A stretch of DNA of 54,221 bases. Source: Azospirillum sp. GTDB lineage: Bacteria; Pseudomonadota; Alphaproteobacteria; CACIAM-22H2. A program made the position numbers and the translations under genes. Below, in pieces: positions 1-54,221 of this stretch (its first letter is position 1; the number at the start of each line of letters is the position of its first letter). The DNA lies in contig JADCGK010000124.1 in assembly GCA_020249045.1 (NCBI GenBank), forward strand, positions 1-54,221. Reading direction: 5' to 3'. The notes below the pieces were generated by a model. It did no database searches. It was not told the origin of the DNA and saw only the letters and a list, made by a program, of their open reading frames with translations.

Positions 1-1776
1 CACGGCGACCTTGAGCGTCAGCACGCGCGCGGGAATTCCATCGAGCAGCCGGCCGAACGCGGCCTTGTAGGCGGCATCGAACGCGGCTTGGATCGCGGCG
101 CCGTCGGGGGCGAGGCCGGCGAGCGGCACGCCCAGCGTGTGGGTCTGGCCAACATAGCTCATGTCGAGTTCGACGCTCGTCTCCACGCCTTCGAGCTTCA
201 CGCCCGCGCGGGCGATCAGCGCGCGCCCGGCTTCAGCGGCTTCGCCGATCGCAGCGCGCAGCGCCGCCCCGTCGAGGGCGTCGAGCGGCTTGTTGATCGT
301 GCGCGTGAAGTCGTGGCGCATATCGGCGATCACGCAGCCCAATGCCGAGGTCACGCCCGGATAGCGCGGCACGAGCGTCGAGCCGAGTCCGGTTTCCTTC
401 ATCAACGCGCCCGCGTGCAGGGCGCCCGCGCCGCCGAACGGCATCAAGGCGAAGCGCTTGGGTTCGTGCCCGCGCTCGATCGAAACCAGGCGCAAAGCCC
501 CGGCCATGCGCGAATTCGCCACGCGCACGATGGCCTCGGCGGCGGCGTAGGTGTCGAGGCCCAAGGGCTTGCCGACCGCTTCGTCGATCGCGCGGGCGGC
601 GGCGGCGACGTCGAGCGACTTCAGCTTGCCGCCGATCGGCCGTTCGGCGTTGATTCGTCCGAGTACGACGTTGGCGTCGGTCACGGTGGGGCGCGTGGCG
701 CCCTTGGCGTAGCAAACCGGCCCCGGATCCGACCCGGCGCTTTCGGGCCCGATTTGCAGCAACCCGCCGCGATCGACCCATGCGATGGAACCGCCGCCCG
801 CGCCGATGGTCGTGATCTCGATCATCGGCGTGCGCACCACCAAGCCGAACTCGACCGTCGTTTGCGCCGCCAGTGCTGCTTTGCCGCCGGCGATCAGCGC
901 CACGTCGAAGGACGTGCCGCCCATATCGCCGGTCAGAACGTCCGGAAAGCCGGCGCTTTGGGCGATATGCGCGGCCGCGATCACGCCCGCCGCGGGACCG
1001 GACAAAGCGGTGCGCACGGGCAAACGCGCCGCCGTTTCGACCGACATCACGCCGCCGTTGGATTGGACGATCAGCAATTGGCCTTTGGCGCCCGCGCCTT
1101 TCAGTCGCGCATCGAGCCGCGACAGGTAGGATGCGACGACCGGCTGCAGATAGGCGTTCAGCGAGGCGGTGGACGCGCGCTCGAACTCGCGGATCTCGGG
1201 CAGGATTTCATGGCTGGCCGTGACGTACGGGTTCGGCCAGATCTTGCGCACGGCCGCCGCCGCCGCGCGTTCGTTGGCATCGTTGGCATAGGCGTTGACG
1301 AAGACGATCGCGATCGCCTCCGCGCCCATCGCCAGAAGGCGTTTGGCCTCGCGTTCGACGGCGTCGAGATCCACGGCCTCGCGCAGCGTGCCGTCGGCCA
1401 GCGTGCGCTCGGGCACTTCGGCGCGGAAATCGCGCGGGATCGCGGGCACGAATTCGCCCCACAACCCCCAGGTCTGGCGCCGGTCGCGCCGGCGCATTTC
1501 CAGCACGTCGCGGAATCCGGCCGTCATCAGAACGCCGGTCTTCGCCCCTTTGCGTTCGAGCAGCGCGTTGGTGCCGACGGTCGTGCCGTGCACGACGGCG
1601 GCGAGCTTGCCGAAATCGGCCTCGCCCGACGCGATCCCCTCCACGAAGCCGACCGACTGGTCGCCCTTGGTCGATGGCGTCTTGCGGGTCTTGGCTTCGC
1701 CGGTCTTCTCGTCGAAGAAAAACAAATCGGTGAACGTGCCGCCCACGTCCACGCCGACGACGGTCGATGCACTCAT
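1..1776 (-). CDS. hyuA: Hydantoinase/oxoprolinase A-family ATPase subunit (3' end beyond window)
   Basis: This is the ATP-binding subunit of the HyuA/oxoprolinase/acetone carboxylase family, which phosphorylates a substrate carbonyl or amide before hydrolysis or carboxylation. The reading frame is open from the ATG at 1776 to base 1, giving 592 codons; the family is usually near 690 residues, so roughly the last 100 lie outside. Visible motifs are the ASKHA-type phosphate loop VDVGGTFTDLFFF at residues 8-20, HGTTVGTNALLERKGAKTGV near residue 65, and the GGLLQIGPESAGSDPG segment near residue 340. The start codon overlaps the stop of hyuB as ATGA, so the two subunits are translationally coupled. 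The true substrate cannot be read from sequence: 5-oxoproline, hydantoins, N-methylhydantoin and ketone carboxylation are all used by relatives. Confidence 0.9.
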   Translation of the reverse strand, partial: MSASTVVGVDVGGTFTDLFFFDEKTGEAKTRKTPSTKGDQSVGFVEGIASGEADFGKLAAVVHGTTVGTNALLERKGAKTGVLMTAGFRDVLEMRRRDRRQTWGLWGEFVPAIPRDFRAEVPERTLADGTLREAVDLDAVEREAKRLLAMGAEAIAIVFVNAYANDANERAAAAAVRKIWPNPYVTASHEILPEIREFERASTASLNAYLQPVVASYLSRLDARLKGAGAKGQLLIVQSNGGVMSVETAARLPVRTALSGPAAGVIAAAHIAQSAGFPDVLTGDMGGTSFDVALIAGGKAALAAQTTVEFGLVVRTPMIEITTIGAGGGSIAWVDRGGLLQIGPESAGSDPGPVCYAKGATRPTVTDANVVLGRINAERPIGGKLKSLDVAAAARAIDEAVGKPLGLDTYAAAEAIVRVANSRMAGALRLVSIERGHEPKRFALMPFGGAGALHAGALMKETGLGSTLVPRYPGVTSALGCVIADMRHDFTRTINKPLDALDGAALRAAIGEAAEAGRALIARAGVKLEGVETSVELDMSYVGQTHTLGVPLAGLAPDGAAIQAAFDAAYKAAFGRLLDGIPARVLTLKVAV

Positions 1777-3431
1777 GCCCGTCCTCCCGTGCGCGTGTAG
1801 CCCAAGCGCCGGTCGCGCTCGGCCAGTTCCGGCGGCCGCTCCCGCGGATCGCCGTAGCCGCCGCCGCCGGGGGTTTCCAAGCGCAGCCGTTGGCCTTTGC
1901 GGATCTTGAGGCCGATCATTTTGGAGGCCATGGGCGGCTCGGTGCCGTCGGGCAGAACGAATCGGTTCCGCGCGGCGTCGCCGCCGCCGACCACGCCCTT
2001 GGGCGAGGACCGGCCGCGTTCGCCGAACAGGAATACGTCCGCACTTTCCTCCAGCAATTCGATCTCGTAGATCGCCCCCAAGCCGCCGCGATGCTTGCCG
2101 GCGCCGAAACTGTCGGGACGCAACGCCCATTGGGTGAAGACGACGGGATACGCCGCCTCCAGGATTTCGACCGGCGGGATCGTGGCGGTCGAAATCGGCG
2201 CGTTCCCGTGGTTCAAGCCGTCGCTTTCGGGACTGCCGCCCAAACCGCCGCCGAAGAACGAGAACATCACCCAGCGCCGCCCGTCCTTGCGATGCCCGGC
2301 GAGCGACAGCGCGTTGATCGTGCCGTAGGCGCAGCCGTTGACCAAGCCGGGGGCGGCTTGGGCGAGCGCTTGGAAGACGACGTCGATGACCCGCAGAATC
2401 GTCTCGGTATAGCCGCCGACCGGTTTGGGCGCGCGTGCGGCCAGGATCGACGGTTCGGGAATGACGAAGGCGATCGGCTCCAGACATCCCGCGTTGGCCG
2501 GCACGTCGCGGAAAACGTGCTTGAGCGCCACGTAGCACGATGCGATCGCGGTCGACCGCGCGATGTTGACCGGTCCCGCGCACGGGCCGGACGTCCGCGA
2601 GAAATCGAGGGTCAGCGTCTCGCCCTTCTTGACGATGTCGAGTGCGATCTTCAGCGGCGCATCCTCGATGCCGTCGTTGTCGAGCCAATCCTCGGCCGAA
2701 TAGGTGCCGTCGGGCAGATCGGCCAGGCACGCGCGCATCAGCTTGGCCGCGCGCGTCTTCAGTTCGGCCAACGCCGTCCGGACCGTCGCAGCGCCGTACT
2801 CGTCCAGCAGATCGTCCATGCGCTTGACGCCCAGGTCGAGGGCGTTCAACTGCCCGTTCAGATCGCCGTAAAGCGACAGCGGCAGTCGCGAATTGCATTT
2901 CAGGATGTCGACGATGTCGGCGTTGAGCTTGCCCGCCGCCACGACCTTCACCGGCGGGATGTGCATCCCCTCCTGGAAGCTTTCGGTCGCGGCGGGGTTG
3001 TAGTTGCCCGGCACGTTGCCGCCGACGTCGTGCCAATGGCCGACCGACGCGAGCCAGCAGAACGGCACGCCGTCGCGGTAATAGGGCCGCACCAGCTTGA
3101 AGTCGGAAAGATGCGTGCCGCCGTCGTAGGGATCGTTGAACAAAAACACGTCGCCGTCGGCGAGGCGCTCGCCCCGCTCCGCGGCGTCGCGGGCCACCTT
3201 GTCGATGACCGCTTTGACCGCGAAGGCCATCACGCCCACGAAGATCGGCAGGCCCGACTTGCCTTGGACCATCGTTTCCCCGGTCGTCGCGTCGTAAAGC
3301 CCGTGCGAGGCGTCGTGCGCCTCGGCGATGATCGGGTTGAAAGCCGAACGGAACAATGTCGCGTCCATCTCGTCGGCGATCTGTTCGAGGCGGCCTTTGA
3401 GGACGGCGAGGGTGACGGGATCCAGGCTCAT
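1773..3431 (-). CDS. hyuB: Hydantoinase/oxoprolinase B-family subunit
   Basis: The product (552 aa, a full-length family member) is the partner of HyuA and carries the second half-reaction of the ATP-dependent amidohydrolase/carboxylase. The N-terminus MSLDPVTLAVLKGRLEQIAD, the following FRSAFNPIIAEAHDASHGLYD segment and the glycine-rich C-terminus LRLETPGGGGYGDP are characteristic of HyuB. No signal peptide or membrane segment is seen, so it is cytoplasmic. Its ATG overlaps the TGA of the upstream lyase gene and its TGA overlaps the hyuA ATG, placing it inside a tightly coupled operon. Family assignment is firm; substrate is not predictable. Confidence 0.93.
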   Translation of the reverse strand: MSLDPVTLAVLKGRLEQIADEMDATLFRSAFNPIIAEAHDASHGLYDATTGETMVQGKSGLPIFVGVMAFAVKAVIDKVARDAAERGERLADGDVFLFNDPYDGGTHLSDFKLVRPYYRDGVPFCWLASVGHWHDVGGNVPGNYNPAATESFQEGMHIPPVKVVAAGKLNADIVDILKCNSRLPLSLYGDLNGQLNALDLGVKRMDDLLDEYGAATVRTALAELKTRAAKLMRACLADLPDGTYSAEDWLDNDGIEDAPLKIALDIVKKGETLTLDFSRTSGPCAGPVNIARSTAIASCYVALKHVFRDVPANAGCLEPIAFVIPEPSILAARAPKPVGGYTETILRVIDVVFQALAQAAPGLVNGCAYGTINALSLAGHRKDGRRWVMFSFFGGGLGGSPESDGLNHGNAPISTATIPPVEILEAAYPVVFTQWALRPDSFGAGKHRGGLGAIYEIELLEESADVFLFGERGRSSPKGVVGGGDAARNRFVLPDGTEPPMASKMIGLKIRKGQRLRLETPGGGGYGDPRERPPELAERDRRLGYTRTGGRA

Positions 3432-4285
3432 GTCTCGTACTTCTTTCCGCGCGCGAGGAAGCCGTCTGTGCCGAGGACCGCGTTGATCCCGGCGAAATCG
3501 AGCATTCGCCCGCGCATGCCCTCGGTCGTGCCTGCCGCCTTCAATCCGGAAAAATAGGCGTCGAGCGCGTGGCCGACCGCGCGGGCGGTGCCGCCCGGGA
3601 AAATGACGATCCGGAAGCCCATCGCTTCGAGTTCGGCGGCGGGCAACAGCGGCGTCTTGCCCCCCTCGACCATGTTGGCGAGCACGGGCAGGCGGTGCCC
3701 GAAGCGTTTGGCGACGTCCGCGAGCGCCGCCTTGTCGGGCGGGGCTTCGACGAACAGCGCGTCGGCACCCGCCTCGACGTAAAGCTCGGCACGGTCGAGC
3801 GCGCGCGCGTAGCCTTCGACCGCGATCGCGTCCGTGCGCGCGACGATCAACGTCTCGGCCGACCGGCGGGCGTCGAGTGCTGCCTTGATTTTGCCGACCA
3901 TTTCGCCGGCGGGGACGACGGCCTTATCCTTCAGATGCCCGCAGCGTTTGGGCGTGACCTGGTCTTCGAGCTGCAGCGCGTTCGCCCCTTCGCGTTCGAA
4001 CAACGCGACCGTGCGCTGCACGTTCAGCGCGTTGCCGAAGCCGGTATCGATGTCGACGATCAGCGGGATCGTCGCGCGCTCGCGGATCGAAGCGAGGACC
4101 TGCGCGGCCTCCGTCGCAGTCACGAGACCGATATCCGGCAGCGCGAAGCGCGAATAGCAGATCGAGGCGCCGGACAGATAGGCGGCTTCGAAGCCCGCGC
4201 GCTCGGCGAACAGCGTCGTGAAGCCGTCGTACACGCCGGGGGCGAGGACGATGCGGCGTTCGGCGAGGCGCTTCCTGAGGCTCAT
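3428..4285 (-). CDS. Isocitrate lyase/PEP mutase family C-C lyase
   Basis: A 285-residue TIM-barrel enzyme of the ICL/PEPM superfamily, which includes methylisocitrate lyase, 2,3-dimethylmalate lyase and oxaloacetate decarboxylase. Seen: the substrate loop PGVYDGFTTLFAERAGFEAA near residues 16-35, the Mg-binding DIDTGFGN motif near residue 80, and the flexible loop EDQVTPKRCGHL containing the catalytic cysteine. The start at 4285 overlaps the leuD-like stop as ATGA; a longer in-frame extension upstream is Arg-rich antisense-like sequence and was rejected. Standing directly after an aconitase-type dehydratase pair, it probably cleaves the hydroxy-diacid that they make, as in the dimethylmalate or methylcitrate routes; this is inference. 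Confidence 0.85.
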   Translation of the reverse strand: MSLRKRLAERRIVLAPGVYDGFTTLFAERAGFEAAYLSGASICYSRFALPDIGLVTATEAAQVLASIRERATIPLIVDIDTGFGNALNVQRTVALFEREGANALQLEDQVTPKRCGHLKDKAVVPAGEMVGKIKAALDARRSAETLIVARTDAIAVEGYARALDRAELYVEAGADALFVEAPPDKAALADVAKRFGHRLPVLANMVEGGKTPLLPAAELEAMGFRIVIFPGGTARAVGHALDAYFSGLKAAGTTEGMRGRMLDFAGINAVLGTDGFLARGKKYET

Positions 4286-4788
4286 GCCGCCCCCCGTTTC
4301 AGCTTCTTTTCGAGATGCGGCATCAAGCCGCCGTCCTCGAGCATCGCGAGCAGATGCGCGGGCAGCGCCTCGCACGGATAGACCGCGCCGGTGCGCGCGT
4401 TGCGGATCGTTCCGGCCAGCGGATCGGCGTCGAGCGCGTCGCCTGCGGCGATCTCGCCCGCATGCGCGCAAACCAGCGGTGCGACGCCCAGATTGACGCA
4501 GTTGCGGAAGAACAGTCCCGCGAAAGACTTGGCGATCACCGTGCGCACGCCCAATTCGCGCAGCGCCATCACCGCCTGTTCGCGCGAGGACCCCATGCCG
4601 AAATTCTCGCCGCCCACGACCACGTCGCCGGGCCGGACGGTCTTGGCGAAATCGGGATCGATCGCCTCAAGGCAGTGCTTGGCGATCTCGGCGATACCGA
4701 ACTTCATGTAGAGCCCGGGTGCGAGCATGTCGGTGTCGACATTGTCGCCATAAACGAAGGCCCTTCCGCGCGTGCCGGGGGCGGTCAT
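4282..4788 (-). CDS. LeuD-like small subunit of an aconitase-family (de)hydratase
   Basis: The product (168 aa) is the swivelling domain subunit that partners the LeuC-like protein. It shows the family core DNVDTDMLAPGLYM near residue 14, GGENFGMGSSREQAVMALR near residue 58 (substrate-binding loop) and IAKSFAGLFFRNCVNLGV near residue 86. The short form matches the archaeal/clostridial-type isopropylmalate isomerase and dimethylmaleate hydratase small subunits rather than the longer enterobacterial LeuD. Start 4788 overlaps the stop of the large-subunit gene (ATGA). Because no leuA or leuB is nearby and the operon is catabolic in appearance, leucine synthesis is not the likely role. Confidence 0.85.
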   Translation of the reverse strand: MTAPGTRGRAFVYGDNVDTDMLAPGLYMKFGIAEIAKHCLEAIDPDFAKTVRPGDVVVGGENFGMGSSREQAVMALRELGVRTVIAKSFAGLFFRNCVNLGVAPLVCAHAGEIAAGDALDADPLAGTIRNARTGAVYPCEALPAHLLAMLEDGGLMPHLEKKLKRGAA

Positions 4789-6056
4789 GCCAGGAACTCC
4801 CGCGGATCGACGATCTCGCCCGCGACGGCGGCGGCGGCCACGCTGTAGGGCGAGCCCAGATAGACGCGCGATTTGGGATGGCCCATGCGGCCCTTGAAAT
4901 TGCGCGCGGTGGAGGACAGGCACGTCTCGTCCTCGGCCAGCACGCCCGCACCATAGCCCGCGCATGCGCCGCAACCGGTGGGCAGCAGGATCGCCCCTGC
5001 GCCGAGCAGCGTGGCGAGCGTGCCGTCGGCCGCGGCCTCGGTCGTCGTGCGTTGGGAGGCGGGGGCGATCAGCAGCCGCGTGCCGGCCGCCACTTTTCGT
5101 CCCTTCAGTACCGCCGCCGCCATATGCAGATCGACGAGCTTTGCGCCCGTGCAAGCGCCGATATAGGCCTGCTGGATCCGGGTGCCTTTATGCGCTGCGG
5201 CAGCGTCGGAATTCTCGGGGCTGTGCGGGGCGGCGATCTGCGGAGCGAGCTCGGCCGCGTCGAACGTCCATGTCCGCGTGAATTCGGCGTCGGGGTCCGA
5301 GCGCCATCGCGCCAAATCGGCGTCGGCGAGTTCGACCCCCTTCCCGGCGAGGAAGTCGCGCGTGACCGCGTCGGGTGCGATCAAACCGGTTTGCGCGCCC
5401 AATTCGGCCGACATGTTGGCGAGCACGAGCCGCTCGATCATCGGCAGTTTTTCGATCGCGGGGCCGGCGAATTCGACGACGTCGTATTTGACCGCCGACA
5501 GCGTCATCGCGCGGCAGAGTTTCAGCATGATGTCCTTGGCCGACACGCCTTTGCCCAGCGCGCCCGTCCACCGCACCAAATGGGTGCCCGGCGCGCGCAC
5601 CCAAATCTCCCCGGTGGCGAGAACGCCCGCCATTTCGGTGGCGCCGATCCCGAACATATAGGCGCCGAAGGCGCCGCCGGTCGGCGAATGCGAATCCCCG
5701 CCGACCGCGAACATGCCGGGCTTCAGATACCCGTTCTCCGGCAGGATCACGTGGCAGATGCCCTGCATGTCGTGGAAGCGCGCGATGCCGTTGGCGGCCG
5801 CCCATTTGCGGGTCAGGTCCAGGATCGCAGCGCTCTCCGCGTCCACCGCCGGCACGTAATGGTCCGTCACCAGCACGATCTTGGAAGGATCCCACACGCC
5901 GACACCGAGCTTTTCGAGCATCGGCTTGACGCGCCGGGGCCCGCCGGAATCGTGCATCATGGCGAGATCGACCTTGCAGGTCGCGATCTCCCCTTGCCGG
6001 AGCGCAGGCACACCCGACGCGCGGGCGAGGATTTTGAGGGCGAGTGTCGAAGCCAT
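4785..6056 (-). CDS. LeuC-like large subunit of an aconitase-family (de)hydratase
   Basis: A 423-residue 4Fe-4S (de)hydratase of the short LeuC/HacA/DmdA type, about 420 residues versus about 466 for enterobacterial LeuC. Seen: GGDSHSPTGGAFGAYMFGIG near residue 105, and the cluster cysteines in YIGACTGAKL and PTGCGACAGYGAGVL. The ATG at 6056 (MASTLALKILARASG) is chosen because upstream in-frame sequence crosses the divergent DUF1194 gene. It is the first gene of the five-gene operon leuC-like, leuD-like, lyase, hyuB, hyuA. It could be isopropylmalate isomerase by family, but context favours a dedicated hydroxy-diacid isomerase or hydratase such as a dimethylmaleate hydratase relative. Confidence 0.87.
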   Translation of the reverse strand: MASTLALKILARASGVPALRQGEIATCKVDLAMMHDSGGPRRVKPMLEKLGVGVWDPSKIVLVTDHYVPAVDAESAAILDLTRKWAAANGIARFHDMQGICHVILPENGYLKPGMFAVGGDSHSPTGGAFGAYMFGIGATEMAGVLATGEIWVRAPGTHLVRWTGALGKGVSAKDIMLKLCRAMTLSAVKYDVVEFAGPAIEKLPMIERLVLANMSAELGAQTGLIAPDAVTRDFLAGKGVELADADLARWRSDPDAEFTRTWTFDAAELAPQIAAPHSPENSDAAAAHKGTRIQQAYIGACTGAKLVDLHMAAAVLKGRKVAAGTRLLIAPASQRTTTEAAADGTLATLLGAGAILLPTGCGACAGYGAGVLAEDETCLSSTARNFKGRMGHPKSRVYLGSPYSVAAAAVAGEIVDPREFLA

Positions 6057-6126
6057 GGGGGCCGCCATACATAGCCGGGGCGGGAACGGAATTCCACATG
6101 CTAGGCTCGAACTCGGGAGTCCGTCC

Positions 6127-6828
6127 ATGAAGCCCAGCCGTCGCCGTTTTCTCGCCGGGGCCGCCGCGTCGTGCGCGGTGTCCGCGCGCGCCGCAGCCCA
6201 AGCGCCGGCGCCGGACGTGGATCTTCTGCTGGTGCTGCTCAACGACGGCTCGGGGTCGATCGACGCGGACGAATACCGCCTGCAGCGCGAGGGCACGGCC
6301 GCAGCCCTCGAGCATCCGCAGGTCCTGGCCGCGATCGGCCGTTTGCGCACCGGGGCCGTCGCCGTCGCCTACGGCGAATGGGGCACGCCCGGTGCCCCCG
6401 AGGCGATCCTGCCCTGGACGCGCATCGCCGGTGCGGCGGATGCCGCCGATTTCGCCGATCGTCTGATCGCCGCGCCGCGGCGGTTCCAAAGCTACAACGC
6501 GATCGGCGACGCGTTGGAGATGGGGATCGCGATGATCGGCGCGGCGCCGTTCCGCGCCGCGCGCGCCACGATCGATCTGGCCGGCGACGGGCCGGACATG
6601 CGCAGCTTGGTCCCGGCCGCGGCGGCCCGCGATCGGGCGGTCGCGATGGGGGTGACGATCAACGCGTTGGCGATCCAGACCGAGGGCGCCTTCTCGCGCT
6701 TCGGTCCGTTGCGCGAGCATTACGAAACGAACGTGATCGGCGGGCCGAATGCGTTCGTGGCGAGCGCGCGCGACCGGACCGACTTCGCCTACGCGATCTT
6801 CAACAAGCTGGTGCGCGAGATATCCTGA
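6127..6828 (+). CDS. DUF1194 VWA-like exported protein
   Basis: A 233-residue protein with a twin-arginine-type leader (SRRRFLAGAAASCAVSARA), so it is probably exported folded. The mature part begins with a von Willebrand A-like strand and metal-binding loop, LLVLLNDGSGSIDADEY, which keeps the DxSxS MIDAS pattern. DUF1194 proteins are common single genes in alphaproteobacteria and have no established function; binding of a partner through a metal is a family-level inference. The start at 6127 gives the leader directly; an earlier in-frame ATG would overlap leuC. It is divergent from the leuC-like operon with 70 bp between starts. Confidence 0.85.
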   Translation: MKPSRRRFLAGAAASCAVSARAAAQAPAPDVDLLLVLLNDGSGSIDADEYRLQREGTAAALEHPQVLAAIGRLRTGAVAVAYGEWGTPGAPEAILPWTRIAGAADAADFADRLIAAPRRFQSYNAIGDALEMGIAMIGAAPFRAARATIDLAGDGPDMRSLVPAAAARDRAVAMGVTINALAIQTEGAFSRFGPLREHYETNVIGGPNAFVASARDRTDFAYAIFNKLVREIS

Positions 6829-6841
6829 CCCGTACGTCCCC

Positions 6842-8269
6842 TCACGCGACGTGGAACTCCGCCATCATGCCGCGCGCCATGTGATACAAGTGGTGGCAAT
6901 GCAAGTACCAGCCGCCCGGTTTGTCGAAATCGACGGCCACGGCGACGGGGGAGTGCGGGGCGACGATCACCGTATCGCGCACCGGTCCGGCGAAACGGCC
7001 CGCGCGCGTGGCGACGACCTGGAAATGATGGCCGTGCAGATGCATGGGATGCATCATCCGGGTCGGATTCATGAACTGCAATTCGACGCGTTCGCCCAGC
7101 CGCGCCGTCAGCGGTTGGGCGCGATGATGGACGCGGCCGTTGATCGTCCATTCGTAGTCGGGGTTCTCACCCAGGACGAAGCGATAGACGCGCGCGGGCT
7201 GCCTTTCGGGCAGCGGATCGCGCGCGCGCAGCGCGGCATCGAGCGATAGGTCGGCGTGCGGCGCGATCTGCGCGGCTTCGCCCAACTGGCGTTGGATGCG
7301 CGCGCCCGGTGTGGCCAGGATCAAGCCGGTGCGCCGGCGCGCGGCCTCGACTTGCGCAAAGATCGGGAAGGCGCCGCCGTCGCCGGGAATCTCGACGATC
7401 ACGTCCAGGCGTTGGGCTTGCGCGATCGGATAGCGCGCTGCCGCATGCGGCAGGATCGGCGTGCCGTCGACGGCGACCAGCGTGGCGGCGAGCGCGCCCG
7501 TCTCGACGAAGAAGGCCGTCGCCGTCGCGGCGTTGATGAAGCGCAATCGAATTCGTTCGCCGCGCGCGACGCGTACGATTTGGGGATCGTCGAACGTCCG
7601 GTCGTTGGCGAGATAGGCGTCGTAGGCGATGTCGTTGGCGTGCGGGGCGCCGTGCCCGCCGCCGCGCATCATCCCCATCGGGCCGCCGCCGTGCCCCGCG
7701 TGACCGCCTTGCGCACCGTGGGCACCGTGGGCGCCGTGTCCGCCCTGGCCGCCGGTCAGTTCGGCGAGCAATTCCTCGGGCGATCGGAACGAAAAATCGT
7801 GCAGCATGACGACGACGTCGCGCACGTCGCCCGCGTCGGCTTCGCGCGCGACCATCGGGGCCGCGAGCAAACGCTGCTCGTGCAGCGTGTGCGCGTGCAT
7901 CCAATGCGTGCCGGGCGTCAATTCGAAATCGTGGATGTCGGCGGCACCGGGGGCGATGGCGCCGCCGTCGGGCCGCGAACGGTCCTGTTCGGCCGCCGCT
8001 TTGATCTGGCCGTGCCAATGCAATGTCAGCGGATCGCTCAGCCGGTTTTCGATCCGGGCGGCGAAGCGTTCGCCGGCCGCCGCGAACACGCCCGGACGGC
8101 CCTCGGCGTCGAGGATGCCGTAGACCTCCGCCGGTCTGCCCAGCACTTCGATGTGGCGCTTGGCGACGATCAGTCGTCGTCGCGCTTGCGCGGGCGCGGA
8201 TGGCGCGAATGCGGCGAGGCAGGCGGTCGCAGCCCCGGCGGCGAGGAATCGGCGGCGGTTCATGCGCAC
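6842..8269 (-). CDS. Multicopper oxidase with His/Gly/Met-rich insert
   Basis: A 475-residue, three-cupredoxin-domain oxidase with a Tat leader (NRRRFLAAGAATACLAA), predicted to act in the periplasm. All four copper motifs are visible: HWHGQ at residues 84-88, HWMHAH at 122-127, HPMHLHGHHFQVV, and the T1/T3 motif HCHHLYHMARGMM at the C-terminus with the T1 cysteine and an axial methionine. Between domains 1 and 2 (residues 173-210) lies a run of Gly-His-Gly-Ala repeats followed by PMGMMRGGGHG, a likely copper-loading or methionine-rich segment. CopA/CueO-like copper detoxification or a laccase-like role are both possible. Two ATGs (8269, 8263) are equally usable. Confidence 0.92.
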   Translation of the reverse strand: MRMNRRRFLAAGAATACLAAFAPSAPAQARRRLIVAKRHIEVLGRPAEVYGILDAEGRPGVFAAAGERFAARIENRLSDPLTLHWHGQIKAAAEQDRSRPDGGAIAPGAADIHDFELTPGTHWMHAHTLHEQRLLAAPMVAREADAGDVRDVVVMLHDFSFRSPEELLAELTGGQGGHGAHGAHGAQGGHAGHGGGPMGMMRGGGHGAPHANDIAYDAYLANDRTFDDPQIVRVARGERIRLRFINAATATAFFVETGALAATLVAVDGTPILPHAAARYPIAQAQRLDVIVEIPGDGGAFPIFAQVEAARRRTGLILATPGARIQRQLGEAAQIAPHADLSLDAALRARDPLPERQPARVYRFVLGENPDYEWTINGRVHHRAQPLTARLGERVELQFMNPTRMMHPMHLHGHHFQVVATRAGRFAGPVRDTVIVAPHSPVAVAVDFDKPGGWYLHCHHLYHMARGMMAEFHVA

Positions 8270-8321
8270 GGATATGCAGATTGCGGTCGGGGCAAGGTCA
8301 AGCCCCCCGATACCGCGGCCG

Positions 8322-9134
8322 TCAGGGAAGATCGGCGGGGCCGGGCCCGGATCGCGTGTAGCCGTTGGCGCAGAAATCGCCGCCTTGGAACCGCTCGGCG
8401 ACGGGGCCGGTATCGGTCATGTCGACTTCGGACGCGAATTTCTCCGAATCGTCCTCGGGCGCGTAGCCGATGGCCGCCCAATGTTTGGAGCGCCAGAAGG
8501 CCCGGGTGTTCTTGGAAATGCCCCAGACCGCGCGGAAACCGAGATCGGGCGTCTGCAAGCAGGCGAGCGTCAGCCGGATCAAGTCGGGGTAGGACAGCCA
8601 CAGCGACAGGTGGCGTTTGGTCAACGGCTTTGGAATGCACGAGCCGATGCGCAGATGCGCGCTTTCGACCCCGTGCTTGTCGAACATCATCCGCCCGAGC
8701 ATTTCTCCGTAGCATTTTGAGACGCCGTAATATCCGTCGGGCCGCAGCGGCGCGTCTTCGTCGATCGTTTGGGCGCGCTCGGTGAAGCCGACCGTGTGGT
8801 TCGAACTCGCGAAGATCACCCGCGCGCGATTGGCCTTCGCGGCTTCGAACACGTGGTTGGCGCCGCGCAGATTGGCTTGTGCGATTTCCTCGAACGAGAG
8901 TTCGACGGGTACCGCGCCGAAATGCACGATCGCATCAACGCCCTCGGCCGCGCGCATCGTGCCCGCGTAATCGGCGACGTCCAAATGCGCGAAGCGCACG
9001 CCTGCGGGCAACGGCCCGGGATAGGCGGTCCGATCCGTCGCACGGACGTTATATCCGCGGGCGGCCAACGCTTCGGTGAGTACGCGGCCCAGCGCGCCCG
9101 CCGCACCGGTCAGTAATAAAGTTTTGTGCGCCAT
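8322..9134 (-). CDS. udh: Uronate dehydrogenase (NAD-dependent, SDR family)
   Basis: The product (270 aa) is an extended short-chain dehydrogenase closely resembling uronate dehydrogenases that oxidise D-galacturonate or D-glucuronate to aldarolactones. Seen: the NAD loop GAAGALG at residues 10-16, the catalytic ASSNH at 109-113, and YYGVSKCYGE with Tyr136 and Lys140. The motif HLRIGSCIPKPLTKRHLSLW is typical of Udh. The ATG at 9134 fits the family N-terminus; a further upstream ATG adds 38 unrelated residues. No lactonase, aldarate dehydratase or uptake gene is nearby, so the pathway partners lie elsewhere. It is divergent from the TPR-CHAT gene. Confidence 0.88.
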   Translation of the reverse strand: MAHKTLLLTGAAGALGRVLTEALAARGYNVRATDRTAYPGPLPAGVRFAHLDVADYAGTMRAAEGVDAIVHFGAVPVELSFEEIAQANLRGANHVFEAAKANRARVIFASSNHTVGFTERAQTIDEDAPLRPDGYYGVSKCYGEMLGRMMFDKHGVESAHLRIGSCIPKPLTKRHLSLWLSYPDLIRLTLACLQTPDLGFRAVWGISKNTRAFWRSKHWAAIGYAPEDDSEKFASEVDMTDTGPVAERFQGGDFCANGYTRSGPGPADLP

Positions 9135-9219
9135 TTTGGACCGTTCCGGACGTTGTCGTGTCGTTCGGTCGATTATACAATCCGAAACGTCGAAATAGAA
9201 ATCGGCGGGGGAGGGGAAG

Positions 9220-12200
9220 ATGCGGATCCATCCTGTGGCCGTGGCCATCGTCGGCGCGGCGATCCTCGCGGGCTGCCAGCCCGACGGCCAGCGTCCCGCC
9301 GTCAGCCTCGATCAAGCCCGGCAGATCACCGCGCAGTTCCAGGGTCAAGGCTTCCAGCCCCCACCGCGCACCATTTCCGACATCGCCGCGATCCTCGACC
9401 AGCAGCGTCCCGATCCCGCGCGCGTCGCCGAACTCGTCGCCAAAGCCGAAGCCCCGCCGCCCGCCGGGCCCCAATCGGCGGCCATGGCGCAGTTCTTCTT
9501 CGAACGCGCCAACGCCGCAAGCGAGTTGGGCCGCGCCAAACAGCGTTTGGAGGATACGCGCCGGGCCTACGAAATCGCCCTGGCCGTCGGCGTGCCGCCG
9601 CAGACGCTCCATCGCTACCGCGAGAATGTGGTGGTGTCGCACCGGGTCAACGGCCAGATGCGCGACGCCTTCGCCTTGGGGCGCGAAGCGGTGGCGGCCG
9701 CACCGCCCGGCGGAATGCGCATTGCGGCCCAGTCGATCTTCGTGACGACATCGATCTTCCTGGGCGAATTGCAGGTGGCGCGCGAGGAACTCGGGCGCAT
9801 GGGGTCCAACCTGACCGAAATCCAGAGCAATCCCCGCATGCCCGGCTGGGTGCGCGCCGGCGCCGAGGGCAGCGTCGCGGTGACCGGTGCCGTATTGGCG
9901 CACGAATCCGGCCAATTCGCCGAGGCCGAGCGGCAATATCGGCGCGCGATCGCGGTCATCCAGCCGAACTTGCGCGACGAAGCGAATATCGCCCGGCAGG
10001 CGAATTTGGCGCCCAACCTCTACCGGAATATGGTGCTTCTCTATCGCGGCGGCCTCGCGCAATCGATCCTGCGCCAGGGCCGTTTGGTGGAGGCCGAGGT
10101 CGAGGCGCGCTCGGTTCTGCTCGGCCGGCTGGCGATGAACGGCCGGTACGCGACCGAGACGCTCAACGCCGTGCTTCTCCTCGCGGATGTGTTGATCGAA
10201 CAGGGACGCTTCTCGGAAGCCGAAAGATTGGCCCGCGTCGCCGTCGACTCGCTCGACGCGATGAAATTCGACCCGACCTCGGCGCTGTACGGACGGCCGC
10301 TGCGCCAGATCGCGCGCGCGCAAAGCCAGCGCGGCGAATGGGAGGCGGCCGCCCGGACCTACGCCGATCTTCGCGCGCGGCTTAGCGACAATCCGGATGT
10401 TTTGCGCGCGGCGTTCGACCGCAATCCGAATTGGGCCATGGTCGCCTTGCGCACCGGCCAAGCGGCCGAATCCGAACGCGTGATGACCGCCGTCGTCGCC
10501 CGCAACGTCGAAGTTTTGGGCGAGCGGCACTGGGACACGGCGATGGGTCGCGGCCTGTTGGCGGCGGCCAAGCTCGCGCGCGGCGACGTGCCCGGGGCGC
10601 TGTCGCTGTTCGATGCGGCGATCCCGATTTTGCTCCAATCCTCGCGCCAATCCGACGACGAGGAAACCGGCTCCGTCGCGCGCGATGCCCAAGTCAAAAT
10701 GATCTTCGAAGCGGCGATGGGGGCTTTGGCGCGCTCGGGCCGGGCCGATGCGGCCGCGCAAGCGTTCCGTCTGGCCGACGCGGTGCGCGGGCAGGGCGTG
10801 CAGCGCGCGCTCGCGCAATCCTCCGCGCGCGCGGCCGCCGCCGATCCCGCGCTCGCCGATCTCGTGCGCCGGGAGCAGGACACGCAAAAGCAGGTCGGCG
10901 CTTTGCAGGGGCTGCTGACCAACGTGCTCGCCGCGGCCGAGCGCGACGAGGCGGCCGTGGGCGCGCTGCGCCAGCAGATCGATAGTTTGCGTTCCGCGCG
11001 CGCGGCGCTGCGCGGAGAGATCGAGCGGCGCTTCCCAAGCTACGCGCAGCTGATCGATCCGCGTCCGGCGACGATCGAGGACGCGCGGCGCGGCCTGCGC
11101 CCGGGCGAGGCGCTGATCGCCACCTATGTGGGGCGCGAGCGCAGCTTCGTTTGGGCCGTGCCGCAGGCCGGTGCACCGGCGTTCGCGGCGGTCGACAAGG
11201 GTCAGCGGGCGATCGCCGAGGCGGTCGCGAATTTGCGCAAGGCGCTCGACCCCAACGCCGCCACGTTGGGCGACATTCCGGTTTTCGACGTCGGCCTTGC
11301 GCACGCGCTCTACAACGATCTGCTGAAGCCCATCGAGGCCGGTTTCGCCGACGCGAACTCGCTGCTGGTGGTGCCGCACGACGCGCTCGGCCAGCTGCCG
11401 TTCGGCGTGCTGGTCAGCCAAGCGGCCCCGTTGCGCGCCGAACGCCCGGGCGAAGCGCTGTTCGCCAACTACAAGGACGTCGCCTTCCTGATCCGCAAGG
11501 CCGCGATCACGCAATTGCCGTCTGTCGCCGCGTTGTCGACGCTGCGCGGGCTGCCGGTGCCGCCCGCCGATCGCCGCGCTTTCGTGGGCTTCGGGGATCC
11601 GTGGTTCAGCCCGCAGCAGGCGGCCGAAGCCAAGGCCGAAGCGGCGACCCAATCCGCCCAGTTGCAGACCCGCGGGCTGCAAACGCGTGGCTTGCCGCTC
11701 GTCAGGCGCAACGCGCCGACGACGCAAACCGTGGACAGCGCCGAACTCGGCATGCTGCCGCGCCTGCCCGATACGGCCGATGAGGTCAAAGGCATCGCGC
11801 TGGCGCTCAACGCCGACGCGGCCGATGTGATCCTGGGCGCCCAGGCCAACGAGCGCACGGTCAAGGCGATGGATCTGTCGAACCGCCGGGTCGTGATGTT
11901 CGCGACGCACGGGCTTATCCCGGGCGATCTGAACGGCTTGACCCAGCCGGCCTTGGCGCTTTCGGCGCCCGACGTCGCCGACGTGGATGGGGACGGGCTG
12001 CTGACGCTCGACGAGGTGCTGGCCCTGAAGCTCAACGCCGATTGGGTCGTGCTGTCGGCCTGCAATACGGCGACCGGCGATGGCGCGGGCGCGGAAGCGG
12101 TTTCGGGGCTGGGCCGGGCGTTCTTCTACGCCGGCACGCGGGCGTTGTTGGTGTCCAACTGGCCCGTCGAAACGACGAGCGCGCGCGCCCTGACGACCGA

Positions 12201-12408
12201 CCTGTTCGCCCGCCAAGCGCGCGACCCTGCGCTGGCCCGCGCGCAAGCCCTGCGTGAGGCCATGACCGGATTGATCGAGGGGCCGGGTTATGTCGATCCG
12301 GCCAGCCGGGCGAGCGTTTTCGCCTACGCGCACCCGATCTTCTGGGCGCCGTTCTCGCTGGTGGGCGACGGCGGCGGCAACCTAAGGCAGGTTTCCAAGG
12401 TACAATAA
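9220..12408 (+). CDS. TPR-CHAT domain protease-like lipoprotein
   Basis: The 1062-residue product starts with a lipoprotein leader whose lipobox is AAILAGC (Cys19, followed by Gln, so probably outer-membrane retained). Residues about 30-500 form tetratricopeptide-like repeats (for example GQFAEAERQYRRAIAVI and GDVPGALSLFDAAIPILL). A coiled-coil segment spans about 540-610, and residues about 620-1062 are a CHAT (caspase-HetF-associated TPR) domain. The CHAT dyad is intact: FATHG with His897 and VVLSACNT with Cys948. Between them residues 921-932 (DVDGDGLLTLDE) fit a canonical EF-hand loop. It precedes a caspase-like gene, a FecR-like gene and a CHASE2 cyclase gene on the same strand. Substrate and activator are unknown; protease activity is inferred from the dyad. 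Confidence 0.9.
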   Translation: MRIHPVAVAIVGAAILAGCQPDGQRPAVSLDQARQITAQFQGQGFQPPPRTISDIAAILDQQRPDPARVAELVAKAEAPPPAGPQSAAMAQFFFERANAASELGRAKQRLEDTRRAYEIALAVGVPPQTLHRYRENVVVSHRVNGQMRDAFALGREAVAAAPPGGMRIAAQSIFVTTSIFLGELQVAREELGRMGSNLTEIQSNPRMPGWVRAGAEGSVAVTGAVLAHESGQFAEAERQYRRAIAVIQPNLRDEANIARQANLAPNLYRNMVLLYRGGLAQSILRQGRLVEAEVEARSVLLGRLAMNGRYATETLNAVLLLADVLIEQGRFSEAERLARVAVDSLDAMKFDPTSALYGRPLRQIARAQSQRGEWEAAARTYADLRARLSDNPDVLRAAFDRNPNWAMVALRTGQAAESERVMTAVVARNVEVLGERHWDTAMGRGLLAAAKLARGDVPGALSLFDAAIPILLQSSRQSDDEETGSVARDAQVKMIFEAAMGALARSGRADAAAQAFRLADAVRGQGVQRALAQSSARAAAADPALADLVRREQDTQKQVGALQGLLTNVLAAAERDEAAVGALRQQIDSLRSARAALRGEIERRFPSYAQLIDPRPATIEDARRGLRPGEALIATYVGRERSFVWAVPQAGAPAFAAVDKGQRAIAEAVANLRKALDPNAATLGDIPVFDVGLAHALYNDLLKPIEAGFADANSLLVVPHDALGQLPFGVLVSQAAPLRAERPGEALFANYKDVAFLIRKAAITQLPSVAALSTLRGLPVPPADRRAFVGFGDPWFSPQQAAEAKAEAATQSAQLQTRGLQTRGLPLVRRNAPTTQTVDSAELGMLPRLPDTADEVKGIALALNADAADVILGAQANERTVKAMDLSNRRVVMFATHGLIPGDLNGLTQPALALSAPDVADVDGDGLLTLDEVLALKLNADWVVLSACNTATGDGAGAEAVSGLGRAFFYAGTRALLVSNWPVETTSARALTTDLFARQARDPALARAQALREAMTGLIEGPGYVDPASRASVFAYAHPIFWAPFSLVGDGGGNLRQVSKVQ

Positions 12409-12410
12409 TC

Positions 12411-12432
12411 GTCTGTGACGATGATCACAGAC
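12411..12432. promoter_or_regulatory. CRP/FNR-family palindrome (perfect TGTGA-N6-TCACA)
   Basis: Half-sites GTCTGTGA (12411-12418) and TCACAGAC (12425-12432) are exact inverted repeats around a six-base centre, containing the full cAMP receptor protein core TGTGA-N6-TCACA. It lies in the 82-bp gap between the TPR-CHAT and caspase genes, with the centre about 69 bp before the caspase ATG. A weak -10 candidate, TATCTA, lies at 12461-12466. No T-run follows, so it is a poor terminator. Binding by a CRP homologue is inferred. Confidence 0.65.
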
Positions 12433-12490
12433 TTGCTCTTCGAAATCGCTATGGTACGCTTATCTAGGTTGTGTCCTGGGGGCGTAAGGC

Positions 12491-13939
12491 ATGCGGAAAT
12501 ACGCGGGAAAACTGGGAATTCTGTTGATCGGTGCGCTGATGGCGGCGCTTCCCGTCGGGCCCGCTTTCGCCGCGAAGAAAGTCGCGTTGGTCGTCGGCAA
12601 CGCGAACTATGCCGAGGCACCCTTGCGCAACCCCGTGAACGACGCGCGCGCGATCGCCCGTCAACTGCGCGGAAAGGGGTTCGAAGTTCTGCTGCGCGAG
12701 AACGTGACCAAAGCGCAGTTTTCGGAAGCGGTGGCGGATTTCGGGGAGAGGATTTCGGCTGGCGACACGGCTTTGTTCTTCTATGCGGGTCATGGACTGC
12801 AGGTGCAGGGCCGAAACTATCTGGTTCCGATCGACGCGCGGATCACCTCCGAACAGCGCGTACGGCTGGAGGCGATGGATGTCGAGGCCGTGCTCGATCA
12901 GACGACGGCCGCCAAGGCCAAGGTCAGCTTGGTGATTTTGGACGCGTGCCGGAACAATCCTTTCGAACGGCGCTTTCGCTCGACCGGTGGCGGTCTCGCG
13001 CAGATCAATGCGCCCGAAGGCACGTTGATCGCGTATGCGACAGCCCCGGGGAAGGTAGCGGCGGATGGGGAGGGCTCGAACGGGCTCTACACCCAAGCAC
13101 TACTGAGCGCACTGGCCGAACCCGGACTGAAGGTGGAGGAAGTCTTCAAGAACGTGCGCATCGAGGTCGCGCGCGTGTCCGGCGGCGCGCAGATTCCGTG
13201 GGAAGCCTCTTCGTTGACGGGCGATTTTTTCTTCGTCCCGCCGGTCGAACAGACGGCCGTGCGCGAAGCGATGTTCTGGGACTCGGTGAAAGGGTCGACC
13301 GACCCGGCCGAGCTCAACGCCTATCTGACGCTTTATCCCAACGGCCATTTCGCGCCGATCGCGCGCGCGCGTATCGCGGCGGTGGAGGCGGCACGGGCGC
13401 TCGCCACGGCCGAGGCCGAACGCAACCGCCAGGCCGCCGACGCGGCGCGTCAGGCAGCCGAAGCCGCCCGCGCGCGGGAAGTCCAAGAAACCGCCCGTGC
13501 CAGCGGCGAAGCCGAGTGGGCGCAGCGTGTCGTCGACGAATTTCGCGCGTCGTCGGCGCGGCAGGTCGCCTCGACCGTCGCCGCCAGCGCCGTGCCGCGC
13601 GCTTTCGCGCCGATCAACGGGACTTTCGTAACCTTGGTCGGCGCGGCGGTTTTCGGGAACGTCCCCATTCAATCTTTCTTCACCGTCGAGGACGGCGTCT
13701 TCCGCTTGACGGCATCCAGCCATCAGACCAACGGGGTGCAGAGCGTCCGTTGTCTGGGAGTCGGCGTGATCGGCATCGATCGGTCGATAGCACCGATCGA
13801 GGTACAGTGCTCGACTCATGCCGACGGAGTTTCGAGCATCACCGCCTCAGGGAGGGTGGTCGAGACCGGCGGGAGGCCGCGCATCGAAGTCGAACTCGTG
13901 ACCGCGCGTGGCCGAAAGCACGAAGTCGTTTTCCGGTAG
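12491..13939 (+). CDS. Exported caspase-like (peptidase C14) protein
   Basis: A 482-residue protein with a Sec signal peptide (LGILLIGALMAALPVGPAFA) and a caspase p20-like domain at residues about 28-260. The catalytic pair is visible as FFYAGHGLQVQGRNYLVP with His101 and VILDACRNNPF with Cys153. The segment EGTLIAYATAPGKVAADGEG follows as in bacterial orthocaspases. Residues about 290-355 are an Ala/Glu/Arg-rich helix, and about 365-482 form a beta-rich C-terminal domain of unknown type. The start follows the CRP-type palindrome. A periplasmic location is predicted, which is unusual for proteins thought of in terms of cytoplasmic cell death. Substrate is unknown. Confidence 0.9.
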   Translation: MRKYAGKLGILLIGALMAALPVGPAFAAKKVALVVGNANYAEAPLRNPVNDARAIARQLRGKGFEVLLRENVTKAQFSEAVADFGERISAGDTALFFYAGHGLQVQGRNYLVPIDARITSEQRVRLEAMDVEAVLDQTTAAKAKVSLVILDACRNNPFERRFRSTGGGLAQINAPEGTLIAYATAPGKVAADGEGSNGLYTQALLSALAEPGLKVEEVFKNVRIEVARVSGGAQIPWEASSLTGDFFFVPPVEQTAVREAMFWDSVKGSTDPAELNAYLTLYPNGHFAPIARARIAAVEAARALATAEAERNRQAADAARQAAEAARAREVQETARASGEAEWAQRVVDEFRASSARQVASTVAASAVPRAFAPINGTFVTLVGAAVFGNVPIQSFFTVEDGVFRLTASSHQTNGVQSVRCLGVGVIGIDRSIAPIEVQCSTHADGVSSITASGRVVETGGRPRIEVELVTARGRKHEVVFR

Positions 13940-13961
13940 ATCGGCAGTCGCCCGAAGGCCC

Positions 13962-13977
13962 TGTGACCGTCGTCATT
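13962..13977. promoter_or_regulatory. Degenerate CRP-like site
   Basis: TGTGA (13962-13966), six bases, then TCATT (13973-13977) matches 8 of 10 positions of the CRP core. It overlaps the -35 element of the candidate promoter for the following gene. Taken alone it could be chance; it gains weight only from the perfect site 1.5 kb upstream in the same locus. Confidence 0.3.
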
Positions 13978-14003
13978 GCCGGGTCCTGCGGATCGGGTAG
14001 GAT
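13976..14003 (+). promoter_or_regulatory. Candidate promoter for FecR-like/cyclase genes
   Basis: A -35-like TTGCCG (13976-13981) and a -10-like TAGGAT (13998-14003) are separated by 16 bp, 22 bp before the next ATG. A purine-rich ribosome binding site (acgagggggg) lies between. The elements are imperfect, so this is a moderate-to-weak call. Confidence 0.35.
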
Positions 14004-14025
14004 CGCGGCAACGAGGGGGGCCGCC

Positions 14026-14697
14026 ATGCGCCGAATTCTCACCGCCGCCGCGATCCTGGCCATCAGCGCCGGGGCCGCTTCAGCCCAGCAAGCAGCACTT
14101 GTCGAGGACGCCAAGGGCCGCAATCTCGACGTCGATTTCATGGACTATGTCGACGCCGGTCGCGTCATCAAACTCGGTCCCAACGACGAACTCGTGCTCG
14201 GCTACCTGCGTTCGTGCTGGCGGGAGACGATCAAGGGCGGGACGGTGACCGTCGGCGCCGAGCAATCGACCGTCGAGGGCGGGACGGTGCGCCGCCAAAA
14301 GGTCGAATGCGACGGCGGACGCATGCGTCTGACCCAGGCGCAGTCGGGGCAAGCCGGTGTGATGGTCTTCCGTGCGCCGCCGCGTCCGGCGGGCGCGGGG
14401 GCATCGGCGACGCCGCAGACCACGCTTTACGGCCTATCGCCGGTGATCGAAGTCCAGGGCGGGGGCACCGTCACGATCGAACGCGTCGATCAACCGGGCG
14501 AAAAGCTGACCGTGCAGGTCGCCGCCCGGCAGCTTCAGCGCGGCGCGTTCCACGACCTCGCCAAAGCCGATCAGGCGCTCGTCGCGGGCGGGGTCTATCG
14601 CGCCTCCGCCGGACCGGGGCGCGAGATCGTTTTCAAGATCGATCCCGAGGCCAAGCCCGGCCAAGCGCCGATCGTGTCGCGGCTTTTGCGTCTCTGA
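14026..14697 (+). CDS. Exported FecR-like protein of unknown function
   Basis: The product (223 aa) has a signal peptide (ILTAAAILAISAGAASAQ) and should reach the periplasm. Its first half has the pattern DYVDAGRVIKLGPNDELVLG, then SC near residue 64, GGTVTVGAEQSTVEGG and a second cysteine in VECDGG at residue 95. This resembles the small beta-sandwich FecR-like domains found beside CHASE2 proteins; Cys64 and Cys95 could form a disulfide. The second half (about 135-223) looks like another beta domain. Its stop codon is immediately followed by the cyclase ATG, so the two are co-translated and may interact across the membrane. I do not recognise a named family with certainty. Confidence 0.7.
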   Translation: MRRILTAAAILAISAGAASAQQAALVEDAKGRNLDVDFMDYVDAGRVIKLGPNDELVLGYLRSCWRETIKGGTVTVGAEQSTVEGGTVRRQKVECDGGRMRLTQAQSGQAGVMVFRAPPRPAGAGASATPQTTLYGLSPVIEVQGGGTVTIERVDQPGEKLTVQVAARQLQRGAFHDLAKADQALVAGGVYRASAGPGREIVFKIDPEAKPGQAPIVSRLLRL

Positions 14698-16818
14698 ATG
14701 AAGCCGCGCGAGATCGCCGTCGCCGCAGCGATCGTTGCGGCCGTCTCGGTGTTTCCGGCGACGCCGTGGGGCGAGCGCGCGGCCGGCCTTTCGCTCGACG
14801 CGGGCTTCGCCGTCCGGCACGCGGTGTTCGGTCCCGCGCGCGGGCCCGAAGCCTCGAACGTCGTCGTCATCGCCGTGGACGAGGAAACGCACCGCACGCC
14901 GCCCTTCGGCGGCTTGCCGCAGGCGCTGTGGACGCGCGAGATCGCCCCGGTGCTCAACGCCGTGCTCGACGCCGAGGCGAAGATCGTCGCCTTCGATTTG
15001 ATCTTCCCGACCTCGGTCGAGCGGCTCGTGCCCGGATTCGAACGGGAGTTCCTGCGCGCGTTGCGCGCCGGGGCCCGGGAGGGCCGCGTGCTGCTCGGCA
15101 AGGTCCAACACCAAACGCAGCCGATCGCGCCGTTCCAGGGCCAAAGCTTCGCCGTCGGCCATGCCGAGAACATCCGTGCGGTCAACCTGCTTGCCGATCG
15201 CGACGATGCGATCCGCCGCGTGCCGTTGTTCCTGGAGGCGGAAGTTGCCGGCGGCGCCGTGCGCCGGGAAACCGCCTTCGCGTTGGAGATCGCTTCGCGG
15301 TTCGCGGGCGCGCCGGCCGTCGAAAACGACGGGCGCGTGCTGTTCGCGGGCAAGCCGCTGGGCGGCGTGCGCGACAACGCCATGCCGATCGACTTCGTGG
15401 GCGGCGGGCGCGACGTTCCGGTCTTCTCGCTCGCCGATCTGCGCGCGTGCGCGGAAAAGGACGACGCCGCGTTCTTCAAGCGGCATTTCTCCGGAAAGGC
15501 GGTCCTGATCGGCGTCGTGCTCGACGTCGAAGACCGGAAGATCACCTCCAAGCGTTTTGTGACCGGGCCCGAGGGGGCCGGTGCCGCGCCGCGTTGCGCG
15601 CTGGAGCCGCGCGCGGACCTCGTCAAGGCCGGGTTCGTGCGCGAGGCCGTCCCGGGCGTGCTCATCCACGCCGCGGCGATCGAAAACTTTCTGCGCGGCC
15701 ACGGCTTGCGCGAACTCGCGCCGGTCGAGCGTGCCTTGGCGGCCTTGCCCGGCGTGGGCCTCGCCGCGGCCGCGGCCTTGGCGTTGCCCGCCGGTTTCGC
15801 GGCGGCGGCGCTCGCCGCCCTCGCCGCGGCGTGGACGGCCGTCGCCACGCTGGCCCTGCAAAACGCGGTGGTGCTGCCTTGGCTCGACGGACTCGTCGCC
15901 GCCGCCCTCGCCGCCGCGTTGACGATGGGCTGGCGCTTCGCCGTTTCGGACAAGGACAAACGGTTTTTGCGCCAAAGCTTCGCGCTTTATCTCGCGCCGG
16001 CGGTCGTCGACAAGCTGGTCGAAAGCGACAAGCCGCCGCAATTGGGCGGGGAGGAACGCGAGATCTCCGTCCTGTTCTCGGACGTCGCGGGATTCACGGG
16101 GCTCTCAGAGGGGCTGACGCCCGCCGAACTCGTGTCGACGATGAACGTCTACCTCAGCGCGATGACCGAGATCGTCGAGGCGCATGGCGGTTTCGTCGAC
16201 AAGTACATCGGCGATGCGATCGTCGCCGTGTTCGGCGCACCGCTCGACGATCCCGCGCACGCGAGCAACGCGGTCGCCGCCGCGCTCGAATGCCAGGCGA
16301 AGCTCGCCGCGCTCAACGCCGATCCCGCCCGGCCGTTCCGCGGCAAGACGCTCGGCGCGCGCATCGGCGTCAATACCGGCCGCGCGCTGGTCGGCAACAT
16401 CGGCTCGGCGCGCCGCTTCAACTACACGGTCATGGGCGACACCGTGAACCTCGCCTCGCGCTTGGAAGGGGCCAACAAGTATTTCGGCTCGGCGATCATG
16501 GTCGCGGATGCGACGCGCGGCGCCGCGGGCGAAAGCGGGTTCGTCTGGCGCGAACTCGACCGGACCAAGGTCAAAGGCCGCGCCGCGCCGGTCGGGATCC
16601 ACGAACCGTTGCCCGCCGCGCGCGCGGATGCCGCCGGTCCTTACGCCGAGGCATTGGCCAAGTATCGCGCGCGCGATTTCGACGGCGCCGCGGCCATCCT
16701 GCGCGCGAACGCGGCGCGCGACCCGGCGGCCGCGTCGCTGCTGGCGCGGGTGGAGGATCTGCGCGCGGCCCCGCCGGGTCCGGACTGGGCGGCGATCACC
16801 GCGCTCGAAGGGAAGTGA
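14698..16818 (+). CDS. CHASE2 sensor / class III adenylate cyclase
   Basis: A 706-residue membrane receptor cyclase. An N-terminal hydrophobic helix (about 5-22) leads into a periplasmic CHASE2 sensor (about 25-330, with FGGLPQALWTREIAPVLNAV and VVVIAVDEETHRTPPF). Next come a cluster of transmembrane helices at about 345-420 and a class III cyclase domain at about 445-640. Metal-binding aspartates are Asp462 in LFSDVAGFTG and Asp506 in DKYIGDAIVAVFG. YTVMGDTVNLASRLE fits adenylate rather than guanylate cyclases. It directly follows the FecR-like gene with no gap, so an extracytoplasmic protein signal converted to cAMP is a reasonable inference. Its 3' end overlaps the convergent racemase-fold gene by 23 bp. 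Confidence 0.9.
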   Translation: MKPREIAVAAAIVAAVSVFPATPWGERAAGLSLDAGFAVRHAVFGPARGPEASNVVVIAVDEETHRTPPFGGLPQALWTREIAPVLNAVLDAEAKIVAFDLIFPTSVERLVPGFEREFLRALRAGAREGRVLLGKVQHQTQPIAPFQGQSFAVGHAENIRAVNLLADRDDAIRRVPLFLEAEVAGGAVRRETAFALEIASRFAGAPAVENDGRVLFAGKPLGGVRDNAMPIDFVGGGRDVPVFSLADLRACAEKDDAAFFKRHFSGKAVLIGVVLDVEDRKITSKRFVTGPEGAGAAPRCALEPRADLVKAGFVREAVPGVLIHAAAIENFLRGHGLRELAPVERALAALPGVGLAAAAALALPAGFAAAALAALAAAWTAVATLALQNAVVLPWLDGLVAAALAAALTMGWRFAVSDKDKRFLRQSFALYLAPAVVDKLVESDKPPQLGGEEREISVLFSDVAGFTGLSEGLTPAELVSTMNVYLSAMTEIVEAHGGFVDKYIGDAIVAVFGAPLDDPAHASNAVAAALECQAKLAALNADPARPFRGKTLGARIGVNTGRALVGNIGSARRFNYTVMGDTVNLASRLEGANKYFGSAIMVADATRGAAGESGFVWRELDRTKVKGRAAPVGIHEPLPAARADAAGPYAEALAKYRARDFDGAAAILRANAARDPAAASLLARVEDLRAAPPGPDWAAITALEGK

Positions 16819-17443
16819 TCCGCCGCTTGAGGTCGGCCACGGCCGCATCGGGCGTGGTGTAGACGACGCGGTCCGCCAGCGCGCGCGCGGCCCGCGCCAT
16901 TGAAAACTGCCCGAGGACAAGTGCATCCACCGGCGGCAAATGCGCCGCCGCCTCGGCGATCTTGGCGTCGTGCGCGGCGCCGTCGCCCGCCTGCAGTGCC
17001 CCGAGCGCGGCCGGCACGATCCGCGCGTGGAGTTCGAGGCCGGGTCCGGCCATCGTTTGGAGTTCCTCGGTCAGCGGGGCGAGCGATCCCGCGAACGTGA
17101 CCAGCAAGCCGATTCTTTTGCCGTGCGCCAGCGCCGCGCGGAACGCGCTTTCGTTCGGCTTCAGCACCGGGATCGGCAGTTCGGCGGCGACGGCTTCGAT
17201 CGCGGGGCCGAAGGCCGAGCAGGTGAACAGGATTCCGTCCGCGCCTTGGTCGCGGGCGTAACGGCCCAGGTGGACGAAGCGCGCGATCATCGCCGGTTCG
17301 AGCGCGCCCGCCTTGGCCAAATCCGCCGAGAGCGAATCGTCGAGCAGATTGGCGACGTCCGCCTCGGGCCAGCCGCGCGCCATCGCACCCCGCGCGGGCT
17401 CGACCGAATCGCGCAACGCGTGGATCAGGAAGATGCGCGTCAT
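16796..17443 (-). CDS. Asp/Glu/hydantoin racemase-fold protein lacking the second cysteine
   Basis: The product (215 aa) has the fold signature of the Asp/Glu racemase, maleate isomerase and arylmalonate decarboxylase group. The first catalytic cysteine is present (ILFTCSAFGP, Cys75). The position of the second, normally in an LGC motif, reads VLGQFSMA, with Gln179 instead of cysteine. A two-base racemase mechanism is therefore unlikely, and isomerase, decarboxylase or another one-cysteine activity is more plausible. The ATG at 17443 overlaps the aminotransferase stop (ATGA), so the two act together. The 3' end overlaps the convergent cyclase gene by 23 bp. Confidence 0.8.
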   Translation of the reverse strand: MTRIFLIHALRDSVEPARGAMARGWPEADVANLLDDSLSADLAKAGALEPAMIARFVHLGRYARDQGADGILFTCSAFGPAIEAVAAELPIPVLKPNESAFRAALAHGKRIGLLVTFAGSLAPLTEELQTMAGPGLELHARIVPAALGALQAGDGAAHDAKIAEAAAHLPPVDALVLGQFSMARAARALADRVVYTTPDAAVADLKRRITSLRAR

Positions 17444-18768
17444 GGCGCCTCCGTCAGGGCCGCGTCGATCGCCTCGCCCAGGGCTTCGACGCAAAAATCG
17501 ATCTCGTCGGGCGCGGCGTTGTAGCGCGGGGCGAGCATCACGTGATCCCCGCGCGCGCCGTCGATCGTGCCGCCCATCGCGTAGACCAGCAAGCCGCGCG
17601 CGAAGGCCGCGCGCTTGATGCGCGCGTTGAGCGCGCGCGCGGGCGCGAACGGCGTCTTGGCGCCGCGCTCGGCGACGAACTCGATCGCCCAAAACAGCCC
17701 GCGTCCCCGGATGTCGCCGACATGGGCGTGATTGCCGAGCCGTTCGGTCAATCCCGTCTCCAGGCGCTTTCCCATCGCGCGCACGTTGGCGAGCAGATCC
17801 TCCTCGACGATCGTGCGCTGCACCGCCAACGCGGCGGCGCACGCCATCGGATGACCCAAATAGGTGTGTCCGTGCTTGAAGGCGCCCGAACCGGTTTCGA
17901 TCGCCGCGGCGACGTGCGGGGCGATCAATAGGGCGCCGATCGGCTGCGCGCCGCCGCCCAGGCCTTTGGCGATCGCCACGATGTCCGGGCGCACGTTCTC
18001 GGCCGCGTAGGCGAACGTCGTGCCGCACCGGCCCATTCCGCACATCACCTCATCGAGGATCAGAAGGATGCCGTGGCGTTTGCAGATCGCGTCGACAGCC
18101 GCGAGATAGCCGGGTACCGGCGGGGTGCATCCTTGCGTGGCGCCGCCCACCGTTTCGGCCACGAAGGCAAGGATCGTGTCCCCGCCCAGCCGCTCAACGG
18201 TCGCTTGGAATTCGGCGGCGAGTCGCGCGCCGTAGGCCTCGTCGGTTTCGTGCGCCGCGCGGCCGCGATAGGCGTAGCACGGCGATACGAACTCGGTGGG
18301 CGCCAGCAAGGGGGCGAACAATGCGCGCCGCGCCGCATTGCCGCCCACGCCCAACGCCCCCAGCGTGTTGCCGTGATAGGACTGACGCCGCGCCACGAAC
18401 CGCGTGCGCCTGTCCTCGCCGCGTTCGACCGCGTATTGCCGGGCGAGCTTCAGCGCAGCCTCCATCGCTTCCGACCCGCCCGACACGAAATAGGCCTTGG
18501 CCATCGGCGTGGGTGCTGCGGCGACCAGAAGGTCGGCAAGCGCTTCCATGGGGCCATTCGAGAAGAACGATGTGTGCGCGTAATCGAGCGCGTCGAGCTG
18601 CGCGCGCAAGGCCGCGACCACCTTCGGATGATTGTGCCCGAGGCACGAGACGGCGGCGCCGCCCGATCCGTCGTAATAGCGCTTGCCGGCGTCGTCGTGG
18701 ATATAGCCGCCTTCGGCCCGGACCGCGCGCGGCGGGGCCGCGATCCCGCGATGCAATACGTTCGACAT
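17440..18768 (-). CDS. Class III PLP-dependent aminotransferase
   Basis: A 442-residue fold-type I aminotransferase of the omega-amino-acid group. Seen: YYDGSGGAAVSCLGHNHP near residue 31, FVSGGSEAMEAALKLARQYA near 94 (phosphate cup), LLILDEVMCGMGRCG with Asp239 binding the pyridine nitrogen, and AIAKGLGGG with the PLP lysine Lys268. The start at 18768 (MSNVLHRG) fits the family; an ATG seven codons upstream is possible. It forms a two-gene operon with the racemase-fold protein. The substrate is probably an omega-amino acid, amine or beta-amino acid; sequence alone does not decide. Confidence 0.9.
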   Translation of the reverse strand: MSNVLHRGIAAPPRAVRAEGGYIHDDAGKRYYDGSGGAAVSCLGHNHPKVVAALRAQLDALDYAHTSFFSNGPMEALADLLVAAAPTPMAKAYFVSGGSEAMEAALKLARQYAVERGEDRRTRFVARRQSYHGNTLGALGVGGNAARRALFAPLLAPTEFVSPCYAYRGRAAHETDEAYGARLAAEFQATVERLGGDTILAFVAETVGGATQGCTPPVPGYLAAVDAICKRHGILLILDEVMCGMGRCGTTFAYAAENVRPDIVAIAKGLGGGAQPIGALLIAPHVAAAIETGSGAFKHGHTYLGHPMACAAALAVQRTIVEEDLLANVRAMGKRLETGLTERLGNHAHVGDIRGRGLFWAIEFVAERGAKTPFAPARALNARIKRAAFARGLLVYAMGGTIDGARGDHVMLAPRYNAAPDEIDFCVEALGEAIDAALTEAP

Positions 18769-18804
18769 GGCTTCCAATCTATCCCGCACCGGCTACAGTA
18801 CGGA

Positions 18805-20046
18805 ATGGCCATCCGTCCCGATCCGGACGATCTCGATCCGGGCGATCCGGGTTTCATCGCCGATCCGTTTCCGGCCTTGGCGCGTTTGCGCGAAGGGGCG
18901 GGCGTGCGCCGGTCGGCGGGGCTGGGCGGCTGGGTCGCCAGCCGCCACGCCGATTGCAAGGCGTTGCTGAAGGATCCGCGCTTTTCCGCCGACCGGATGA
19001 CCCCGTTTTTCGAGCATATGGGGCCGGACAAACGCGCGGGTCTCGCCACGCTCGAAAGCACGGTGCGGCGCTGGGCCGTGTTCGTCGACCCGCCCGACCA
19101 CACGCGCTTGCGTGGACTGATGAACCGCGCCTTCAATCCGCGCGCCATCGAAGCCCTGGCGCAGCGCGTCGCGCGGCGCGTGGACGATCTGATCGCCGGG
19201 TTCCGGGATCGGCGCCGCGTCGATTTCATCCGCGAATTCGCCTATCCGCTGCCCGCCACGGTGATCGCCGATCTGCTGGGCGTGCCTATCGCGGACGTGG
19301 AACTGCTCAAGCGCTGGTCGGACGAGCTGGGCGCCTTCGTGCTGACCGCGCGCGCGACGCCCGACAAATACGCCCGCGCCGAGGCCGCCGCGAAGGAGAT
19401 GCGCGATTATTTCGGCGCATTGATCGAAGCGCGGCGCGGCGCCCCGGGGGAGGACGCGGCATCCTGGTTGATCGCAGCGTCCGACCGCGAGGGGCGGCTG
19501 TCCTCCGAGGAACTGGTCGCGACATGCGTGTTGCTGCTGTTCGCCGGACACGAGACGACCACCCATCTTTTGGGCAACGGGTTGTACGCGCTGATGCGCC
19601 ATCCGGCGGAGATGGCGCGGTTGCGTGCGCGCAAGGACGAACCGGCGTTCGTGGCGACGGCCGTGGAGGAGATGCTGCGCTGGGACGGGCCGAGCCTTGC
19701 CCAAGTGCGCATCGCCGCCGAGGACGTCGATTGGAACGGCGCCCGGATCGCGAAGGGCGAACGCGTTTTCCTGATGCTGGCGGCCGCTGGCCGCGATCCG
19801 GCCGTGTTCGCCGATCCGGACCGGTTCGATCCGGGCCGCGATCCCAACCCCCATTTGGCGTTCGGCTACGGCCTGCACTTCTGCGTGGGCGCGCCGTTGG
19901 CGCGGCTGGAAGCGCGCGTTGCGTTCCCCAAATTGCTCGCCGCCTTCGCGGACATAGCACCCGTCCCGGGTGCCGTGCCCGCGTGGTCGGACAATCTCGT
20001 GGTCAGAGGTCTGCATGAACTGGAAGTGGCGCTCGCGCCTGTCTGA
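18805..20046 (+). CDS. Cytochrome P450
   Basis: A 413-residue soluble bacterial class I-type P450. Visible signatures are the I-helix oxygen-activation motif AGHETTTHL, the K-helix EMLR (ExxR) in VEEMLRWDGP, and the haem loop FGYGLHFCVGAPLARLEA with the thiolate ligand Cys360. The N-terminal DPDDLDPGDPGFIADPFPAL is typical of soluble bacterial P450s. No ferredoxin or reductase gene is adjacent, so redox partners come from elsewhere. It is divergent from the aminotransferase (36 bp between starts) and its last 32 bases overlap the next gene. Substrate unknown. Confidence 0.93.
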   Translation: MAIRPDPDDLDPGDPGFIADPFPALARLREGAGVRRSAGLGGWVASRHADCKALLKDPRFSADRMTPFFEHMGPDKRAGLATLESTVRRWAVFVDPPDHTRLRGLMNRAFNPRAIEALAQRVARRVDDLIAGFRDRRRVDFIREFAYPLPATVIADLLGVPIADVELLKRWSDELGAFVLTARATPDKYARAEAAAKEMRDYFGALIEARRGAPGEDAASWLIAASDREGRLSSEELVATCVLLLFAGHETTTHLLGNGLYALMRHPAEMARLRARKDEPAFVATAVEEMLRWDGPSLAQVRIAAEDVDWNGARIAKGERVFLMLAAAGRDPAVFADPDRFDPGRDPNPHLAFGYGLHFCVGAPLARLEARVAFPKLLAAFADIAPVPGAVPAWSDNLVVRGLHELEVALAPV

Positions 20047-21328
20047 TTGGTGGGTTCTCGCCAAAGCGACGTTGACGGTCTACGGACCCATCGCGGCATT
20101 GATCGCGGGCGGGTTCTACGCGGCGTTGATGTTCGTGGCGCCGCCGCCCCCCGACACGATCCGCTTCGCCGCCGGCGCACCGGACGGCGCCTACACCCAG
20201 TTCGCCGAGCGTTATCAACGCATCCTGGCCAAGGACGGGCTCAAGGTCGAAATCGTGCACGGTGCGGGGTCGGTCGACAATCTGCGCCGACTGACCGACG
20301 CGAACGACCCGATCGAAGCGGGCTTCATCCAAGGCGGCGTGGGTTCGGAGGAAGGCTTTCCGGGCCTCTCGGTGCTCGCGACCGTGTTCCACGAACCGGT
20401 CTGGCTGATCGTGCGCAACGATTTGGGCATGGCCAAACTCGCCGATCTGCGCGGCCGGCGCATCGCCATCGGCGGCGACGGGTCGGGCACGCAGATTCTC
20501 GCCCGGCAATTGCTGCGCGCGAACGGCCTGGACGTCGCGCGCGACACGATCGCCCTGGCGTTGGGCACGCAAGCGGCGATGGCCGCTTTGCGCGAGGACC
20601 GGATCGACGCGGCATTCGTGGTTTCCGCGCTACCGCCCGCCGAATTGCCCGACATGCTGGCCGACGGCCGCTTCCGCCTCAATTCGTTCCGTCGGCACGA
20701 GGCCTACAAGTACAATTTCCCGTTCCTCGCCTCGGTGGTCCTGCCCGGCGGCGGTCTCGATCTCGCACGCGATCTGCCCGGCGAGGATACGATCCTGGTG
20801 GCGCCGGTCGCCCAACTCGTCGTCCGCGAGGATTTGCATCCCGCCCTGGTCCAGCAATTGATGAAGGCCGCCAAAGAGGTACATGGCGGCCGGCAGTTGT
20901 TTTCGCCGGCGGGCACATTCCCATCGCTGCGCTATCTCGATTTCGAGCCGCATCCGGACTCCGAGCGTCTGGTCGAGCGCGGCCCCGACGTGATCGCGCG
21001 CTATTTGCCGTTCGGCTGGGCGGTCTTCGTCGAGCGCACGCTGGTCATGCTGATCCCGTTGCTGACCTTGACGATCCCGCTGCTGCGGTTGGCACCGCCG
21101 GTCTATCGCTGGCAGGTCCGGGCCAAGATTTTCCGCTGGTACAAGCGCCTGCGTACCCTGGAAATGCGCATGCTGACCGAGAACGATCCGGCCGCGAAGG
21201 ACGCCTACCGCGCGGAACTGCTCGAAATCGAGCGCGCGGTGGAGTCCTTGAAGCTGCCGCACGCCTATGACGATGCGCTTTATCAGCTGCGCACGCATAT
21301 CCGTTTCGTCCGGGATCGGCTCGCCTGA
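20015..21328 (+). CDS. TAXI-family solute-binding protein with C-terminal membrane helix
   Basis: The product (437 aa) resembles the TRAP-associated extracytoplasmic immunogenic (TAXI) binding proteins: FAAGAPDGAYTQFAERYQRI, the GSVDNLRRLTD strand, and GRRIAIGGDGSGTQILARQL. It is anchored by an N-terminal helix (about 20-41) and has a second hydrophobic segment near 337-360 followed by a charged cytoplasmic tail with helical potential. This anchored architecture differs from free TRAP binding proteins, and no DctM/DctQ-like permease gene is adjacent. A sensing or tethered-delivery role is possible. The start at 20015 lies inside the P450 gene; the P450 C-terminus and the TAXI anchor are both good, so the overlap is probably real. 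Confidence 0.8.
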   Translation: MNWKWRSRLSDWWVLAKATLTVYGPIAALIAGGFYAALMFVAPPPPDTIRFAAGAPDGAYTQFAERYQRILAKDGLKVEIVHGAGSVDNLRRLTDANDPIEAGFIQGGVGSEEGFPGLSVLATVFHEPVWLIVRNDLGMAKLADLRGRRIAIGGDGSGTQILARQLLRANGLDVARDTIALALGTQAAMAALREDRIDAAFVVSALPPAELPDMLADGRFRLNSFRRHEAYKYNFPFLASVVLPGGGLDLARDLPGEDTILVAPVAQLVVREDLHPALVQQLMKAAKEVHGGRQLFSPAGTFPSLRYLDFEPHPDSERLVERGPDVIARYLPFGWAVFVERTLVMLIPLLTLTIPLLRLAPPVYRWQVRAKIFRWYKRLRTLEMRMLTENDPAAKDAYRAELLEIERAVESLKLPHAYDDALYQLRTHIRFVRDRLA

Positions 21329-21460
21329 CCAGTTTTATCCCATGTGAATCAAAGGGTTCCATCTTTTTTACCAATTCCGCGCGCGTGTTAAGCTCCGAGT
21401 AAGCCCAACGGCCTTAAATGGCCGAGCCTGAAACGGGGCCTACAACGACCGGAGTCGACC

Positions 21461-24181
21461 ATGGACGATCTGCTGCGAGACTTCCTGACCGAGACCAACG
21501 AAAATCTCGGCACGCTCGATACCGAGCTCGTGAAGCTCGAGCAGAACCCCAACGATCCGGCGCTGGTCTCCAGCATTTTCCGGATCATGCACACGATCAA
21601 AGGCACGTGCGGCTTCTTGGGCTTGCCGCGCCTGGAGAAGGTGGCGCATGCGGGCGAGAACGTGCTCGGCAAGATCCGCGACAAGGAGCTTGTCGCCGAT
21701 TCCAATGCGGTGACGCTGATCCTCGAATCCATCGACCGGATCAAAAGCCTGCTCTCGGTGCTCGAGCAGACCGAGGCCGAGCCCGAGGGCGAGGACGGCG
21801 ATCTGATCGCGCGTCTGAACGAATTCGCCGCTGGCAAGCCCGCGGGCGCGGCGCCCGTCGCCGCCCCGGCTGCGGCCGTCCCCCTCCAGGCCCTCGCGCC
21901 GACGCCGTCGGCCGAACCCGAACCCGACGAGCATGGCTTCGTGCCGGTGCCCGCCCACAAGACCGCCGCCGTCGCCGATGCGATCGCGTCCCAAAAGGCC
22001 GCGATGCCGGCGCCCGTGACGCCGCCCCCGGCCCCCGTCGCCGCGGCGCCCAAGCCGCCGGTCCCCGCCGCTCAAGCGTCCAAGCCGCCCGCCGCCAAGG
22101 CGGAATCGCCCGCGGCCGCCGCGGAATCGGCCGTCGCCGCCTCGTCGATCCGCGTCAATGTCGACGTGCTCGAAAACCTGATGACGATGGTGTCCGAGCT
22201 CGTCCTGACGCGAAACCAGTTGCTCCAAATCCTGCGCTCGCAGAAGGACAGCGAGTTCGCGGCACCCTTGCAGCGCCTCAACCACGTGACCTCGGAGCTG
22301 CAGGAAGGCGTCATGAAGACGCGTATGCAGCCCATCGGCAACGCCTGGTCGAAGCTGCCGCGTCTGATCCGCGATCTCAGCCACGAACTGGGCAAGAAGA
22401 TCGACCTGCAGATGCACGGTCAGGAGACCGAGCTCGACCGGCAGGTTCTCGAACTCATCAAGGACCCGCTGACCCATCTGGTGCGCAACTGCGCCGACCA
22501 CGGCTTGGAGCCGCCGGACGAGCGCAAGGCCGCCGGTAAGCCCGAGACCGGTAAGGTGATCCTGAACGCCTTCCACGAGGGCGGGCACATCATCATCGAG
22601 ATCAAGGACGACGGCCGCGGTCTCAACATCGACAAGATCAAGCAAAAGGCGCTGCAGAACGGCATCGCGACCGACGCCGAACTCGCCGCCATGCCCGACC
22701 AGCAGGTCGCGCAGTTCATCTTCGCCGCCGGCTTCTCGACGGCCGCCCAGGTCACCTCGGTCTCCGGCCGCGGCGTGGGCATGGACGTCGTGCGCACGAA
22801 CATCGAGAAGATCGGCGGCACCGTCGAACTCAAGTTCCAGCGCGGCAAGGGCACGGCCTTCGTCATCAAGATCCCGCTGACGCTGGCGATCGTCTCGGCG
22901 CTGATCGTCGAGTGCTCGGGCGAACGCTTCGCGATCCCGCAGATCAGCGTGCTCGAACTCGTCCGCGGCCAGGCCAACAGCGATACGACGATCGAACGCG
23001 TCAACGATGCGCCGTTCCTGCGCCTGCGCAACCGCCTGCTGCCGCTGGTGTCGCTGCACGACACGTTGCGCCTGGGCGAAACGCGCAAGCAGGAGGAGGA
23101 CAAGAGCTTCATCGTCGTCACCCAGGTGGGCAACTACACGTTCGGCATCATGGTCGACCGCGTGTTCGACACCGAGGAAATCGTCGTGAAGCCGGTGGCC
23201 CCGATCCTGCGCGACGTGCCGATGTTCTCGGGCAACACGATCCTGGGCGACGGGTCGGTGATCATGATCCTCGATCCCAACGGAATCGCGGCGGGCTCGG
23301 GCGCTTCGGCGGCCACGATGTCGGAAAACCAAGCTGCGCAGGCCGCGGCCGAAGGTTCGGCGCGCGAGGCCGAACGCATCGCGCTGCTCGTCTTCCGCGC
23401 GGGCGGCAACGCGCCCAAGGCGGTGCCGCTGTCGCTGATCGCGCGTCTGGAGGAAACCGACGCTGGGCAGATCGAATATTCCGACGGCAAGCCCGTGCTG
23501 CAGTATCGCGGCAAGCTCATGCCGCTCGTCACGATCGACGCGTCCTACCCGATCCGTTCGGAAGGCCGCCAGCCGATCCTGGTCTTCGCCGACCGGAACC
23601 GGAACATGGGCCTGCTGGTCGACGAAATCGTCGATATCGTCGAGGAGCGCCTCGCGATCGAAATGAACAACGCGCGCCCCGGCATGGTGGGCTCGGCGAT
23701 CATCTCGGGCAAAGCGACCGACGTCATCGACACGGCGCATTACCTCTCGCAGGCCTTCGGCGATTGGTTCGGCAAGGCCGACGCGCCGTTCGGCGGCGTG
23801 GCGTCGCGCAGCCTGCTGCTGGTCGACGACAGTCCGTTCTTCCGCAATCTGCTCCAGCCGATCCTGCAGGTCGCCGGCTACGACGTGACGACGGCGGAAA
23901 CCGCGGCCCAGGCGCTTGGCCTGTGCGAAGCGGGCCGCGAGTTCGACGTGATCGTGTCGGATATCGAGATGCCCGGCATGTCGGGTTTCGACTTCGCCGA
24001 GGCGCTGCGCCGGTCGGAGAGGTTCCGCGAAACGCCGATCCTGGCGCTGTCCTCGCACACGCATCCCGCGGACATCGAGCGGGCGCGGCGGGTCGGCTTC
24101 ACCGATTTCATCCCCAAGCTCGACCGCGAGGGCCTGCTCGCCTCGCTGTCGGAACTCGGCGCCCGCTCGGCGGCCGAGTAG
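21461..24181 (+). CDS. cheA: Hybrid chemotaxis histidine kinase CheA with duplicated CheW-like domain and REC
   Basis: A 906-residue CheA. Order: Hpt (about 1-105, phospho-acceptor His44 in IMHTIKGTCGFLG), a Pro/Ala-rich linker (about 120-228) where a CheY-binding P2 domain would be expected but is not evident, the P3 dimerisation helix pair (about 229-290), and HATPase (HLVRNCADHGLE N-box, IKDDGRGLN, GRGVGMDVV). A CheW domain (about 485-615), a second CheW-like segment (about 635-775) and a C-terminal receiver with Asp790 and phospho-acceptor Asp834 in VSDIEMPG complete it. It starts an operon with cheW and a PAS gene. No cheR, cheB or receptor gene is in the window. Confidence 0.93.
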   Translation: MDDLLRDFLTETNENLGTLDTELVKLEQNPNDPALVSSIFRIMHTIKGTCGFLGLPRLEKVAHAGENVLGKIRDKELVADSNAVTLILESIDRIKSLLSVLEQTEAEPEGEDGDLIARLNEFAAGKPAGAAPVAAPAAAVPLQALAPTPSAEPEPDEHGFVPVPAHKTAAVADAIASQKAAMPAPVTPPPAPVAAAPKPPVPAAQASKPPAAKAESPAAAAESAVAASSIRVNVDVLENLMTMVSELVLTRNQLLQILRSQKDSEFAAPLQRLNHVTSELQEGVMKTRMQPIGNAWSKLPRLIRDLSHELGKKIDLQMHGQETELDRQVLELIKDPLTHLVRNCADHGLEPPDERKAAGKPETGKVILNAFHEGGHIIIEIKDDGRGLNIDKIKQKALQNGIATDAELAAMPDQQVAQFIFAAGFSTAAQVTSVSGRGVGMDVVRTNIEKIGGTVELKFQRGKGTAFVIKIPLTLAIVSALIVECSGERFAIPQISVLELVRGQANSDTTIERVNDAPFLRLRNRLLPLVSLHDTLRLGETRKQEEDKSFIVVTQVGNYTFGIMVDRVFDTEEIVVKPVAPILRDVPMFSGNTILGDGSVIMILDPNGIAAGSGASAATMSENQAAQAAAEGSAREAERIALLVFRAGGNAPKAVPLSLIARLEETDAGQIEYSDGKPVLQYRGKLMPLVTIDASYPIRSEGRQPILVFADRNRNMGLLVDEIVDIVEERLAIEMNNARPGMVGSAIISGKATDVIDTAHYLSQAFGDWFGKADAPFGGVASRSLLLVDDSPFFRNLLQPILQVAGYDVTTAETAAQALGLCEAGREFDVIVSDIEMPGMSGFDFAEALRRSERFRETPILALSSHTHPADIERARRVGFTDFIPKLDREGLLASLSELGARSAAE

Positions 24182-24200
24182 GCCGGAAAGGAACGCTGCA

Positions 24201-24710
24201 ATGTCGAATCTCCCCGTGCCCTCGATGACCGACGGGACCGACGTCGCGAAATTCGGCGGCGGTGCCGCCAACGATTTCGTGACGATGACCGTGGCCGATC
24301 AGCTGTTCGGCATTCCCGTGCTGACCGTGCAGGACGTGCTGGGACCCCAGCGCATCACGCGCATTCCCTTGGCGCCGCCCGAGGTCGCCGGCGCGCTGAA
24401 CTTGCGCGGACGCATCGTCACCGCGATCGACGTCCGTCGCCGTTTGGGGCTCGCGAAGCGCGAGACCGACAAGGTCAACATGAACGTGGTCGTCGACCAC
24501 AAGGGCGAACTCTACGCCCTGATCGTCGACAACGTGGGCGAGGTTCTGTCGCTCCAGGCGGACGCCTACGAACGCAATCCCGCGACGCTCGATCCGCGCT
24601 GGCGCGAAGTGTCGGGCGGCATCTATCGCCTGAAGGGCAAGCTGCTGGTCGTGCTCGAAGTCGCCCGGCTGCTCGATTTCAAGCCCAAGCGCGGCGCCGA
24701 GGCCGCTTGA
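24201..24710 (+). CDS. cheW: Chemotaxis coupling protein CheW
   Basis: The product (169 aa) is a single CheW domain that links receptors to CheA. Seen: TVADQLFGIPVLTVQDVLGP, PEVAGALNLRGRIVTAIDVR and ALIVDNVGEVLSL, all standard CheW strands. A ribosome binding site (ggaaagg) lies just upstream. It follows cheA by 19 bp and precedes the PAS gene, so all three are probably co-transcribed. Confidence 0.93.
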   Translation: MSNLPVPSMTDGTDVAKFGGGAANDFVTMTVADQLFGIPVLTVQDVLGPQRITRIPLAPPEVAGALNLRGRIVTAIDVRRRLGLAKRETDKVNMNVVVDHKGELYALIVDNVGEVLSLQADAYERNPATLDPRWREVSGGIYRLKGKLLVVLEVARLLDFKPKRGAEAA

Positions 24711-24756
24711 GGCGCCGCGCCCGCGCGCTTAAGCTGGCGCGCGGAAAGGCGGACCG

Positions 24757-25443
24757 ATGGCGCAGGCGGAAACCTTCGAAACGGGCGGCGGCATCGCCGT
24801 CGTCGAACTGCCGGGCGGCGACGCGGGCAAGGCGCGTCTCGTTTGGGGCGATGCGTTGTTCCACGCGGAATTCCCCGACGCGCGCGGCGGGGCCGCATGC
24901 GCTTTGGGCGACGATCCGCTCGCGCGCGGCAAATTCGCCGCTGCTTTGAACGCGCTGGCGCCCGGTGCGACCGCCGCGGTGGCGTGCGAGGGCGATTGGC
25001 TGTTCGGGCGCGACGTGGTGGGCATCCTGCGTGCGGCCCGGTTGGGCCCGACGACTTGGCTGCTGAGCTTTCCCTTCGCCGCCGATTCCGCGGCCGACGC
25101 CCAAGAATCGCGGATCGCCGACGCGCTCGACGGTCTGCCCATCGCGGTCGCGATTTGCGCGGCCGACGAAGCGGGCCGCATCATGTGGATCAACGAAGCA
25201 TTCCGCCAGTTGATGGGCGGGGCGGATTTCGACCTGATCGGCACGCCGATCGGCGAACGCCTTGCGATGCCGGGCACCTACGCCACGGTTCTGGCGGCCA
25301 CGGGCCCGTTCGTGCCCAGCGTGCCGTTCCCGACCGCGATCAAGACGCTCGACGGCATGATGTCGCCGGCGATGATTTCGGCCAAGCGCGGGACGTTCCG
25401 GGGCGAAGCGGTCGCGACCGTTTGCCTCGCGCGCGGGATCTGA
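24757..25443 (+). CDS. PAS domain-containing protein, unknown function
   Basis: A 228-residue cytoplasmic protein. The C-terminal half (about 120-225) looks like a PAS domain: LDGLPIAVAICAADEAGRIM then WINEAFRQLMGGADFDLIGT. The N-terminal half (about 8-115) is a shorter, Ala/Gly-rich domain of the kind that could be a degenerate PAS. There is no output domain, so it would act through protein contacts. Lying 46 bp after cheW, it may feed a redox or ligand signal to CheA; this is inference from position. Confidence 0.6.
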   Translation: MAQAETFETGGGIAVVELPGGDAGKARLVWGDALFHAEFPDARGGAACALGDDPLARGKFAAALNALAPGATAAVACEGDWLFGRDVVGILRAARLGPTTWLLSFPFAADSAADAQESRIADALDGLPIAVAICAADEAGRIMWINEAFRQLMGGADFDLIGTPIGERLAMPGTYATVLAATGPFVPSVPFPTAIKTLDGMMSPAMISAKRGTFRGEAVATVCLARGI

Positions 25444-25459
25444 AGCGCCCGGGCGGGCC

Positions 25460-26539
25460 TCAGATCTGCATTTTTCGCGCGGTGGCTTCCAATTCGTCGA
25501 TGATCTGCATGCCCGGCACGATCTCCGAGCGCACGAATTCCAGGCGCTTGTTCGGCCCGCCGCCCGCGGTGGGGAAGCGTTCGCGCCACAGCTGCATCTT
25601 GACCGCGAGGCCGCACAGCACGCCGCCCATCGAGCGATGGTTGGAGAACACCAGATCCTTCATCTGCGCGAAGGAGTTGGCGTTGATGTCCTTCCAGAAA
25701 TCGGCGCTTTTCCTGTTGAAGGATTCGAAGCGGCCGGTCAGCGAGATGATGACCCCCGACAGCGATTCCTTGACCTTGTCGAGCATCTGACGCGACAGCC
25801 GGTCGTGCTTGATCATCTGGTTTTCTTCGAGCGGCTTGAGCCAATCGACGAACCCTTGGACCTGGGGCACGACGCTGTCCAGGCACGACCGGAAATAGGC
25901 AAGCGACAGATACGTGTCGCCGTAATCCTCCAGGAAGCGCGGGATTTCGGTCAGCGGCACGTTCAGTTTTTGCGACATCGCGCGAAGATTCTTCAGCGCT
26001 TCGTCCCGGTTGGGATTGGCGATCAGGCGCAGGATGTCGGAGACGTCGTTCACCTCGACGTCCGATCCGCCGTAGATCTGCTGGATCAGCGGATGGGTGA
26101 ACGCCTTCATGTGCTCGGTGAGTTCGCGGCGCTTGGATTCGGAAAGCTGGAGATCCTTCTTCTCGTCGACCGGGATCTTCAGCTGGCGCATCGCCAGACG
26201 CAGCGTGTAGACGTCGAAGGACGGCACCGTCGCCAGATTCTGCAGCGTCGGCATGTCTTTTCGCAGCTGTTCGCCGTAGCTTTGGAACACCGAATGCAGG
26301 GTTTCCAACGGCACTTGCGCGGATTTGTGGCTTTGGTCCTTGTAGAGCTCGATCACCGTATCGAGCCGGACGTTCTTGATCAGCCGCAAACGCCGGAGGC
26401 CCGGCGTTTCGAGCGGCACGATCCGCAACGGCAGGATATGGAGGGCGTCCTGGCTTTCCGCGTCGAATTCGTCGTCCTGTGGGGCGCCGGGGACGGCGCC
26501 TTTCGGGGCCGCGGCGGCCGCTGGCTCGGTCGAAGACAT
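25460..26539 (-). CDS. Unknown, mostly helical protein next to cheZ
   Basis: The product (359 aa) has an Ala/Pro-rich disordered start (about 1-25) and then a long, apparently all-helical body without signal peptide or membrane helix. It contains charged helices such as MIKHDRLSRQMLDKVKESLS and ends in VPGMQIIDELEATARKMQI. I recognise no catalytic motif. It is encoded 64 bp downstream of cheZ on the same strand and converges with the cheA-cheW-PAS operon, so a chemotaxis or motility role is suggested by context alone. Codon use looks like its neighbours. Confidence 0.6.
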   Translation of the reverse strand: MSSTEPAAAAAPKGAVPGAPQDDEFDAESQDALHILPLRIVPLETPGLRRLRLIKNVRLDTVIELYKDQSHKSAQVPLETLHSVFQSYGEQLRKDMPTLQNLATVPSFDVYTLRLAMRQLKIPVDEKKDLQLSESKRRELTEHMKAFTHPLIQQIYGGSDVEVNDVSDILRLIANPNRDEALKNLRAMSQKLNVPLTEIPRFLEDYGDTYLSLAYFRSCLDSVVPQVQGFVDWLKPLEENQMIKHDRLSRQMLDKVKESLSGVIISLTGRFESFNRKSADFWKDINANSFAQMKDLVFSNHRSMGGVLCGLAVKMQLWRERFPTAGGGPNKRLEFVRSEIVPGMQIIDELEATARKMQI

Positions 26540-26603
26540 GGGAAGCTTTTAACGAGGTAGCCGGAAACTTTCCACTGGTGAATTGGGGCGAATATGCCGC
26601 GAT

Positions 26604-27488
26604 TCAGTCGAAAAGCTTGTCGATATCTGCTTGCGATGCGACGGCGGCGGCCACGGGGGCTGCGACAGCCGGTTTCGGCGGGGCGGCGGCGGTCGGTTTG
26701 GCCGCCGGCGGGGCCGGGGGTTCGGGCATGGATGCGGGGGGTGGCGCGGGCGGGGGGACCGCGACGCCGTTGAGCAGCGCGTCGATCTCGTTTTGGGTGT
26801 GCCCCTGGCCGGGCATCGCGGGACCGTTCAGCAGATGGGCGTCGGGGCGGCCGTCGCCGGCCGCGGCCGAAGGGGCGCTCGGCTTGGCCGCGGCGATCGC
26901 ATCGGCGCCCCAAATCTCGACCATCGCCGCGACGCGCTGGTCGATGTAGCGCAGCGTGTTGACGACCTTCGAAATGCGCTGGCCGGTGATGTCCTGGAAG
27001 GAACACGCGGTGAAGATTTCGGTCGCTTGATCGGTCAGCAACTGGGCGGCGTCGGCCTGTTCGGCGGGCAATTGTCCCGCCGCCTCCATGATGCGCTCGG
27101 CGGCGTTCAGAATGTCGGAGGTCGCGCGCTCGGTCGCCTGGACGATCTGGTCGAGCTCGCTGGTCGCGGTGACGATGCGGTTGTTCGAGGCTTCGACGCG
27201 CGTATCCTTGTTGTGCAGGGCCGCGATCTCCTGCTTGGCGTGCTGGATGTGCGCGGCCATGCTCTGCAGCTCGGCGCGCATGACCTCCAGGCTCGTGGCT
27301 TCCTTGTTGAACTCGATCTGCTTGAGCGTCCATTCGCGCAGCGAGGTCGCGATCCGGCGCGCCTCATCGACCGCCACCAGGCGCTGGCGGCCGTCGCGCA
27401 TGCGCAGGAAGGCGCGGCCGCGCGCGCTGTTCTGAAGCGCGTCTTCGATCGCGAAATACTCGTCTTCGGAGAGCTGCGGAAGGGTCAT
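26604..27488 (-). CDS. cheZ: Protein phosphatase CheZ with two FliM-like CheY-binding motifs
   Basis: A 294-residue CheZ, which removes phosphate from CheY. The long helical hairpin (about 60-195) carries the active-site motif ACSFQDITGQRISKV, with Asp166 and Gln170 corresponding to the known catalytic pair. A Pro/Ala-rich linker follows and contains TQNEIDALLNG at 231-241; the extreme C-terminus is SQADIDKLFD at 285-294. Both match the CheY-binding peptide of FliM and of the CheZ tail. The ATG at 27488 gives the usual N-terminus; a further upstream ATG adds 49 Arg-rich residues and is rejected. It precedes the unknown gene at 25460-26539. Confidence 0.88.
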   Translation of the reverse strand: MTLPQLSEDEYFAIEDALQNSARGRAFLRMRDGRQRLVAVDEARRIATSLREWTLKQIEFNKEATSLEVMRAELQSMAAHIQHAKQEIAALHNKDTRVEASNNRIVTATSELDQIVQATERATSDILNAAERIMEAAGQLPAEQADAAQLLTDQATEIFTACSFQDITGQRISKVVNTLRYIDQRVAAMVEIWGADAIAAAKPSAPSAAAGDGRPDAHLLNGPAMPGQGHTQNEIDALLNGVAVPPPAPPPASMPEPPAPPAAKPTAAAPPKPAVAAPVAAAVASQADIDKLFD

Positions 27489-27527
27489 GGCGAACGACGA
27501 TCCGAAATTGACGGAAAAGATTGCCGG

Positions 27528-27533
27528 ATTATA
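27528..27533 (-). promoter_or_regulatory. Candidate cheZ -10 element
   Basis: A perfect TATAAT on the minus strand, 40 bp before the cheZ ATG. No good -35 lies 16-18 bp upstream. On the plus strand TTGACG (27508-27513) and TATAGC (27530-27535) with a 16-bp spacer form an overlapping candidate promoter towards the solute-binding protein, so divergent promoters may compete here. Confidence 0.35.
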
Positions 27534-27756
27534 GCCCGCCGGCCCGGACTGCGTAGCGGACCCTACAAGCGCGTAAGCTAACGCAGGGTTAACCGAAACG
27601 CGGGGCCGGTTTAAGCGCCGTTTCAGCGCCGTCACGCAGGCTGGTCCGCCGGGGATGCGAGATATCTTGTCTCGGCAGCCCGCCGGACGCGCTTATCCAC
27701 CGGCCGATCATGGGCAATGTCTGCGGCGCGCCTAATCTCTTGCGTCGGGGGCCCGG

Positions 27757-27774
27757 GTGTCATCAAACTGTCGC
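27757..27774 (+). promoter_or_regulatory. Pho-box-like site upstream of solute-binding protein gene
   Basis: gTGTCATcAAACTGTCgC matches 15 of 18 positions of the PhoB consensus (two CTGTCA-type direct repeats 11 bp apart). It lies 58 bp before the chosen start of the binding-protein gene. If functional, the gene belongs to the phosphate-starvation regulon. A GTG inside this site could in principle start the gene earlier, but the signal peptide would then be buried. Confidence 0.45.
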
Positions 27775-27779
27775 GATAA

Positions 27780-27810
27780 GGGCGCTATCGGCATGTATGC
27801 CGAAGCGCCC
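27780..27810 (+). repeat. Strong inverted repeat / leader hairpin
   Basis: Arms GGGCGC and GCGCCC enclose TCGGCAT and ATGCCGA, giving a 13-bp stem with a small asymmetric bulge. It ends 4 bp before the ribosome binding site (tagggag, 27816-27822). No T-run follows, so it is not a terminator. It may be a 5'-leader hairpin or a transcription factor operator. Confidence 0.5.
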
Positions 27811-27831
27811 ATCGTTAGGGAGATGAACCGC

Positions 27832-28860
27832 ATGACCGCCTTCCGTTTCGTCGCGTCCGCCGCCCTGCTCGCGGCGGGTACGCTTGCCGCCGGCGCCGCC
27901 CAGGCCCAGGGCTCGCTGACGCTCTATTGCTCGGTGCAGGAGGAGTGGTGCCGCCCGATGGCCCAGGCCTTCGAGCGCGAAACCGGTATCCGGGTCAACA
28001 TGACCCGCAAATCCTCGGGCGAGACCTACGCCCAGATCAAGGCGGAACGCCAAAACCCGCGCGGCGACGTGTGGTGGGGCGGCACGGGCGACCCGCATCT
28101 GCAGGCCGCCGAAGAAGGGCTGCTGGCCGAGTACCGCTCGCCGATGCTGCGCGAACTGCACGATTGGGCGGTCCGTCAGGCGGAAATCTCCAAGTACCGG
28201 ACGGTCGGCATCTACTCGGGCGCGCTCGGCTATTCGTTCAACACCCGGACCTTGGCCCAGCGCGGCCTGCCCGAACCGAAGTGCTGGCGCGATCTGGCGC
28301 GGCCCGAATACCGCAATGAGATCCAGGTCGCCGACCCGAACTCCTCGGGTACGGCCTATACGATGCTCGCCACGCTGGTGCAGCTGTTCGGCGAGGAGCC
28401 GGCCTTCGACTATATGAAGCGCATGCACCGCAACGTGAACCAGTACACGCGTTCGGGTGCGGCGCCGGCGCGTGCGGCCGCGACGGGCGAATCGCTGATC
28501 GGCATCACCTTCCTGCACGACGCGGTCACGCAAGTCGTCGCCGGCGCGCCGGTCAAGATCGTCGCGCCGTGCGAAGGCACGGGGTTCGAAATCGGCTCGA
28601 TGTCGATCGTCCGCGGCACGCGCAACATGGCCAATGCGCGCAAGTTCTACGATTGGGCGCTGTCGCCGGCCGCGCAGAACCTGGGGGCGGCCGCGAATTC
28701 GTTCCAGCTGCCTTCGAACAAGAACGCCACCATCCCGCCGCAAGCGCCGAAGATGGAGGATATCCTGCTGATCGAGTACGACTTCGTGCGTTACGGCTCG
28801 GCCGCCGAGCGCGAGCGTCTGCTGCAGCGTTGGACCCGCGAAGTCCGCTCAGGCTCCTGA
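27832..28860 (+). CDS. Orphan iron/sugar-phosphate-type ABC solute-binding protein
   Basis: The product (342 aa) has a signal peptide (FVASAALLAAGTLAAGAAQA) and is a type II periplasmic binding protein of the FbpA/AfuA group. Typical segments are LTLYCSVQEEWCRPMAQAFE, YAQIKAERQNPRGDVWWGGT and NSSGTAYTMLATLVQLFGEE. The group includes ferric iron binders and the hexose-phosphate binder AfuA; the WGGTGDP stretch and the Pho-box-like site upstream favour a phosphorylated ligand, but this is inference. No permease or ATPase gene is adjacent. Start at 27832 is chosen for spacing from the ribosome binding site; 27823 is an alternative. The 3' end overlaps the convergent methyltransferase gene by 12 bp. 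Confidence 0.85.
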   Translation: MTAFRFVASAALLAAGTLAAGAAQAQGSLTLYCSVQEEWCRPMAQAFERETGIRVNMTRKSSGETYAQIKAERQNPRGDVWWGGTGDPHLQAAEEGLLAEYRSPMLRELHDWAVRQAEISKYRTVGIYSGALGYSFNTRTLAQRGLPEPKCWRDLARPEYRNEIQVADPNSSGTAYTMLATLVQLFGEEPAFDYMKRMHRNVNQYTRSGAAPARAAATGESLIGITFLHDAVTQVVAGAPVKIVAPCEGTGFEIGSMSIVRGTRNMANARKFYDWALSPAAQNLGAAANSFQLPSNKNATIPPQAPKMEDILLIEYDFVRYGSAAERERLLQRWTREVRSGS

Positions 28861-29811
28861 GCGCGGAACGGTACACCCGCCCGCCGGGCGCTCGCCCGTC
28901 TTGATTTCGACGGCGTCGAGCGCTTCGGCGAGGCGGTGCGTGGCCGAGCCCGGCCGCAAAGGTTTGGGCTGGTCGGCCGCCGGAGCCCAGGCGGTTAACG
29001 TCAGTATCTGGAACGTCGCGGGCATCCGGCCCGTCGCGGGGCGGCCGAAGCGATCCTCGTAGATCGCCGCCGCGCGCAGCAGCGTCGAGCGCCGGGAGAA
29101 ATCCTTGCGCCGTTCGACCACCGCGTTCGCCTCGCCCATGCCGCGCAGATCGCGCATCAGATCGAGCGCGTTTTCGTACTCGACCGTTATCGTGTCGCTG
29201 TCGGCCACCGGCAGGGCGAAGCCCGCGCGCTGCAACAGGCCGGCCGCGTCGCGCAGATCGGCGAAGGGCGACACGCGCGGACCCGCACCGCCGGTTTCGG
29301 CCAGTTCCGCGTCGAGCAGCGCCTGGCGCAATTCCACCAAGGTCTCCCCACCCAGCAGCGCGGCGAGGAACAGGCCGTCGGGCTTCAAAGCGCGCCGCGC
29401 CTGCAGCAGCGCGCCGGGCAGGTCGTTGGTCCAATGCAGCGACAGGCACGACACGACCAGATCGAAACTGCCTTCGGCGAAGGGCAGGAATTCCTCGTCC
29501 GCGACGACGACCGCGCGCTTGGGGCCGCCCACCGCGCAAGGCCGGGCGCGCGCCGCGCGCATCATCGCGGGCGACAGATCGCAGTGGATCAGCGTTTCGA
29601 TCCCCGAACGGCCGGCGAGCAGCGGCGCCAGCACGCCGGTGCGCGCGCCGAGATCGAGCGCGCGCGGGAAGCTTCGCGCCACGTCGTCCAGCCGTTCCAC
29701 GAGCCGTTCGGCCGCTTCGCGGAACAGGAAATCGTGATCCGCAAAACGCCGTGCTGCGCGCTCGCGATGCGCGCGCACAGCCTTGCGGTCGAAGACGATG
29801 GGCATTCCCAT
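28849..29811 (-). CDS. SAM-dependent methyltransferase-fold protein, NDUFAF5/BioC-like
   Basis: A 320-residue class I SAM-binding protein. Seen: LDLGARTGVLAPLL (motif I, near residue 53), HCDLSPAMMRAARAR, and FAEGSFDLVVSCLSLHWTND (motif IV). The N-terminus IVFDRKAVRAHRERAARRFA and the C-terminal LTLTAWAP are typical of the alphaproteobacterial relatives of mitochondrial NDUFAF5, which assists complex I assembly; these are often labelled BioC. Divergence from comF is conserved in this class. Whether it methylates, hydroxylates or acts in biotin synthesis cannot be decided here; no other bio gene is present. Confidence 0.8.
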   Translation of the reverse strand: MGMPIVFDRKAVRAHRERAARRFADHDFLFREAAERLVERLDDVARSFPRALDLGARTGVLAPLLAGRSGIETLIHCDLSPAMMRAARARPCAVGGPKRAVVVADEEFLPFAEGSFDLVVSCLSLHWTNDLPGALLQARRALKPDGLFLAALLGGETLVELRQALLDAELAETGGAGPRVSPFADLRDAAGLLQRAGFALPVADSDTITVEYENALDLMRDLRGMGEANAVVERRKDFSRRSTLLRAAAIYEDRFGRPATGRMPATFQILTLTAWAPAADQPKPLRPGSATHRLAEALDAVEIKTGERPAGGCTVPRSGA

Positions 29812-29907
29812 GCGCCGAGTCCTAGCGCAATCGCGCGCCCGCGCAAACGCCCGATCGGAGGGGGTGGGCGTTGACTCCCCCTACGTTTTCGTGTTGGCGT
29901 CCGTCGC

Positions 29908-30693
29908 ATGGTGACGTCCGCCGCCCGCCTGACGGAATTGTTCGCCCTGGGACGCCGCGTCGCGCGTGCGGCCCTCGACGCGGTCGTGCCGCCGCTGTGC
30001 CTGGCCTGCCGCGAACCCGTCGCCGAACCCCACGCGCTGTGCGCGCGCTGCTGGCCCAAGCTTGCCTGGATCGATCGGCCGTGGTGCGACACCTGCGGTC
30101 TGCCTTTCGACTACGCCACGGGTCTTTCCGGCACGCCGGTTTGCGCGGCGTGCCTGGCGCGGCCGCCGGCTTGCGCGCGCGCGCGCGCGGCGTTGCGCTA
30201 CGACCCCGTCTCGCGCGACCTCGTGCTGGCCTTCAAACACGCGGACCGCACGCAAAATGCGCCGGCCTTCGCCGCATGGATGGCGCGCGCGGGCGCCGAT
30301 GCGCTCGACGGCGCCGATCTTCTGGTGCCCGTGCCGCTGCATTGGACGCGCCTGGTGCGCCGGCGTTTCAACCAATCCGCTTTGCTCGCCCGGGCACTGG
30401 CCGCGCGCACCGGAATCGCCTGGTCGCCCGATGCGCTCGTGCGCGTGCGCCGGACCCGCACGCAAGGCGACCTCACCCGCGCCCAGCGGCGCGTCAACGT
30501 GCGCGGCGCCTTCGCGGTCCGCCCGAGCCGCCTCGCGGCGCTGCGCGGACGCACCGTCGTCCTGATCGACGACGTGACGACGACCGGGGCGACGTTCGAG
30601 GCGTGCGCGCGCGCCTTGCGCCGGGCGGGGGCGGGGGAGGTGCGCGCGCTGGCGTTGGCCCGGGTCGTCCGGCCGGGCGACGGCACGCCCTAG
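29908..30693 (+). CDS. comF: ComF family phosphoribosyltransferase-like protein
   Basis: The product (261 aa) has an N-terminal zinc-ribbon region with paired cysteines (PLCLAC, LCARCW, WCDTCG, VCAACL) and a type I phosphoribosyltransferase domain. The PRPP loop is VVLIDDVTTTGATFEACARA, and PVPLHWTRLVRRRFNQS lies in the middle. In naturally competent bacteria ComF assists uptake of single-stranded DNA; in alphaproteobacteria its role is less clear. It sits between the NDUFAF5-like gene and grxC. Confidence 0.92.
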   Translation: MVTSAARLTELFALGRRVARAALDAVVPPLCLACREPVAEPHALCARCWPKLAWIDRPWCDTCGLPFDYATGLSGTPVCAACLARPPACARARAALRYDPVSRDLVLAFKHADRTQNAPAFAAWMARAGADALDGADLLVPVPLHWTRLVRRRFNQSALLARALAARTGIAWSPDALVRVRRTRTQGDLTRAQRRVNVRGAFAVRPSRLAALRGRTVVLIDDVTTTGATFEACARALRRAGAGEVRALALARVVRPGDGTP

Positions 30694-30725
30694 AAAACCG
30701 TCGGAATTCCGGCTAGTTTTTCCGC

Positions 30726-30986
30726 ATGACGGCGAAGGTCGAAATCTATGCGAGCCCGTTTTGCGGGTATTGCGCGCGCGCCAAGGGGCTGTTGAGCCGC
30801 AAGGGCGTGGACTATGTCGAATACGACATTCTGGCGCAGCCCGATTTGCGCGACGAAATGATCGGCCGGGCGGGCGGGCGCACGTCCGTCCCGCAGATTT
30901 TCGTCGATGGCAAGCATGTCGGCGGCTGCGACGACATTCACGCGCTCGACGCGCAAGGAAAGCTCGATCCGCTGCTGGCGGGTTGA
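30726..30986 (+). CDS. grxC: Glutaredoxin 3
   Basis: An 86-residue dithiol glutaredoxin, the usual size. The active site is SPFCGYCARAK with Cys13 and Cys16, a CGYC variant of the common CPYC. TSVPQIFVDGKHVGGCDDIH supplies the cis-proline and the glutathione-binding GGCDD. It reduces protein or glutathione disulfides in the cytoplasm. It follows comF by 32 bp, the gene order usual in alphaproteobacteria. Confidence 0.95.
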   Translation: MTAKVEIYASPFCGYCARAKGLLSRKGVDYVEYDILAQPDLRDEMIGRAGGRTSVPQIFVDGKHVGGCDDIHALDAQGKLDPLLAG

Positions 30987-30994
30987 GTGGCGCT

Positions 30995-31579
30995 TCAGGC
31001 GTGCCCGGCTTCGCCGGACAGGAAGCTCGGATGCGCGCCCGCTTTGACGAGCGCGCGTTCCCATTTCGATTCGAGATCGGAATCGAACACGATCGCCTCG
31101 TCGGCCGGCACGGTCAGCCAGCCGTTGCCGGTCATTTCGGTCTCCAGCTGGCCCGGCCCCCAGTTGGCGTAGCCCAGCGCCAGCAACGACCTTGCGGGGC
31201 CGCCGCCGTCGGCCATCGCCTTCAGGATGTCCACCGTCGCGGTCAGCGCGATGCCGTCCTGCACGGGCATGGTGCCGTCGTGCATGTAATCGTCCGAGTG
31301 CAGCACGAAGCCGCGGCCCGCTTCGACCGGTCCGCCGCTGCGCAAACGGATCGCCTTTGCGCGCGGCGGCGCCTTGATGCCCAATTGATCGAGCAGATCC
31401 GGGAAACTGAGTTGCGTGAACGGCTTGTTGACGACAAGGCCCATCGCCCCGTCCTTCGTGTGCGCGCACATGTAAATAACGGTCCGCGCGAAACGCGGGT
31501 CCGGCATGCCCGGCATGGCCACCAATAGGTGACCCGCGAAAAAGGTGGGTATCTCGACGCGCCGTTTTCCCATGACCAT
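30995..31579 (-). CDS. YqgE/AlgH family protein
   Basis: The product (194 aa) has the UPF0301 core FFAGHLLVAMPGMPDPRFAR, VIYMCAHTKDGAMGLVVNKP and GYANWGPGQLETEMTGNGWL. The family is widespread and structurally characterised, but its biochemical role is not settled; AlgH was linked to alginate regulation. An ATG six bases downstream (31573) is an alternative start. It converges with grxC (8 bp between stops) and is divergent from the DsbD-type gene. Confidence 0.93.
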   Translation of the reverse strand: MVMGKRRVEIPTFFAGHLLVAMPGMPDPRFARTVIYMCAHTKDGAMGLVVNKPFTQLSFPDLLDQLGIKAPPRAKAIRLRSGGPVEAGRGFVLHSDDYMHDGTMPVQDGIALTATVDILKAMADGGGPARSLLALGYANWGPGQLETEMTGNGWLTVPADEAIVFDSDLESKWERALVKAGAHPSFLSGEAGHA

Positions 31580-31611
31580 ATTAGACTAGCACGAAAGGGG
31601 ACGTTTGGCAG

Positions 31612-33687
31612 GTGCCGCACTTGGGAAGAGCGATTGCCGCGATTTTCGCGTTGGTCGCGGCGTTTTGCGCCGCGCCGGCGGCCGCGCGCGAAAGCGCGTG
31701 GGTGCGCCATCCGGAAATCGCCTTGCGCCTCGTTTCGGCGAGTGCGGCGTCCGGCGACGGGGCGGCGTTGCGTTTGGGGTTGGAGATGCGCCTCGCCCCG
31801 GGCTGGAAAACCTATTGGCGTTCGCCCGGCGACGCGGGGCTTCCGCCGACGATCGATTGGTCGGGTTCGGACAATCTCGAAGCGCCGTCGTTGCGCTTTC
31901 CCGCGCCCGAACGGTTCACGCTGTTCGGCTTCGAAACCTTCGGCTATGGCGGGCATGCGATTCTGCCGATCGTCGCGCGCGCCGCGGGCCCCGGCGAAAC
32001 CAAGCTGCGCGCGGGCGTGGACGTGCTGGTGTGCGAGAAACTGTGCATTCCCTATCGCGCGGATCTGACGCTCGACCTTCCGGCGGGACCGCAGACGCCG
32101 AGCGCGCATACGCATGAAATCGCGCGTTTCGAATCGGCCGTTCCCCCGGTCGATGCCGAAGGGCGCGGCATCAACGGCCTCGTTCTCGAAAGTGCCGCGT
32201 TCCGCGGTGGCGAAGTGCCTGCGTTGATCGTGCGCGCGCGCGCCGAGCCGCCTTTCGCCGCGCCCGACGTTTTCGTCGAGACCGACGGCGGGTGGAGCTT
32301 CGCCAAGCCCGACATCGCGTTCCTCGAAGGCGGGCGCTACGCTACCCTCACGCTCGCCGCGACGCCCGACAAGTCGGCCGTTCCGCTCGACGGCGCGCGC
32401 GCGACGCTGACGCTCGTGGACGGTCCGCGCGCGCTCGAACGCGCATTGACGCTGGGCGCGGCACCGCCCGTGCCGGTTTTCGCCGCGTCCTTCGCGGCGA
32501 TGCTGGCCACCGCCGTGCTCGGCGGCCTCATCCTCAACTTGATGCCGTGCGTGCTGCCCGTTCTTGCGATGAAGCTCGCGGGCCTTGCGAAGCTTGCGGG
32601 CGCGCCCGCGCGCGCGCTGCGCGTCTCGTTCCTGGCTACGGCCGCCGGGATCGTGACGTCGTTCCTGCTGATCGCCGCGGCCCTCATCGGCCTCAAATCG
32701 GCGGGGGAAGCGGTCGGCTGGGGTTTGCAATTCCAGCTTCCGTGGTTCCTGGCGGCGATGGCGCTGATCGTCACGCTGTTCGCGGCGAATTTGTGGGGGC
32801 TGGTGGAAATCCCGCTGCCGCGCGCGCTGGCCGACGCCGCCGATGGCGCGTCGGCGGGCGGATCGTTCGCCACGGGGATGTTCGCGACGTTGCTGGCCAC
32901 GCCGTGCTCGGCGCCGTTCGTGGGTACGGCGGTCGGTTTCGCGCTGGGCCGGGGTCCGGCGGAGATCGCCGCGATTTTCGCCGCCCTCGGCGTCGGACTG
33001 GCGCTGCCTTATCTCGCGGTCGCCGCGGCCCCGGGGGTTGCGCGCGTTCTGCCGCGCCCGGGACCGTGGATCCTGCGCTTGCGCGCTTTGCTGGGCGTTG
33101 CACTCGCCGGCACGGCGCTGTGGCTCGTCTGGGTGCTGTCCCAGCAGGCGGGCGATGCGGCCGCGACGGGGCTCGGTTTCGTGCTCGGCGCGCTCGTCCT
33201 CGGGCTTTACGCGGTGCGCGGGCTCGCGCGCAGCCAAGCGCGGCCGATCCTGCTGGCGGCGGGGGCGGTGTTCGCCATCGTTCTGCCGCTGCGGTTGGCC
33301 GAAACGCCCGCGATCGCCCCCGCCGAAAGCGCCATTCCCTGGCGCGAGTTCGAACGCGCGGCGATCGACGAGGCGGTGCGCGCGGGCAAAGTCGTCTTCG
33401 TCGACGTGACCGCCGATTGGTGCGTGACGTGCCAAGTGAACAAGCGTCTGGTCGTCGCGCGCGGCGAGGTTGCGCGGCGTTTGACCGCGGGCGAGGTCGT
33501 CGCGATCCGTGCCGATTGGACGCGCCCCGATCCGCGCATTTCCGCCTATCTCGCCGAGTTCGGCCGCTACGGCATTCCGTTCAACGCCGTCTACGGACCC
33601 GGTGCTGCGGGCGGCCTTGCGCTGCCCGAATTGCTGAGCGAGGACGCCGTGATCGGCGCCTTCGCGCGGGCCGCCGCGCGGCCCTGA
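31612..33687 (+). CDS. DsbD/ScsB-type thiol:disulfide interchange protein
   Basis: A 691-residue membrane reductase that carries electrons from cytoplasmic thioredoxin to periplasmic proteins. A signal peptide (AIAAIFALVAAFCAAPAAA) is followed by a periplasmic N-terminal domain (about 24-290). An eight-helix DsbD core (about 300-560) follows, with redox cysteines Cys313 in NLMPCVLPV and Cys432 in LATPCSAPFVG. The C-terminal thioredoxin domain has DVTADWCVTCQVNKR (Cys604, Cys607). The domain plan fits the ScsB-like branch. It uses a GTG start; no ATG is better placed. Confidence 0.9.
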   Translation: MPHLGRAIAAIFALVAAFCAAPAAARESAWVRHPEIALRLVSASAASGDGAALRLGLEMRLAPGWKTYWRSPGDAGLPPTIDWSGSDNLEAPSLRFPAPERFTLFGFETFGYGGHAILPIVARAAGPGETKLRAGVDVLVCEKLCIPYRADLTLDLPAGPQTPSAHTHEIARFESAVPPVDAEGRGINGLVLESAAFRGGEVPALIVRARAEPPFAAPDVFVETDGGWSFAKPDIAFLEGGRYATLTLAATPDKSAVPLDGARATLTLVDGPRALERALTLGAAPPVPVFAASFAAMLATAVLGGLILNLMPCVLPVLAMKLAGLAKLAGAPARALRVSFLATAAGIVTSFLLIAAALIGLKSAGEAVGWGLQFQLPWFLAAMALIVTLFAANLWGLVEIPLPRALADAADGASAGGSFATGMFATLLATPCSAPFVGTAVGFALGRGPAEIAAIFAALGVGLALPYLAVAAAPGVARVLPRPGPWILRLRALLGVALAGTALWLVWVLSQQAGDAAATGLGFVLGALVLGLYAVRGLARSQARPILLAAGAVFAIVLPLRLAETPAIAPAESAIPWREFERAAIDEAVRAGKVVFVDVTADWCVTCQVNKRLVVARGEVARRLTAGEVVAIRADWTRPDPRISAYLAEFGRYGIPFNAVYGPGAAGGLALPELLSEDAVIGAFARAAARP

Positions 33688-33766
33688 GCCGGTTGCTTTT
33701 CGCGCGGTCAGGGCCTACATCCTGGGCGCTCCATTCGTTCCACCCCCAAAAACCGGAGACGGTTCC

Positions 33767-34252
33767 ATGACGATCAAGGCTGGCGACAAGATCCCGTCCG
33801 TGAAGCTGCGGCACATGACCAAGGACGGCGTCAAGGAGATATCGACCGACGATATCTTCAAGGGCAAGAAGGTCGCGATCTTCGGCCTTCCCGGCGCGTT
33901 CACGCCGACCTGCTCGGCCAAGCATCTGCCCGGCTTCCTCGCGCATTTCGACAAGTTCAAGGAGAAGGGCGTCGACACGATCGTCTGCATCTCGGTCAAC
34001 GACGCGTTCGTGATGGACGCCTGGGGCAAGAACCAGAACGTCGGCGACAAGGTCCTGATGGCGGCCGACGGCAACGCGGAATTCGCCAAGGCGGCCGGCA
34101 TCGAGATGGACGGCACGGGCTACGGCATGGGCCTGCGCATGAAGCGCTTCTCGGCCTACGTCGTGGACGGCGAAGTGAAGAGCTTCAATCTCGAGAAGCC
34201 CGGCTCGTTCGAAGTTTCGAACGCCGAGACGATGCTCGCCCAAGTCGGCTGA
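33767..34252 (+). CDS. Peroxiredoxin (Prx5/hybrid type)
   Basis: The product (161 aa) reduces hydroperoxides in the cytoplasm. The peroxidatic motif PGAFTPTCSAKHLPGF places Cys49, with Thr46, and VCISVNDAFVMDAWGKNQ follows the second strand, which holds Cys74. This is the Prx5 subfamily; in some relatives a glutaredoxin is fused, which is absent here. It lies 79 bp after the DsbD-type gene and converges with rnhA with 2 bp between stops. Confidence 0.93.
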   Translation: MTIKAGDKIPSVKLRHMTKDGVKEISTDDIFKGKKVAIFGLPGAFTPTCSAKHLPGFLAHFDKFKEKGVDTIVCISVNDAFVMDAWGKNQNVGDKVLMAADGNAEFAKAAGIEMDGTGYGMGLRMKRFSAYVVDGEVKSFNLEKPGSFEVSNAETMLAQVG

Positions 34253-34254
34253 GC

Positions 34255-34704
34255 TCAGCCGCCGCGCACCGAAGCGATCGCGCCGCGCGCCAAGGCGTCG
34301 GCGCGTTCGTTTTCGGGGTGGCCGGCATGGCCCTTGATCCAGCGCCATTCGACCGCGTGCGGCTCGGCCGCGGCCAGCAGCGCCTGCCAAAGATCGACGT
34401 TCTTGACCGGCTTTTTGTCGGCGGTTTTCCAGCCGCTCCGCTTCCAGCCGTGGATCCATTTCGTGATCCCGTCGCGCACGTAGACGCTGTCGGTCCAGAC
34501 GCGCACTTGCGCGGGCCGCTTGAGGGCCCTGAGCCCTTCGATCGCCGCCATCAATTCCATGCGGTTGTTGGTCGTGGCGGCGTCGCCGCCGGAGAGTTCC
34601 TTCTCGCTGCCGCGCCAGCGCAAGATCGCCCCCCAGCCGCCGGGACCCGGATTGCCCGAGCACGCGCCGTCGGTGAACAGCTCGACGAGATTCTCCTCGC
34701 TCAT
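34255..34704 (-). CDS. rnhA: Ribonuclease HI
   Basis: A 149-residue RNase HI that removes RNA from RNA:DNA hybrids. The catalytic DEDD residues are visible in [18 protein letters not shown] (Asp12), [10 protein letters not shown] (Glu), VWTDSVYV (Asp) and NERADALA (Asp). The basic handle helix [20 protein letters not shown] is present. Start 34704 overlaps the upstream SIMPL gene stop (ATGA), so it is the last gene of the ispH-thrB-SIMPL-rnhA operon. Confidence 0.96.
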
Positions 34705-35384
34705 TTCGGCCCGAGCAGCACGTCGGCTTCGACCGAGACGCGCACGGTCGCGCGGCCGGGCTCTGCGATGGGGGCGGGCGCGTTCGCGGCGGCAAGGTCG
34801 GCCATCGCCGCGCGCGGCATCGGCCGGGGCGGCGCTTCGCCGCCCGCGGCGCCCAGCCGAATGGCCCTGTAGCCCGTCACGCGCAAGCCCAGCGCGTCGG
34901 CCGCGCGCTCGGCGCGAAGCTTGAGCCGCTGCAGCGCCTCGGCGGTCAGCTCGTCCTCGGCCGCGCGCGCGGTCTCGCGGCGCAAATCGAAACGTAGGCC
35001 CGACATCGCCATGCCGCCTTCCTGCAGGGCCCCGGCGAGTGCGGTCAGCGCCGCCATATCCGAACCGCTCAGTTCCAGCGTCGCCGCGCCGCGCCAGCGC
35101 CGGGGTTGATTCTGCGGGCGTTCCTCGTGCGTCCAATAAGCGCCGGTTTCAACGCTCACGCCAGCCGATTGACGCGCGCGCGCGACGGCCGCCTCCATGC
35201 GCCGGTTGATTTCGGCCTGCACGCCGGCCGCCGTCGGTCCCATCGCTTCGGCGCGCAAGGCGACGGTCAAGCGATCCTGCTGGATCGCGCGTTCGGAACT
35301 TTCGCCCAGCGTCAGCACCGGCGGTTCGGCCGCCACCGCGGGCAGGGTCAACAGACACAAAGCGAGAAGGGCGGGGCGCAGCAT
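34701..35384 (-). CDS. SIMPL (DUF541) domain exported protein
   Basis: The product (227 aa) starts with a signal peptide ([18 protein letters not shown]) and continues as a single SIMPL domain: [20 protein letters not shown], then a Trp-containing strand [17 protein letters not shown] and a helix [20 protein letters not shown]. The domain occurs in oxidative-stress and signalling proteins, often periplasmic; its role here is unknown. It is coupled to rnhA by an ATGA overlap and lies 13 bp after thrB. Confidence 0.85.
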
Positions 35385-35397
35385 GGCGGGATCTCCG

Positions 35398-36357
35398 TCA
35401 CAAACCGTAGGCCGAAGGGGCCGGCACGGCGCGATGGAACCGCAGCTTCTTGGCGTATTCGAGGGGGTTTTTGGGCCGGACGAAGGCGCCGGGCGGATGG
35501 TTCAGCCAATCGTAAAGTCGCGTCAGCAGAAAGCGCAGCGCGCTGCCGCGCGCCAGGATCGGCAGCGCGGCCGTTTCGGCCGGCGACAGCCCGCGCACCG
35601 ACGCATAGCCGCCGACCAAGCGCCGCGCCTTGGTCGCGTTGAACGATCCGTCCGGCTCGAAGCACCAGCAATTCAGGCAGATGGCGAGGTCGTAGGCGAG
35701 CGTGTCGTTGCACGCGAAATAGAAATCGATCATCCCCGAGAAGCCGCCGTCCAGGAAGAACACGTTGTCCGGGAACAGATCGGCGTGGATGACGCCTTGG
35801 GGCAGATCGCGCGGCCAGGCGCGGTCGAGGAAATCGAGTTCGGCGGCGATTTCGGCGGCCAGCCCTTTCTCCACTTCGTCGGCGCGCGCGCCGCACGCTT
35901 CGGCGAGCGGCCGCCAGCCTGCGGGGCCGAGCGCATTCTCGCGCCGGATCGGAAAATCGGCGCCCGCGACGTGCAGCCGGGCCAGCGCGTCGCCCACCGG
36001 CGCGCAATGCGAAAGCTCGATCTTTCGCGGCCAGACACCTTTGAGGAAGCTGACGATCGCCGCGGGCCGACCGCACAGCTCGCCCAGCACCCGGCCGTCC
36101 TTGCGGTGGATCGGCGTCGGGCAGGCGAGACCCTTGGCCGCGAGATGGTCCATGAGGCCGAGGAAGAACGGCAGGTCCGCGCGCTTCACCCGCTTTTCGT
36201 AGAGCGTGAGGATGAATTGTCCCGCGCCGGTTTCGAGCACGAAGTTGGAATTCTCCACGCCCTCGGCGATGCCGCGATAGGCGACGAGCTTGCCGATCTC
36301 GTAATCGGCCAGGAACCGGGCCAGGGATTGGTCGTCGACGTCGGTATAGACGGCCAT
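35398..36357 (-). CDS. thrB: Homoserine kinase (type II, APH-like fold)
   Basis: A 319-residue kinase of the aminoglycoside-phosphotransferase fold that phosphorylates homoserine for threonine synthesis. Seen: [29 protein letters not shown] (nucleotide loop), [14 protein letters not shown] with the catalytic aspartate, and [20 protein letters not shown] with the metal aspartate. The C-terminal [20 protein letters not shown] is characteristic of this ThrB type. The start overlaps the ispH stop (ATGA). The ispH-thrB-rnhA order is standard in alphaproteobacteria. Confidence 0.95.
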
Positions 36358-37301
36358 CACACGTCCAGCGACCGCGGCAGGTTGAAATGCACGTCCTCGC
36401 GGGCCGTCACGACTTCCTCGAGCGTCACGTCGAAGCGCGCGCGCGCGGCTTCGATGGTCTCCTGAACCAGGATTTCCGGCGCCGACGCGCCGGCGGAAAC
36501 GCCGAGCGTGCGGATCCCGGCGAGCGCCGTCCAATCGATTTCGCGGAAATTGGCGATCAGACGCGAGTTTTCGCAACCCGCCTTCTTGGCGACCTCGACC
36601 AACCGCATCGAGTTCGACGACTTGGTCGAGCCCAGCACGAGGACCGCGTCCGCGCGCGCGGCGATCGCCTTGACCGCCGCTTGGCGGTTGGTCGTCGCGT
36701 AGCAGATGTCGTCCTTCTTGGGCGGCAGCATGTCGGGGTAGCGGCGCACGAGTTCGGCGACGATGTCGGCCGTATCGTCGACCGACAGCGTGGTTTGGGT
36801 CGCATAGGCAAGCGGCCCCGCGGGCAGCACGACGTTGCGCGCCTGCTCGACGTCCTCCACCAGCGTGATCGCGCCCGCGGGCAATTGACCCATCGTGCCC
36901 ACGACCTCCGGATGGCCCGCGTGCCCGATCAGCACGATATGGCGGCCCGCCTTGCGATGATGCTCGGCCTCGCTATGGACCTTGCTGACCAGCGGGCAGG
37001 TGGCGTCGAGATAGATCATCTCGCGCCGCTCGGCCTCGGCCGGGACCGATTTGGGCACGCCGTGGGCGGAGAACACCACCGGCCGGTCGGCCGGGACCTG
37101 ATCGAGCTCGGCGACGAAGATGGCGCCCTTGCGCTCCAGACTTTCGACGACGAAGCGGTTATGGACGATTTCGTGGCGCACATAGACCGGCGCGCCGTGC
37201 TTTTCGATCGCGCGCTCGACGATCAAAATCGCGCGGTCCACGCCCGCGCAAAAGCCGCGCGGGCCGGCCAGCAAAATCGTCAGGGGCGCTTGTGCGGCCA
37301 T
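36357..37301 (-). CDS. ispH: 4-hydroxy-3-methylbut-2-enyl diphosphate reductase
   Basis: The product (314 aa) is the last enzyme of the MEP isoprenoid pathway. Three cluster cysteines are visible: PRGFCAGV (Cys18), [12 protein letters not shown] and [14 protein letters not shown]. Substrate-binding segments [20 protein letters not shown] and the [11 protein letters not shown] loop are present. The ATG at 37301 is chosen; an in-frame ATG 35 codons upstream would overlap the divergent CDGSH gene. It is the first gene of a four-gene operon. Confidence 0.96.
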
Positions 37302-37398
37302 TCTCGAAACCCTATTGTCGCCCCGAGGTATACCGGAGTCGCGCCGCGATTCCACCCCCGTTCGCCAGCGTTCCAAGAACCCGCCGAGGTCCGTCCCG

Positions 37399-37638
37399 AT
37401 GTCCACGCCCGTCGTCGCCCAGAAAGCCCCTTATCCCGTCGATGTCGAAGCCGGCAAAACCTACTGGTGGTGCACCTGCGGCATGTCCAAGAAGCAGCCG
37501 TTTTGCGACGGGGCGCATTCGGGGTCCGGGCTGCAGCCGATGAAGTACGAGGCCAAGGAAGCCAAGAAGCTTTTCTTCTGCGGCTGCAAGGCGACCAAGA
37601 ATCAGCCGCTGTGCGACGGCGCGCATAAGGCCCTTTAA
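37399..37638 (+). CDS. Dual CDGSH-type iron-sulfur protein
   Basis: A 79-residue protein with two complete CDGSH-type 2Fe-2S motifs, [16 protein letters not shown] and [16 protein letters not shown], each with three cysteines and one histidine. The arrangement resembles the two-cluster CISD3/MiNT proteins. Electron transfer or cluster donation is a family inference. The ATG at 37399 is chosen because an upstream in-frame ATG adds a proline/serine/arginine-rich stretch across the ispH promoter. It precedes a lipoprotein gene by 2 bp. Confidence 0.88.
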
Positions 37639-37640
37639 GC

Positions 37641-38192
37641 GTGGGCGCTTTGCGCGTGCGTTCGGCACTTCCCGCGCTCGTCGCGGCGGCGCTGGCGCTG
37701 GGGGCTTGCACGGCCAACGAGGACCGGCAGGCGGCCATTTGTCCGCGCGCCGGAATTCTGCCCGACGCCAACACGGTGGTGCTGTTCCGTGACGGTCCCG
37801 GCCGCGACCTGACCGACGTGATCGCGCAAGCCCAGATCGTCGACGTGGCGGTGGGCTGCGTCTATACGAGCGGCCGACGCCCGCCGGGCGTCACGCTCGA
37901 TCTGCAGATCGCCATCGCCGCCGAACGCGGCCCCGCCGATCGCGCCCGGCGCGCGGCGCTGCCTTATTTCGTGGCGATCCTGGACGGCGACCAGAACATC
38001 GTCGCCAAGGAGTATTTCGAGGCGCGGTTCGAGTTTCCCGACAACCGCACGCGCGTGGGCCGGGTGGACGAGCTCGAGCCCGTGATCCCGCTGCGGTCGA
38101 ATTTCGACGGCCCCTCGTACCGCGTCATGGTCGGATTCCAGCTCAACGCCGACCAGCTCGCCTGGAACCGCCGGCAACGCGGCGAGCGCTGA
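37641..38192 (+). CDS. Predicted lipoprotein of unknown function
   Basis: The product (183 aa) has a lipoprotein leader with lipobox LALGAC (Cys23). The mature part holds two more cysteines (ICPRAG and VGCVY) and beta-rich segments such as GVTLDLQIAIAAERGPADRA and YRVMVGFQLNADQLAWNRRQ. I do not recognise a named family. It uses GTG two bases after the CDGSH stop and would be co-transcribed with it. Confidence 0.7.
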   Translation: MGALRVRSALPALVAAALALGACTANEDRQAAICPRAGILPDANTVVLFRDGPGRDLTDVIAQAQIVDVAVGCVYTSGRRPPGVTLDLQIAIAAERGPADRARRAALPYFVAILDGDQNIVAKEYFEARFEFPDNRTRVGRVDELEPVIPLRSNFDGPSYRVMVGFQLNADQLAWNRRQRGER

Positions 38193-38225
38193 AGCGCCGG
38201 AAATCGACGGACGGCCACGCGCCGC

Positions 38226-38253
38226 TTGACCCGGGCGGGACTCCCGCTATTTT
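38226..38253 (+). promoter_or_regulatory. Promoter of the gcv riboswitch-operon
   Basis: TTGACC (38226-38231) and TATTTT (38248-38253) are separated by 16 bp and end about 9 bp before the riboswitch begins. This predicts a transcription start near 38260 and a leader of about 280 nt before gcvT. Confidence 0.6.
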
Positions 38254-38261
38254 GCCTGTCG

Positions 38262-38484
38262 CCCGCCCGCGGGAGAGACTCCGTTTCCGCCAGGAAACGG
38301 GGCGCCGAAGGAGCAACCGCCCCGGAAACTCTCAGGCAAAAGGACCGCGGGGGCACGGGCACGCGTAGCGAACTCTGGAAAGCGGCGACCGGTTTCGGCC
38401 GGTCGCCCACCGAAGAGGTAAGTCCGAGCGGCCCCCAACCGGCCTTCCGGACGATTCTTTCAGGTCCCAGGACAGAGGGGGCGC
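38262..38484 (+). promoter_or_regulatory. Tandem glycine riboswitch
   Basis: Two glycine aptamers lie back to back. The first (about 38262-38350) has GGGAGAGACT, GCCGAAGGAGCAA and the hallmark CTCTCAGGCAAAAGGACCG. The second (about 38371-38484) has AACTCTGGAAAGC, CACCGAAGAGGTAAG, TTTCAGGTCCCAGGACAGAG. Glycine binding is expected to turn on the glycine cleavage operon directly downstream. About 55 bases separate it from the gcvT start, room for an expression platform near the ribosome binding site. Confidence 0.93.
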
Positions 38485-38539
38485 CCCAGAAGCCGGTCTC
38501 CCGACCGGCTTTGACGCGCGCCCGACTCCGGAGTTCCCT

Positions 38540-39649
38540 TTGTCCGACGACACCCCCCTGAAGACGACGCCGCTCGACGCGTTGCATCGCGCGCTTGGCG
38601 CCAAGATGGTGCCGTTCGCCGGGTATGCGATGCCCGTCCAATATCCGATGGGGATATTGAACGAGCATCTGCACGCGCGCGCGGCCGCCGGGCTGTTCGA
38701 CGTGTCGCATATGGGTCAGGCGATCCTGGCCGGCGCCGAGGCGGCCGCGGCTCTCGAAACGATGGTGCCCGGCGATCAGCTCGCGCTTAAGGAAGGCGCC
38801 ACGCGCTACACCCAGCTCACGAACGACGAGGGCGGCATCCTCGACGATCTGATGGCCACCAAGCGCGCCGACGGGCTTTATCTCGTCGTCAACGCGGCCT
38901 GCAAGGACGCGGATTTTGCGCGCATCGAAGCGAAGATCGGCGCGCGCGCGCCGCTCCGGCGCCTCGACGACCGCGCGCTGCTGGCGTTGCAAGGCCCGCA
39001 AGCGGCGGCCGTGATGGCGCGGCTCGCCCCCGACTCCGTCGGGCAGAAATTCATGACGCTGCGCGAAGGCACGATCGGCGGTATCGCTTGCCTGTTCACG
39101 CGCTCGGGTTACACGGGCGAGGACGGTTACGAGATTTCCGTGCCCGCCGCCGAGGCCGAAAAACTCGCCAAGCTGCTGCTCGCCGAACCCGAGGTGAAGC
39201 CGATCGGCCTGGGCGCGCGCGACTCTTTGCGCCTGGAGGCGGGCTTGTGCCTTTACGGGCACGACATCGATACGACCACCTCGCCGATCGAGGCCGATCT
39301 GGTCTGGTCGATTTCCAAGCGCCGGCGCGCCGAAGGCGGCTTCCCCGGCGCCGCGCGCGTGCAACGCGAACTCGCCCAAGGCCCCGCGCGCAAGCGCGTC
39401 GGCATCCTGCCCGAAGGCCGCGCGCCCGCGCGCGAGGGCACGGAGGTCGTCGACGCCGCCGGCGCCAAGATCGGGGTCGTCACTTCGGGCGGCTTCGGGC
39501 CGACCGCGAACGGGCCGATCTGCATGGGTTACGTACCCGCCGCTTTCGCCGCCCCCGGCACGCCGGTGGGCCTCGTCGTCCGGGGCAAAACGCTCCCCGC
39601 GAAAATCGCGGGAATGCCCTTCGTCCCCCATCGTTATTTCCGCGGTTGA
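38540..39649 (+). CDS. gcvT: Glycine cleavage T-protein (aminomethyltransferase)
   Basis: The product (369 aa) transfers the aminomethyl carbon from lipoyl GcvH to tetrahydrofolate. Seen: PFAGYAMPVQYPMGILNEHL, GLFDVSHMGQ, LTNDEGGILDDLMATKRAD and GYTGEDGYEISVP. The start is TTG at 38540, with a ribosome binding site (ccggag) about 8 bases upstream; the N-terminus MSDDTPLKTTPLDALHRALG fits the family. It is the first gene of gcvT-gcvH-gcvPA-gcvPB behind the glycine riboswitch. Confidence 0.95.
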   Translation: MSDDTPLKTTPLDALHRALGAKMVPFAGYAMPVQYPMGILNEHLHARAAAGLFDVSHMGQAILAGAEAAAALETMVPGDQLALKEGATRYTQLTNDEGGILDDLMATKRADGLYLVVNAACKDADFARIEAKIGARAPLRRLDDRALLALQGPQAAAVMARLAPDSVGQKFMTLREGTIGGIACLFTRSGYTGEDGYEISVPAAEAEKLAKLLLAEPEVKPIGLGARDSLRLEAGLCLYGHDIDTTTSPIEADLVWSISKRRRAEGGFPGAARVQRELAQGPARKRVGILPEGRAPAREGTEVVDAAGAKIGVVTSGGFGPTANGPICMGYVPAAFAAPGTPVGLVVRGKTLPAKIAGMPFVPHRYFRG

Positions 39650-39659
39650 GGAGAAAATC

Positions 39660-40040
39660 ATGGCCGAACTGCGCTTCACCAAAGACCACGAATGGATCCG
39701 CGTCGGAGACGGCGACGTCTACGAGATCGGCATCTCCGACTACGCGCAAGGCCAGCTCGGCGACGTGGTGTTCGTCGAATTGCCGGAGATCGGCAAGAAG
39801 ATCGCCAAGGGCGGCCAGGCGGCCGTCGTGGAATCGGTCAAGGCGGCGTCGGACGTCTATTCGCCCGTCGCGGGCGAGGTCGTCGCGATCAACGACGCGC
39901 TGACGGGCGATCCGGGCCTCGTGAACAAGGAACCGACCGGCGCGGGCTGGTTCTTCAAGCTCAAGACCGGCGATACGGCCCAGTTCGCCGAATTGATGGA
40001 TCAAGGCGCCTACGACGCCTACGTGAAAGGTCTCGGCTGA
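39660..40040 (+). CDS. gcvH: Glycine cleavage H-protein (lipoyl carrier)
   Basis: A 126-residue carrier protein. The lipoylated lysine lies in [20 protein letters not shown], and the N-terminal [15 protein letters not shown] is standard. It shuttles intermediates between the P, T and L proteins. It follows gcvT by 10 bp with an AGGAG-type binding site (gttgaggag), and its TGA overlaps the gcvPA ATG. Confidence 0.97.
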
Positions 40041-41386
40041 TGCGCTACCTGCCCCATACCGAAGCCGACCGCGAAGCGATGCTCGCGGCGATCGGCGCCA
40101 AATCCGTCGATGAATTGTTCGTCGACGTGCCGGCGGAGGCGCGCCTCGCGGGCCCCGTCGCGGGCCTGTCGACGACCAAAAGCGAGCTCGAGGTGGAGCG
40201 CATCCTCGGCGCCATGGCCGCCAAGAACCGCCCGGCGGGCGCGATGGCGAGCTTCATGGGGTCGGGCGCCTATCGCCATCACGTGCCCGCGAGCGTGGAT
40301 TACATCGTCCAGCGCGGCGAGTTCCTGACGAGCTACACGCCCTATCAGCCGGAAATCGCGCAAGGCACGCTGCAGTATCTGTTCGAATTCCAGACCCAGG
40401 TCGCGTTGCTGACCGGGATGGAGGTCGCCAACGCTTCGATGTACGACGCGGCCACCGCCGCGGTCGAAGCCGTGCAGATGGCCAATCGCGTCACGCGCCG
40501 GGGCAAGGCGATCCTGTCGGGCGCCCTGCATCCGCATTATCGCGAGACCATCGAGACACACGGCCGGTTCTCGGGTTTCGATGTCGCCGCGTTGCCCGCC
40601 AATCTCGACGGGCTGGCCGGCATCGAGGCGCTGCTCGACGCGAAAACGTCCTGCGTCGTGGTGCAGTACCCGAACGTGTTCGGCCGCCTGCAGGATCTGC
40701 GCGGCCTTGCCGCCGCGTGCCAGAAGGCGGGCGCTTTGCTGATCGTGGCGATCCCCGAAATCGTGTCGATGGGCGCCGTCGTGCCGCCGGGCGACATGGG
40801 GGCGGATATCGTGGTCGCCGAGGGCCAGTCGATCGGGAACGCCCTCAATTTCGGCGGCCCCTATGTCGGGCTGTTCGCGGCGAAGGAGAAGTACCTGCGC
40901 CAGATGCCCGGCCGCCTGTGCGGCGAAACCGTCGACGCCGACGGCAAGCGCGGCTTCGTGCTGACGCTGTCCACCCGCGAGCAGCACATCCGCCGCGAAA
41001 AGGCGACGTCGAACATCTGCACGAATTCGGGCCTGTGCGCGCTGGCCTTCACCGTGCATCTGTCGCTGCTCGGCGAAACGGGCTTGAAGCGCCTCGCCGC
41101 GCTCAACCACGCGATGGCGACCAGCCTCGAAGCGAAGCTCGCGCGCGTGAAGGGCGTGAAGGTCCTGACCGACGCCTATTTCAACGAATTCGCGCTCGAA
41201 CTGCCGCGCGACGCCGCCGAGGTGGTCGACAAACTCGCCGACAAGGGCGTGCTCGCGGGCGTGCCCGGCGGCCGGTTGTGGCCGGACGATCCTTCGATGG
41301 CGCGCACGCTGATCGTCGCGGCCACCGAAACGAACACGCTCGCCGACATCGACCTTTTCGCCGCCAAGCTCGCGGAGGTGCTGTGA
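40040..41386 (+). CDS. gcvPA: Glycine dehydrogenase (decarboxylating) subunit 1
   Basis: A 448-residue alpha subunit of the split P-protein. Seen: [40 protein letters not shown] and [20 protein letters not shown]. It lacks the PLP lysine, which is in subunit 2. ATG overlaps the gcvH stop by one base, and its own stop overlaps the gcvPB ATG, giving tight coupling for equal subunit synthesis. Confidence 0.96.
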
Positions 41387-42963
41387 TGGACAAGTCCCAA
41401 GGCCGCGTCGCGCGCGACACCGCGGGCGAACTTCCCCCCGTCGTCACCCATTCGGGCCATCGGGGGCTGCAGCTCGAAGAAAAGCTGATCTTCGAACAGG
41501 GCGTTCCGGGCCGGATCGGCGTGGACGTGCCGAACCCGCCGCAGGGTGCCGCCGACAAGCTCGGCGCCTTCGCGCGCAAGGAACCCATCGGCCTGCCCGA
41601 TCTGTCCGAACCGCAGGTCGTGCGCCACTTCACGCGCCTGTCGCAGAAGAACTACGGCATCGATTCGGGTCTGTTCTCGCTGGGCTCGTGCACGATGAAG
41701 CACAACCCGCGCCTCAACGAGAAGATGGCCCGTCTGCCCGGCTTCGCGGACATCCATCCGCTCCAGCCCGTCAAAACGGTGCAGGGCGCCCTCGAACTGA
41801 TCGACGAGTTGGCGCGCTGGCTCAAGACGCTGACCGGTATGCCCGCTGTGGCGATGAGCCCGGCCGCCGGCGCGCATGGCGAATTGTGCGGCATGGTCGC
41901 GATCTGGGCCGCGATCAAAGCCAAGGGCGAAGGCGAAACGCGCCGGCGCGTGCTCGTGCCGGAATCCGCGCACGGCACCAACCCCGCGACGGCGGCGATG
42001 CTCGGCTTCACGGTCGATCCGATTCCCGCCGACGCGCGCGGCCGGGTCGATCTCGCCGCGTTCGAGGCGAAGCTCGGCCCGGACGTCGCGGCGATCATGC
42101 TGACCAACCCGAACACCTGCGGGCTGTTCGAAACCGACATCAAGCGCATCGCCGATCTGGTGCACAAGGCGGGCGGCTATTTCTACTGCGACGGGGCGAA
42201 CTACAACGCCATCGCGGGCCGCGTGCGCCCCGCCGATCTCGGCGTGGACGCCATGCACATCAACCTGCACAAGACGTTCTCCACGCCGCACGGCGGCGGG
42301 GGCCCGGGCTCGGGCCCGGTCGTGCTGTCCGCCGCGTTGGCGCCATTCGCGCCTTTGCCGTACGTCGTCCACGGCAAGGATGGTTTCCGTCTGGTCGAAA
42401 CCAAGGAAGCCGGTGCGGCACCCTTCGGCCGTCTGAAGGGGTTCAACGGCCAGATGGGCATGTTCGTGCGCGCGCTCGCCTACATGCTCAGCCACGGCGC
42501 CGACGGCATCCGGCGGGCGTCCGAGGACGCCGTGCTGAACGCCAATTACGTCCATGCCCGCTTGAAGGACGTCATGACGCCGGCCTTCGAGGGCCCGTGC
42601 ATGCACGAAGCGTTGTTCGACGATCGGTTCCTGAAGGATACGGGCGTCTCGACGCTGGATTTCGCCAAGGCGCTGATCGACGAGGGCTACCATCCGATGA
42701 CGATGTATTTCCCGCTCGTCGTCCACGGCGCAATGCTGATCGAGCCGACCGAAAGCGAGAGCAAGGATTCGCTCGACGCGTTCATCGCCTCGCTCCGGCA
42801 TTTGGCGGCCCTCGCCAAGCAGGGCAACCAGGCGGCGCATTTCCATGCGGCTCCGCGGCTCACGCCGCGCCGGCGCCTGGACGAAACGCGCGCGGCACGT
42901 CAGCCGATCTTGCGCTGGAAGCCGGCCGCCCCGCCCGCGCCGACCGCCCAGGCGGCGGAATAA
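41386..42963 (+). CDS. gcvPB: Glycine dehydrogenase (decarboxylating) subunit 2
   Basis: The product (525 aa) is the PLP-binding subunit of the split P-protein that decarboxylates glycine. The PLP lysine is in HINLHKTFSTPHGGGGPGSG; PLGSCTMK-type sequence (FSLGSCTMKHNPRLNEK) and VPESAHGTNPATAAMLGF are also present. An Ala/Pro-rich tail of about 25 residues ends it. A strong bidirectional terminator follows 30 bp downstream. Confidence 0.96.
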   Translation: MDKSQGRVARDTAGELPPVVTHSGHRGLQLEEKLIFEQGVPGRIGVDVPNPPQGAADKLGAFARKEPIGLPDLSEPQVVRHFTRLSQKNYGIDSGLFSLGSCTMKHNPRLNEKMARLPGFADIHPLQPVKTVQGALELIDELARWLKTLTGMPAVAMSPAAGAHGELCGMVAIWAAIKAKGEGETRRRVLVPESAHGTNPATAAMLGFTVDPIPADARGRVDLAAFEAKLGPDVAAIMLTNPNTCGLFETDIKRIADLVHKAGGYFYCDGANYNAIAGRVRPADLGVDAMHINLHKTFSTPHGGGGPGSGPVVLSAALAPFAPLPYVVHGKDGFRLVETKEAGAAPFGRLKGFNGQMGMFVRALAYMLSHGADGIRRASEDAVLNANYVHARLKDVMTPAFEGPCMHEALFDDRFLKDTGVSTLDFAKALIDEGYHPMTMYFPLVVHGAMLIEPTESESKDSLDAFIASLRHLAALAKQGNQAAHFHAAPRLTPRRRLDETRAARQPILRWKPAAPPAPTAQAAE

Positions 42964-42993
42964 GCCCGGCCGCCGACGCGTCCCGAAGAAAAA

Positions 42994-43026
42994 CCCCGCC
43001 GGATCGCTCCGGCGGGGTTTTGTTTT
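42994..43026. terminator. Bidirectional intrinsic terminator (copy 1)
   Basis: A 10-bp GC stem (CCCCGCCGGA / TCCGGCGGGG, 42994-43017) with a four-base loop, preceded by AAGAAAAA and followed by TTTTGTTTTG. The flanking A and T runs let it stop transcription from both the gcv operon and the convergent gene at 43046. A second copy with the same stem lies at 44602. Confidence 0.92.
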
Positions 43027-43045
43027 GTCGTCGTCGCGTCCGGAG

Positions 43046-43492
43046 TCAGGACAGCAGTTCCGAATTGCGGTGGACGAGCAGCCAGCGATCGGCGTCCCGC
43101 CGCCAGAGATCGACGAACCGCAATCGGCCCGCATAGGGTGTCCCGCCGAGCGTGCCCGCGATCCGAACCGAGCCGAAGCTGAGCGCGACGCTGCCGTAGT
43201 CGCGGATCGTGGCCTCGATCGGGCCCGCTTGGTCCACCGTGATCTCGCGCGTGGAGAAGATCCTCACGATGTCCGCCTTCGAATAGTCGTTGCCCGTCAC
43301 GTGCTGGTAGACGAACTCGTCGGCGAGCAGGGCCGCGATCGCGGACCCGTCGGCGGCGCGCACGGCGGCGACGAAGGCGGCCTGGGCCGCTCGCACCGCG
43401 GTTTGTGCGGGGCTTTGCGCGCGGGCGGCGAAGCGGTCGAACGGGGCGACGGCGCAAGCGGCGATGGCGGCGAGGAAATAGCGGCGCAGCAT
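43046..43492 (-). CDS. Exported NTF2-like (SnoaL/DUF4440) protein
   Basis: A 148-residue protein with a leader (LRRYFLAAIAACAVAPF) and an NTF2-like cone fold: AADGSAIAALLADEFVYQHV, SVALSFGSVRIAGTLGG and GRLRFVDLWRRDADRWLLVH. Such domains bind small hydrophobic ligands or form single-domain enzymes; the role here is unknown. It lies 12 bp downstream of the GST gene, on the same strand. Confidence 0.8.
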   Translation of the reverse strand: MLRRYFLAAIAACAVAPFDRFAARAQSPAQTAVRAAQAAFVAAVRAADGSAIAALLADEFVYQHVTGNDYSKADIVRIFSTREITVDQAGPIEATIRDYGSVALSFGSVRIAGTLGGTPYAGRLRFVDLWRRDADRWLLVHRNSELLS

Positions 43493-43504
43493 GGCGATGC
43501 CTCC

Positions 43505-44149
43505 TTAATTCGCGGCGAGCACAGGGGCGAGGGTGGCGGCGAAGGACGGCCGCGCGCGCAATGCCGAGACCCAGGCCGCCGTGCGTCGACGCGCGGCCAG
43601 CATGGCGCGCCCGTCCTCGGTACGCGCGATGTAGTCGACCATCGCCCCGCAATAGAGATCGCCGAAATGCGGCGCGTCCGCCGACAACTGTCCGGCGGCG
43701 ATTCCGGCTTCGATCACATCCAGGTGCGCGGCCGTCGCGGTCGCCGCTTCGTCGGCGGCCTTCGCGTCGACAGGCAAGCCGAACAGCGGCGCAAGCACGC
43801 GGTTGAAGAACAGCCTCATCACACCGACGGGGTAGAGATAGTGCTGCGCCACGCCGACGAACTTCCACATGTGCGCGCGCGCGATCGGCGCATCGGGTTG
43901 CAGGGATGGGCCTTCGCCGATCGTATCCGCATAGACCATCAGCGCCGGCGTTTCGTAGAGCGACACCTCCCCGTGCGTCAGCGCCGGCATCTTGCGGAAC
44001 GGATGCAGCGTCGGGTAATCGGGCGCCGCCAGCGCGTCGAGGCCGATTTCGTGGAACGCGATCGGGACGTTCTTTTCGGCGAACGCCATGCGCGCGGCAC
44101 GCACGTTGGGGCTGACGGGGAAGCCGTGGAGTTGCGGCAAGGTGGCCAT
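43505..44149 (-). CDS. Glutathione S-transferase family protein
   Basis: The product (214 aa) has an N-terminal thioredoxin fold (LHGFPVSPNVRAARMAFAEK) and a glutathione-binding segment HGEVSLYETPALMVYADTIG, followed by an all-helical C-terminal domain. It conjugates or reduces electrophiles in the cytoplasm. Divergent HxlR regulator 95 bp away suggests induction by electrophile or redox stress. Confidence 0.9.
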   Translation of the reverse strand: MATLPQLHGFPVSPNVRAARMAFAEKNVPIAFHEIGLDALAAPDYPTLHPFRKMPALTHGEVSLYETPALMVYADTIGEGPSLQPDAPIARAHMWKFVGVAQHYLYPVGVMRLFFNRVLAPLFGLPVDAKAADEAATATAAHLDVIEAGIAAGQLSADAPHFGDLYCGAMVDYIARTEDGRAMLAARRRTAAWVSALRARPSFAATLAPVLAAN

Positions 44150-44244
44150 TGGATCGGTGCCTTCGGTTCGGAGGGCCGGCGTTTCGCCGGGACGCTTTTC
44201 CAGATAGGCTCTGACGCGACCCGCAACTACGGAGAAAAATTGCC

Positions 44245-44583
44245 GTGCCGCCGCCGCGCAAATCGCCGCCCGCGTGCCCGATCGAACGGACCATCGTCGT
44301 CCTTTCAGGCCGATGGAAAGCGATGATCCTTTGGCATCTGTTCGACGCGCCCAAGCGATACACGGACGTCGCGCGACTCATTCCGGCGGTCAGTCAGCGC
44401 GCGCTGACCCAAGCCTTGCGCGAACTCGAGTCCGACGGCGTCATCCATCGCGACGGGACGCGATGGACGGTGAGTGCGCTGGGCAAGCGCTTGCGCCCGA
44501 CCCTCGGCGCCATGATGGAATGGGGCGAGACCCATCGGCTTTGGAGCGCAACGCGGGACGCGACCAGATCGGCGGGCGACTGA
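44245..44583 (+). CDS. HxlR-family transcriptional regulator
   Basis: A 112-residue winged-helix regulator. The conserved N-terminal cysteine is present (ACPIERTIVVLSGRWKAMIL, Cys11), as in the redox- and aldehyde-sensing members YodB, HypR and HxlR. The recognition region is YTDVARLIPAVSQRALTQAL. The start is GTG with ggag about 10 bases upstream. It likely controls the divergent GST/NTF2-like pair; that is inference from position. The terminator copy 2 follows it. Confidence 0.92.
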   Translation: MPPPRKSPPACPIERTIVVLSGRWKAMILWHLFDAPKRYTDVARLIPAVSQRALTQALRELESDGVIHRDGTRWTVSALGKRLRPTLGAMMEWGETHRLWSATRDATRSAGD

Positions 44584-44601
44584 AGGCGCCCCAAAGAAAA
44601 A

Positions 44602-44633
44602 CCCCGCCGGATCGCTCCGGCGGGGTTCTGTTT
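44602..44633. terminator. Bidirectional intrinsic terminator (copy 2)
   Basis: Same 24-base stem-loop as at 42994-43017 (44602-44625), with A-rich left flank (AAAGAAAA) and TTCTGTTTTG on the right. It lies between the convergent HxlR and atpF genes and can serve both. Confidence 0.9.
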
Positions 44634-44651
44634 TGCGGATACCGGCCGCGC

Positions 44652-45140
44652 TCAGTTCAGCCGGCTCGGCAGCGCCTTGACCGCCTGGTCGATCAGCGCG
44701 TCCTGGCGCCCGCGATCGAGGCCCTGCGCCAAAAGCTTCTGCGTCGCCGCCATGGCGAGATCGACGGCGGCACCGCGAACTTCGGCCGTGGCTTGCGCCT
44801 CGGCCTGCGCGATGCGCTGCATGGCCATTTCCTCGCGGCGCGAGAGCGAGGCCTGCAGATCCGCCTCGGCCTTGGCGGCGAGGCGCGCGGCCTCGTCCTT
44901 GGCCCGGGCGACGATCTCGTCGGCCTGCTTCATCGCGTCCTGATGCTTGGCCGTGTACTCGGCCAGCAGCTTCTCGGCCTGGGCGCGCAACGCGGCGGCT
45001 TCGTCGAGATCCTTGCGGATGCGCTCCGCGCGCGCGTCGAGCCCGCCGAGGATCGCGTTCTTGGCCGGCGTCCACGCGAAATAGAACAGCACGACGATGG
45101 CGAGTGCGGTCCAGGTGTAGGGATTCTCGAGGAACGACAT
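44652..45140 (-). CDS. atpF: F0 ATP synthase subunit b
   Basis: The product (162 aa) has one N-terminal membrane helix (TWTALAIVVLFYFAWTP) and a long amphipathic helix rich in Ala, Glu, Arg, Lys, forming the peripheral stalk. It is the last gene of the F0 operon and lies 13 bp after the b' gene; the b/b' pair is typical of photosynthetic and alphaproteobacterial enzymes. The start at 45140 (MSFLENPYTW) fits the family; longer starts run antisense-like through atpF'. Confidence 0.93.
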   Translation of the reverse strand: MSFLENPYTWTALAIVVLFYFAWTPAKNAILGGLDARAERIRKDLDEAAALRAQAEKLLAEYTAKHQDAMKQADEIVARAKDEAARLAAKAEADLQASLSRREEMAMQRIAQAEAQATAEVRGAAVDLAMAATQKLLAQGLDRGRQDALIDQAVKALPSRLN

Positions 45141-45153
45141 CGGACGTGCTCCT

Positions 45154-45636
45154 TCAGCCGCGCGCCGCGGCGGCGGCGGCCTTCGCGTCGGCCGGGTTGA
45201 CCGACAGGCCCGCGAGCTTGCGCGCGGCGTCGGCGGCGATTTCGCCGGCCAAAGCTTCGACGTTGGCGAGGGCGGCTTTGCGCGCGTCGGCGATGCGCGC
45301 TTCGGCCGACTTGATCTTGTCGGCGAGCTGGGCTGCCTGGGCGGCGGAGCGTTCGGCCGCCTGCTTGGCGTTGGCGGCCTCGGTTTCGGCGCGCACGGTC
45401 TGGGCCTTCGCACGGCTTTCGGCGAGCGCTTTTTCGTAGGCGGCGACCATCTTGTCGGTCTCGCCCTTCAAGGCGCCCGCGCGGGCGAGATCGCCCTCGA
45501 TCGTCTTTTCGCGCGCCTCGATGGCGCCGCCCAGCTTGGGCAGCACGGCGCTGGAAAGCACGTAGTAGAAGATCGCGAAGATGACCAGGAGCCAGAAGAT
45601 TTGGCTCGCGAACCAGGTCGGGTCGAATTGCGGCAT
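45154..45636 (-). CDS. atpG: F0 ATP synthase subunit b'
   Basis: A 160-residue second b-type stalk subunit. It starts MPQFDPTWFASQIFWLLVIF, with a single membrane helix at about 10-32, followed by a long charged helix (KSAEARIADARKAALANVEA). The FDPTWFASQIFWL start is a hallmark of alphaproteobacterial b'. It lies between atpE and atpF. Confidence 0.94.
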   Translation of the reverse strand: MPQFDPTWFASQIFWLLVIFAIFYYVLSSAVLPKLGGAIEAREKTIEGDLARAGALKGETDKMVAAYEKALAESRAKAQTVRAETEAANAKQAAERSAAQAAQLADKIKSAEARIADARKAALANVEALAGEIAADAARKLAGLSVNPADAKAAAAAARG

Positions 45637-45706
45637 GGCCGGTTCCCGTTCGGGAGAAAAGGGGCCGGGCCCGTCGCGCGTCGCCGCGCGCCGGGCCCGG
45701 AAGACG

Positions 45707-45931
45707 TCAGGACACGAAGATCAGGATCGCGATGACGAAGGCGAGCAGCGCGATGAACTCGGTGACCGCGAAGCCGATGTAGGCGAAAACCTGCACGTTG
45801 TCCTTGGCGGCCGGGTTGCGGGCGACCGAGGCGATCAGGCTGGCCCACACCGAACCCACGCCGATGCCGGCGCCGATCATGCCGATGGCGGCGAGGCCCA
45901 TGCCGATAAGCTTAGCTGCAGCTGCGTCCAT
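45707..45931 (-). CDS. atpE: F0 ATP synthase subunit c
   Basis: The product (74 aa) is the rotor-ring proteolipid with two membrane helices. The polar loop is ARNPAAKDNV and the proton-carrying glutamate lies in FAVTEFIALLAFVIAIL. The first helix has the GAGIGVG glycine pattern. A carboxylate in a proton-type setting indicates H+ coupling rather than Na+. Confidence 0.97.
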   Translation of the reverse strand: MDAAAAKLIGMGLAAIGMIGAGIGVGSVWASLIASVARNPAAKDNVQVFAYIGFAVTEFIALLAFVIAILIFVS

Positions 45932-46012
45932 ATCCGTGTTCCTTCTTTCCTAGGGTTTACCGGTCGCTTTCCTCCCTCGGCGGTCCACAGGGTCGGGCCG
46001 AGGGAAGGGCGC

Positions 46013-46747
46013 TCAGTGCAGGTTGATCGCGTCGTTCAGATAGATGCACGACAGGATCGTGAAGATGTAGGCCTGGAGGGCCGCGATGAAGAACTCGAGC
46101 GCGGTGATGCCCACCAGCACCGAGAACGGCACCACGCCGGGCAGCACGAAGAAGGCGCCCAGCGAGATCACGAAGCCCGCGAAGATCTTCAGGATGATGT
46201 GGCCGACCGTCATGTTGGCGAACAGTCGGACCGACAGCGACACGGGCCGCGACAGATACGAGACGACCTCGATGGGGATCAGGATCGGGGCGGTCGCCAA
46301 GGGCGCGCCGTGCGGGAAGAACAGCGAGAAGAAATGCGTGCCGTGGCGCGCGATGCCGATCGCCGTGATGACCACGAAGATGATCAGCGCCATCGTGAAG
46401 GTCACGACGATATGGCTCGTGAAGGTGAACGAGCCGGGGATCATGCCGGCGAGGTTGCCGAACAGCACGAACATGAACAGGGTGAAGAAGAACGGGAAGT
46501 AGCGCTTGCCCTCGTCGCCGACGTTCTCGCGCACCATCCCGGCGATGAACTCGTACAGCACCTCGGCGGCCGATTGCATGCGACCCGGAACGATGCGCGC
46601 CCCCGAAGCGGCCGAGACCAGGAAGAACGTCGCGGCCGCGACGGCGAGCGTCATCCACAGCGCCGAATTCGTGAACGCGAGATTGAGCCCCGCGATTTCG
46701 ATGGGAACGATCGGCTTGATCTGGAATTGATCGAGAGGGCTCGCCAC
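46013..46747 (-). CDS. atpB: F0 ATP synthase subunit a
   Basis: A 244-residue membrane protein that forms the proton half-channels. Seen: SPLDQFQIKPIVPIEIAGLN at the start, the essential arginine in SRPVSLSVRLFANMTVGHII, and AALQAYIFTILSCIYLNDAI at the end. The start is GTG at 46747 with ggag 9 bases upstream; earlier in-frame starts would run into atpI. Confidence 0.95.
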   Translation of the reverse strand: MASPLDQFQIKPIVPIEIAGLNLAFTNSALWMTLAVAAATFFLVSAASGARIVPGRMQSAAEVLYEFIAGMVRENVGDEGKRYFPFFFTLFMFVLFGNLAGMIPGSFTFTSHIVVTFTMALIIFVVITAIGIARHGTHFFSLFFPHGAPLATAPILIPIEVVSYLSRPVSLSVRLFANMTVGHIILKIFAGFVISLGAFFVLPGVVPFSVLVGITALEFFIAALQAYIFTILSCIYLNDAINLH

Positions 46748-46760
46748 GTCGGGAACTCCG

Positions 46761-47090
46761 TCAGAGTCGTTTCGTTTCGTTTTGCGGCTTCGCGCTCGCG
46801 CGCTCCGCCACTTTGATCGCATTGCGCATGCCGGCGCCTGCGCCGAGCACGAGAAACACGAGCGTCAGCCACGGCGAGGTGCCGAGCCAGCGGTCGAGCA
46901 CGAATCCCATGCCCGTTCCGACGGCCAGCGTGGCCAGCATCTCCACCGAGATGCGGAACCCCAAGCCCATTTGCCCCGTTTCGCGACCCGCTCGGCCGGC
47001 GGAACTCCGCTCCGCCTTGCCGCGCCGCGCGTTCAGCGCGTCGACTTGGGCCTGAAGCTCGTCGATGGCCCGCTTGTCGCGGTCGTCCAT
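46761..47090 (-). CDS. atpI: ATP synthase assembly protein AtpI/AtpZ
   Basis: The product (109 aa) has a short coiled N-terminus (IDELQAQVDALNARRGK) and two membrane helices around GFRISVEMLATLAVGTGMGF and WLTLVFLVLGAGAGMRNAIK. AtpI-type proteins help assemble the c-ring and may transport magnesium. The start at 47090 has GGAG nine bases before it; a longer start is less likely. It heads the F0 operon under a consensus promoter. Confidence 0.9.
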   Translation of the reverse strand: MDDRDKRAIDELQAQVDALNARRGKAERSSAGRAGRETGQMGLGFRISVEMLATLAVGTGMGFVLDRWLGTSPWLTLVFLVLGAGAGMRNAIKVAERASAKPQNETKRL

Positions 47091-47173
47091 GGCAAGCTCC
47101 GAACGTGTCGCACTCGGGGAAAACGGTTGAAAAGACAGAAGAATCCGCCTCTTCACCCGGCTGACGGGCGCGG

Positions 47174-47202
47174 ACAATAGGGGCCGACCCGCCCCCTGTC
47201 AA
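47174..47202 (-). promoter_or_regulatory. Consensus promoter of the F0 ATP synthase operon
   Basis: On the minus strand TTGACA (47202-47197) and TATTGT (47179-47174) are separated by exactly 17 bp. This is the best housekeeping promoter in the window. The expected start point near 47167 leaves a leader of about 77 nt before atpI. Confidence 0.75.
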
Positions 47203-47244
47203 GGTCCGCGAGCGGCGCTCAACCCCTTGATTCCGCTTTGGATT

Positions 47245-50200
47245 TCAGGCGGTCGCGCGGAGCTTCTCGGCCTGGCGCATATCGACCGAAACCAGGGTCG
47301 AAACGCCGCGTTCGGCCATCGTCACGCCGAACAGGCGGTCCATCTTGGCCATGGTCAGGCGGTGGTGGGTCACCACGATGAAGCGCACACCCGACGACCG
47401 CGCGATCTCATCCAACAGCGTGCAGAACCGATCCACGTTGGCGTCGTCCAACGGCGCGTCGACTTCGTCCATCACGCAGATCGGCGCGGGGTTGGTCAGG
47501 AACACCGCGAAAAGCAGCGAAAGCGCCGTCAGCGCCTGTTCGCCGCCCGACAGCAGCGTCAGGGATTGCAGCTTCTTGCCCGGCGGACTCGCCATGATGT
47601 CGAGACCCGCCTCGAGCGGATCGTCGATCACCTGTCCGTCGGGGCCCATCACCGGCACCCAGGTCAGATGCGCTCGCCCGCCGCCGAACAGACGGCCGAA
47701 CAACTCCTGGAAGTGCTTGTCGACCGCTTCGAAGGCCGCGCGCAGGCGCTCGCGCCCTTCCTTGTTCAGTTGCGAGATTCCCCCGCGCAGCTTGGCGATC
47801 GCCTGGACCAGGTCTTCCTTCTCGGCGTTCATGCCCGCGATTTGGGCTTCGACTTCCTCGGCCTCCTGCTCGGCGCGCAGGTTCACCGGGCCCATGTTGT
47901 CGCGTTCCTTGATCAGGCGCTCGAGGCGGTTTTCGATCTGCTCCAACCCCGGCAATTCGTCGGCCGGATCGACCATGCCCGCGGCGAGGCAGGCATCGGG
48001 CGCGCAGTCCAGGCGTTCGCGGATCGTCGCGGTCAGCGCGGCTTCGTTGGCGGCCTGCTGCTCGGCGTGGGCTTCGGCGCGCACGCGGTCCTCGCGCGCT
48101 TCCATCAGCGCGGACTCGACGGCCTTGAGCGCGCGGTCGGCCTCCAGCACGGCGCTCTCCGCGGTTTGCAGCTTGTCCGCGGCCGCGCGACGCAAGGCTT
48201 CGACCTCGTGCGTCTTGTCGAGCAGCGCCGAACGCTCGGCGGCGATCTCGCCCGGCCGGGCGGAGAGCGACTCGCGCTCGGCGGCGGTCGTCGCGATGCG
48301 GCCGTCCAACGCCTCGATCTGCGCCTTCGCACCATCCTCGCGGCGCGTCCATTCGCCCTGCTCGTGACCGATGGCCACGCGCCGGCGTTCGCGGCCGTCG
48401 CGCTCGCGCACCAGACGTTGGGCGGTCGCCTCGCGCTCGGCCAGATCCTTGCGCGCCTGGGACAGCGATTGGCGGTCTTCGGCGAGTTTGGCGCGCGCTT
48501 GGGCGGGATCGGGGATTTCGGCGAAACGCGCCTCGGCGGCGGTTTTGCGCGTTTCGAACTCGGCGGCTTCGGCGGACAGACGCTCGATCTGTTCGACCAG
48601 CGTGGTGCGCTTTTCCGAACGCGTCTCGGTCTCGCGCTGGATCTGCACGATGCGCGCGCGCGCGGCATCGATCGCGGCCTGGGCGGATTTCGCGCCCTGG
48701 CGCGCGGCTTGGTCGGCGGCGTCGGCGGCCTTGGCCGCCTCTTGCGCGGCGCCCGCACGCAGCTTGGCGCCGTGCGCGATTTCGCGCGCGCGCAGCACCT
48801 GGGTTTCGAGCGCTTCGAGGCGGTTGCGCAGTTCGAGCGTTTCGGCCGCGCGGGCGACTTCCGCGCCGGTGTGCACGAGCCCGTCCCAGCGCCAAACGGC
48901 GCCGTCGCGCGTGACCAGACGCTGGCCTTGGGCGAGTTGCGGGGCAAGCGCCTCGGCTTCGCGCGCGTCCGCCACGAGGCCGATCTGGGCCAAGCGCCGG
49001 GCCAGGGCTGCGGGGGCCTGCACGAACTGGTCGAGTGCCGCCGCACCCAGCGGCAGCGGCGCGGGCGTGCCGGCGATGTCGAGTTCGCGCCAATGATGCG
49101 GCGCGTTCGCGTCGAGCGCTGCGGCAAGATCCTCGCCCAACGCCGCCCCCAGCGCCTTTTCGTAGCCGGGTGCGACGCGGATCGCGTCCATCGCGGGCGC
49201 GAATTGCCGGTCCTTGCCGCGCGCGGCGGCGAGCGCGCGCGCGATCCCCTGGCGTTCGCCGTCGAGCTTGGCGAATTCCGCATCGGCCTCGCGCGCGGCT
49301 TCGCGCGCGCCGAACTCCTCCTCCTGTGCCGCGCGGCGCGCCGCTTCGGCGTCCTCCGCGCGCGACACGGCGAGGTTCAGCTTTTCGTCCGCGTCGGCGA
49401 GCGCGCGTTCGGCGAGGTCGCGGGCTTCGTCGGCGCCGGACAATTCGGTTTCCAGGCGCGTCTTTTCCGCCTCGATGACCGCGCGGCGCTCGGCCAAGCG
49501 CGCAAGGCGCGCGCCCAGATCGCCGATTTCGCGCGTCAACGCGCCGCGTTCGGATTCGGCTTGGGCGACGGCTTCGGTCGCGCGGGCGAGTTCCTCGTCC
49601 AGCGCTTCGACGGCGTCGCGGCGGCGGGCGATATCCGCGTCGAGATCGCGGGCCTCTTCGTCGGCGGCCACGTCGGCTTGGGCGAGTTCGTCGATTTCGG
49701 CGACGAGCCGCGCTTGGGCGGCGGCGGCGTCCGCGATGCGGGCTTCCTCGCGCGCCTTGTCGGCGGCGAGCTGCGCGCTTTGCCCGTCCAGCCGCTCGAT
49801 TTGCGCGGCGATGCGCGCCTCCTCGGCGGCCAATTGCTCGGCGGCCATCTGCAGGCGCGCGAGTGCCGCGGCGGCTTCCGCCTCCTCCTGGCGCAAGGCG
49901 GGCAGGGCGGCTTGGGCCTCGGCCACGACCGTGGCGGCGTGCGCGGCTTTGGTCGTGATCTCGACCACCAGCGCCTCGGCTTCCTTCTGGCGCGCCTGCG
50001 CGGCCAGCGTTTCGGCCGTTTGGGCCTGCCAACGCAAATGGAACAGGATCGCCTCGGCGCGGCGCACGAGGTCGCTCATGTTGCGGTAGCGCGCGGCCTG
50101 GCGGGCTTGCTTCTTGAGGCTGTCGAGCTGGGTCGCCAGCGTCGTGAGCACGTCGTCCAACCGCGCGAGATTCTGTTCGGCGCCGCGCAGCTTCAATTCG

Positions 50201-50739
50201 GCTTCGTGCCGGCGCGAATGCAGACCCGTGATGCCCGCGGCCTCTTCGAGGATCTGCCGGCGTTCGGCAGGCTTGGCCTGGATCAGCGCGCCGATGCGGC
50301 CCTGGCTGACCAGCGAGGGCGAATGCGCGCCCGAGCCCACGTCCTGGAAAAACAGCTGCACGTCGCGCGCGCGCACTTCGCGCCCGCCGATGCGATAGGC
50401 CGAGCCCTTCTCGCGCTCGATCCGCCGCACGACGTCGAAATCGGTCATGTCGTTGTAGGCGGCCGGCGCCTTGCGCTCGGGATTTTCGACGTGCAGCGCA
50501 ACTTCGGCGACGTTGCGCGCAGGCCGGCTCGACGTGCCCGCGAAAATCACGTCGTCCATCTCGCCGCCGCGCAGCTGCTTGACCCGTGTTTCGCCCATCA
50601 CCCAGCGCAGCGCTTCGACCAGGTTCGACTTCCCGCAGCCATTGGGGCCGACGATCCCGGTCAGGCCCGGCTCGATGGCGAACTCCGTCGGTTCGACGAA
50701 GGATTTGAAGCCGGACAGGCGCAGCTTGGCGAAATGCAT
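47245..50739 (-). CDS. smc: Chromosome segregation protein SMC
   Basis: A 1164-residue SMC ATPase that organises and segregates the chromosome with ScpA/ScpB. Walker A GPNGCGKSNLVEALRWVMGE (31-38 core), the ABC signature LLSGGEQALTALSLLFAVFL and Walker B ICVMDEVDAPLDDANVDRF are visible. Long coiled coils flank a hinge at about 480-630. The N-terminus MHFAKLRLSGFKSFVEPTEF fixes the start at 50739. It lies downstream of the dsbA-like gene (17 bp), an order typical of alphaproteobacteria. Confidence 0.97.
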   Translation of the reverse strand: MHFAKLRLSGFKSFVEPTEFAIEPGLTGIVGPNGCGKSNLVEALRWVMGETRVKQLRGGEMDDVIFAGTSSRPARNVAEVALHVENPERKAPAAYNDMTDFDVVRRIEREKGSAYRIGGREVRARDVQLFFQDVGSGAHSPSLVSQGRIGALIQAKPAERRQILEEAAGITGLHSRRHEAELKLRGAEQNLARLDDVLTTLATQLDSLKKQARQAARYRNMSDLVRRAEAILFHLRWQAQTAETLAAQARQKEAEALVVEITTKAAHAATVVAEAQAALPALRQEEAEAAAALARLQMAAEQLAAEEARIAAQIERLDGQSAQLAADKAREEARIADAAAAQARLVAEIDELAQADVAADEEARDLDADIARRRDAVEALDEELARATEAVAQAESERGALTREIGDLGARLARLAERRAVIEAEKTRLETELSGADEARDLAERALADADEKLNLAVSRAEDAEAARRAAQEEEFGAREAAREADAEFAKLDGERQGIARALAAARGKDRQFAPAMDAIRVAPGYEKALGAALGEDLAAALDANAPHHWRELDIAGTPAPLPLGAAALDQFVQAPAALARRLAQIGLVADAREAEALAPQLAQGQRLVTRDGAVWRWDGLVHTGAEVARAAETLELRNRLEALETQVLRAREIAHGAKLRAGAAQEAAKAADAADQAARQGAKSAQAAIDAARARIVQIQRETETRSEKRTTLVEQIERLSAEAAEFETRKTAAEARFAEIPDPAQARAKLAEDRQSLSQARKDLAEREATAQRLVRERDGRERRRVAIGHEQGEWTRREDGAKAQIEALDGRIATTAAERESLSARPGEIAAERSALLDKTHEVEALRRAAADKLQTAESAVLEADRALKAVESALMEAREDRVRAEAHAEQQAANEAALTATIRERLDCAPDACLAAGMVDPADELPGLEQIENRLERLIKERDNMGPVNLRAEQEAEEVEAQIAGMNAEKEDLVQAIAKLRGGISQLNKEGRERLRAAFEAVDKHFQELFGRLFGGGRAHLTWVPVMGPDGQVIDDPLEAGLDIMASPPGKKLQSLTLLSGGEQALTALSLLFAVFLTNPAPICVMDEVDAPLDDANVDRFCTLLDEIARSSGVRFIVVTHHRLTMAKMDRLFGVTMAERGVSTLVSVDMRQAEKLRATA

Positions 50740-50756
50740 CGGATTCCCCTTGTTCC

Positions 50757-51380
50757 CTACCGCGCGCCGGCGAGCGGACGCAGCGCGCGGTCGAGTTCTT
50801 CGTAGCTCATGCCGCCGCGATGGACGGTGCCGTTGATCACGATGGTGGGCGTGGCTTGCACGCGGTGTTCGCGCTCGCCGGTCATCGTCTGGGCGAGCAC
50901 TTCGTTCTGCACGGACGTATCGGCGAGGCATTGGTCGATCTGGGCGTCGGCCATGCCGCCCAAGCGCGCGAGCCGGCGCAACGCCTGGGTCATCTGATCG
51001 GGCGTGCCGCGCGTCCAATTGGCCTGCTGGCCGAAGAACACGTCGAGGAACGCGAAGAACCGGTCCGGGCCCGCGCAGCGCGCGAGCATGTGCGCGTTGA
51101 GCGCCATCCGGTCGAGCGGGAAGTCGCGGAACACGAACTTGAGCCGGCCCGTATCGACGTATTCCGTCTTCAGGCGGGGCAGAACATCAGCGTGGAACCG
51201 CGCGCAATGCGGGCAGGTCATCGAGGCGTATTCGATCAAAGTGACCGGCGCGTTGGGCGCGCCGATAACGAAATCGAGCCCCTCGCGCCGCGGCCCGTTT
51301 TGCGCCGCCGCCGCCGTCGAAAAGCCGAGGCAGATCAAGGCCAAAAAGCCAAAGAATGCCGAAATGTGCCGGTTCGTCAT
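50757..51380 (-). CDS. DsbA-family periplasmic thiol oxidoreductase
   Basis: The product (207 aa) has a signal peptide (AFFGFLALICLGFSTAAAA) and a DsbA-type thioredoxin domain with an inserted helical region. The active site is EYASMTCPHCARFHADVLP (CPHC), and VQATPTIVINGTVHRGG supplies the cis-proline. Its position between dciA and smc is conserved in alphaproteobacteria, although no functional tie to chromosome segregation is known. ATG 51380 is preferred over an upstream GTG at 51392. Confidence 0.9.
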   Translation of the reverse strand: MTNRHISAFFGFLALICLGFSTAAAAQNGPRREGLDFVIGAPNAPVTLIEYASMTCPHCARFHADVLPRLKTEYVDTGRLKFVFRDFPLDRMALNAHMLARCAGPDRFFAFLDVFFGQQANWTRGTPDQMTQALRRLARLGGMADAQIDQCLADTSVQNEVLAQTMTGEREHRVQATPTIVINGTVHRGGMSYEELDRALRPLAGAR

Positions 51381-51478
51381 CGGTCCACCCACAAGATGTT
51401 GTGATGCTATCGAGCCCGGCCCCCCGTCACAAGACCCGGGTACGGTTGGGGATAAATGGGGCTAGGTTCCGGCCGAAT

Positions 51479-51970
51479 CTAGGCTTTTCGGCGTCGCCCG
51501 CGGACCATGTCGCCGCCCAGCCGGCGCAAGGCTTGGCGCAGGTCCGGATCGGGGACCGACTCGACGATCCGGTCGAGTCGGGCGGCCTCCCGTTCGGACA
51601 AAGGCGGGGGCGGCGGGGCGGGGGGCTCGGCCGCCCCCGGCAGCGGCCCTTGGACGAAGCGCAAGCGCTCCACCGCGCGATAGCCGACGAATGCGTTGAT
51701 CCGTTCGATCAATTGCGGGGTCAGGTGCTGAAGTTCCATCGCCATGCCTGCGCCGACGCGCAAGGCGAGCGTGCCGGCCGCGCGCGGGGCGTCCACGCCT
51801 TTGGGCGGCGGCGGCGGGGCGGAGAGCTTCTCGGGCAGGCAGCACGCGGCGATTTCGTGCCCCACGATGTTGGGCCACTCGGCGATCAAGGTCGCGAACG
51901 CGGCTCCCCGGCGCTTGAGCGCTTCCTTGGTCATGCGCGGGACTTGCGCGCCGATCGCTTTGAGGGCCAT
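51479..51970 (-). CDS. DciA-like DUF721 protein
   Basis: A 163-residue DUF721 protein. The core is FATLIAEWPNIVGHEIAACC, LALRVGAGMAMELQHLTPQL and INAFVGYRAVERLRFVQGPL, which forms the KH-like DciA domain. DciA loads the replicative helicase in bacteria lacking DnaC/DnaI. A Pro-rich stretch and an Arg-rich C-terminus follow. It is divergent from mutY with 27 bp between starts, a conserved alphaproteobacterial arrangement. Confidence 0.88.
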   Translation of the reverse strand: MALKAIGAQVPRMTKEALKRRGAAFATLIAEWPNIVGHEIAACCLPEKLSAPPPPPKGVDAPRAAGTLALRVGAGMAMELQHLTPQLIERINAFVGYRAVERLRFVQGPLPGAAEPPAPPPPPLSEREAARLDRIVESVPDPDLRQALRRLGGDMVRGRRRKA

Positions 51971-51997
51971 GTGGCCAAGATACGCTACGATCCGGTC

Positions 51998-53095
51998 ATG
52001 TCCACCGCCCTCGCCACCGCTTTGCTCGCCTGGTACGACCGCCACGCCCGGGATTTGCCGTGGCGGGCCAAGCGCGGCGTGCGGCCCGACCCCTATCGGG
52101 TGTGGCTGTCCGAAATCATGCTCCAGCAAACGACCGTGGTGACGGTCGGGCCCTACTACGCCGCGTTCCTGGCGCGCTGGCCGGACGTGACCGCGTTGGC
52201 GCGCGCCGATCTCGACGACGTGCTCGCGGCTTGGGCGGGCCTCGGCTACTACGCGCGCGCGCGCAACCTGCACAAATGCGCGCGCACGGTGGCGGACGAA
52301 TTGGGCGGCGTGTTCCCCGATACCGAAGACGGTCTGCGCGCGTTGCCCGGCGTCGGGCCCTATACGGCCGCGGCGATCGCCGCGATCGCGTTCGACCGGC
52401 CGGCGGCGGTCGTCGACGGCAACGTCGAGCGTGTGATCGCGCGGGTCTTCGCCATCGAAACCCCGTTGCCTCAGGCCAAGTCCGAAATCCGCGCGGCGGT
52501 CGCAGGGCTCGTGCCCGAAGATCGGCCCGGCGATTTCGCCCAGGCGACGATGGATTTGGGCGCCACGGTCTGCACGCCGCGCGCGCCGCAATGCTTGCTC
52601 TGCCCGTGGAAGCTCGCCTGCCGCGCGCGTGCGGCGGGCGCGGCCGAGGCCTATCCCAAGCGCAAGGCGAAGGCCAAGCGGCCGCTCAAACGCGCGGTCG
52701 CGTTCGTTTTGTTCGACGGGGAAGGGTCGGTTTGGCTGCGCAAACGCGCCGCGGCGGGCCTATTGGGCGGCATGTTCGAAGTCCCGTCGAGCGAGTGGAA
52801 AGCCGGCACGCCCGACGAGTCCGAAGCGCGCCGCGCCGCACCTGCCGCAGTCGCCTGGCGCGCGGCGCCGGGTTCGGTCCGCCATGGCTTCACGCATTTC
52901 GAATTGGAGTTCGCGGTGTGGACGGCCAAGACGAAATCGCGCGACCTCGAGGGCGGGCGCTGGGTCGGGCTCGACGATCTGGACTCGGTCGCTTTGCCCA
53001 CGCTGATGCGCAAAACGATCGCGCACGCGGTGGCCGCGGTCAGTCCCGCGTCAGGCAGGCGGAAAGGTCCTGCGCGAGGCCGCGCATCACGGTGA
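51998..53095 (+). CDS. mutY: A/G-specific adenine glycosylase
   Basis: The product (365 aa) removes adenine mispaired with 8-oxoguanine. Seen: SEIMLQQTTV with the catalytic glutamate, the helix-hairpin-helix LPGVGPYTAAAIAAIAFDRP followed by VVDGNVERV with the catalytic aspartate, and the 4Fe-4S motif CTPRAPQCLLCPWKLAC (C-X6-C-X2-C-X5-C). The C-terminal NUDIX-like 8-oxoG sensor spans about 230-350. The last 56 bases overlap the convergent znuA gene; the tail there is basic and unconserved-looking. Confidence 0.95.
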   Translation: MSTALATALLAWYDRHARDLPWRAKRGVRPDPYRVWLSEIMLQQTTVVTVGPYYAAFLARWPDVTALARADLDDVLAAWAGLGYYARARNLHKCARTVADELGGVFPDTEDGLRALPGVGPYTAAAIAAIAFDRPAAVVDGNVERVIARVFAIETPLPQAKSEIRAAVAGLVPEDRPGDFAQATMDLGATVCTPRAPQCLLCPWKLACRARAAGAAEAYPKRKAKAKRPLKRAVAFVLFDGEGSVWLRKRAAAGLLGGMFEVPSSEWKAGTPDESEARRAAPAAVAWRAAPGSVRHGFTHFELEFAVWTAKTKSRDLEGGRWVGLDDLDSVALPTLMRKTIAHAVAAVSPASGRRKGPARGRASR

Positions 53096-53966
53096 AGTAA
53101 AGCTCGGGCCCGGGCGGGATCTCCGCGCCGACGTAATCGAGAGTGCCGGTCCGCGCCTTCGTGCCTTCGACCACCGTGCGCACGAGGCCGGAGTCGAATT
53201 GCGGTTCGGCGAACACGCAGATCGCGCCGCTGCGCGCGATGCGGTCGCGCAAGCGTTGCAGGCGCTGGGCGCTGGGACGCCGCTCGGGGCTTACCGTGAT
53301 CGAACCCGCCGGCGTCAAGCCGTAACGCGCCTCGAGATACTGCAGCGAATCGTGGAAGACGATGAACGGGCGTCCCGCCAGCGGGCGCAAGAGTGCGCCC
53401 ATCTCGGCGTCGAGCGCTTCGAGCCGCGCTTCGAGAGCGGTCGCGTTGGTGCGGTAGCGATCCGCGTTCGCGGGATCGACATCGGCCAAAGCGGTACCGA
53501 TCGCGCGCGCGAAAGCGATCGCGTTGCGCGGATCGAGGAACATGTGCCCATCGATGTCCGCGCCGCGCTTTCCGTGGGCATGGCTATGGCTATGGCCGTG
53601 GCCATGATCGTGCGAATCCCAAACCCCGCCCGCGCGCGCTTTGCGTGTTGTCACCCCCGGCGCTTCGGCGAGTGTGATCGTGCGTGCTTTCCCCGCCAAA
53701 GCGGCGAGCGGACGCTCGAGAAATCCCTCGTAGCCCGGCCCGATCCAAACGACCACATCCGCGCGTTCCAGGGCCTGGGCATCCGACGGCCGCATTGCGT
53801 AGGTGTGCGGCGACGATCCGCCTTTGGCCAAGGTATCGGGCATGCCACCGGCGATCGCGGCGGTCAGCGATTGAAGGATCGGAAAACTGGTCACGATCCG
53901 GGGCTCAGCCGCCGCCGTGACTGCCCAAAATCCGATCACAAAACCCAGGGCTTTTGCAAAACGCAT
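53040..53966 (-). CDS. znuA: Zinc ABC transporter substrate-binding protein
   Basis: A 308-residue periplasmic zinc binder with a signal peptide (AKALGFVIGFWAVTAAA). Zinc ligands fit SSPHTYAMRPSDAQAL (His54), DGHMFLDPRNAI (His141), FIVFHDSLQYLEARYG and the late aspartate in FAEPQFDSG. The His-rich flexible loop (residues 119-132, HDHGHGHSHSHAHG) is typical of ZnuA and is thought to capture zinc. No znuBC is in the window. It is divergent from the Fur-family gene and shares a Zur-box-like operator with it. Confidence 0.95.
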   Translation of the reverse strand: MRFAKALGFVIGFWAVTAAAEPRIVTSFPILQSLTAAIAGGMPDTLAKGGSSPHTYAMRPSDAQALERADVVVWIGPGYEGFLERPLAALAGKARTITLAEAPGVTTRKARAGGVWDSHDHGHGHSHSHAHGKRGADIDGHMFLDPRNAIAFARAIGTALADVDPANADRYRTNATALEARLEALDAEMGALLRPLAGRPFIVFHDSLQYLEARYGLTPAGSITVSPERRPSAQRLQRLRDRIARSGAICVFAEPQFDSGLVRTVVEGTKARTGTLDYVGAEIPPGPELYFTVMRGLAQDLSACLTRD

Positions 53967-54069
53967 CGATGAATTGACCTTCCAGCGGGTGGAACGACGA
54001 AATCTTTACCAGCTGCACTGTAACGAGGCTGCAACGACCGACGACATTGGTCGACCGCAGTGCGAGCGC

Positions 54070-54082
54070 GGTATAATATATC
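54070..54082. promoter_or_regulatory. Zur-box-like operator
   Basis: GGTATAATATATC is a near-perfect palindrome centred on one base and matches 11 of 13 positions of the alphaproteobacterial Zur core GTTATAnTATAAC. It contains TATAAT (54072-54077), a perfect -10 for the plus-strand Fur-family gene, so bound repressor would block it. It lies 104 bp before the znuA start. Confidence 0.55.
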
Positions 54083-54105
54083 GAAAGTGAGAGGTCGAGT
54101 CCGAA

Positions 54106-54221
54106 ATGTCGTCCAGCACCCCGCACCTGCATATCGCCGATCACGATCATGCCAAATGCGTCGCCGGCGCGCTGGCGGCCGCGCGGGACGTTTGCGCCCA
54201 GCGCGGGGAGCGGTTCACCGA
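54106..54221 (+). CDS. zur: Fur-family regulator, probable Zur (5' end only)
   Basis: Only the first 38 codons are in the window. They read MSSSTPHLHIADHDHAKCVA, continuing to ALAAARDVCAQRGERFT, which matches the N-terminal helix of Zur-type Fur proteins including the conserved Cys-containing helix and the G-x-R-x-T turn. Divergence from znuA and the Zur-box-like site in between support zinc rather than iron sensing. The C-terminal metal sites cannot be checked. Confidence 0.8.
   Translation, partial: MSSSTPHLHIADHDHAKCVAGALAAARDVCAQRGERFT

What the first reader, a model, noticed from the sequence alone, without database searches (positions are those of the whole stretch)
12411..12432. Perfect CRP-type palindrome inside a locus that encodes an adenylate cyclase
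Exact inverted repeats GTCTGTGA and TCACAGAC flank six bases, giving the full TGTGA-N6-TCACA core. It sits in the gap before the caspase gene, while the cyclase lies two genes downstream. A cAMP feedback loop on the island is the simplest reading.
Basis: partly seen in the sequence, partly recalled or inferred. Interest (0 to 1): 0.7.

Follow-up and report, generated by a model that had tools for sequence, protein, structure and literature searches.

The report
CRP-type switch before caspase–cyclase operon
A short DNA palindrome in front of a bacterial operon for a caspase-like protease and an enzyme that makes cyclic AMP looks like a genuine landing site for a cyclic-AMP-sensing activator, so the operon probably amplifies its own signal; the same arrangement recurs in related bacteria, with or without the caspase gene.

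Summary
The palindrome GTCTGTGA-CGATGA-TCACAGAC is exactly at 12411-12432. It lies two bases after the CHAT-TPR stop and 58 bases before the caspase ATG. It is not a chance match. The TGTGA-N6-TCACA core recurs at the same junction in other Tagaea-group genomes, in two further genera, and before the same hypothetical-protein/CHASE2-cyclase operon in distant Alphaproteobacteria. In 40 upstream windows, 11 hold the dyad with at most one mismatch, against a mean of 0.14 for 29 permuted dyads, and only at a spacing of six. A -10-like hexamer lies 20 bases downstream (20-22 in relatives), which is class II CRP activator geometry (centre about -40.5). The site follows the cyclase operon, not the caspase: relatives that lack the caspase keep it. 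The genome encodes one conserved CRP homologue with the CRP-type recognition helix (TRETVAR) and a cyclic-nucleotide pocket. The cyclase has adenylate-cyclase-type residues. Best reading: a CRP-activated promoter closing a positive cAMP loop, with the caspase captured under it in some lineages. This resembles the proven CgrA cyclase loop of Rhodospirillum centenum, with different genes. Binding, nucleotide identity and loop sign are untested. 'Island' is not supported.

The parts
9220..12408 (+). TPR-CHAT protein (1062 aa); its stop codon lies two bases before the palindrome
   Evidence: Pfam CHAT E 2.2e-50, TPR_12
12411..12432 (.). Palindrome GTCTGTGA-N6-TCACAGAC
12414..12429 (.). CRP-type core TGTGA-CGATGA-TCACA, predicted activator site centred near -40.5
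   Evidence: conserved across genera; dyad test 11 of 40 windows versus mean 0.14 for permuted dyads
12450..12455 (+). -10-like hexamer TATGGT, 20 bases after the core; no -35 consensus found
   Evidence: TAnnnT at 20-22 bases in 11 of 13 family sites; no sigma-70 promoter found at 12300-12600
12491..13939 (+). Caspase (Peptidase_C14) protein with N-terminal signal-like segment; H101 and C153 invariant in the five aligned orthologues
   Evidence: Pfam E 4.8e-44; alignment A1
13962..13977 (.). Second, weaker CRP-like site TGTGACCGTCGTCATT (2 mismatches), found in G000 only, in the caspase-hypothetical gene gap
   Evidence: sequence; not in G001, G003, G005, G008
13998..14003 (+). -10-like TAGGAT, 20 bases after the second site
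14026..14697 (+). Hypothetical secreted-looking protein (223 aa, no Pfam family), found in 26 of 385 alphaproteobacterial genomes sampled (20 genera), usually next to a cyclase
14698..16818 (+). CHASE2 class III cyclase (706 aa); K502 and T577 at the base-specifying positions as in bacterial adenylate cyclases
   Evidence: Pfam Guanylate_cyc 6e-24, CHASE2 1.6e-21; alignments to CyaB and OaPAC

Best explanation
12414-12429 is the activator site of a class II CRP-type promoter. A cyclic-nucleotide-loaded CRP homologue (best candidate: the 236-aa protein on contig C205 of the same genome) binds TGTGA-N6-TCACA, contacts RNA polymerase at the TATGGT -10 and switches on the caspase-hypothetical protein-CHASE2 cyclase operon. 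The CHASE2 cyclase makes more cAMP when its periplasmic sensor is triggered, which loads more CRP: a positive loop. The loop does not depend on the caspase; in some Tagaea-type genomes the caspase lies between promoter and cyclase, so its dose would rise with the signal. Shown here: sequence, conservation, geometry, gene order, and the presence and key residues of the CRP homologue and cyclase. Inferred: binding, ligand, activation, the loop, and any proteolytic outcome.
For: Core kept at the CHAT stop/next-gene junction in G000, G001, G005, G006, G007 and G009 (0-1 mismatch) and, degenerate, G010; before the caspase in G003 (GTGA-N6-TCAC) although another gene separates CHAT and caspase there; before the cyclase operon and separately before the caspase in G022 (genus g7); before CHAT and before the caspase in G015 (genus g3). 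Distant alphas G318, G380, G059 and G283 too. Dyad test: 11 of 40 windows versus mean 0.14, maximum 1, over 29 permuted half-sites; other spacings at most 1. TAnnnT exactly 20-22 bases after the core in 11 of 13 family sites (8 of 10 after dropping near-duplicates, binomial about 1e-15), although the intervening DNA has diverged. CRP homologue with TTRETVARV recognition helix, GE..PRT pocket, full cNMP and HTH_Crp_2 domains; nearest solved structures are CRP/FNR-family regulators including E. coli CAP; orthologues in all 11 genus genomes. The four genomes with no CRP orthologue (G012, G017, G047, G247) also lack a convincing site. Precedent: R. centenum CgrA footprint on TGTGA-N6-TCACA before RC1_3785-gcyB-gcyC-cgrA, a feed-forward cyclase loop (PMC4681086).
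Against: No binding or expression data. G002 keeps CHAT-hypothetical-cyclase and the CRP gene but lacks the site, and most distant genomes with the operon lack it. The fixed -10 spacing is not a general feature of other near-consensus sites in these genomes (4 seen, 3.25 expected). The genome has at least seven other class III cyclase domains, so the loop need not be closed by this enzyme alone. The CRP gene is unlinked and shows no such site of its own within the fetched flanks in Tagaea.
Confidence: 0.68

Rival explanations
1. A CRP/FNR-family protein binds the site and controls the operon, but the ligand is cGMP or something else, or the binder is another family member, so there is no cAMP loop through this cyclase.
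For: R. centenum CgrA, a TGTGA-N6-TCACA binder, uses cGMP (PMC4681086); the pocket here reads R-T rather than R-S; other CRP/FNR-type HTH proteins exist in the genome (C150, C178, C226).
Against: C150 and C178 have FNR/FixK-type helices (TETVCR, TTETVSR) expected to read TTGAT half-sites (established knowledge); C226 reads TRQWVT. Cyclase residues K502/T577 match adenylate cyclases.
Confidence: 0.2
2. The palindrome is an intrinsic terminator of the CHAT gene.
For: It starts two bases after the stop; 8-bp stem, -11.6 kcal/mol; the scan flags it as terminator-like on both strands.
Against: The tail TTGCTCTTCG is a poor U-tract. The outer arm is not conserved and orthologues fold differently. 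The site moves with the promoter: in G003 it is far from the CHAT stop, in G015 before CHAT, in G022 with no CHAT hit beside it.
Confidence: 0.04
3. A CRP site used for repression (as at E. coli cya) rather than activation: a negative cAMP loop.
For: Known direction of CRP control at E. coli cya (own knowledge).
Against: The centre lies near -40.5 with no -35 consensus, the class II activator position.
Confidence: 0.07
4. Chance palindrome.
For: With one mismatch allowed, 26% of window shuffles contain a match.
Against: Conservation and dyad test.
Confidence: 0.01

Closest known systems
CgrA-RC1_3785-gcyB-gcyC-cgrA feed-forward loop of Rhodospirillum centenum (PMC4681086)
   Same: CRP homologue, same TGTGA-N6-TCACA core at the promoter of cyclase genes, proposed positive loop, alphaproteobacterium
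   Different: cGMP and guanylyl cyclase subunits; the regulator gene is in the cluster; no CHAT, caspase or CHASE2 protein mentioned in the passages read. Here the regulator is unlinked and the cyclase looks like an adenylate cyclase.
E. coli CRP (CAP) class II promoters
   Same: Core motif, about -41 position, missing -35, CRP-type RExxxR recognition helix
   Different: Different host and genes; E. coli cya is class I and repressed by CRP (own knowledge)
Clr of Sinorhizobium meliloti (PMC10127613)
   Same: Alphaproteobacterial CRP activated by cAMP/cGMP; cyaF2 promoter among its characterised sites
   Different: Clr motif is GTNNCNNNNGNNAC, not TGTGA-N6-TCACA
mtxA-CHASE2 cyclase cluster of magnetotactic bacteria (PMC4439547)
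   Same: Secreted partner protein gene followed by a CHASE2 adenylate cyclase gene
   Different: No detectable similarity of the window partner to any solved structure, the MtxA C-terminal part included; no CRP site seen in the passages read

Membership tests
CRP-type operator | TGTGA-N6-TCACA core | tested here: met
   exact, 12414-12429
CRP-type operator | Conserved at orthologous promoters above matched controls | tested here: met
CRP-type operator | Fixed spacing to a -10 (class II) | tested here: met
   20-22 bases in 11 of 13 family sites
CRP-type operator | Cognate regulator with CRP-type recognition helix and cNMP pocket in the genome | tested here: met
   C205 protein, TTRETVAR, GEIAAIDGCPRTA
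CRP-type operator | cNMP-dependent binding in vitro | not testable with these tools
   needs gel shift or footprint
CgrA-type cyclase feed-forward loop | Site at the promoter of a cyclase operon | tested here: met
   caspase-hypothetical-cyclase on one strand, site upstream
CgrA-type cyclase feed-forward loop | Regulator gene in the same cluster | tested here: not met
   CRP homologue on C205, window on C29
CgrA-type cyclase feed-forward loop | Guanylyl cyclase product cGMP | tested here: inconclusive
   K502/T577 suggest ATP as substrate; no assay
Intrinsic terminator | G+C-rich stem then U-tract, stem conserved | tested here: not met
   poor tail, stem not conserved
Class III adenylate cyclase | Catalytic domain with metal Asp pair, Lys/Thr base contacts, Asn/Arg | tested here: met
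   D462, D506, K502, T577, N584, R588 invariant in A2 and aligned with solved cyclases
Pycsar defence system | Pycsar cyclase with dedicated effector | tested here: inconclusive
   PycC models hit only the shared class III domain; CHASE2 architecture and partner differ; not filed there

The most novel reading that the evidence does not exclude
An old, self-amplifying cAMP circuit of Alphaproteobacteria, made of a CHAT protease-like protein, a secreted partner, a CHASE2 adenylate cyclase and a CRP-activated promoter, has captured a caspase in some lineages, so that a bistable cAMP switch sets caspase dose: a second-messenger-controlled bacterial caspase.
Probability: 0.3. Interest if true: 0.72.

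Novelty: new variant of a known kind. Interest (0 to 1): 0.5.

Why it matters
It makes a prediction about how a bacterial caspase/CHAT/cyclase locus is switched on, a question usually left open for bacterial caspases, and it gives a directly testable site, regulator and start point. It also suggests that CRP control of a cyclase operon, shown for cGMP in R. centenum, recurs around a likely adenylate cyclase in several alphaproteobacterial families.

Tried and rejected
Terminator reading. Caspase-specific operator: rejected because caspase-less relatives keep the site. A genus-wide class II rule for all near-consensus sites: not seen. Autoregulation of the CRP gene by the same motif in Tagaea: none found in the fetched flanks. 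The other exact core in the genome (C18:10227) is probably not informative for CRP: it sits beside an ArsR-methyltransferase gene and near-identical sites recur in G002, G003 and G004, so it may be that regulator's operator. Pycsar membership. A direct literature link of CHASE2 cyclase with caspase and CHAT: none found in the held library. The coding/intergenic heuristic is rough and carries little weight.

Full report
OBSERVATION. It starts two bases after the CHAT-TPR stop and ends 58 bases before the caspase ATG; a 223-aa hypothetical protein and a CHASE2 class III cyclase follow on the same strand. By itself the window statistic is modest, so comparative evidence was needed.

CONSERVATION. 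In G001 and G005, where CHAT, caspase, hypothetical gene and cyclase are syntenic, the gap keeps TGTGACGGCCGTCACA and TGTGACGGCGGTCACT. In G003 another small gene lies between CHAT and caspase, yet AGTGAGCTAGATCACT sits just before the caspase. In G006, G007 and G009 no caspase lies between CHAT and the hypothetical gene, and the site is still at the CHAT stop; G010 has a two-mismatch version. In genus g7 (G022) the cyclase operon and an unlinked caspase each carry a site; in genus g3 (G015) CHAT and an unlinked caspase each carry one. Among distant Alphaproteobacteria with the hypothetical gene-cyclase pair, G318, G380, G059 and G283 have it with at most one mismatch. It is missing in G002, G012, G017 and most distant genomes.

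CONTROLS. In 40 upstream windows (10.4 kb) the dyad with at most one mismatch occurs in 11, against a mean of 0.14 and maximum of 1 for 29 permuted half-sites; other spacings give 0-1. Related sequences are not independent, but the family and the distant class members contribute separately (7 and 4 windows). Genus-wide, the forward motif exceeds its reversed control, 168 to 58 over 11 genomes (13 to 0 in the host).

GEOMETRY. TAnnnT begins 20-22 bases after the core in 11 of 13 family sites (8 of 10 after removing near-duplicates; background about 0.9% per site). In the window it is TATGGT at 12450-12455, which puts a start near 12462 and the centre near -40.5. No sigma-70 promoter with a -35 was found. 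This is the class II activator arrangement (established CRP knowledge). It is specific to these promoters: 72 other near-consensus sites show no such excess.

REGULATOR. Four CRP/FNR-type HTH proteins pass the search convincingly. Only the C205 protein has the CRP-type helix TRETVAR together with a GE..PRT phosphate-binding cassette. Its nearest solved structures are CRP/FNR-family regulators including E. coli CAP. It is present in all 11 genus genomes. Genomes G012, G017, G047 and G247, which have the hypothetical gene but no such orthologue, also lack a convincing site; the numbers are too small for a test.

CYCLASE. Catalytic Asp pair, Lys502, Thr577, Asn584 and Arg588 are present and invariant in three orthologues, aligning with CyaB and OaPAC; this predicts ATP as substrate. 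At least seven other cyclase domains exist in the genome.

MECHANISM. Shown: site, conservation, geometry, gene order, candidate regulator and enzyme. Inferred: cNMP-CRP binds at about -40.5, activates the operon, the cyclase raises cAMP, positive feedback. The caspase (catalytic His101/Cys153 invariant in the five aligned orthologues) would be co-induced. In the host a second degenerate site with the same 20-base spacing lies between caspase and hypothetical gene (13962-14003). It is absent from the relatives compared, whose gap is short; it may be a remnant of a promoter that predates the caspase (inference).

KNOWN SYSTEMS. R. centenum CgrA binds TGTGA-N6-TCACA before RC1_3785-gcyB-gcyC-cgrA and drives cGMP feed-forward (PMC4681086). 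The present case works like it, but the regulator is unlinked and the enzyme looks adenylyl, so it is not filed as the same system. Clr of S. meliloti uses a different motif (PMC10127613).

VERDICT.

Noticed in passing
L025 5228-5243 (G000:C18:10227); L176, L189, L199 at 401-416: Another exact or near TGTGA-N6-TCACA palindrome, shared by four genomes; in G000, G003 and G004 it lies between an MlaA-type gene and a gene for an ArsR-methyltransferase protein (near metF/metH genes in G000); possibly that regulator's operator.
   Followed up: partly
L174, L184, L188, L208 at about 401-416: A second conserved CRP-like site in four Tagaea-group genomes, after a NonGDSL lipase-like gene and before a small membrane protein gene.
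   Followed up: partly
window 14026-16818; L224-L251: A hypothetical secreted protein with no Pfam family is often paired with a CHASE2 cyclase, frequently with CHAT upstream, in about 20 alphaproteobacterial genera; resembles the mtxA-cyclase arrangement.
   Followed up: partly
window 13400-13939: The caspase C-terminal part is far less conserved than its protease domain (77% identity over residues 8-303 in G001 and G005, about 30% after).
   Followed up: no
L142 (G010), reverse strand, about 10320-10330: The CHAT gene of G010 matches in two pieces in different frames, so it is probably frameshifted.
   Followed up: no
L029 4797-5879: A TnpB-like protein gene lies about 2 kb from the CRP homologue gene on contig C205.
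   Followed up: no
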